A stretch of DNA of 34,196 nucleotides from an uncultured Alphaproteobacteria bacterium (GTDB taxonomy: Bacteria; Pseudomonadota; Alphaproteobacteria; CAAHEQ01; UBA3637), in the NCBI GenBank assembly GCA_949292205.1, contig CASEYR010000001.1:219530-253725 (forward strand), read 5' to 3'. A program made the position numbers and the translations under genes. Positions within the stretch are counted from its first letter, which is position 1. Each line of letters starts with the position of its first letter. This document shows, one piece after another, positions 1 through 34,196 of this stretch. The notes beneath the pieces are model-generated. The model was not told where the DNA came from and did no database searches. It saw only the letters and a list, made by a program, of their open reading frames with translations.

Positions 1-112
1 AAAAAACACTTCCGCCATTCAAAAACTCCTTCTACTTAATCTCATAAAAACAGATAAAAATCCATTTTTTTTGGCAGTTTATAATATTTTTTAAAAAAAA
101 GCAAGATTTTTG

Positions 113-141
113 TTGACTTTCTCTAAAAGAAGCGGTATAAA
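113..141 (+). promoter_or_regulatory. Promoter of tRNA-Met
   Basis: TTGACT at 113-118, a 17-base spacer and TATAAA at 136-141 form a sigma70-type promoter. Its -10 ends 13 bases before the mature tRNA, which suits a short precursor leader. Confidence 0.75.
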
Positions 142-154
142 TACACTCGGTTAT

Positions 155-230
155 GGCGAAGTAGCTCAGATGGTAGAGCAGAGGAATCATAATCCTTGTG
201 TCGGGGGTTCGATCCCCTCCTTCGCTACCA
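155..230 (+). tRNA. tRNA-Met (CAT), elongator
   Basis: A full cloverleaf can be folded by hand: acceptor GGCGAAG (155-161) with CTTCGCT (220-226), D stem GCTC/GAGC, anticodon stem GAGGA (181-185) with TCCTT (193-197), anticodon CAT at 188-190, T stem GGGGG/CCCTC with loop TTCGATC, discriminator A and an encoded CCA at 228-230. The anticodon stem lacks the three G-C pairs of initiator tRNA, and the G1-U72 pair plus overall sequence match alphaproteobacterial elongator tRNA-Met as I know it. An Ile-tRNA(CAU) modified by TilS is the alternative and is less likely. Confidence 0.93.
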
Positions 231-238
231 GTTTCGGG

Positions 239-262
239 AACAGCCTTTTAAGGCTGTTTCTT
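239..262 (+). terminator. Rho-independent terminator after tRNA-Met
   Basis: AACAGCCTT (239-247) is followed by its reverse complement AAGGCTGTT (250-258) and a T-rich stretch. It lies 8 bases after the tRNA CCA end, so it probably closes a monocistronic tRNA transcript. Confidence 0.8.
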
Positions 263-349
263 TGTATCAAAAAAATATTTGAACATAAAATCCTTATTAC
301 GTATCCGACCTTTCCTTACTTGTTAACCTTATAATTTATCATAAAATAT

Positions 350-378
350 TTGACAACGCAAAAATGTCGTCATATACT
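350..378 (+). promoter_or_regulatory. Upstream promoter (P1) of the secreted protein gene at 492
   Basis: TTGACA at 350-355, a 17-base spacer and TATACT at 373-378. It has the same -35 and -10 hexamers as the second promoter 66 bases downstream. Confidence 0.6.
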
Positions 379-415
379 GATTTCCTATGATATATTTGAT
401 GTATAAAAAAAGTAT

Positions 416-444
416 TTGACAAAAATATAAATTGGGCGTATACT
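416..444 (+). promoter_or_regulatory. Proximal promoter (P2) of the secreted protein gene at 492
   Basis: TTGACA at 416-421, a 17-base spacer and TATACT at 439-444, giving a start site near 451 and a leader of about 40 bases containing the AAGGAG ribosome site at 480-485. Confidence 0.75.
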
Positions 445-491
445 TGCTATTATAAGGGATATGTTTTAATATCAAAATAAGGAGAAAGAAC

Positions 492-1577
492 ATGAGTTTA
501 AAGGATAAATTAAAAAATAGTTTTCGTGGTGCAACCATGGCCGGTGCCGCTTTAATAGCCGGGGCCAGTTCGGAGGCAAAAGCCGGCTGGACAGACTTCT
601 TTTCAGCAAAAGGAAATGCCGGAAATTTGATTGAAGCAATAACCTCAACTTCAAACTCCTCCCAAATTAAAGCTGAATATCAGGCAAAGATTCAAGAAGC
701 CTATATGGAAGCAGCATTGAAACATCAACAAAATGAAAATAATTTTATTCGCGACATGACGAATGCTGTCGGAGTTCCCAACAGTGCCGGATTAGCCGCT
801 ATTTTTCCTAATTTTGATAGATGTCAACAAGCCAGAACATTGGACGAGTTTAAACAAACATACCGCGAAGAAACGGAAAAATATGTTAAGTTGATCAGAT
901 ATATGCCTGGAAAATTGAGAACTTTTTTGACAAGCCAGATGAGTGCAAGTAAACGTGGTAGCAGTCAAGCCGTTCGACATATTAAGCAAATGGATAGAAA
1001 ATTGGATAGCAATGCACGATGGGGAAGCAATCAATTCAGAGGAATTAATATCGGAACTATTTGGGAAGAAAGCTCACGCACCGCTGATTCCAGAGTATCC
1101 AAAGGCTTTCAAATTGCCGGAAATGCGGGAAGTGCTTTAAGGGGTGCCATCGCCTTTGGTGATGAATCAACTTGGAGTGCGGAAGCCGGACATATCATGA
1201 ATTTTAATCAAACAAAATATGGCGATATTATTGTAACCCAATCTTTGGTTGAATGGTTGAAGGCTGAAGCCGCTAAATTACCGGAAACGGCAAAGTATGG
1301 TTATGATTTGGCAACTCGTGCCGGTGATACAGCTTATCAGCAGGTGATGGTTGCCGAAATGAATCTTCCGAATCAGGAGTCTGTCATAGATAAAAAGTTT
1401 AACTCACTCTATGAGCGTCAAGAAAAAGAGTTAATGACAATTGCTTTGGATACGCAAAAGCTGTTTGGTAGCTATAATATTCAATTAAATCGTGAAAAAA
1501 TGCTTCAAACAACAGGCTTTTTAAGCAATGCAGCCAGCGGTATCGGCGGATATATTAATTCTACAAGAAGCAGATAA
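492..1577 (+). CDS. Secreted hypothetical protein, 361 aa
   Basis: I do not recognise this protein. A Sec-type signal peptide is visible: a basic N-terminus (KDKLKNSFR), a hydrophobic Ala/Gly-rich core and an AKA-GW cleavage site near residue 31. The mature part is mostly predicted helix, with charged stretches around residues 60-80 and 115-145 and a single Cys near residue 109. There are no membrane segments after the signal, so it is probably periplasmic or exported. The start has an AAGGAG ribosome site six bases upstream. It is followed after 14 bases by a lipoprotein gene, and the pair shares two strong promoters and a terminator, so the two products probably act together. A VirB5/TrbJ-like secretion or pilus component is possible from size and helicity, but no motif supports this. 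Confidence 0.85.
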   Translation: MSLKDKLKNSFRGATMAGAALIAGASSEAKAGWTDFFSAKGNAGNLIEAITSTSNSSQIKAEYQAKIQEAYMEAALKHQQNENNFIRDMTNAVGVPNSAGLAAIFPNFDRCQQARTLDEFKQTYREETEKYVKLIRYMPGKLRTFLTSQMSASKRGSSQAVRHIKQMDRKLDSNARWGSNQFRGINIGTIWEESSRTADSRVSKGFQIAGNAGSALRGAIAFGDESTWSAEAGHIMNFNQTKYGDIIVTQSLVEWLKAEAAKLPETAKYGYDLATRAGDTAYQQVMVAEMNLPNQESVIDKKFNSLYERQEKELMTIALDTQKLFGSYNIQLNREKMLQTTGFLSNAASGIGGYINSTRSR

Positions 1578-1591
1578 AAAGGATTAGACAG

Positions 1592-1990
1592 ATGACTAAA
1601 GAAATTCAAAAATTATTATATTTATCTATGGCGATAACAGTTGGAATGGGTGTAACGGGTTGTCAGTCTCGTCGAACCGCTCCCCGTGAAGAAGTCTTAA
1701 ATCGTTCGGCTGATATTATGAGTAATAAAGCAGAAGGGCAATCGTATGTCTTCTATCGTGAAACTGAACGTGGTTGCGAAACCTATGTCCAAAATAAATA
1801 TACAACTGACAATGATAGACCCGTTACAGAGCATTTGGTAGAGCGTCCGGATGGAACATTTACTTTCACCAGAGAAACGAATGCCGGTATGCAAGGAGAA
1901 ATGCAAATTCGCATGCCTCAGTTAAGACCTATCTTTCCCAATATTACAGAGCGAACACTCTGGCAAATGAGACAGGAAATGAGTCGTTAG
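1592..1990 (+). CDS. Small lipoprotein of unknown function, 132 aa
   Basis: The N-terminus has two Lys, a hydrophobic stretch and a lipobox, VTGC at about residues 21-24, so the mature protein should be lipidated at that Cys and membrane-anchored. The rest is polar, with a beta-rich stretch around a PDGTFTF motif (near residues 90-96) and a Met/Arg-rich C-terminus. An AAAGGA ribosome site lies upstream. It is the second gene of a two-gene unit and is followed at once by a terminator. A similar ETF..QPDGTY stretch occurs in the next small membrane protein (2144-2455). I cannot assign a family. Confidence 0.82.
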   Translation: MTKEIQKLLYLSMAITVGMGVTGCQSRRTAPREEVLNRSADIMSNKAEGQSYVFYRETERGCETYVQNKYTTDNDRPVTEHLVERPDGTFTFTRETNAGMQGEMQIRMPQLRPIFPNITERTLWQMRQEMSR

Positions 1991-1997
1991 TATGAAG

Positions 1998-2022
1998 AGC
2001 CTTGATAACATCAAGGCTTTTT
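1998..2022 (+). terminator. Rho-independent terminator of the 492-1990 unit
   Basis: The stem AGCCTTGAT (1998-2006) with ATCAAGGCT (2010-2018) has a three-base loop and is followed by TTTTT. It starts 7 bases after the lipoprotein stop. Confidence 0.88.
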
Positions 2023-2085
2023 GATAATATCATTTATCAGTAAAAATCTAAAACATTATTCATCATGTATCTTTGTATTTTATTG

Positions 2086-2114
2086 TTGACAAGAGATTTA
2101 TTTTTTACTATAGT
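2086..2114 (+). promoter_or_regulatory. Promoter of the small membrane protein gene
   Basis: TTGACA at 2086-2091, a 17-base spacer and TATAGT at 2109-2114. The GAGGAG ribosome site at 2132-2137 and the start at 2144 follow. Confidence 0.72.
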
Positions 2115-2143
2115 TTAAATCGTTTTTGAATGAGGAGATGAAT

Positions 2144-2455
2144 ATGCTAAAAAATCCAAAATTTTATTTTATTGTTTTATGTATTTTAGTTGTTCTGACG
2201 GGAACGGCTTTGTTTGTTGTTGAAAAACAAAAAATGAATCTTCCGCAAGATGATACAATTTTAACATTTCAGCACCCAAATTGGACTGATGATATGATTT
2301 TAGAAGGTGAAAACAGAATTTATCGTGCCTCTATGCCATCTGAAACAGCATCTATTGTTGAAAAGACCGGTAATTCTTTTACTCTGGCTTGGGATAATTG
2401 GGGAACGGAAACATTCATCAAACAACCGGATGGAACTTACATTTTACAAAAATAA
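2144..2455 (+). CDS. Small single-pass membrane protein, 103 aa
   Basis: No family recognised. One hydrophobic segment spans about residues 6-26 (FYFIVLCILVVLTGTALFVV) after a short basic N-terminus. It could be an uncleaved anchor, leaving about 75 residues in the periplasm. That part looks beta-rich and ends with QPDGTYILQK. The ATG at 2144 is chosen because GAGGAG ends six bases before it; an upstream in-frame TTG at 2126 has no such site. The gene has its own promoter and a terminator at 2459, so it is monocistronic apart from possible read-through into the next gene. Confidence 0.75.
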   Translation: MLKNPKFYFIVLCILVVLTGTALFVVEKQKMNLPQDDTILTFQHPNWTDDMILEGENRIYRASMPSETASIVEKTGNSFTLAWDNWGTETFIKQPDGTYILQK

Positions 2456-2458
2456 AAG

Positions 2459-2484
2459 AAGCCATCTAAGATGGCTTTTTTTTA
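2459..2484 (+). terminator. Terminator or attenuator between the membrane protein gene and the ARH-like gene
   Basis: AAGCCATC pairs with GATGGCTT around a TAA loop, followed by a run of T. The stem begins 3 bases after one stop codon and ends only about 14 bases before the next gene's start, directly against its ribosome site. Confidence 0.82.
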
Positions 2485-2497
2485 CGGAGAATTACTT

Positions 2498-3319
2498 ATG
2501 TTAGGGGCGATCGTTGGAGATATTATTGGATCTTCCTATGAGTTTAATAATATCAAAAGTAAGAAATTTCCATTATGGATAACTCAGTCAAAAATAACAG
2601 ATGACTCTATTTGCACGCTTGCCGTTGCAGATAGCCTTCTGAATAGAAAGCCTATTGTCAAAACCTTACAATCATGGTGCCGACAGTATCCGGTCGGATA
2701 TGGTAAAAAATTTCAAGAGTGGATTGACTCCCCTTCCCCAAAACCATACAGAAGCTGGGGAAACGGAGCTGTGATGCGTATTAGTCCTGTTGGCTTTTTA
2801 TATGAGAATCTTAAAACTGCACTACAAAAAGGATGCGAAATTACAAATATTACGCATAACCATCCTATGTCGCTAAAAGGTGTTTGTGCTTATCTAACAA
2901 CTATGTTCCTATTAAAAAAGAAAATATCTCCCATTACGATAAAAAAAATAATACAAAAGAAATATCATTATGATATGGATAGGTCCGTAGATGACATCAG
3001 AGAAACATATAATAAATTTTATGTAAACTGTGATAGAACCGTTCCTGAGGCTATTTTATGCACTCTGAATGCAACATCATTTGAGGATGCTATTCGGAAT
3101 GCTGTTTCTTTAGGCGGTGATAGTGATACTATCGCTTGTATGACAGGAGCTTTAGCGGAGATACAATTTGGCATTCCATCAGAAATATCACAAAAAACCC
3201 TATCTTATATGGATGAAAAGATGAAAGCTATTATAAAACAGCTTTACCAACAATCGCCCATTCAAATCAACTCGCAAAGAGTTAATCTTTTTCATCCTAT
3301 CAACTATCACGGTAGATAG
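2498..3319 (+). CDS. ADP-ribosylglycohydrolase (ARH/DraG) family protein, 273 aa
   Basis: The family removes ADP-ribose from modified proteins or small substrates using two Mg ions. The N-terminal signature GAIVGDIIGS begins at residue 3, TDDS at 34-37 gives the first metal ligands, and GGDSDT at 206-211 gives the second set; the central WGNGAVMRISPVG and NHP motifs are also typical. Length fits the family. The start at 2498 has GGAG about 8 bases upstream; an in-frame ATG at 2471 lies inside the terminator stem and is rejected. No promoter of the window's usual form lies between the terminator and the start, so expression may depend on read-through. No ADP-ribosyltransferase gene is seen nearby. 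The substrate is unknown. Confidence 0.9.
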   Translation: MLGAIVGDIIGSSYEFNNIKSKKFPLWITQSKITDDSICTLAVADSLLNRKPIVKTLQSWCRQYPVGYGKKFQEWIDSPSPKPYRSWGNGAVMRISPVGFLYENLKTALQKGCEITNITHNHPMSLKGVCAYLTTMFLLKKKISPITIKKIIQKKYHYDMDRSVDDIRETYNKFYVNCDRTVPEAILCTLNATSFEDAIRNAVSLGGDSDTIACMTGALAEIQFGIPSEISQKTLSYMDEKMKAIIKQLYQQSPIQINSQRVNLFHPINYHGR

Positions 3320-3340
3320 TATAATTATCTTTATATGAGA

Positions 3341-3357
3341 GATAAGAGGAACTTATC
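3341..3357. terminator. Weak hairpin between convergent genes
   Basis: GATAAG (3341-3346) and CTTATC (3352-3357) can pair in the short gap between the ARH-like gene and acylphosphatase. No T-run follows on either strand, so terminator function is doubtful. Confidence 0.25.
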
Positions 3358-3385
3358 AAAAACGACTCAATAATAAAAAATCATC

Positions 3386-3673
3386 TTAGACTGTCGGTTG
3401 ATTTAAGAATACTCCATCTTCTATCGGCAAAAGAGGAGCATCGGGAATATAAACCGGCTCTACCCGATCAACTCGACTAAAAGAGGATCCTTTACGACAA
3501 TCTGTTAAAAATAAACGAATAGCCTCATCAGGCCCTTCTGCCATAATTTCAACAGATCCGTCTATTCGATTCCTCACCCATCCGGATAATTCTAAAGATA
3601 AGGCTTTCCGACGAGTCCAAGCCCGAAACCCAACTCCTTGAACTCGACCAAAAACCCTAATATGAATAAGCAT
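3386..3673 (-). CDS. acyP: Acylphosphatase, 95 aa
   Basis: This small cytoplasmic enzyme hydrolyses acyl phosphates. The signature GRVQGVGFRAW (residues 9-19) carries the phosphate-binding Arg17, and GWVRNRIDGSVE (31-42) carries the catalytic Asn35. Length is normal for the family. Its ATG overlaps the TAA stop of the AsmA-family gene by one base (TAATG), suggesting translational coupling. It is the last gene of the rluC-type/asmA/acyP unit. Confidence 0.95.
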   Translation of the reverse strand: MLIHIRVFGRVQGVGFRAWTRRKALSLELSGWVRNRIDGSVEIMAEGPDEAIRLFLTDCRKGSSFSRVDRVEPVYIPDAPLLPIEDGVFLNQPTV

Positions 3674-5988
3674 TATTGAAGAACCTCGGACAAAGAATCC
3701 ATCAATTGTTTTTTAAACTCTTCTTGCGGGGAAAGAATCTCCGGCTTCGGTTCTTCTTTTTCTTCTTGAATCAGTTGAATAGGATAAGATCTTTCTTGTT
3801 GTTCTTCTTGTATCTGTCCAATTGTCTTGCGTCCCAATACTTTTTGACACAATAGATAAGGAACAGACTCCTCTGTTGTTTTATTTTCAAGTTTAATGCC
3901 TTGTTTTTCAAGCTGTTTTTCAATCAACTTTTCCATTCCGATTTTAGCCGCACTTGTTATCACTTCCTTTTCATTCAGAGCTGCTCGCGGTTTTGAAAAA
4001 GTACCCGTGATTTTAACAAACTGGGCTGCCGATAACACCTTATTAACAGATTCTTTTACCTCATTTAGAGAGGGAATCATCGTTAAATTCATTTCTTCTG
4101 TTTTTAAATTAACATCTCCCCCCACTAAAAAATTAGCTGTTGATGTTTCAATGGCAACATTATTATCACTTTTAATTTCACCATTCTTAACTCGTAAATT
4201 AACAGCCCCACAAATAATACGACTTTCTTGATCTGATGTTGAAAAAGAAACAGGACTTATCTTACTCTTAAAAATACCCATATTTGCCGGAAGCGTATTA
4301 AACCATTTATTGACTATTGTACCTTGAGGAACTTCTAAAACAATTTGTCCGTTCAATCCAGCCATAAATGTTTTTACGGAATTACCTTTTGAAGATAAAT
4401 CAATGGAAAAATCCATAGTAGCATCACGTACTATTGTTTTTAGTTGTTTAAGTTTATTTAAATCAAGATTTGTTCCAGTCAGCTGAACAGTTAACGGAGC
4501 AAGCTGTTGCATTGCATTTAGGTATAATTTTCCCCTTACATCACCATCCAACAAGGTCATTCTCAAGGGCGTAATGTTTAAAATACCATTTTTCAGCGTT
4601 AATTGACCAATAACCCCAATGTATCCAGAAAGCTCATCACTAACCGCCATATGAGGAAGATTAAACGAGATATTAGCATCTAGGGTGTTTAATTTTGATA
4701 AATCAATCGGTTTATCTTGAATAAGACTGTCTTCGGAAGATTTCTTGGCAACAATCTTCACAGACTTATCTTGATCCTTATCCGAAAGCACATCTTTGAC
4801 ATCAAAGTATTCAGAGGCTATCGTTAAATCAATCTGAGGTTTGCTTGTTTTAAGAGAAATCTGGCCTTTAATTTGAGCATCAGAGCGATTTGCTAAAAAC
4901 GAAAAATTATTTATCGTAATTAACTTATCTACCATCTTGAGGTCAAAACGAGAGGAAAATGGTTTTAAACCATAAGATGATCCCAGCTTAGAATCAGTTA
5001 AGGTCAAACTACCGGTCAAGGCTATTTTAAAGGCTTCTGTTATATCAGATACACCACCCAAAAAATCAAGCTTTAATTTATTTTCTCCCAGTGTTAGAGT
5101 TGTTGCACCTATCTTAATCTTTGACACATCTCCTTGTAAAACAGTTGAAATATCAAAACGTTGTTTTGGAATCAAGCTATTACGAATATTTATTTGAGAT
5201 AACGTTTGTCTTAAATCCATTCCGCTTAGATTAACATTCAATAAAATATTTTTAAAGCTATTTGTATCTCCGATACTTCCGGATATTTTTGCCGTTGCAT
5301 CAAAGGCAGTAATCTCTAAATTAAATAAATAGTCTGGTTTTTGTTTTATCAGATCCAAAATATCATTAACTGTTCCAGAAATTTTAATGTTTTTTCCATT
5401 ATACACTAAGGTAAGAGAAAACACCTTGAGTTGCTTAACAGAAATATCCACAATAGAAAAACTTCTGCTCACTCCATTTCGTGATACGGACAAAACCAAA
5501 GATTTTGCCGATACACTATCTATACGCATTTGAGACAACCACTCATCTGTTGTATCATCCTTTCTTGACACAACGGGCTCCGTCTTCTTTTTTTCCGATG
5601 AATCGGATACAAATGTCCAATTATTACGCCCATTATTTTCTGCCAGATTTAACATGACTGTTCCCAATGAAAAATCACGCACCTCTAGCTTTCTTGAAAA
5701 CAAAGGGGCAACCGCCAGAGTTGCTTCGACAGCATCTATGGTTGCAAAAGCTTTTTCTGATTGAAAATTATTCGGATTTTCTATACGAACCCCTTTTATT
5801 TTTATAGTTGGAATCAAAGATAACTTCATTTCCAATGAATCAATTGTAACAGGTCTTCCGATGGCTTTGCTAGCCGCTTCAACAATTATCCCCTTATAAC
5901 TGTTCAAATCAAAAGTCAAAAAGAAAATCGCAACTCCGAAAATCAAAAGAACAACAAATCCAAGAAAAACTTTCAGAAATATTTTCAT
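3673..5988 (-). CDS. AsmA-family envelope protein, 771 aa
   Basis: AsmA-like proteins are inner-membrane-anchored periplasmic proteins of the repeating-beta-groove class, linked to phospholipid transport and outer-membrane homeostasis. Here a single membrane helix occupies about residues 7-26, followed by the AsmA N-terminal pattern (FDLNSYKGII, then SKAIGRPVTIDSLEMKLS). A long beta-rich body follows, with AsmA C-terminal motifs such as NLDLNKL and LNGQI near residues 505-560. The C-terminal 60 residues are charged and Glu-rich (QEEQQER, EEKEEPKPE). The start abuts the preceding TAA stop, with AAGGAG inside the end of the upstream gene. It is probably co-translated with its neighbours. Confidence 0.9.
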   Translation of the reverse strand: MKIFLKVFLGFVVLLIFGVAIFFLTFDLNSYKGIIVEAASKAIGRPVTIDSLEMKLSLIPTIKIKGVRIENPNNFQSEKAFATIDAVEATLAVAPLFSRKLEVRDFSLGTVMLNLAENNGRNNWTFVSDSSEKKKTEPVVSRKDDTTDEWLSQMRIDSVSAKSLVLSVSRNGVSRSFSIVDISVKQLKVFSLTLVYNGKNIKISGTVNDILDLIKQKPDYLFNLEITAFDATAKISGSIGDTNSFKNILLNVNLSGMDLRQTLSQINIRNSLIPKQRFDISTVLQGDVSKIKIGATTLTLGENKLKLDFLGGVSDITEAFKIALTGSLTLTDSKLGSSYGLKPFSSRFDLKMVDKLITINNFSFLANRSDAQIKGQISLKTSKPQIDLTIASEYFDVKDVLSDKDQDKSVKIVAKKSSEDSLIQDKPIDLSKLNTLDANISFNLPHMAVSDELSGYIGVIGQLTLKNGILNITPLRMTLLDGDVRGKLYLNAMQQLAPLTVQLTGTNLDLNKLKQLKTIVRDATMDFSIDLSSKGNSVKTFMAGLNGQIVLEVPQGTIVNKWFNTLPANMGIFKSKISPVSFSTSDQESRIICGAVNLRVKNGEIKSDNNVAIETSTANFLVGGDVNLKTEEMNLTMIPSLNEVKESVNKVLSAAQFVKITGTFSKPRAALNEKEVITSAAKIGMEKLIEKQLEKQGIKLENKTTEESVPYLLCQKVLGRKTIGQIQEEQQERSYPIQLIQEEKEEPKPEILSPQEEFKKQLMDSLSEVLQ

Positions 5989-6975
5989 TTATGACTCCTT
6001 AAAAAAATAATCAACTGAACGAGAACCATCCTTTTCATCAAAACCCAAAAAGGAAAAACTATCTTGCATATGCGGAGGTAATGGTGCTGTCACCTCCAAT
6101 ACACCTTTAACAGGATGTGGTACACGAATGGATCGTGCATGAAGGTGCATCTTATTGTTATTTGTTAAACCCAGTGTAAATGAGCGATCTCCTCCATATT
6201 TTCCATCACCGACAATCGGAGTATTCAATACTTGTGCCGCATGCACACGCAACTGATGGGTCCTCCCCGTCAAAGGACTCATTTCCAACCAAGCGGCTTT
6301 TTGCCCCAAAAAATCAACAACACGATACAACGTTTGTGCCCGTTGCCCATTTTCAAAATCTATTTTTATTTGCTCTCCGCCGCCGACACCAGATAACTTT
6401 GACAAAGGAGCATCTATTTTTCCAGACAATAATTTCGGCTTTCCGACAACAATAGCCCAGTATATTTTACGTGCTTCTTTTGTTTTAAAGGATTCCGCCA
6501 AGCGTGCTGCCGAATTGGCTGTTCGCCCCAGAACCAAAACACCCGAAGTATCCCTATCCAAACGATGAACTAAACGTGGTTTTTCATTTTTGCCAAATCG
6601 CAGAGCATCCAACATACCATCAATATGACGTTCGGTTTTTGTCCCGCCCTGAACTGCAATTCCCGCCGGTTTATTTAACACAATCACATCATTATCTTGA
6701 TATAAAACCAAGGACTGCATAAACGCTATATCAGATTTTGACAAATCTTTAGGAAGGTTTGATTTTTCAGAAATATTTAATGGAGGTATACGAATTTCAT
6801 CCCCCACAAACAGATGGCGTGAGGTTGTCGCTTTTTCACCGTTTACTTTAATATTTTTTCCACGTAGCAACCGTTGCAACTGACCATTCTTTAAATCCGG
6901 ATAGTATCGCGAGAACCAACGATCCAAACGAATATCATTATCTTGTTCTTTCACCATTATAAATTGAACGGCCAT
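5989..6975 (-). CDS. rluC: RluC/RluD-type 23S rRNA pseudouridine synthase, 328 aa
   Basis: The enzyme isomerises uridines in 23S rRNA. An S4 RNA-binding domain (about residues 12-65) precedes the RluA-type catalytic domain. The catalytic motif HRLDRDTSG is at 137-145, with Asp140 as the nucleophile, and the GRTHQLRVH motif follows near residue 240. The start is supported by AAGGGGG a few bases upstream. The alphaproteobacterial relative next to these genes is usually called RluC, but RluC and RluD cannot be told apart with certainty from motifs. Its stop codon directly abuts the AsmA-family start. Confidence 0.92.
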   Translation of the reverse strand: MAVQFIMVKEQDNDIRLDRWFSRYYPDLKNGQLQRLLRGKNIKVNGEKATTSRHLFVGDEIRIPPLNISEKSNLPKDLSKSDIAFMQSLVLYQDNDVIVLNKPAGIAVQGGTKTERHIDGMLDALRFGKNEKPRLVHRLDRDTSGVLVLGRTANSAARLAESFKTKEARKIYWAIVVGKPKLLSGKIDAPLSKLSGVGGGEQIKIDFENGQRAQTLYRVVDFLGQKAAWLEMSPLTGRTHQLRVHAAQVLNTPIVGDGKYGGDRSFTLGLTNNNKMHLHARSIRVPHPVKGVLEVTAPLPPHMQDSFSFLGFDEKDGSRSVDYFFKES

Positions 6976-7030
6976 TGTGCCCCCTTACTTATTTTTTACT
7001 TTTCCCATATTCAACATAAAAAATCAAGTC

Positions 7031-8332
7031 CTATTTTGTAGATTTTTGAAGTTTTTTTCGCAAGCTGACCCAATAATCTATTCGTTTCTTTAATTCTCGT
7101 TCATATCCTCGCTCTATAGGTCTATAAAATGTATGACGAGACATTCCGTCCGGAAAATAATTTTGTCCTGAAAAACCATCTTTGGTATCATGGTCATATT
7201 GATATCCTTTATTGTATCCCAAATCCGACATTAATTTAGTCGGCGCATTCAGAATATGTTTGGGTGGCATTAGAGTTGCTGTGTTTTTAGCAACTTGCCG
7301 AACCTCATTCCATGCAACCTCAACACTATTAGATTTGGGGGCTGTTGCCAAATAAATAACCAATCCGGCAACAGCTAAATCACCCTCCGGAGAACCCAAC
7401 CTCTCATAAGAATCCCAGGCAGAATGCGCTTGAACTAATGCACCGGGGTCTGCCAATCCAACATCCTCACTAGCAAATCTCATTAACCGACGCAAGATAT
7501 ATTTCATATCTTCTCCTGCCTCTACCATACGCGCAAACCAATACAACCCGGCATCAGGATCAGATCCTCTTAATGATTTATGCAACGCTGAAATCAGATT
7601 ATAGTGCCCTTCTCTATCCTTATCATAATTCGGAAGTCGTCGTTGGAGAAGTTTTTCCAAAGCTTCCTTATCTAAAATTTCATCAGAAGTAGCATATTGA
7701 AAAACACTTTCTATTAAATTGATAAAATATCGCCCATCACCATCTGCTAATGCTTTTAAATACTTTTTTCCAACCTCATCTAATGGAATCGGATGTCCAA
7801 TTAAGGCCTCTGCTTTTTGCAAAATGATTTCTAAAGCATCATCATCCAGTCGATTTAAAACAAAAACCTTAGATCGACTCAACAAAGCTCCATTTAGCTC
7901 AAAAGATGGATTTTCCGTTGTTGCTCCGACCAAAACGATCGTACCATCCTCAACATAAGGCAAAAAACCATCTTGTTGTGACCGATTAAATCGATGAATT
8001 TCATCTACAAATAATAATGTCCCTTTTCCTAAACGACGGCGATTTTGGGCCTCTTGAAACACTTTTCTTAAATCAGCAACTCCGGAAAAAACTGCAGATA
8101 AGGATTCAAAATATAAATTCGTTTCTTGTGCTAAAATACGAGCAATCGTTGTCTTGCCACACCCCGGAGGTCCCCATAAGATAAATGAGCTTATCTTCCC
8201 CGAATTAATCATACGGCGAAGCGGACCTTTTTCGCCCAATAGATGATCTTGACCGACAACGTCAACCAATTTTTGTGGTCGCATACGATCCGCCAACGGC
8301 TTATCCGATAAGATCTCAAACAACGTGCTCAT
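7031..8332 (-). CDS. rarA: Replication-associated recombination protein A (RarA/MgsA), 433 aa
   Basis: RarA is a tetrameric AAA+ ATPase related to clamp-loader subunits that acts at stalled replication forks. The Walker A motif GPPGCGKT is at residues 54-61, Walker B FVDEIHRFN near 108-116, and the sensor region GATTENPSFELN follows. The C-terminal MgsA domain has the usual RRLMRFASEDVGLADP and PDGMSRHTFY motifs. The start at 8332 (MSTLFE) is preferred to an upstream in-frame ATG at 8371: a promoter lies between them with its -10 only six bases from 8332, and normal RarA proteins begin near here. No ribosome site is visible, so the mRNA is probably leaderless. Confidence 0.94.
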   Translation of the reverse strand: MSTLFEILSDKPLADRMRPQKLVDVVGQDHLLGEKGPLRRMINSGKISSFILWGPPGCGKTTIARILAQETNLYFESLSAVFSGVADLRKVFQEAQNRRRLGKGTLLFVDEIHRFNRSQQDGFLPYVEDGTIVLVGATTENPSFELNGALLSRSKVFVLNRLDDDALEIILQKAEALIGHPIPLDEVGKKYLKALADGDGRYFINLIESVFQYATSDEILDKEALEKLLQRRLPNYDKDREGHYNLISALHKSLRGSDPDAGLYWFARMVEAGEDMKYILRRLMRFASEDVGLADPGALVQAHSAWDSYERLGSPEGDLAVAGLVIYLATAPKSNSVEVAWNEVRQVAKNTATLMPPKHILNAPTKLMSDLGYNKGYQYDHDTKDGFSGQNYFPDGMSRHTFYRPIERGYERELKKRIDYWVSLRKKLQKSTK

Positions 8333-8338
8333 AAAGAA

Positions 8339-8367
8339 ATTATACTCAAAAATAGCTATTAAATCAA
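8339..8367 (-). promoter_or_regulatory. rarA promoter, predicted leaderless start
   Basis: On the minus strand TTGATT (8367-8362), a 17-base spacer and TATAAT (8344-8339) are followed by six bases and then the ATG at 8332. Transcription should start at or next to the A of the ATG. Confidence 0.7.
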
Positions 8368-8376
8368 ACAAAAAGA

Positions 8377-9636
8377 TTATTTATTTGGCACAATAGACAC
8401 TTTATCTGTTCTAACTATTTTTATAAGAGGATATAACCCCAGCATAAAAATACACAGATAAACAATAAACGATGCTTGAACAGAAACACCGTCAAGCAAA
8501 AATTTAAATAAAATTAAAAATAAACCAGCGACAAAACGCCCAATCATATTATTAACTGAGGCAACCGTTGAACGAATATCCGATCCAATCAGCATATGAA
8601 GTCTGGAAACACTTGCCAACGTGAATGTTAACTGAAAACCTATTGCCACACAAATAAAGGTCAATAATGTCATACTAACCCATAAAGGCGGAGTATTTAA
8701 ATGGGCTAATTCTATTGCTATTAGAAATGAAATAACAAATAAAACAAATGTTAATTGACCAAATGCCGGCAATCTAAAATGCTTCATCGTATCATTTAAA
8801 AAATAGGAAGCTAATGCACGTACCAAATGATTAATAAAATAAATAACGCCAAAAAGACCGACAGGAATAAGAGCAACTTTCATTAGTGGTTGAAAACTCC
8901 ATACAAAAACCATGGTTGTTCCTGCCAGCAATCCGGAATAAAACATATAATACTTAATATCCGGATTGGATAAGGCTTCTTTTGTAATACGAAACAAGTC
9001 TATATATTTTTCAGACATTGACCTTATTTTTTTCTTGGCGGAAGGAACATTTGGCAAGAAAAACAAAAGACCTATTGCTATTGTATTATAAATCATTTCA
9101 ATCAAAAGCAGAATCAAAAAGCCATAATCTCTTCCAAAAGATGACAACGACCATGCGGATAAATACTGATAAAAATAAGCTCCAAGAAGTGAAGATATAG
9201 CCGTTCCCGTTGACATAAAACAATTTAGACGACCATACTGTTTCAGCATTTCAGAGGTTTTTCCTCCGGCCTTTAGATAGTCGTATACATACCCATCTGC
9301 AACCCCTGCGTAAAATGATTTTGATGCGGAATACAGAATCTCACCCGCTAAAATAATCCAATACCCATATTGGGCAAAAAAGAACCATAAAACCAAACGT
9401 AATAAAAATAGCCCATAAGATAAGATCAAAATATTTTTACGCGGAAAAATATCCCCTATATAACCTGCCGGAACCTCAAACAACAATGCCGTAATTGAAA
9501 AAATACCTTGAAACAAAAAGTAGTCACCAATACTTAATCCGTTTTGTTGATAGAACAACAACAAAACAGGTAGCATAAAAATCTGAGTCTGAAAAAACGT
9601 AGACCAATTAAATATTTTCAGGGCATTATTTTGCAT
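8377..9636 (-). CDS. MFS transporter, 419 aa
   Basis: This is a polytopic inner-membrane protein with about 12 hydrophobic segments, the length usual for the major facilitator superfamily. The loop after TM2 carries the MFS signature in the form GYIGDIFPRK (near residues 58-67). A longer polar loop in the middle (around SAKKKIRSMSEKYID) separates the two halves. Substrate cannot be told; distant bacterial MFS exporters are the closest type by feel. GAGGAG lies 7 bases before the start, and a promoter of the window's usual form precedes it. rarA follows 44 bases downstream with its own promoter. Confidence 0.85.
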   Translation of the reverse strand: MQNNALKIFNWSTFFQTQIFMLPVLLLFYQQNGLSIGDYFLFQGIFSITALLFEVPAGYIGDIFPRKNILILSYGLFLLRLVLWFFFAQYGYWIILAGEILYSASKSFYAGVADGYVYDYLKAGGKTSEMLKQYGRLNCFMSTGTAISSLLGAYFYQYLSAWSLSSFGRDYGFLILLLIEMIYNTIAIGLLFFLPNVPSAKKKIRSMSEKYIDLFRITKEALSNPDIKYYMFYSGLLAGTTMVFVWSFQPLMKVALIPVGLFGVIYFINHLVRALASYFLNDTMKHFRLPAFGQLTFVLFVISFLIAIELAHLNTPPLWVSMTLLTFICVAIGFQLTFTLASVSRLHMLIGSDIRSTVASVNNMIGRFVAGLFLILFKFLLDGVSVQASFIVYLCIFMLGLYPLIKIVRTDKVSIVPNK

Positions 9637-9661
9637 GAAAAACTCCTCAATATAAGGATTG

Positions 9662-9690
9662 AGTCTAGAAGATGTTATTTATAATGTCAA
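9662..9690 (-). promoter_or_regulatory. Promoter of the MFS transporter gene
   Basis: On the minus strand TTGACA (9690-9685), a 17-base spacer and TAGACT (9667-9662). The ribosome site and start at 9636 follow. Confidence 0.65.
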
Positions 9691-9710
9691 GATGGTTTTT
9701 TGTTTTTTTT

Positions 9711-9746
9711 ATAAAACTCCACCGCTTGATATCGATGGAGTTTTAT
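9711..9746. terminator. Hairpin downstream of the prepilin gene
   Basis: ATAAAACTCCA (9711-9721) pairs with TGGAGTTTTAT (9736-9746). It sits just after the prepilin stop and before the MFS promoter. On the minus strand the U-tract is only the TTTT inside the stem, so termination may be modest. Confidence 0.55.
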
Positions 9747-9766
9747 CCCAATATACCTATTAGTAA

Positions 9767-11998
9767 CTATATACATTTATTGTAGACACACCTTTTAGAT
9801 CCACATACTTCATCATAAAAACACAATCGAATAGGGGAACCATCTACACAGTAAAGATTATCACCTATACCTATCCCTTGTTCTTTCCCTGTACACAGAC
9901 TCTGATCCATTTGTACACAATAACCAGCTTCACACGATTCCGTATTTAAACACGTCCAATCATCAACGCATTTTGTCGTCGTTTCTTCCTCTGTACCAAT
10001 ATAATCCTCTCTATCAGAGGTATCTGGTGTTAAGCTAGTGTTTGAATCGGGAGCTTCTCCAGGTTCACGATATAGACCGTTATTATTCTCCGTATTCCCC
10101 CATGAACTTCCACCACTTTGAAATGCATCTTTTTCAAAAACGCAATATGTTTGGGCCAAAGCCGTAATATCATCTATACCACTCTCTGTCGGAGCCGTTT
10201 CCCCATAAGTCATTCTAACAGTCCACGACTTATCATCGGAATCCAGAGCGATTTGAACCGGTGCCTTTTGTATTAAGCGAATTTGTGGAGTCGTATCATT
10301 ATCCTTAAGAGTGATACTATTATTCTCTGCACTAATCATACTGGCATTCACATTATGAGCATCCGGCGCATTAACATAAAATGTATGATTATGCGATCCG
10401 GTTCCGACCCCCGATTCTGTGCGACCCTCATAACGATCATTTCCATTATACGTATATGTTAAGTTCAATTCAGCCCCTTGTATATATTGAGACCACTTCG
10501 TCGGTGTTACGACAATTGCACGAGAATAACCCTGCGGACATTCCGGCTTAGGCACAACCTCCTCTGTGTTACCACCAGCGGAAAAAGAAAGAGATTGAAT
10601 ATCCTTTGCGATATAGTTCGGCAAAATCTCGCTTAATTTAGCCCCGCCACGTGCCGTCAAACGAACATCATTTAACAACGACACATTTGCCAAATCCAAC
10701 TTATAAGATGTTTTCGTTCCATCTGCTAACGTTACTTGTTCATTAGATAAAATCTGTCCTCCACCAATACGTAATGTCGGCAAATAAACATTTTGTTTAA
10801 TATCTCCGTCAATATATTTTCTTTCATAAGTTGTAATAATACCATTACCACCATCAATGCGAACTGTTTCACCACCATTTGAATCACGCGCAATCACTTG
10901 CCCCGCAGCATTTAAAGTTAACCGTTCCGTTCCATCAATATTATAGACCCGAATTTGCCGACTGGCATCACTTTCCGAATCCGTTTCAATCGCCACTGCT
11001 TGACGATTATTTTCATTATCGCGCCCGACATATAAATTCTTTTTGATATAAACATGTCCCGCACTGGATTTATCCGTATCCGTGTTTGTAACCGTTCCGA
11101 CCCAAAACAAAGGATCACATTTATCGGTTCCTGTCTTAACGGTTCCCGGGCCGTAAATTGTATCTCCTTGAGATCGATTTTCAGCATTTAAAAAGGTATG
11201 ACATAACTCTGTCCCGTTCGGATCCGGATTACCTTCTTCATCACATAGTTGAATACAATTATCGTTACTGTTACCGACCGAGAAATATTCACTGCTGTGT
11301 AAGCGACGAAAGGCTATAGACTCCGGCACAGCCACAGGAATACGAGGCTCATTCTTAATATCAGGTTCCGGCACATAAACATCTATCCCAGTTAAAACAA
11401 CGGGAATACCTGTCATTCCCCCTGAAAGAGTGGGACACATATCACTTCCATCACATGGCAAACTCCATCCACCCATTGTTCCATCTAATGTACCATCGCC
11501 ACTATAAATACCACCATCAGAACCAATTAAATTAGCAACTCGGGCAGCTTGAGTTAACTTCATGGCTTCCGGCAAAGGACCATCTGCTCCGGTCTTTGGA
11601 ACAATAATGCCATAAAAATACTTGCGTCCACTGACCCGATACCCATACAGAAAGAAATGATACATATCTAGTATATCCGGATTACCGTTAAAATCAGCAT
11701 ATCCATCCGGAACAAAAAAACGAATCTGAGCTCGTAATTGATCAGAAGATGAACATTTACGTGGATCATCATCCCCAACGACACAGCTTGTTTCAAAAAC
11801 AGCCTTATCCGCATTAATATAGGCCAGAAAACCTTCCTTCAGAATACGCATCTCTGTCGCCATATTAATACTGTCCAGTTCTTGATTTCGTTGAATCACC
11901 TGACGAAACAATAAAGTTCCCATTGTCCCCAGCAATGCTAAAACAGCCAACACCTCCACCATAATTGCTCCGCGCTCATTTTCTCTGTGTTCCATCAT
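9767..11998 (-). CDS. Prepilin with PilV/tail-fibre-like body and Cys-rich tip, 743 aa
   Basis: The N-terminus has a class III prepilin signal: charged leader MMEHRENERG, then AIMVEVLAVLALLG, with Glu at position 5 after the predicted cut at Gly10. The long body is beta-rich, with stretches like LTLNAAGQVIARD and TLRIGGGQILS (about residues 355-425) that recall PilV minor pilins and phage tail fibres. A block beginning VPKPECPQGYSRAIVVTP and ending AQTYCVF resembles the cap of shufflon-type PilV proteins and includes a GSHNHTF motif. The last 70 residues hold about a dozen Cys. It follows a LamG-bearing gene after 32 bases, so both are probably pilus-tip or surface adhesins. The start has AGGAGA seven bases upstream. 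I know of no exact match for the whole architecture. Confidence 0.82.
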   Translation of the reverse strand: MMEHRENERGAIMVEVLAVLALLGTMGTLLFRQVIQRNQELDSINMATEMRILKEGFLAYINADKAVFETSCVVGDDDPRKCSSSDQLRAQIRFFVPDGYADFNGNPDILDMYHFFLYGYRVSGRKYFYGIIVPKTGADGPLPEAMKLTQAARVANLIGSDGGIYSGDGTLDGTMGGWSLPCDGSDMCPTLSGGMTGIPVVLTGIDVYVPEPDIKNEPRIPVAVPESIAFRRLHSSEYFSVGNSNDNCIQLCDEEGNPDPNGTELCHTFLNAENRSQGDTIYGPGTVKTGTDKCDPLFWVGTVTNTDTDKSSAGHVYIKKNLYVGRDNENNRQAVAIETDSESDASRQIRVYNIDGTERLTLNAAGQVIARDSNGGETVRIDGGNGIITTYERKYIDGDIKQNVYLPTLRIGGGQILSNEQVTLADGTKTSYKLDLANVSLLNDVRLTARGGAKLSEILPNYIAKDIQSLSFSAGGNTEEVVPKPECPQGYSRAIVVTPTKWSQYIQGAELNLTYTYNGNDRYEGRTESGVGTGSHNHTFYVNAPDAHNVNASMISAENNSITLKDNDTTPQIRLIQKAPVQIALDSDDKSWTVRMTYGETAPTESGIDDITALAQTYCVFEKDAFQSGGSSWGNTENNNGLYREPGEAPDSNTSLTPDTSDREDYIGTEEETTTKCVDDWTCLNTESCEAGYCVQMDQSLCTGKEQGIGIGDNLYCVDGSPIRLCFYDEVCGSKRCVYNKCI

Positions 11999-12030
11999 AT
12001 CATTCTCTCCTGATTTTACATCTTATTCAA

Positions 12031-13407
12031 TTAAATACCGAATCGCTTTTTATCTGCCCGATAGTTATTTTCTATTTGTGTTTCCGTTAACGCACGACGA
12101 TAAATTCGCAAATGCTTTAATGTATTATTTGAATTAGACACTAAAACAACATTTGCTAATTTCGGATCTGCTAATGTCTTTGCAGCTGTATTTCTAATGG
12201 CAGAAACACCATTTACATACAACTTTTGATAGCTTCCTGTTCCAATATACGTGAACGACAACAGGTTCCCTCCTGTCGTCGTAGATGTCAATCCATCTAC
12301 CGTCACAGAACAATTTCTGGCATCAGTAGAACCGCTACATTGAAAAGATACGGGCACATTTCCCAATAAAATGTTTTGCTGTCCATTTGTGCCCGTATCC
12401 TGAAGAATACCGGAAATTGTATACGTTGTTTCAGAAAAACTTCCGGAATCGGGAGATAAAATATCGTAAGACAATACCCCCTTCAAAGGAATTGCGTTTC
12501 CGGATGAAGATGATCCATATCCCGTATTATTGATCTTATCAATCATAAAAGCCAATCCATCTGTGTCATAAGGATTATTGAAGGGAGATAAACAAAATAA
12601 AATTCCGGTCAATTTGTTAGTACAAGCACTTTCAGAACCACAGGTATTTAGACCAACATTTCCAGTTTCAGTTGAATGTGCCATATTTTCGGTAATCGGG
12701 GTTGGAACAACGTATTGCACCGCATCACCAACAATATCAGGACGCCGAACGACTCCGGTTAATCGTTGAGTTGTATCAATAGAATAATAGTGATCATCCG
12801 CGCCATAACCACCTACCGCATATAAAACGCCACAAGATGCCGAACCACGAGTTCGTCTTAAAATAGCTTTACGCCACGTATCTAATCGTGTTGTCCGAGA
12901 ACGCCACCAATCAGTTTCATCAAACATATTCGGAGGATAACCATATGTCAGTAAATATTGCTTCCCAGACGGACAATCCGTTATACTGTTTAAGTCATTA
13001 TTTAAACAAACCAAGACACTGGTATAATGCCCCACACTGTCAGCAACAAGCGGATTCGGAGTCAATTTCGTTTCACAGGAGCCAGCATTTCCTTCGGAAC
13101 AAATAGCATAGATATCATGACTAAATTGAGCATCTGAAGTTAGACGACGCATCCCCCATGGCAACATAGATTGTAACCCATCAAAAGGCATCAGATTAAA
13201 AAATTTAGAATTAGCTTTCATACTGTCAGACGGATGCCATTCAATCATTTGGTACATATAATCACGAAGAGCCTGGTGCTGATTTACAAAAGATGTGATT
13301 GCATACTCCGCCTTACGCAATTCTTGATCATACTGATCATTTCGCGGAAAAAACATGTAGGTCATAATACTGGCGATAAAAACCAAAACACTTGCCCAGA
13401 AAACCAT
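12031..13407 (-). CDS. N-terminally anchored protein with C-terminal LamG/ConA-like domain, 458 aa
   Basis: An N-terminal hydrophobic helix (residues 2-20, WASVLVFIASIMTYMFF) is followed by a helical stretch (QELRKAEYAITSFVNQHQALRDY) like the stalk of pseudopilins, although no Gly-cut, Glu5 prepilin signal is present. Several Cys pairs follow in the middle. The C-terminal 170 residues look like a laminin-G/concanavalin-type lectin fold, with KLYVNGVSAIRNT and ending in LRIYRRALTETQIENNYRAD, a typical LamG ending. Such domains bind glycans or proteins. AAGGAG lies 7 bases before the start. The prepilin gene follows after 32 bases, suggesting one envelope-anchored adhesion unit. Ligand is unknown. 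Confidence 0.8.
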   Translation of the reverse strand: MVFWASVLVFIASIMTYMFFPRNDQYDQELRKAEYAITSFVNQHQALRDYMYQMIEWHPSDSMKANSKFFNLMPFDGLQSMLPWGMRRLTSDAQFSHDIYAICSEGNAGSCETKLTPNPLVADSVGHYTSVLVCLNNDLNSITDCPSGKQYLLTYGYPPNMFDETDWWRSRTTRLDTWRKAILRRTRGSASCGVLYAVGGYGADDHYYSIDTTQRLTGVVRRPDIVGDAVQYVVPTPITENMAHSTETGNVGLNTCGSESACTNKLTGILFCLSPFNNPYDTDGLAFMIDKINNTGYGSSSSGNAIPLKGVLSYDILSPDSGSFSETTYTISGILQDTGTNGQQNILLGNVPVSFQCSGSTDARNCSVTVDGLTSTTTGGNLLSFTYIGTGSYQKLYVNGVSAIRNTAAKTLADPKLANVVLVSNSNNTLKHLRIYRRALTETQIENNYRADKKRFGI

Positions 13408-13541
13408 ATCAACGCTCCTTTGAGTTTAGTTTAAGACCTTTTCTTTTTTTTAGCAAGTATAAAATCAATCGCCTTTTTAAAAAATAATTTTCTTTTTTGT
13501 TTGTTAATACTTTATTTACATCTAAATGATACAAATAATTT

Positions 13542-14081
13542 ATGAAATTGTTTTTTTTATTTTTATCTTTTTTTAAAATAGGATCATTCGCCTTTGGGGG
13601 TGGATATACGATTGTGGCTTTAACTAAATCTGAGTTCGTTGAAAAAAGAAAATGGCTAACGGAGCAGGAGTTACTTGATTTTTTAGCGCTTAGTCAGACT
13701 TTACCCGGAATTATTTCTGTTAATTTTGCGGCTTTTTTAGGAAACAAAAAAGGGGGATTCATTGGGGGTATTGTTTCTGTTTTAGGAATGGTTCTTCCTG
13801 CAGTTATTACCATTCTGCTTTTAGCACACTTAATTGCGGGAGCGGATAATCATCCTATTTTTCAAAGCGCCTTAAATGGGGTGCGAATAGCCGTTGCCGT
13901 TATGATATTGAATTTGACTATTACTCAAGCAAAAGGGGCTTTAAAAAGTTGGTGGGGACTCTTGTTGGCAGTCTTTGCTTTTATTTGGATTTTTTTCAAA
14001 TTATCTCCCGCAATTCCGATCATTATTGCCGGATTCGTCGGATGGATCCTGTTCCAGAGAAAAAGGGAAATATTTAAATGA
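13542..14081 (+). CDS. chrA: Chromate transporter, N-terminal-type subunit (short-chain CHR), 179 aa
   Basis: This is a membrane protein of the CHR family, exporting chromate or a related anion. The family signature FKIGSFAFGGGYTIV is at residues 11-25 and the conserved SQTLPG.ISVNFAAFLG at about 51-67. Around five or six hydrophobic segments are present. The length is about half of a long-chain ChrA; the second half is the next gene, overlapping by ATGA, so the two likely form a heterodimer. No clear ribosome site precedes this start. No chromate regulator is seen nearby, so the true substrate is open. Confidence 0.9.
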   Translation: MKLFFLFLSFFKIGSFAFGGGYTIVALTKSEFVEKRKWLTEQELLDFLALSQTLPGIISVNFAAFLGNKKGGFIGGIVSVLGMVLPAVITILLLAHLIAGADNHPIFQSALNGVRIAVAVMILNLTITQAKGALKSWWGLLLAVFAFIWIFFKLSPAIPIIIAGFVGWILFQRKREIFK

Positions 14082-14617
14082 CCTTCTTGATTTTATTCTT
14101 TAAGTTCTTTTACATCGGCTTATTTGCTGTCGGAGGTGGCTTTGCCATCATTCCCTTTCTGCAAGATCTGGTCGATGAAGCACATTGGATCAGTCAAAAT
14201 GATTTATCCAATATTATTGCTCTGGCAGAAATGACGCCCGGTGCAGTTGGCGTCAATATGGCGACCTATACAGGTTTTGCCCTGATCGGTGTTCTAGGAG
14301 GAATCGTTGCAACCCTAGGATTGATTACGCCCTCCATTATTACGGTTGGATTGATTAGTCGATTCTGGCAAAAAACAAAAACACTTCCCCCTGTTATTTC
14401 CGTTTTTAATGCTGTTAAAGCTGCAGTAATTGGTTTGTTGGGAAGTGTTTTTATGACCCTCTTTTTATTGATTTTTCAAGATGAAAATACTTTTGTCTTG
14501 GATATCAGAAAAATAGGTTTGTTTATCGCAACATTTTGCACCGCATTTTATTTTAAGATCAATCCGATTCTTTATATCATATTATTAGGTGTTATCGGCG
14601 CCGTTATCGGTCTATAG
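14078..14617 (+). CDS. chrA: Chromate transporter, C-terminal-type subunit (short-chain CHR), 179 aa
   Basis: This is the second half of a paired short-chain CHR transporter. It shows FFKFFYIGLFAVGGGFAIIP near residues 6-25 and LAEMTPGAVGVNMATYTG near 49-66, the same two signatures as its partner. Start and partner stop overlap as ATGA, so translation is coupled. Its end overlaps the 3' end of the convergent mutT-like gene by six bases, leaving no room for a terminator between them. Confidence 0.9.
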   Translation: MTFLILFFKFFYIGLFAVGGGFAIIPFLQDLVDEAHWISQNDLSNIIALAEMTPGAVGVNMATYTGFALIGVLGGIVATLGLITPSIITVGLISRFWQKTKTLPPVISVFNAVKAAVIGLLGSVFMTLFLLIFQDENTFVLDIRKIGLFIATFCTAFYFKINPILYIILLGVIGAVIGL

Positions 14618-15004
14618 ATGTTTCTTTTTTAAAACATCAACAAACGGTTTATCTGCCGGACAGAAATCGTATTTATCCAAATCCTTCGGTTCAACCCATG
14701 CAATTTGATCATGTGCCGTCATACAGGTCGTGTGCGTTGTTGAGCTTCTTGCCCAATAGGTATTTAAATGGACGCCCCCAATATCAGGATACTCGTAAAT
14801 AACATCCATAAAAAAATCCCCAACCTCAACAGGCAAACCTAATTCTTCCAGAAACTCTCGTTGAATACAATTAACGGCTGTTTCCCCCTGCTCGATTTTG
14901 CCACCGGGAAACTCCCATAATCCTCCTTGTTTACGCTCTTTCTGACGTTGAGCAATTAAAATCTTATGATCATGAACAACAATAGCCATTCCAATTTCTA
15001 TCAT
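14612..15004 (-). CDS. mutT: Nudix hydrolase, MutT-like (8-oxo-dGTP diphosphatase), 130 aa
   Basis: The protein has an intact Nudix box at residues 35-57: Gly35, Glu41, then REFLEELGL at 49-57, with the metal-binding Glu50, Glu53 and Glu54. The length and the N-terminal pattern (HDHKILIAQRQKERKQGG) fit MutT, which removes oxidised dGTP from the nucleotide pool. GAGG lies 9 bases before the ATG. It is the last gene of the minus-strand cluster after proS. A related Nudix pyrophosphatase with another substrate cannot be excluded. Confidence 0.92.
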   Translation of the reverse strand: MIEIGMAIVVHDHKILIAQRQKERKQGGLWEFPGGKIEQGETAVNCIQREFLEELGLPVEVGDFFMDVIYEYPDIGGVHLNTYWARSSTTHTTCMTAHDQIAWVEPKDLDKYDFCPADKPFVDVLKKKHL

Positions 15005-15053
15005 GGGAGTTTACCTCAATTTTAAAATTTAAAAAACAATTACCTAACATAGA

Positions 15054-16766
15054 TTAACGATACTTTTTCATTTCCTCATCAATCCATTTTTGAGCAAATG
15101 GCAGAACCTCATCAATTGAAATTAAGCCATTCTCATCTGTTCCTCGAACTTTGTATTCAATCATTCCTTTTTCTAAAGCCCGAGGAGCAACGATAAACCG
15201 CAACGGAATGCCCATCAAATCAGCATCCGCAAATTGAACGCCGGCAGACAAACCGCGGTCATCATACAAAACCTCAAAACCAGCCGTTTCCAAATCAGCA
15301 TATAACCGTTCGGCAACCTCTTTGATTTGAGGATTCGCCATACCCATCGCATTCAATTGAATCTGCCATGGCGCAATGGACAAAGGCCAAATCGGACCAT
15401 AGTCATCGTGGCGTGCCTCAATCACGGAACCTAATAACCGCCCGACACCAATACCATAGCAAGCCATAATCGGTGTCTGTTCTTGTCCCTTTTCATCCGT
15501 ATAGGTCATATGCATGGATTCGGTGTATTTCGTGCCTAATTTAAAGATATTTCCGACTTCAATCCCTCGAGAAATACGCAATTTTGCCCCACACTTCGGA
15601 CAAATATCCCCGTCTTTAACAGTTGCGATATCGACAACCGTAGCGTGCGGGATATCTCTGGCAATATTAAAATTCTTTAAATGCCACCCTTCTTTGTTTG
15701 ATCCGCAAATTAAATTGTAACCATTCGCAACAGAAGCATCTACAAAAACTCGGCACTTGACTCCGATGACATTTGCAAATCCGGGAACAGCTCCTGCCTT
15801 TAACACTTCCTCATCCGTTGCAAAATTAAACAAACAACGAACGATCTTTTGTAACTTTAATTCATTAACCTCTATATCACCCCGAACAACAACGGCAAAA
15901 GTTTCTCCTTTTTCACTTGTATAAAAAACCGTCTTAGCCATTTTTGTTGCAGGCATATTCAAAAACTTTTCCAAATCAGCAATCGTTTTTGCATTCGGTG
16001 TTTCTACTTCTTCCAGAGGCTTCATCTCTTCCGGTTCTGCCTTGAACTGGCACGTCGCAACTTCGCTATTAGCGTAGGTATGACATGCATCACACACAAC
16101 TACACGATCTTCTCCGGCATCAGTCAATAACTGATATTCATGTGCAACCTTTCCTCCCATCATGCCTGAATCTGATTGAATAGAAACAACTTCGGGAACA
16201 CCGCAACGCCTGAAAATCGTATGATAAGCCGCTGCACATTTTTCGTAATAGTTATCCAAATCTGCCCATGATGTGTGGAAAGAATAAGCATCTTTCATCG
16301 TAAACTCCCGAACACGAATCAATCCGCCCCGAGAGCGTGCTTCATCACGAAACTTGGTTTGAATCTGATATAACATAAACGGATAATCTTTATAACTAGT
16401 CACTTCGGTACGTGCCAAAGCTGTAACAGCTTCCTCATGCGTCATACCCAGCAACATATCATGTTGCGTTCTATCTTTAAAACGTAACAATTCGGAACCA
16501 ACACTATCCCAGCGTCCGGATTCATCCCATAACTCACGAGGCATAACGACAGGCATTTTGACCTCTTGCCCATCAATTTTATTCATTTCTTCACGAATGA
16601 TATTTTCAATTTTTGTCTGAACCCGAACAGCCGGCAATAACAGAGAATAAATGCCGTTAGCAACCGGACGCATATAACCGCCACGTAACAAATAAATATG
16701 GCTGATAAGCTGAGCCTCCGCCGGTTTTTCTTTGTGTTTTTTAGAGATCAGACGACTGACACGCAT
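15054..16766 (-). CDS. proS: Prolyl-tRNA synthetase, bacterial full-length type, 570 aa
   Basis: This class II synthetase charges tRNA-Pro. Motif 2 is FRDEARSRGG with REFTMKDAYSFH following, and motif 3 is CYGIGVGRLLGSVIE. Between them, about residues 225-400, lies an insertion with the pattern of the INS editing domain that clears Ala-tRNA-Pro. The INS region is bounded by CDACHTYANSEVATC and CPKCG, a set of Cys that could bind zinc. Many alphaproteobacterial ProRS enzymes are shorter with a reduced insertion, so this version looks more like firmicute or spirochaete ProRS and may be transferred. AAAGGA lies 8 bases before the start. A separate promoter precedes the gene. Confidence 0.96.
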   Translation of the reverse strand: MRVSRLISKKHKEKPAEAQLISHIYLLRGGYMRPVANGIYSLLLPAVRVQTKIENIIREEMNKIDGQEVKMPVVMPRELWDESGRWDSVGSELLRFKDRTQHDMLLGMTHEEAVTALARTEVTSYKDYPFMLYQIQTKFRDEARSRGGLIRVREFTMKDAYSFHTSWADLDNYYEKCAAAYHTIFRRCGVPEVVSIQSDSGMMGGKVAHEYQLLTDAGEDRVVVCDACHTYANSEVATCQFKAEPEEMKPLEEVETPNAKTIADLEKFLNMPATKMAKTVFYTSEKGETFAVVVRGDIEVNELKLQKIVRCLFNFATDEEVLKAGAVPGFANVIGVKCRVFVDASVANGYNLICGSNKEGWHLKNFNIARDIPHATVVDIATVKDGDICPKCGAKLRISRGIEVGNIFKLGTKYTESMHMTYTDEKGQEQTPIMACYGIGVGRLLGSVIEARHDDYGPIWPLSIAPWQIQLNAMGMANPQIKEVAERLYADLETAGFEVLYDDRGLSAGVQFADADLMGIPLRFIVAPRALEKGMIEYKVRGTDENGLISIDEVLPFAQKWIDEEMKKYR

Positions 16767-16802
16767 AATGATAATCCTTTCTTAAAAATCTAACGGGATA
16801 GA

Positions 16803-16831
16803 AGTATACTCCTTTCCAAATCTAATTTCAA
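16803..16831 (-). promoter_or_regulatory. proS promoter
   Basis: On the minus strand TTGAAA (16831-16826), a 17-base spacer and TATACT (16808-16803). The -35 overlaps the last codons of mfd, so proS and mutT can be transcribed independently of the upstream genes. Confidence 0.7.
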
Positions 16832-19800
16832 GAGGAAGAAACAATTTCTGCCAGCTTTTTAATGATATTCCGAACACCGGTCAAACGATCGGTTACTTTC
16901 TCCCAAGGACGCATCACAATCATTTTTTGATCCGGACGAATCCGAATGGTTCCCATTTGAGTGGAAATATAAGAAATCAACCCCGCCGGATTCGGGAATG
17001 TGTTGTTATGGAAAGAAATACTCGCTCCTTTAGTGCCTGCATCCAATCGTTCGATATTAACAGTTTTAGCTAAAATCTTTAGTTCAACTGTCATCAGCAA
17101 ATTATCTACCTCGACCGGATAATCACCAAAACGGTCTATCAGCTCGGCACGCAATGACTCTACCTCACTTAAATCTGTCATCTCACTGATACGATGATAC
17201 AGTCGCATACGAACATCTAAATCAGCAATATAAGTATCCGGTATTAAAACAGGCAACCCAACCGAGATTTGCGGAGAATAATCTTCTGAAACAATATTTT
17301 TTGCATTATTCCCTTTTTGTTTGAGTGTTTGTATCGCATCTGACAACATCTTTTGGTATAATGCAACACCAACCTCACGTATGTGTCCGGATTGTTCTTG
17401 CCCCAATAAATTTCCGGCACCACGAATATCTAAATCATGACTTGCCAGAGCAAATCCCGCCCCCAAACTGTCTAAGCTTTGCATAACGGATAACCGTTTT
17501 TGTGCCGTGTCTGACAGTCGTTGATGCGGCGGTGTTGTCAAATAGGCATAGGCGCGAAGCTTGCCTCGCCCGACCCGACCTCGCAACTGATAGAGGGCGG
17601 CTAACCCAAACATATCTGCACGATAAACAATCATCGTATTAACAGACGGCATATCCAGACCCGATTCAATAATGCTTGTTGCCAATAAAACATCATACTT
17701 TTTATCCGCAAAAGCTGTCATAATACCTTCCAACTTGCCGGCTGCCATTTGTCCATGCGCTTGGACAACGCGAATATCCGGAACAATTTTAGATAAAATA
17801 TCGGCAACCTCCGCCATATCTGAAATCCGAGGACACACAAAAAAACTCTGACCTCCGCGGAAGTGCTCTCTTAAAATTGCCTCTTTAATAATAACCGGAT
17901 CAAACGGAGTAACAAATGTTTTTACCGCTAATCTATCAACGGGAGGTGTCGCAATAACAGATAGCTCTCGAACTCCCGCCAACGACAACTGAAGCGTTCT
18001 GGGAATAGGCGTTGCCGTTAACGTCAAAACATGGACACCTTGTTTTAATTCCTTTAAACGCTCTTTGTGAGCAACTCCGAAATGTTGCTCTTCATCCACA
18101 ATAACCAAACCCAAATTTTTAAATTGAATTCCTTTAGCCAAAAGAGCATGTGTGCCGACAACAATATCAACGACTCCCCGCTTCATTTCCTCATGTATTT
18201 TTTGTGTATCGGCATGAGAAACTAAACGAGACAATCCCGCTATACGAACCGGAAAACCTTGAAAGCGATCAATAAAGTTTTGCGCATGTTGTCTGGCCAA
18301 CAAGGTTGTCGGAACAATAACAGCAACTTGATATCCGGCCATAACCGCCAAAAAAGCAGCACGCATGGCGACTTCTGTTTTACCAAAGCCAACATCTCCG
18401 CAAACCAATCTATCCATGGGCTTTCCGGAAGCTAAGTCCGTTTCTATTTCCTGTATTGACCGCATTTGATCGTCCGTTTCGGAATACGGAAAGCGCGCAC
18501 AAAACTCTTGATACAACCCATGCGGAGCCAAAATCCGACCTGTTTGATTCAATGCTCTTTTTGACGCAATATCAATTAGCTTTTCTGCCATGACAAACAA
18601 ATCTTTTTTTACGCGCTCTTTGCGTGTCGCAAAAGCCGTTCCGCCCAGCTTATCCAAACCAATATGATCTGCATTTCCATAGCGTGACAATACATCGGCG
18701 TTTTCAACCGGAACAAAGAGTTTGTCACCACCTTCATATTCTACACATAAACAGTCATGCGCTGCTCCGGCAATTTGAAGCGGTATAAGGGCTGTAAAAC
18801 GACCGATACCATGTGTTTGATGAACCACCAAATCTCCGGGATTAAGGGTACTTAAATCCGCTATAAAGTCCGTATTTTTTCGTTTTTTGGGCGTACGAAT
18901 AATACGATCCCCCAGCATATCCGTTTCTGTAATAACAATAAAACGATCTGTTGAAAACCCCTTTTCAAAAGGTGCCGTCAAAATAGCCGGCGATTTTTTT
19001 AAAGCCTCGGAAAAGCTTTCTGAAGCATGCAGAGGAATACCTCTGTCCCGCAACAAACCCGATATTCGCTGACTTGATCCGCTGGTCGCTGCCGAAACAA
19101 CAACCTGTCTTTTTTCTTGTTTAATGAAGTCGGCAACGGCATCAAAAACATCTTGCTTATCCTGAACACGAATATCTACAAAATCATGTCCGGGACGACC
19201 GCCTTCATCTTGCCCTTCGGCTTCCACAAACGGAGAAATATGAAAAGTTTTACTTGAACAAACAAAATCATCTATCTGTTTTTTATCAATAAAAAATAAA
19301 TCAGGCGGAATTGGTTGATAAACACTTCCAAATGATGAACCATCCGACAACGCTTGGCAACGAGCTTCATAATATTCTAAAATTTGCTCTCTTCTTGAAA
19401 CAAAAGCATCTAGCGTTTGAAAATCTAAAACAACCGTTGCATTTGGAACATAAGTCCAAAACGGAGCCAATTGTTTATGAAATAACGGAAGAAAATGCTC
19501 AATCCCCTGAATATATCGCCCTGCAGAAACAGCTTCATAAAAAGAATCATTTTCTTTTTTATCAAACAAAACGCGATACTGACTACGAAAATGGGAAATA
19601 CTATCCGGTGTTAATACAAATTCTGCCATCGGTTTTAAAACAACTTGATCCATCGTGCCGGTTGTGCGTTGGGTCATCGGATTAAAAGAACGGATGGAAT
19701 CCACCTCATCTCCGAAAAAATCAACACGAACAGGTTGTTCAAAACCTCCGGGAAAAATATCTATTAAACCACCGCGAACAGCAAACTCCCCTACCTCCAT

Positions 19801-20244
19801 AACCGTATCGGAAGAATGATAACCGTTCTCAAGTAAAAAACTCTTAAGCGTATCAAAGGGCAAACTCTTTCCCGTCCCAATTTCCAAAACTGAATTTTTA
19901 AAAAAATCCGGTGGCGGAACAAGTTGAAGTAATGCCGATGCCGTTGTTAATACAATCAACGGATCGGTAAAAGAGCAACGTGTCAAATTAACCAGCGTAT
20001 CAATTCGCTGTCCGACAATTCCCGACTGCGGAGATGTTCTGTCATAGGGAACCGTATCCCATGTCGGAAACGTAAGTGTCCTGATTTCAGGTGCTATCAA
20101 AGATAACGTATCCCGCAAAAAAGCCAATCGCGTCTCATTCGTCGCAACCACAAGAAGAACTTTATCTTCATTAACTAACTTTTTGAAAACAAATGGTTCA
20201 AATCCAAATGGAACACCGGATAAACGTGTGATTGAATGGGTCAT
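16828..20244 (-). CDS. mfd: Transcription-repair coupling factor Mfd, 1138 aa
   Basis: Mfd displaces stalled RNA polymerase from damaged DNA and recruits UvrA. The N-terminal UvrB-like region (FPTWDTVPYDRTSPQ near residue 60) is followed by the CarD-like polymerase-binding domain (LNPGDLVVHQTHGIGRF, about residue 465), Walker A GDVGFGKTE (about 616), DEEQHFG (about 716), the helicase C-terminal domain with QLRGRVGRGK, and a TRCF C-terminal domain. Length is normal. It starts 7 bases after the trkA stop, with a short TAGG site, so trkA and mfd are likely cotranscribed. Confidence 0.97.
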   Translation of the reverse strand: MTHSITRLSGVPFGFEPFVFKKLVNEDKVLLVVATNETRLAFLRDTLSLIAPEIRTLTFPTWDTVPYDRTSPQSGIVGQRIDTLVNLTRCSFTDPLIVLTTASALLQLVPPPDFFKNSVLEIGTGKSLPFDTLKSFLLENGYHSSDTVMEVGEFAVRGGLIDIFPGGFEQPVRVDFFGDEVDSIRSFNPMTQRTTGTMDQVVLKPMAEFVLTPDSISHFRSQYRVLFDKKENDSFYEAVSAGRYIQGIEHFLPLFHKQLAPFWTYVPNATVVLDFQTLDAFVSRREQILEYYEARCQALSDGSSFGSVYQPIPPDLFFIDKKQIDDFVCSSKTFHISPFVEAEGQDEGGRPGHDFVDIRVQDKQDVFDAVADFIKQEKRQVVVSAATSGSSQRISGLLRDRGIPLHASESFSEALKKSPAILTAPFEKGFSTDRFIVITETDMLGDRIIRTPKKRKNTDFIADLSTLNPGDLVVHQTHGIGRFTALIPLQIAGAAHDCLCVEYEGGDKLFVPVENADVLSRYGNADHIGLDKLGGTAFATRKERVKKDLFVMAEKLIDIASKRALNQTGRILAPHGLYQEFCARFPYSETDDQMRSIQEIETDLASGKPMDRLVCGDVGFGKTEVAMRAAFLAVMAGYQVAVIVPTTLLARQHAQNFIDRFQGFPVRIAGLSRLVSHADTQKIHEEMKRGVVDIVVGTHALLAKGIQFKNLGLVIVDEEQHFGVAHKERLKELKQGVHVLTLTATPIPRTLQLSLAGVRELSVIATPPVDRLAVKTFVTPFDPVIIKEAILREHFRGGQSFFVCPRISDMAEVADILSKIVPDIRVVQAHGQMAAGKLEGIMTAFADKKYDVLLATSIIESGLDMPSVNTMIVYRADMFGLAALYQLRGRVGRGKLRAYAYLTTPPHQRLSDTAQKRLSVMQSLDSLGAGFALASHDLDIRGAGNLLGQEQSGHIREVGVALYQKMLSDAIQTLKQKGNNAKNIVSEDYSPQISVGLPVLIPDTYIADLDVRMRLYHRISEMTDLSEVESLRAELIDRFGDYPVEVDNLLMTVELKILAKTVNIERLDAGTKGASISFHNNTFPNPAGLISYISTQMGTIRIRPDQKMIVMRPWEKVTDRLTGVRNIIKKLAEIVSSS

Positions 20245-20251
20245 TTTTTAC

Positions 20252-21619
20252 CTAAAAAAAGCTGATACCGACAGAAAATAAGCGTTCGGCTTCTTGCACA
20301 TGCCCTCGTTCAACAAAGAGAAAAACCGTATCCTTTTCTTTTACGATAAGGTCCTTATCCGGCAACATAAATAAATCTCCGCGCAAAATACCTCCGATAA
20401 CAACACCTTCCGGCATTTTAATTTTACCGAGATTATTTTTTGTAATGCGAGAGGTGGCTAATGCCTCAATCTCTAATAACTCCCCTATTCCGGACTGAAT
20501 AAAATAATCATCTTTGACACGCCCTTTACGCAAATGCTGTAAAATAGCAGAGACCATAACGGCATTCGGATCTATAGTCGTATCTATCCCCAATCCGGAC
20601 AGAACGTTATTATAGAGTGGATTATGAATCAATGCACAGGTTCGATCTATACCGGCTCGTTTGGATATCAATGATAATAGGATATTACTTTCATCTGAAT
20701 TTGTTGTAGCTATACCTATTTTATAATTTTTTAAATTAAGCTCGTCAACAAGAGCATCATCCAAAGCATCTCCATTAATAACCAGAGTTGATTCCAATTT
20801 TTCTGCTAAAAAGCGGGTTCGCTCTTCATTTTTTTCAACTAACGTGACATCATGTGAAACAGTATCACTTTCTAACTGCTTGGCTAATTGAAAGCCAACT
20901 TTACCGCCCCCATAAATAACAATATAGCGCGGAGATGAGCCTGTATAGCCAAATACATCTAATACTCGAGTTAAATGAGCATTTTCTACTAAAAAATAAA
21001 CATCATCACCGGATTTAACCGTTACACTATCCAAAGGCATCAGTTGAAAACGACGTTTCACTGCCATAATTCGAACATTTGCATCTTGAACCATTGCTTG
21101 GATTTCGGCAATCGTTTTACCGGCCAACGGAGATGTCTTGCGACACTTAAGTCCGATAAATTTCACTAATCCCCCACCCATACTTGCCATATCAACAGAG
21201 CCCGAGATTGTCAAATTATCTACAATACGACCAGCCGTTTCAACTTCCGGAGATAAAACAACCTCAATGGACATAGACGCTAAAAAAGCCTTATATTTTG
21301 AAGAGAGGTAATCAGGTGAAGAAATACGAGCAACTCGTTTAGAAATATGAAACAATGAGTTCGCTATACCGCAAGAAACGATATTCGTTTCATCATTTCC
21401 CGTAACTGCCAAAAATAGATCGGCATGATCTGCCCCCGCTTTATCCAAAATGGACGGTGAAGATGATGAGCCAACGACGGTTTGAATATCCAGTTGCTCG
21501 CTTAAACTACCCAACATATCGGCGTCTTTATCTATTAGAACAATTTCATTGTCTTCGGCTCGCAAATACTTAGCCAACGCAACACCGACTTCGCCGGCTC
21601 CTGCAATAATCACTTTCAT
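20252..21619 (-). CDS. trkA: Trk potassium uptake protein TrkA, 455 aa
   Basis: This is the cytoplasmic NAD-binding regulatory subunit of Trk potassium transporters. Two RCK modules are visible: the first Rossmann motif GAGEVG (residues 7-12) and a second, YGGGKVG, near residue 235, each followed by a C-terminal RCK_C-like region. Length matches canonical two-module TrkA. Its ATG overlaps the dusB stop by one base (TAATG), and a G-rich tract that can serve as ribosome site lies in the end of dusB. The channel subunit TrkH/TrkG is not in the window. Confidence 0.95.
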   Translation of the reverse strand: MKVIIAGAGEVGVALAKYLRAEDNEIVLIDKDADMLGSLSEQLDIQTVVGSSSSPSILDKAGADHADLFLAVTGNDETNIVSCGIANSLFHISKRVARISSPDYLSSKYKAFLASMSIEVVLSPEVETAGRIVDNLTISGSVDMASMGGGLVKFIGLKCRKTSPLAGKTIAEIQAMVQDANVRIMAVKRRFQLMPLDSVTVKSGDDVYFLVENAHLTRVLDVFGYTGSSPRYIVIYGGGKVGFQLAKQLESDTVSHDVTLVEKNEERTRFLAEKLESTLVINGDALDDALVDELNLKNYKIGIATTNSDESNILLSLISKRAGIDRTCALIHNPLYNNVLSGLGIDTTIDPNAVMVSAILQHLRKGRVKDDYFIQSGIGELLEIEALATSRITKNNLGKIKMPEGVVIGGILRGDLFMLPDKDLIVKEKDTVFLFVERGHVQEAERLFSVGISFF

Positions 21620-22530
21620 TATATCCCCCCAAAAAAAGAATATACCATTTTTTTGACCTGACTCACTTCTCGTTCAGCATACACGCTTTGACAAAATGCT
21701 GCAACTCCTTTTTTCCCGCGAGCATACCATGCCAAGTGTTTCCGTGCCACAAAAATACCATGTGCACCATAATAATCCAACAAAAAATCCAAATGTTGGC
21801 AGACTAAATCTGCTGTAGGATAGTGTGTGGAAATACCTTTTTCAATCTCGGACAAAATCCATGGTCGTCCTAAGGAACCTCGTCCCACCATAATCCCGGC
21901 CGCTTTAGTCACTGATAGGGCTTTTTCAGCAGACACTCTGTCAACAATGTCTCCATTCACAATAACCGGAACGGAAACGGCTTGTTGAACATCACGCACA
22001 ATATCCCACCGAGCATTACCGCTATATCCTTGCTCTTTAGTTCGTCCGTGAACCGTGATACGTTGAGCCCCTGCCCGCTCTAAAACTTGCGCAAAAGAAA
22101 CTGCGTTTATGTTTTTGTCATCCCACCCAATACGGATTTTTGCCGAAACAGGTACGGACACAGCATGAGATACAGATTCGACCAATCGAGCGGCCGCATC
22201 CGGATTTTTTAACAGAGCCGCCCCGCTACCATTGGAAATCAACTTTTTAACAGGACATCCCATGTTGATATCTATACCAACCGCGCCCATTCCTTCAGCC
22301 ATCTGAGCCGCATAAACCATCGCCTGAGGATTAATTCCAACCAATTGAACAATGATGTTCCTTTCATCGTGAATATCCATCATCTTTCGTGTTGCCGGAT
22401 GATTACGATACAGTGATTCAACACCTATCATCTCTGTCGTCAACAGATGATTTCCAAAAAGCCTTACCATCTTGCGAAAAGGCTTATCCGTTACACCTGC
22501 CATCGGAGCCAATATAATCGGTTCTATCAT
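21619..22530 (-). CDS. dusB: tRNA-dihydrouridine synthase, DusB type, 303 aa
   Basis: This FMN enzyme reduces uridines in the tRNA D-loop. The N-terminal LAPMAGVTDKPFR (residues 7-19), the catalytic Cys92 in NMGCPVKK, SAKIRIGW near 125-132, TVHGRT, and the GIMVGRGSLGRPW phosphate-binding motif are all present. It is about 20-30 residues shorter than many DusB proteins, mostly at the ends. Its ATG overlaps the stop of the Sel1-like gene (ATGA), and its stop overlaps the trkA start. Confidence 0.95.
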   Translation of the reverse strand: MIEPIILAPMAGVTDKPFRKMVRLFGNHLLTTEMIGVESLYRNHPATRKMMDIHDERNIIVQLVGINPQAMVYAAQMAEGMGAVGIDINMGCPVKKLISNGSGAALLKNPDAAARLVESVSHAVSVPVSAKIRIGWDDKNINAVSFAQVLERAGAQRITVHGRTKEQGYSGNARWDIVRDVQQAVSVPVIVNGDIVDRVSAEKALSVTKAAGIMVGRGSLGRPWILSEIEKGISTHYPTADLVCQHLDFLLDYYGAHGIFVARKHLAWYARGKKGVAAFCQSVYAEREVSQVKKMVYSFFGGI

Positions 22531-23096
22531 GGTGTTTGCCCCTTCAGCTGCATCAAGCGTTCTAAATCAGGTGAGACTCTGGTTAAATCCGACTCACTCG
22601 GAAATAGTTGTCGCATGGCTTTTGCCATCCAATCAAACGCTTCTGCATATTTTTTTTGCTTCTCTAACAGGTGAGATAACTGAATCTGTGCCGGAACATA
22701 ATCCCGCTCTGCCGCGCGATGATACCAAAATAAAGACTGTTCCATATCTTCTTTGACCCATTTGTTTTCTGAATAAATACCACCTAACTTCATACAAGAT
22801 TCCAAATGATTTTGCTCAGCCGCTTTTTTATAGTACTCTAAAGCTTTCTTCAAATCCTTTGGCACCAATTTTCCCTGCTCGTAAATCTGAGCTACCAAAA
22901 ACTGACTGTCCGGATCTCCGTAAGAGGCAACTTTTCCATGCCACGCCAAATCCCAATAAGGATCTACATACTCCTCGGCATACAAGCTCGGAGCTCCCTT
23001 TAACAGCGTCAAATCAGACCGTAACACTTGCGCATTTGACGTTACGATAACACTGCAAAAACAAAATAATGCTATATAAAATACTTTCTTTTTCAT
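22527..23096 (-). CDS. Exported Sel1-repeat protein, 189 aa
   Basis: A Sec signal peptide is visible: MKKK, a hydrophobic core and a cut near NAQ at about residue 23. It is followed by three or four Sel1-like/TPR alpha-alpha repeats from about residue 55 (DPDSQFLVAQIYEQGKLV, ALEYYKKAAEQNHLESCMKL, SLFWYHRAAERDYVPAQIQL). Such repeats are protein-protein interaction scaffolds, here probably periplasmic. It is the first gene of the unit with dusB and trkA, overlapping dusB by ATGA. No ribosome site precedes its ATG, and only 44 bases separate it from the divergent trmFO. Function unknown. Confidence 0.85.
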   Translation of the reverse strand: MKKKVFYIALFCFCSVIVTSNAQVLRSDLTLLKGAPSLYAEEYVDPYWDLAWHGKVASYGDPDSQFLVAQIYEQGKLVPKDLKKALEYYKKAAEQNHLESCMKLGGIYSENKWVKEDMEQSLFWYHRAAERDYVPAQIQLSHLLEKQKKYAEAFDWMAKAMRQLFPSESDLTRVSPDLERLMQLKGQTP

Positions 23097-23140
23097 TGGA
23101 ATTATGATATATCAGATTTTATTCAAAAAGGAAAGAGTAA

Positions 23141-24472
23141 ATGACAAAACACGTAACAATTATCGGTGCCGGACTTGCCGGAAGTGAGGCAGCTTATCAA
23201 TTACTGAAACGCGGATTTCATGTTCATATGATTGAGATGAGGCCTAATCAATCAACACCTGCACATACAACATCTCTGTTCGGCGAACTGGTTTGTTCGA
23301 ACTCACTTCGTTCGGATGATGCCGAAACAAATGCTGTCGGACTACTACATCAGGAAATGCGACGATGTGACTCCTTGATTATGAAATGTGCTGACAATAA
23401 TTCTGTTCCTGCCGGAGGTGCCTTGGCCGTCAATCGAGAAGGTTTTTCAAAACAAATTACAGAAACACTTAAATCTTTTGATAATTTTACGTTAGAAACA
23501 AAAGAAGCTGACTTTCCAAAAGAAACAGATACCTCGACAATTATTGCCACCGGACCTTTAACATCTGATAAAATGGCACAACAATTACAAGATATTACTC
23601 AAACGGATTCACTGCACTTTTTTGATGCTATTGCTCCGATTGTCTATACGGATTCCGTTGATATGACAAAAGCGTGGTATCAATCGCGATATGATAAAGG
23701 AGATGGAACAGATTACTTGAACTGTCCTTTATCTAAACAGGAGTATAACGACTTCATCGATGCTTTGTTATCCGGAGAAAAAGTCCAATTTCATGAATGG
23801 GAAAAAAATACACCTTACTTTGAAGGATGTTTGCCGGTAGAAGTTATGGCAGAACGAGGTCGACAAACACTATTATTTGGTCCAATGAAACCGGTTGGCT
23901 TGTCTAATCCACATGAAGAGGGACGACGTCCCTTTGCCGTTGTTCAGCTGAGAAAGGAAAACAAACAGGGAACATTGATGAATCTTGTCGGATTTCAAAC
24001 AAAACTGACTTATGGGGTACAGAAACAAATTTTCAGAATGATCCCTGCCTTGGAAAATGCGGAATTTGCTCGTCTAGGAGGTATCCATCGAAATACCTTT
24101 GTTTGTGGACCCAAGGTATTGGAATCTAAGTTAGAGTTAAAAGGTTATCCCAATATCAGATTAGCCGGACAACTCACCGGTTGTGAGGGATATATTGAAA
24201 GTGCCTCTATCGGTCTTTTGGCCGGACTGTTCACGGCTCTTCCAAATTTACCGATACCGCCGGCCGAAACGGCTTTGGGTGCTATGTTAAGACACATCAC
24301 GGTCGAAGCGGAAGAAGATTCCTTTCAACCAATGAATATCAATTTCGGATTATTTCCTGAAATAAATGATCTTGATGAACGAGGTAAAAAAGTAAAAGGA
24401 GCAGACCGAAAAAAACGCTACACGGAGCGTGCTCGTACCTCTTTAACAGAATGGCTTAAAAACATAATTTAA
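23141..24472 (+). CDS. trmFO: Methylenetetrahydrofolate-tRNA-(uracil-5-)-methyltransferase TrmFO, 443 aa
   Basis: TrmFO makes ribothymidine at tRNA position 54 using methylenetetrahydrofolate and FAD. The FAD-binding motif GAGLAGSEAAY starts at residue 9. Cys52 (LVCSNSLRSD) and Cys230 (YFEGCLPVE) match the two conserved catalytic Cys of the family, and the C-terminal LAGQLTGCEGYIESA motif is present. Length is normal. AAGGAAAGAG upstream is the ribosome site. A shared terminator follows at once. Confidence 0.97.
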   Translation: MTKHVTIIGAGLAGSEAAYQLLKRGFHVHMIEMRPNQSTPAHTTSLFGELVCSNSLRSDDAETNAVGLLHQEMRRCDSLIMKCADNNSVPAGGALAVNREGFSKQITETLKSFDNFTLETKEADFPKETDTSTIIATGPLTSDKMAQQLQDITQTDSLHFFDAIAPIVYTDSVDMTKAWYQSRYDKGDGTDYLNCPLSKQEYNDFIDALLSGEKVQFHEWEKNTPYFEGCLPVEVMAERGRQTLLFGPMKPVGLSNPHEEGRRPFAVVQLRKENKQGTLMNLVGFQTKLTYGVQKQIFRMIPALENAEFARLGGIHRNTFVCGPKVLESKLELKGYPNIRLAGQLTGCEGYIESASIGLLAGLFTALPNLPIPPAETALGAMLRHITVEAEEDSFQPMNINFGLFPEINDLDERGKKVKGADRKKRYTERARTSLTEWLKNII

Positions 24473-25114
24473 AATAAAAAAGGCTTTTTAAAAAGCCTTT
24501 TTTTGTAACTAATAACTCCAAACTAAACAGAGTGCAATAATCCGGTTTGACACCTTCCAAATGATCCGGATGAATTCTTGCACCCATCTCATACTTCCAC
24601 TCAAAAGAGTCATTATTTTGTGTGTAATAAAAACCCACATTATACTCACGTGCTTTCGGCTTTAAAGAAACATCAAATTGATTTCTATATACAAAATCAT
24701 CATAACCATCTCGACCAACCAGCAGATTAAATGAGGCGATTCCCCGGCGTATGCGAAGATGAGGAGACAGCTGAATTCCTGCCATCCTCTTGTCCATACA
24801 GTATCGGATATCCAGAGCAAAGCTATCACTGGTTATCCGATTGAGAGAAACCAAGGAGTTTGTCTAGGGAATCACACTACGACCATAGTGATACGTGTCC
24901 GACAAAGTTAAAGACTTTATAGGACTAATTTCAACGGCTGCACCCGTAAAATATGTCTGAGTTGTATCTGTTTCAAACATACCTGAACCATTCAAGATCA
25001 ATGCCACTCTAAAAGATAGCGATATCTTTTTATTCAGCTTAAATTGATGCTTAAAAAAAAGAAAACAACCGTCCAACACTTATCTGTATCGTACTCAGCC
25101 AGCGAAACATTTAT
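24456..25114 (-). pseudogene. Remnant of an outer-membrane beta-barrel gene
   Basis: Two short open frames, 24456-24854 and 24864-25079, lie in the same frame and are separated by one in-frame TAG (24866-24864). Joined, they read as alternating hydrophobic/polar strands (RVALILNGSG, TYFTGAAVEISP, ALDIRYCMD, FNLLVGRDGYDDF, YNVGFYYTQN) typical of a beta-barrel. Upstream, a second frame (SLAEYDTDKCWTVV) would continue it through an A/T homopolymer near 25053-25063, so there is probably a frameshift too. The 5' half is missing: the remnant begins about 8 bases after the stop of the giant autotransporter. Its 3' end runs into the trmFO terminator. No ribosome site or start suits it. Confidence 0.7.
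24476..24503. terminator. Bidirectional terminator after trmFO
   Basis: AAAAAGGCTTTTT pairs with AAAAAGCCTTTTT, with A- and T-runs on both sides, a few bases after the trmFO stop. It can terminate the minus-strand pseudogene region as well. Confidence 0.88.
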
Positions 25115-25121
25115 CTATCTT

Positions 25122-28100
25122 CTAAAAAGCTAACCGGACACCAGCATTCATATTGAACCGTGTATCATTCTCAATGAACTGTGTAAACTTGGCATATAGT
25201 CCGATATTTTTGTAATCGTATCCAATTTCACCGCTGACCAAACCGCGATTACGTCCCAAAGTCCAATCTTCAAGCTCATAACTACCAGACATACCCTCTA
25301 TTCCCATCTCTTGTTTATAGGGCTCTGCCATTTCATGGTAATAAGCTCCACCTACTTTGAACTTTAATTTTGACAAACGACCAACCGACATATCTTTACT
25401 AACATAAAGACCAACTCCCGCTTCAACAGAGGTCAAATTATCTGACTTGAATACAGCACGGATGCTTGATTCATTTTCTGTATGACCTTTTGTATGCCAA
25501 CCTAAAATATTAAATTCTACAGCCGGCTCAATCATTAATCCCGCAATTTCTATCGGATAACGAACCTCATTCGTAATACCATATAACCATTTTTCCGTCT
25601 TACCTTTTGCCGATTGACTATCAAGCGAACGTGTATAATGACCGTTACCATAGCCAAAACGCGGTATGGAAACTAACCGGAACCCTCCTTTTTCATACCC
25701 TATCGGCATAAAGGCTTGATACAATGTTTCCGTCCGATCCGAATCATTCCGATAGTCACTGCTGTATCGAGTAACACCCAATCCTAAACCAAATCGGAAA
25801 TCTCCGAACATTTTATCCGTCAAACCATAACTTGAATCTGCATTGGATTTATATCCGGTCAAACCCGATTTGCTATCTCGATGTTGATATAAGTGATCAT
25901 ACCCGACTATTGACCGATTTTCTCCTTTCTTAGCGAACAATGCATCATTCATTGTTCGGCTGAGACTCCGCAAAACCGCAAAATCCTCGTAGGCAAAATT
26001 AGTTAATGTATCTGTTCCGGAAGATCGATTCCAAGCATTCAACAATGCCTCTTTTGTTGACGCCGCTTTCAATGTATTAAATAAATCTTCATTATTTTTT
26101 AATGCATAGTTATTTTCAAGAAAATCTGCTATCTTGTTATCATCGATAACATCGGCAAAGGCTTTACGCGTCATCACAATGTCATGTGTCGTTTCAGAGG
26201 TACTGTTCAATGAGGCATCAAACAAAGCTGATGATGAAATCAGAGATAAATCCGATACTTTATCTGAAATAATTGCATTTGACACCTTATATTCAGATTC
26301 AAATCCTTTCGAAATAATATCTGTTGCTAGGTTTAAATCACCCGAGATTTCAGAGGCCTTAAAACTACCACCGTCCGACAGAGTCACTTTACCACCGAAA
26401 GAGGACAAGTCCAAAGCTGTCGTAGATGAGATTTCGGAAGGGTTAAACAATTCCGCTCCATTCAATTTAATCGCATTACTGGAATTAGAATCACCGTCAA
26501 TCGTGATAGTTCCAGCATTGGTCACTTTTGCTCCTTCCTCACCATAAATACCATACGCCGATTCAAAACCCGAAATGGTAATACTGCCATTGTTGACAAC
26601 GGTAGAGCCCGGTTTTGCATAAATCCCGATAGCCAAACTACCGGTATTATCGGCTTCATGCTGAACACCATCCGAATCCGTAAATGAACCATGGGATAAT
26701 GTAATGGAACCGAAGTTAGAAACAGAGCTGTTTGAGTCTGCATACATTCCAACAACAGTCGCATTATCTGATGAAATAATAGAAATGGAACTGTTAGAGT
26801 TATTATTGGCGGAAGAGTCAATATCACCATTAGCAAACATACCGATAGCGTTTCCGGCATTTGCTTTTTGAATATTGATACGCCCTGTCGCACCATTACC
26901 ATAGGCGTTATATAGATCCACATTCGTTAATCCGTACGCCGTCACCATTCCCCGAACACGACCAATTCCGATATGTGTAATATCAATCGTTCCTGTGGCA
27001 GTTGCAGATCCCGTTCCTGTCGCAACCGCATATGCATTATAGGCAAATGAATTTGAATGAGTGCCAAGCATTATCCCCGCAACATATGAACTATCCGAGA
27101 AAAGTGAAATACTTCCTATTGCGTTTGCATTTGGTAAAACGGATAAACTTTTACTATTTTTAGAAATAGCATTATACAGGTGAGCTCCTGACATCCCATA
27201 CAAAGAGGATTCATGGTTATACGCTTTAACATCTATCTGAGCAACAGCGTTGGAGCCACTATTAGCATACGCATTAGAAATTACAGACGTATCAGCAAAA
27301 ACAAGTGGAAGGGTGGATAACCCATAGATAAAAGAAGAAGAATTACGACTGGTAATAAAAACCTGCCCTTCCGCTCCGCCTATTTGAGCGTTTGAAAATG
27401 CGTTGCTAGATCCACTCAGTCCTTTAATAAAAGCATCTCCGATACTATTAATTGTGATAACACCTGTGGCTTGAGCGACACCCTCAGCCACCGCATTATA
27501 GGACTTACCTCCACCATTTGACAAACCTACGATACTTCCTTTTCCCTCATGATCAATTGTAATCGTCCCTTTTGAAATTGGGGCCGCATAACCGTTGACA
27601 CCGCTTGCCATGGCATTCTGAATATTATCACCTTCTATACCATAAACCTCAAGATCTGCTCCCCCTTCACGTATAGTCAGAGAAATATTACCTGTTGCTT
27701 TTGCCGCGGTTTGTTTATCCGTTGTATTACCGGATGTTATTGCTAATGTATTAGCATTATTACTGCAACTGCCGCCAACGCATGAAGAATAGTATCCTGT
27801 TACTGCTCTGTTTGATCCTGTGCTAGAAACAGAGATACTTCCAATCGCCTCACCTACTTCTTTTGCCAGAGCATTACTGCTTCCTCCGTTCTGAGCAACA
27901 ATACCTGCATTTCCGATACTTGTAATTTCAATGGTTCCCGTTGCCGTTCCTTTATTCGGAGCATATGCATTGTAGTTGACAGAACTGGCGCCATTCGCAA
28001 GTCCTTGTATCCAACCATTCCCTTCGGATGTTATAGAAATTAAGCCTGTTGCCGTTCCGCCGGGATATTTCCCATCATCAGTACCAGCTATCATTGCGTT

Positions 28101-30902
28101 ATATGCATATTCCCCCCCCTTTATTCCGACAATATTTCCATTTCCTTTATTATTGATGATAATTTTTCCATTTGCCGAACCAGTCTCAACTCGAGCATTA
28201 AATATATTTTGCGGATTAGCTATGTCCTGATCCGAATACATGCCGGTTACATTACCATCACCGTTATTCGTAATGTCAATCGTGTTATTGTTAATCAATC
28301 GACCATCACGCATTCCCCAAACATCTGCATATTTATCATTATTCAGAGTAATACCAGATGTATTGACAACTTCCTCGGCAACACTAGCATCACCCATTTT
28401 ACCGATAACATCTGCCGATTTTGCTACACAAGCACCAGTTGAATCCCGTCCAAAACCTGACTTGCAAACACATTGATCTTTCAATTGCTCTTCGTTTGTT
28501 GGACAAGTTAAAGCTACATAACAAATCCCTGAAAAATCAACATACCCTTCATTACAGACACATGTTGTTCCCTGTTGCGTTGAATTTTCCGGACAATCTT
28601 TATCCGCATAACAGGTTCCATCCCAGTCTACATAACCCGAATTACAGACACATTTGCCCGAAGCTCCATCACAGGAAGCATTACTACCGCAACTTACACC
28701 TTCACACAAATCGACCTCTGGAGGAACATCGCAGTTTTCCCCTTTGTATCCGTCCGTACAAACACATGCACCGGTATCAGGGCTACATGTCCCATGACTA
28801 CCACATGACACTCCGGCGCATTTATCTTCTTCTGCAATCTGACAGTTTGATCCACTATATCCCTCTTCACAAACACATAGACCAGTTTCAATACTACATC
28901 TTCCATGAGAGCCACAGTTCACATTATCGCAAACATCTTCCGGATCCGGTACATCATTTTGACATAAAGATCCGCTATATCCCTCATCACAAATACATGT
29001 TCCGTCTGATGTATCACAAACACCATGCGCTCCGCAACTTACATTCTGACAAAAACCATACGGATCAGATGTAATTGTCCGACAATCTTCACCACTATAT
29101 CCGGGTATACACTCACATTGTCCCGTCGAACTGACACAATAACCAGCACCACAGCTCTTATTAGCACACAAATTTTCCGTATCAGAAGTCGGTGGTGTTA
29201 AGCAATCTGAACCACTCCAACCACCTATACAAATGCAAGACTGCGTTTCTTCGTTACAGACACCCATTCCACAATTTGCTTTATCACAGAAAGAAAGTTC
29301 CTCCTGAAATTCACAACTATTACCAGTCCAACCCTCATAACACAAACATTCTCCGGTCAAGACATCACATGACCCATTACCACTACATGTTTTTCCAGAA
29401 CAAAGACCCGGTTCTAATTCTATCTGACAATTAGCTCCTTCATAGCCATCATCACACAAGCACAAACCATTGTCGGGATCACACGATCCATGACCACTGC
29501 AACTAACCCCCTCGCATCTATTAAAATCGCTTGGTGGCACTTGGCAATTCGCCCCCGTATACCCATCTGCACATGAGCAAGATCCATCCGTTGGATTACA
29601 CGTTCCATGTACTCCACAATTGACGTATGCACATTTATCTGCTGGAGGAACTTCACAATGAACCCCACTGTATCCATTGTCACAAATACACTGCCCCGTA
29701 AAAGGCCAACAAGTTCCATTATCTCCACAATCAACATTATTACATAAGTTCAATGTTTCACATTTTCCTGTCAGTGGATTACAAAATTCTCCCGAAGGAC
29801 ACTCTACCCCTTCACATAACTCTCCAACTGCAGGAGGAATTTGACAATTTGTTCCTGTGTATCCATCCGTACAAATACACACTCCATCTTCCGGATTACA
29901 TGTTCCGTGCTCTCCACAGTTTACTCCGACACATAAATCAGGCTCTTCTCCACCATCTTCTACGCTACAATCTGCTCCTGTCCAACCCGGACTGCACACA
30001 CACGAAGCTCCCTGCTGTGTTCCGTTAACACAGTTCAAGGTCGCATAACATTGACTTGTCCCATAATGCCCGTAGCCGGAATCACACTCACTGCAAGTAC
30101 TTCCCGTATACCCTGTATCACAAATACAGGTATCCAAACTTTGATGTCCATTCGCTCCACAATCAAGTGTTCGATAGCAAGCGTCACCAAACATTGTGTA
30201 ACCACTATCACATACACATATATTTGCTTCTTGATGTTGATTTAAACCACAGGTAAGCTTTTCATAGCATTGGTTCCCCCATTTTATCTCGTTTTCAGCA
30301 CATGTAACATCATCACTTCCGCTACTACTTCCGCCGCCACCGCCGACTGCTAATGCTATTCCGCCGCCAACTACGGCAGCGACACCGACTCCAATAGCCA
30401 CTTTTGCACCGACGCTTAATCCCGCTTCCTCCGCAACGAGAGCTCTGGGAGCTTGCGTCGTTGCTGCTTTGGCCGCTTTAGCCGTAGAAACAGATTTTGC
30501 CGACACAGCTTTAGCAGAAGAGCTACCGTAAGCTATCTTCCCTGAGTTCACCCCTTTAGCCCACTGAGTATACGATGCATTAAACTCTTGAACTTTCTCT
30601 GCCGGTATTTTTGAAATACAGGGATTTGAAACGCTGGCTCCGTTTTGTTTTAATATACTAAACGTATAATAGTCTTTCATCCACACAGACCGACAGAGTG
30701 CCGTATTTCCATATTGATCCAGCGCATCTAAAGATTGACCTTGCGCTTTGATTGATCTAAGCGCAGTTATATTGCCGGTTTTTGCATACTTATATATCTG
30801 TGTTGCTCCGGCTAATGTTTGAGAAAAGGCTTCAACATTCCATACTACCGTAGAAAACGACAGTGCGACCATAACAATATAACTAACAACTTGACGTAGC
30901 AT
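25122..30902 (-). CDS. Giant EGF-repeat autotransporter, 1926 aa
   Basis: Domains in order: signal peptide (cut near VEA, residue 25); ankyrin-like segment (about 35-95, with LDQYGNTALC); Ala/Ser/Lys-rich linker; hydrophobic Gly/Ala/Val segment (161-193); about 17 EGF-like modules (201-825), most of the form C-x4-C-G-x-H-G-x-C-x7-C-x-C-x2-G-Y-x-G-x2-C; a beta-helix-like repeat passenger (about 870-1480); and an autotransporter beta-barrel (about 1630-1926) ending LRLAF-like in VRLAF. The final Phe is the usual barrel signature. The passenger thus carries on the order of a hundred Cys, rare for a type V secreted protein. AAGGAGGG precedes the ATG, and a strong promoter lies about 140 bases upstream. 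It probably mediates surface adhesion; ligand unknown. Confidence 0.92.
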   Translation of the reverse strand: MLRQVVSYIVMVALSFSTVVWNVEAFSQTLAGATQIYKYAKTGNITALRSIKAQGQSLDALDQYGNTALCRSVWMKDYYTFSILKQNGASVSNPCISKIPAEKVQEFNASYTQWAKGVNSGKIAYGSSSAKAVSAKSVSTAKAAKAATTQAPRALVAEEAGLSVGAKVAIGVGVAAVVGGGIALAVGGGGGSSSGSDDVTCAENEIKWGNQCYEKLTCGLNQHQEANICVCDSGYTMFGDACYRTLDCGANGHQSLDTCICDTGYTGSTCSECDSGYGHYGTSQCYATLNCVNGTQQGASCVCSPGWTGADCSVEDGGEEPDLCVGVNCGEHGTCNPEDGVCICTDGYTGTNCQIPPAVGELCEGVECPSGEFCNPLTGKCETLNLCNNVDCGDNGTCWPFTGQCICDNGYSGVHCEVPPADKCAYVNCGVHGTCNPTDGSCSCADGYTGANCQVPPSDFNRCEGVSCSGHGSCDPDNGLCLCDDGYEGANCQIELEPGLCSGKTCSGNGSCDVLTGECLCYEGWTGNSCEFQEELSFCDKANCGMGVCNEETQSCICIGGWSGSDCLTPPTSDTENLCANKSCGAGYCVSSTGQCECIPGYSGEDCRTITSDPYGFCQNVSCGAHGVCDTSDGTCICDEGYSGSLCQNDVPDPEDVCDNVNCGSHGRCSIETGLCVCEEGYSGSNCQIAEEDKCAGVSCGSHGTCSPDTGACVCTDGYKGENCDVPPEVDLCEGVSCGSNASCDGASGKCVCNSGYVDWDGTCYADKDCPENSTQQGTTCVCNEGYVDFSGICYVALTCPTNEEQLKDQCVCKSGFGRDSTGACVAKSADVIGKMGDASVAEEVVNTSGITLNNDKYADVWGMRDGRLINNNTIDITNNGDGNVTGMYSDQDIANPQNIFNARVETGSANGKIIINNKGNGNIVGIKGGEYAYNAMIAGTDDGKYPGGTATGLISITSEGNGWIQGLANGASSVNYNAYAPNKGTATGTIEITSIGNAGIVAQNGGSSNALAKEVGEAIGSISVSSTGSNRAVTGYYSSCVGGSCSNNANTLAITSGNTTDKQTAAKATGNISLTIREGGADLEVYGIEGDNIQNAMASGVNGYAAPISKGTITIDHEGKGSIVGLSNGGGKSYNAVAEGVAQATGVITINSIGDAFIKGLSGSSNAFSNAQIGGAEGQVFITSRNSSSFIYGLSTLPLVFADTSVISNAYANSGSNAVAQIDVKAYNHESSLYGMSGAHLYNAISKNSKSLSVLPNANAIGSISLFSDSSYVAGIMLGTHSNSFAYNAYAVATGTGSATATGTIDITHIGIGRVRGMVTAYGLTNVDLYNAYGNGATGRINIQKANAGNAIGMFANGDIDSSANNNSNSSISIISSDNATVVGMYADSNSSVSNFGSITLSHGSFTDSDGVQHEADNTGSLAIGIYAKPGSTVVNNGSITISGFESAYGIYGEEGAKVTNAGTITIDGDSNSSNAIKLNGAELFNPSEISSTTALDLSSFGGKVTLSDGGSFKASEISGDLNLATDIISKGFESEYKVSNAIISDKVSDLSLISSSALFDASLNSTSETTHDIVMTRKAFADVIDDNKIADFLENNYALKNNEDLFNTLKAASTKEALLNAWNRSSGTDTLTNFAYEDFAVLRSLSRTMNDALFAKKGENRSIVGYDHLYQHRDSKSGLTGYKSNADSSYGLTDKMFGDFRFGLGLGVTRYSSDYRNDSDRTETLYQAFMPIGYEKGGFRLVSIPRFGYGNGHYTRSLDSQSAKGKTEKWLYGITNEVRYPIEIAGLMIEPAVEFNILGWHTKGHTENESSIRAVFKSDNLTSVEAGVGLYVSKDMSVGRLSKLKFKVGGAYYHEMAEPYKQEMGIEGMSGSYELEDWTLGRNRGLVSGEIGYDYKNIGLYAKFTQFIENDTRFNMNAGVRLAF
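26463..28290 (-). repeat. Degenerate 32-50-residue repeats of the passenger
   Basis: About 14 copies share G-x-I-x-I-(4-5 residues)-G-x4-G(L/M/I), often followed by NA.A some 12 residues later. Examples are ATGLISITSEGNGWIQGL (951-968), KGTITIDHEGKGSIVGL (1111-1127) and ATGTIDITHIGIGRVRGM (1302-1319). The pattern suits rungs of a parallel beta-helix. Confidence 0.7.
28428..30302 (-). repeat. Tandem EGF-like module array
   Basis: About 17 Cys-rich modules encode residues 201-825. The central ones (residues 324-724) are the most regular, about 30 residues each plus 5-12-residue linkers containing PP or acidic residues. The outer modules (201-312 and 733-825) are divergent, with a longer form such as GYVDWDGTC and GYVDFSGIC. 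Residues 363-381 look like a half-module lacking the last two Cys. Confidence 0.85.
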
Positions 30903-31041
30903 TTTTAACCCTCCTTACTTTCACTAACGGAATTAACAAAAAAAAGTATTATGAATCAAGATATTATACAAATCATTAAACTGCTCTTTATCATATAACG
31001 GCCCACACTTCCCTTAACCTCCGACGACAAAACCAGATTGG

Positions 31042-31070
31042 AGTATACTAAAATCGTATGTTATTGTCAA
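31042..31070 (-). promoter_or_regulatory. Promoter of the giant autotransporter gene
   Basis: On the minus strand TTGACA (31070-31065), a 17-base spacer and TATACT (31047-31042). Start of transcription should fall near 31035, leaving a long leader before the ATG at 30902. Confidence 0.8.
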
Positions 31071-31088
31071 TACTATTTTTTGCAAAAC

Positions 31089-31110
31089 GATAATGCCTGA
31101 AAACATTATC
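31089..31110. promoter_or_regulatory. Inverted repeat upstream of the autotransporter promoter
   Basis: GATAATG (31089-31095) and CATTATC (31104-31110) form a 7-base inverted repeat with an 8-base centre, about 18 bases upstream of the -35. Position and size suit an activator or repressor site; it could also be a weak hairpin ending the DUF2155 transcript. Confidence 0.4.
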
Positions 31111-31229
31111 TCACTTATATTTTTACACACCTGCGGGTAATCATGCCACACCAATGATACCAATCAATTTATTAAGTTCGCTGATATCTAGTAAATATTT
31201 TTTAAAAATTTCTTTTTGCAGAAAATAGC

Positions 31230-31715
31230 TTAATCTTCTATCGGTTCCGTTAAATCCTCTTGCAAATCATCCAATGAATCAACTTCTATTTTTTGTTTCT
31301 GGACAACAGGAACAGCTAGCGGAACAATCTTTTCCCACTCCTTTTGGATTGGCTTATCCGTCAAACATTCCAAAACCCATATATCATAAATAGGATGTTC
31401 CATTGCCGATAGAGCCGGATTGGAAGAAAACATCCAACCATTAAAAACGACTTCATAAGCCTCATCTTTATTTTTTTCTTCAATAACTAAAAAAGCAGCA
31501 TTCTCGGGAGTTTCTTCAGGAGGCTTTTTCAAACACCGTTGAGCCGTTATCTTTAAATTACCAAAAAATGCCGGCGTATCAATATCTGTTTCCAGCGTAC
31601 TTGTCCGACCTGTTACTTTATCAACACCTCGCAACAAGACCTTAGGGGCATCTATATCGGCTCCGTAGACCGTGATTGAGAAAAGCGAACAAAAAATCAG
31701 AAAAAAGAGCTTCAT
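31230..31715 (-). CDS. DUF2155-family exported protein, 161 aa
   Basis: A signal peptide (MKLFFLIFCSLFSITVYGA) is followed by a domain with DKVTGRTSTLETDIDTPAFFGNLKI, then CLKKPPEETPENAAF, VFNGWMFSSNPALSAMEHPIYDIWVLEC, which is the pattern of the alphaproteobacterial DUF2155 family as I know it. In that group the gene often sits beside mlaD-type genes, as here. The C-terminal 30 residues are acidic. The start at 31715 is chosen for the signal peptide; an in-frame ATG at 31802 lies within the upstream gene. The weak ribosome site AGTAGG overlaps the previous stop. Molecular role is not known. Confidence 0.85.
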   Translation of the reverse strand: MKLFFLIFCSLFSITVYGADIDAPKVLLRGVDKVTGRTSTLETDIDTPAFFGNLKITAQRCLKKPPEETPENAAFLVIEEKNKDEAYEVVFNGWMFSSNPALSAMEHPIYDIWVLECLTDKPIQKEWEKIVPLAVPVVQKQKIEVDSLDDLQEDLTEPIED

Positions 31716-31722
31716 AATCAAC

Positions 31723-32166
31723 CTACTTCGTGGACAAGAAAATAAACTCAGAGATGTTATCTTCCAGAGATTTATAATTTTTCGTTTGCAAGATGCGGTC
31801 ATTCTCTTTTAATGATTCAGAACTCTTACCCGGTTCTAAACGAACGTACTTATCTCCCATAATCCCGACATCCGAAATAGAAGCTACCGTATCAATCGGT
31901 AATTGAACAGATGGATCAATACTCATATACACATCTGCCGTATAATCATTTTTATTTAGCGATGTGGATAAAACAGAGCCTACTTTGATACCGGAAATTC
32001 GAACATCCGATCCAACCTCTAGCCCGCCAATCTTTGAAAAATTAGCAGATACCGTATACCCATCTACTTTACCGATATCAACGCGAGAGGCGGCAAAAAA
32101 TAAAAAAAGACCGGTAAAAATCAGAACACCAAAACCTAAAATCGTTTCTACTGGATTTTTTTTCAT
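31723..32166 (-). CDS. mlaD: MlaD/MCE-family lipid transport protein, second copy, 147 aa
   Basis: MlaD-type proteins sit in the inner membrane, bind lipid in the periplasm and partner the MlaE permease/MlaF ATPase. A single N-terminal helix (residues 9-27, ILGFGVLIFTGLFLFFAAS) is followed by an MCE domain with the usual GYTVSANFSKIGGLEVGSDV, ISGIKVGSV and GIMGDKYVRLEPG motifs. It is the closer of the two copies to classic MlaD. AAGGAGA upstream supports the start. The permease and ATPase genes are not in the window. Confidence 0.93.
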   Translation of the reverse strand: MKKNPVETILGFGVLIFTGLFLFFAASRVDIGKVDGYTVSANFSKIGGLEVGSDVRISGIKVGSVLSTSLNKNDYTADVYMSIDPSVQLPIDTVASISDVGIMGDKYVRLEPGKSSESLKENDRILQTKNYKSLEDNISEFIFLSTK

Positions 32167-32184
32167 TACAAAATCTCCTTAATC

Positions 32185-32667
32185 TTAACGTTCGGCCACA
32201 GGTTGATGAGCAGCCTCTTTTTCTTTCTTATTCTTCATATACACATTTACTTTTTCTAAAAGCTCACTTAAAATCAAAGAATCCTGTGTATATTCAATCG
32301 TATCCCCGCTTTCCAACATATTTTCATCTCCTCCGGGGAAAATTTCAAGATGCTTACTCCCCAACAATCCATCTGTTTCAATGCTGACTGAAGAATCTAT
32401 CGGAATAAAAACTGGTTTATCAAGCGCAAAATTAACACGAACCTGATAACCATCTGCTAAAGATTGAGTAATAACTTTCCCGATAGGCATGCCTGCCATA
32501 CGAACCTCGGCACCATTCATCAAACCATCCGCTTTTGAAAAATGCGCGTATAGGTGAAATCGATGACCTTCAAACTCTTGAACGGAACGACCATGAACAA
32601 ATAATAATAACATCCCAAGCAATGCCGTTAATATAACACCAACCCATATTTCTTTATTTTGACGCAT
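32185..32667 (-). CDS. MlaD/MCE-family lipid transport protein, first copy, 160 aa
   Basis: This has the same architecture as the next gene: one membrane helix (about residues 9-24, VGVILTALLGMLLLFV) then an MCE domain with HLYAHFSKADGLMNGAEV, MAGMPIGKV and GLLGSKHLEIFPGGDE. It is clearly a diverged paralogue. The C-terminus is helical and charged (KNKKEKEAAHQ), after a VNVYMKN stretch. The ATG at 32667 is chosen because AGGAAT precedes it; an upstream ATG at 32763 lies beyond the divergent promoter region. It heads the mce-mce-DUF2155 unit. Confidence 0.9.
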   Translation of the reverse strand: MRQNKEIWVGVILTALLGMLLLFVHGRSVQEFEGHRFHLYAHFSKADGLMNGAEVRMAGMPIGKVITQSLADGYQVRVNFALDKPVFIPIDSSVSIETDGLLGSKHLEIFPGGDENMLESGDTIEYTQDSLILSELLEKVNVYMKNKKEKEAAHQPVAER

Positions 32668-32749
32668 AATTATTCCTTTTCCTCTCGTCATATTTGACAG
32701 GATTATCTTGCCATTGTCAAGTATTCTTTTAAAAAATAAGATTAACAGA

Positions 32750-32778
32750 TTGACTATAGGCATATTTTATCCTAATCT
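32750..32778 (+). promoter_or_regulatory. Predicted promoter of the bepA-like gene
   Basis: TTGACT at 32750-32755, a 17-base spacer and TAATCT at 32773-32778. The -10 ends 10 bases before the ATG at 32789, with no ribosome site, so the leader would be only a few bases. Confidence 0.45.
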
Positions 32779-32788
32779 TTATTCTGTT

Positions 32789-34078
32789 ATGAAATATCTT
32801 TTTCTATTTTTGTATTTGACTTTTATATGTATTGGGATTGTGAAGCCGACATTGGCACTCTCTGTCATCCGAGATACGGAAACGGAAAATACCTTACTGG
32901 GATATGTTCGACCGATTTTTAAAGCTGCCGGACTAAATCCGAATAATGCTCAAATCATCATTGTGAATGATCCAACAATCAACGCCTTTGTTGTGGGCGG
33001 ACAAACTATTTTTGTCCACACCGGATTGATTTTAAAAGCTAAAAATCCTGACGAGCTTGTCTTCGTTCTGGCTCATGAAACCGGACATATTGTCGGCGGT
33101 CATGTTGTTCGCGGATACCAAGCCCTGCAAAATGCTCAAACAAGTGCCTTAATTTCAACCGTTCTAGGAGGACTTGTCGCCATAGCCGGAGGTCGTCCCG
33201 ATGCCGGTGTTGCCGTTATGATGGGAGGACAATCTTCTGCTATGGGATTATTTACCCAGTATCGACAAACTGAAGAAAGCTCTGCAGATAGAACTGCCGT
33301 TGATATCCTTAAAAAAACAGGTTATTCAATGGCTGGCTTTGAAGGTATTATGAAGTCTATTACCGCAGATGAACGCCTGAATAGTAATGCGGAAAGTTCT
33401 TACCTAAGAACTCACCCGATAACTCAGACTCGTATCGCTGATTTAAAACGATTTTTAGACAATCCCCTCCCTTTACATCAAGATATTGCGTTTGATTTGA
33501 TGCGTGCAAAATTAAGTGGTTTTCTATTAAACCCAGAACAAACCAAACGACTATATAAAGGAAATACTCTTGTTGATCAATACGCATTAGCTATCGCATC
33601 ATATAAAGATCATAACTTTACAGAGGCTTTTTCCCGTTTGGATAACCTCACCAACATAAATCCTGAAAATCCATATTTTCACGAGTTAAAAGGACAATTC
33701 TTATTTGAAACCGGACAACTCAAAAAAGCAATAGAGTCATATAATCAAGCAAATAAGATTTTACCAAATGAACCATTAATCCAGTTATCATATGCTCAAG
33801 TTTTACTTGAATCCGGTGAAAAGGAAAACATCATAAAAGCAGAAAAACTGTTAAAACCATTATCTCAAAAAGAACCGAACACACCTATGGTTTGGCAACT
33901 ATTGGCTAAAGCTTACGACAGACAAAACAAAAAAAATGAAGCCCTGTATGCCATGGCAGAGTATTACAGAACCATCGCCTCTTTTGATCAAGCTAAAAAA
34001 CAAGCACAAAAGATTTTAGATACATTCCCTGAGGGAACAGCTACACGTCAACATTTACAAGATATAATTGATTTGTAA
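32789..34078 (+). CDS. bepA: M48-family metalloprotease with TPR repeats (BepA/YfgC-like), 429 aa
   Basis: A signal peptide (residues 1-23, ending TLA) leads into an M48 peptidase domain with the zinc motif HETGH at residues 96-100 and the third ligand Glu163 in EESSADR. The C-terminal half holds TPR-like helices (NPYFHELKGQFLFETGQL, AIESYNQANKILPNEP, VWQLLAKAYDRQNKKNEAL). BepA-type proteases act in the periplasm on stalled outer-membrane proteins such as LptD and BamA. The start at 32789 is chosen for the signal peptide; the upstream ATG at 32708 would add a 27-residue extension with no function. It is divergent from the mce genes. Confidence 0.94.
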   Translation: MKYLFLFLYLTFICIGIVKPTLALSVIRDTETENTLLGYVRPIFKAAGLNPNNAQIIIVNDPTINAFVVGGQTIFVHTGLILKAKNPDELVFVLAHETGHIVGGHVVRGYQALQNAQTSALISTVLGGLVAIAGGRPDAGVAVMMGGQSSAMGLFTQYRQTEESSADRTAVDILKKTGYSMAGFEGIMKSITADERLNSNAESSYLRTHPITQTRIADLKRFLDNPLPLHQDIAFDLMRAKLSGFLLNPEQTKRLYKGNTLVDQYALAIASYKDHNFTEAFSRLDNLTNINPENPYFHELKGQFLFETGQLKKAIESYNQANKILPNEPLIQLSYAQVLLESGEKENIIKAEKLLKPLSQKEPNTPMVWQLLAKAYDRQNKKNEALYAMAEYYRTIASFDQAKKQAQKILDTFPEGTATRQHLQDIIDL

Positions 34079-34196
34079 AATAAAAACTCAAAAATAAATA
34101 TAATAAAAAAAGGGACATTAAACCGTTACGGAAAGAGATAGCACGAACGGGACAGATAAGTCAAGAGAAAAAATAAAAAGATTAAAAGACTTGTAT
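34079..34196. other. AT-rich window end, no feature seen
   Basis: The last 118 bases are A-rich. CCGTT and AACGG could pair weakly, but I see no convincing terminator, promoter or gene. Confidence 0.5.

What the first reader, a model, noticed from the sequence alone, without database searches (positions are those of the whole stretch)
28428..30302. About 17 eukaryotic-like EGF modules in the passenger of a bacterial autotransporter
Seen: the modules keep the C-x4-C-G-x-H-G-x-C ... C-x-C-x2-G-Y-x-G-x2-C spacing of Notch/tenascin-type EGF domains, in tandem, within a protein that has a Sec signal and a barrel ending in Phe. Known: autotransporter passengers are usually poor in Cys, since disulphides formed in the periplasm hinder export through the barrel. 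Inference: either the modules cross reduced and oxidise outside, or export uses a variant route. Mimicry of host EGF-containing adhesion molecules is a possible role.
Basis: partly seen in the sequence, partly recalled or inferred. Interest (0 to 1): 0.85.

Follow-up and report, generated by a model that had tools for sequence, protein, structure and literature searches.

The report
EGF-module autotransporter of gut Alphaproteobacteria
A small bacterium, whose two named relatives live in ruminant stomachs, carries a gene for a self-exporting surface protein with about 17 modules of a kind otherwise nearly confined to animals, and it belongs to a lineage that uses such modules widely yet lacks the usual machinery for making the disulphide bonds they need.

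Summary
Window 25122-30902 (-) encodes 1926 aa: signal peptide, ankyrin-like domain, hydrophobic Gly-rich segment, a Cys-rich block (residues 201-825), a beta-helix and a C-terminal autotransporter barrel. The block has 11 complete six-Cys EGF modules, 6 four-Cys and 2 two-Cys modules. All 94 cysteines fit EGF pairing. Profiles (EGF_Teneurin 1e-48), PDB sequence matches (teneurin, Notch) and AlphaFold plus Foldseek agree; the barrel matches EspP, NalP and EstA.

It is not a one-off. Relatives with the same frame occur across the GTDB family (30 of 43 genomes match; named ones from roe deer abomasum and yak rumen), with a variable Cys-rich middle. Similar modules also sit on type-IV-pilin-like proteins. 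EGF_Teneurin hits occur in 24 of 43 family genomes but only 7 of 385 in the class. The same 43 genomes lack DsbB and VKOR, while 241 of 289 class genomes have DsbB; DsbA-fold proteins remain. That favours, without proving, transit of reduced modules with oxidation outside.

Recent capture from a host, or mimicry of one host protein, is not supported: duplications are old, composition near-native, the trait lineage-wide. Most likely it is a disulphide-rich adhesive stalk on a fast-changing surface protein: a new variant of a known kind.

The parts
25122..30902 (-). whole gene, 1926-aa autotransporter
30831..30902 (-). putative Sec signal peptide, residues 1-24 (cleavage after VEA)
   Evidence: sequence inspection; no signal-peptide predictor run
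30603..30806 (-). ankyrin-like N-terminal domain (residues 33-100) with C70 and C95 invariant in 17 of 17 homologues
   Evidence: alignment; weak Ank_2/Ank_4 hits in homologues, below Pfam cut-off
30333..30422 (-). hydrophobic Gly-rich segment (residues 161-190) followed by poly-Gly
   Evidence: Kyte-Doolittle 2.37; such a segment in all 17 homologues
29967..30302 (-). N-terminal degenerate EGF modules: four-Cys at 218-242, 248-270, 291-312; two-Cys at 201-212, 273-285
28611..29933 (-). 11 complete six-Cys EGF modules starting at residues 324, 387, 424, 463, 501, 539, 579, 618, 658, 695, 733
29760..29816 (-). module 363-381 with C1-C4 only
28428..28595 (-). two C-terminal four-Cys modules, 770-794 and 800-825
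26223..28385 (-). beta-helix part of passenger, residues about 840-1560 (two Cys, C1041 and C1046)
   Evidence: repeat character of sequence; continuous short strands in model from residue 1203 on
25125..25997 (-). plug helix and 12-strand autotransporter barrel, residues about 1636-1926, ending in Phe
   Evidence: PF03797; model and PDB matches; alignment of 18 homologues

Best explanation
A classical (type Va) autotransporter of a lineage-specific surface-protein family. Sec exports it, the C-terminal barrel inserts in the outer membrane and the passenger crosses C-terminus first. Outside, the beta-helix forms a base and the EGF tandem a long, protease-resistant, flexible disulphide-bonded stalk that binds something in the gut (host mucosa, mucin or other microbes). 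The modules probably cross reduced, or with only small loops closed, and become fully oxidised at the surface, because the lineage lacks recognisable DsbB and VKOR. Shown computationally: gene, modules, Cys arrangement consistent with EGF pairing, barrel fold, family distribution, absence of DsbB/VKOR hits. Inferred: surface exposure, actual disulphides, reduced transit, adhesion.
For: EGF. All 94 Cys of 201-825 fit C1-C3/C2-C4/C5-C6, and the incomplete modules have lost whole pairs. Autotransporter. Conserved frame with a variable Cys-rich middle in relatives. No DsbB 0/43 against 241/289 in the class; no VKOR 0/43; DsbA-fold in 42/43. Small loops of 9-13 residues.
Against: No experiment. Even-Cys excess in family members is weak (11 of 17). 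DsbA-fold proteins are present (own genome: CGYC and CPHC types), so an unrecognised re-oxidant could drive periplasmic oxidation. Oxidation outside in a probably anoxic gut needs an oxidant that is not identified. The conserved hydrophobic segment near the N-terminus is not explained by simple full export. No ligand is known.
Confidence: 0.6

Rival explanations
1. The modules oxidise and fold in the periplasm through DsbA-like proteins, and compact EGF units with small loops pass the barrel/BAM pore in tandem.
For: DsbA-fold proteins in 42 of 43 genomes; loops only 9-13 residues; PMC8151025: small disulphide loops should not hinder translocation, and Intimin and IcsA disulphides need the Dsb system.
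Against: No DsbB or VKOR found to recharge DsbA, in contrast with most of the class. Seventeen modules in a row is far beyond reported cases.
Confidence: 0.3
2. Host mimicry: modules taken from an animal EGF protein (teneurin or Notch ligand) to engage a host receptor.
For: Best PDB sequence matches are teneurin 2/3, Notch and Delta; EGF repeats described as nearly exclusively an animal phenomenon (PMC6428715); chlamydial Pmp21 binds and activates EGFR (PMC3635982); relatives from ruminant stomachs.
Against: Modules occur across the lineage, in many forms and on two different frames. Codon identity between modules equals codon-usage expectation, so duplications are old; GC is near native. No single host protein is matched specifically. 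A eukaryote-wide tree could not be made here.
Confidence: 0.15
3. Bound at both ends: the ankyrin-like domain and hydrophobic Gly-rich segment stay in the periplasm or envelope, so the EGF/helix part is a loop tethered on both sides.
For: Ankyrin-like domain with an invariant Cys pair and a hydrophobic segment (Kyte-Doolittle 1.3-2.6) in 17 of 17 homologues.
Against: No known type Va precedent that I can name; a stop-transfer at the inner membrane would block export of the barrel. Composition alone does not show membrane insertion.
Confidence: 0.15

Closest known systems
Type Va (classical) autotransporters: EspP, NalP, EstA, AaaA
   Same: C-terminal 12-strand barrel with plug helix, beta-helix passenger, signal peptide
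   Different: 94 Cys in a tandem EGF block, ankyrin-like domain and hydrophobic Gly segment at the N-terminus
Chlamydial Pmp autotransporters (PmpD, Pmp21)
   Same: Cys-containing beta-helix autotransporters; PmpD forms disulphides and Pmp21 engages EGFR (PMC6005502, PMC3635982)
   Different: Up to about 18 Cys (PMC8151025), FxxN/GGA repeats; I know of no EGF fold in them (own knowledge)
Teneurin/tenascin and Notch/Delta EGF repeats (hEGF type)
   Same: Cys spacing, C-G-x-H-G-x-C and C-x2-G-Y-x-G-x2-C motifs, predicted fold
   Different: Bacterial, exported by Sec and a barrel; no calcium-binding consensus before C1; several modules lack a disulphide pair
Pilin-like proteins with EGF modules in the same GTDB family (L050, L087-L091)
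   Same: Same module type, Cys-rich, same lineage
   Different: Prepilin-like N-terminus (G|RSMVEMLGVLA) instead of an autotransporter frame

Membership tests
Type Va autotransporter | C-terminal 12-strand beta-domain of PF03797 type with plug helix | tested here: met
Type Va autotransporter | beta-helical passenger between signal and barrel | tested here: met
   predicted for 1203-1560 only; 840-1202 judged from repeats
Type Va autotransporter | N-terminal Sec signal peptide | tested here: inconclusive
   hydrophobic N-terminus with VEA cleavage motif by inspection; no predictor available
Type Va autotransporter | passenger found at the cell surface | not testable with these tools
   needs an experiment
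EGF-like domain (Pfam EGF clan) | six Cys in EGF spacing, match above Pfam cut-off | tested here: met
   11 complete modules; several families above gathering score
EGF-like domain (Pfam EGF clan) | EGF fold | tested here: met
   AlphaFold model pLDDT 81 with repeated hairpins; 65 PDB matches at E<=0.001, all 50 listed being EGF-containing proteins
EGF-like domain (Pfam EGF clan) | C1-C3, C2-C4, C5-C6 disulphides | not testable with these tools
   indirect: all 94 Cys fit this pairing and losses are in whole pairs
Calcium-binding EGF (EGF_CA) | D-x-D/N-E/Q type consensus before C1 | tested here: not met
   residues before C1 listed; no EGF_CA hit
Chlamydial Pmp family | FxxN and GGA(I,L,V) repeats, Pmp profile | tested here: inconclusive
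   no Pmp profile hit at E<=0.01; motifs not counted

The most novel reading that the evidence does not exclude
A lineage of gut Alphaproteobacteria that lost (or never had) DsbB and VKOR has built its surface from disulphide-rich EGF modules on two export routes (autotransporters and pilin-like proteins), keeping them reduced inside the cell and folding them oxidatively only outside, by an oxidant or enzyme not yet known.
Probability: 0.3. Interest if true: 0.88.

Novelty: new variant of a known kind. Interest (0 to 1): 0.7.

Why it matters
A review of type V secretion calls these proteins generally Cys-poor and says the handling of Cys-rich passengers has not been examined (PMC8151025). This protein has about five times the Cys of the best known case and sits in a lineage without recognisable DsbB or VKOR, so it makes 'how does a disulphide-rich passenger cross?' directly testable. 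It also shows that EGF repeats, described as nearly exclusive to animals (PMC6428715), have diversified on surface proteins of uncultured gut Alphaproteobacteria.

Tried and rejected
Even-Cys bias over 17 homologues: 11 even, not telling. The N-terminal alignment searched over the class mixes generic ankyrin hits with true relatives, so its tally of 146 of 385 is not used as a count of the architecture. Literature searches found no report of EGF-module autotransporters or of EGF proteins in this lineage, in the open-access library only. Recent capture from a eukaryote was looked for by composition and codon identity and not supported.

Full report
What is there. ORF 25122-30902 (-), 1926 aa, runs: putative signal peptide (1-24), ankyrin-like domain (33-100), hydrophobic Gly-rich segment (161-190), Cys-rich block (201-825), beta-helix (about 840-1560), linker helix and barrel (about 1636-1926, ending in Phe).

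EGF modules. A strict six-Cys pattern matches 11 times (shuffles: mean 0.12, maximum 3 in 5000). Pfam gives EGF_Teneurin 1e-48 and EGF_2 9.5e-28. The best solved relatives by sequence are teneurin 2 and 3 (2e-14), then Delta and Notch. AlphaFold of residues 387-530 (10-row alignment, pLDDT 81) gives one hairpin per module, and Foldseek returns Notch, SCARF1, Delta, integrin and Jagged EGFs; inter-module angles are not reliable (pTM 0.39). Every Cys is used: 11 modules with six, five with C2, C4, C5, C6, one with C1-C4, two with C5-C6 only, 94 in all. The incomplete modules have thus lost whole EGF disulphide pairs, which suggests that the disulphides matter; it rests on three types of loss, so it is modest evidence.

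Autotransporter. PF03797 is found at 80 bits. The model of 1203-1926 (18-row alignment, pLDDT 83.7) shows a helix and 12 long strands after a beta-helix, and its PDB matches are AaaA, EstA, EspP, BrkA and NalP. The genome (1.32 Mb, 26 contigs) has two other autotransporters, and this is its only protein with EGF_2 matches.

Relatives. 30 of 43 genomes in the GTDB family have a match to the protein; the order searched contains the same 43 genomes. The frame (signal, ankyrin-like domain with invariant C70 and C95, hydrophobic Gly segment, barrel) is conserved, while the middle varies widely: many EGF modules (window), a few (L039, L041, L044), mostly four-Cys modules (L033), other Cys-rich repeats (L034, L040), few Cys (L045, L046) or an added subtilase domain (L043). 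A protein of another family of the class (L065) shows the same N-terminal plan. Two relatives have names: MAGs from roe deer abomasum and yak rumen. In one congener the same locus, next to the DUF2155/mlaD/M48 genes, holds only the two ends of the gene joined out of frame, followed by a second paralogue; in a MAG this may be an assembly fault.

EGF modules on pilin-like proteins. In the same family, EGF-like modules also sit behind a prepilin-like N-terminus, for example L050 (742 aa, 75 Cys, EGF_TEN 2e-45). EGF_Teneurin matches occur in 24 of 43 family genomes, 7 of 385 genomes across the class and 2 of 398 across the phylum, the own genome included in each. So the modules are a trait of this lineage and not an isolated acquisition by one gene. 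Codon identity between modules equals the codon-usage expectation (0.51 against 0.52), so the duplications are old, and GC is near native.

Disulphides. DsbB: 0 of 43 in the family against 241 of 289 in the class. VKOR: 0 of 43. DsbA-fold: 42 of 43; the own genome has a membrane-anchored CGYC protein and a CPHC protein with a signal peptide. So the usual way to recharge DsbA is not recognisable here. This fits modules crossing the periplasm reduced. It does not prove it: a divergent re-oxidant may exist. Independently, the loops are only 9-13 residues, the kind PMC8151025 expects not to hinder export, so oxidised modules might pass as well.

Function. Most likely a disulphide-stiffened adhesive stalk in a fast-varying surface family (inference from architecture and variability). 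Specific mimicry of a host protein is possible but not favoured. An open puzzle is the conserved hydrophobic segment in front of the passenger (Kyte-Doolittle up to 2.6, in 17 of 17), which could hold the N-terminal domain back in the envelope.

Verdict. It is a new variant of a known kind (type Va autotransporter with an EGF passenger), and the added find is the coincidence of lineage-wide EGF surface proteins with the absence of DsbB and VKOR. That coincidence may be phylogenetic only: other families without DsbB exist in the class.

Noticed in passing
L050, L087, L088, L089, L090, L091, L093, L094: Prepilin-like proteins (G|RSMVEMLGVLA, Glu at +5) fused to Cys-rich/EGF-like modules, many paralogues per genome (G019 especially).
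   Followed up: partly
L055 1541-2458 (+): DsbA-fold protein (CGYC) whose N-terminal tail ahead of the membrane segment is packed with Cys (CSCGDSCSCGEHCSCGC), metallothionein-like.
   Followed up: no
L043 (G038:C46): Related autotransporter with a subtilase (S8) domain inserted after the Cys-rich part (PF00082, 6e-24).
   Followed up: no
L037 (G015:C1): 4853-aa relative with 152 Cys and no ankyrin/Gly N-terminus.
   Followed up: no
L051 5280-6321: Same-locus copy in a congener reduced to its two ends joined out of frame, followed by a second paralogue; may be an assembly fault.
   Followed up: partly
window 28611-29933 (-): Most complete modules fit C2-x4-[ST]-C3, the sequence context of Notch O-fucosylation in animals; may be chance from the common GTC/GSC ending.
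   Followed up: no
window 31230-34078: Neighbouring genes: DUF2155, two MlaD-like genes in a row and a BepA-like M48/TPR protease.
   Followed up: no
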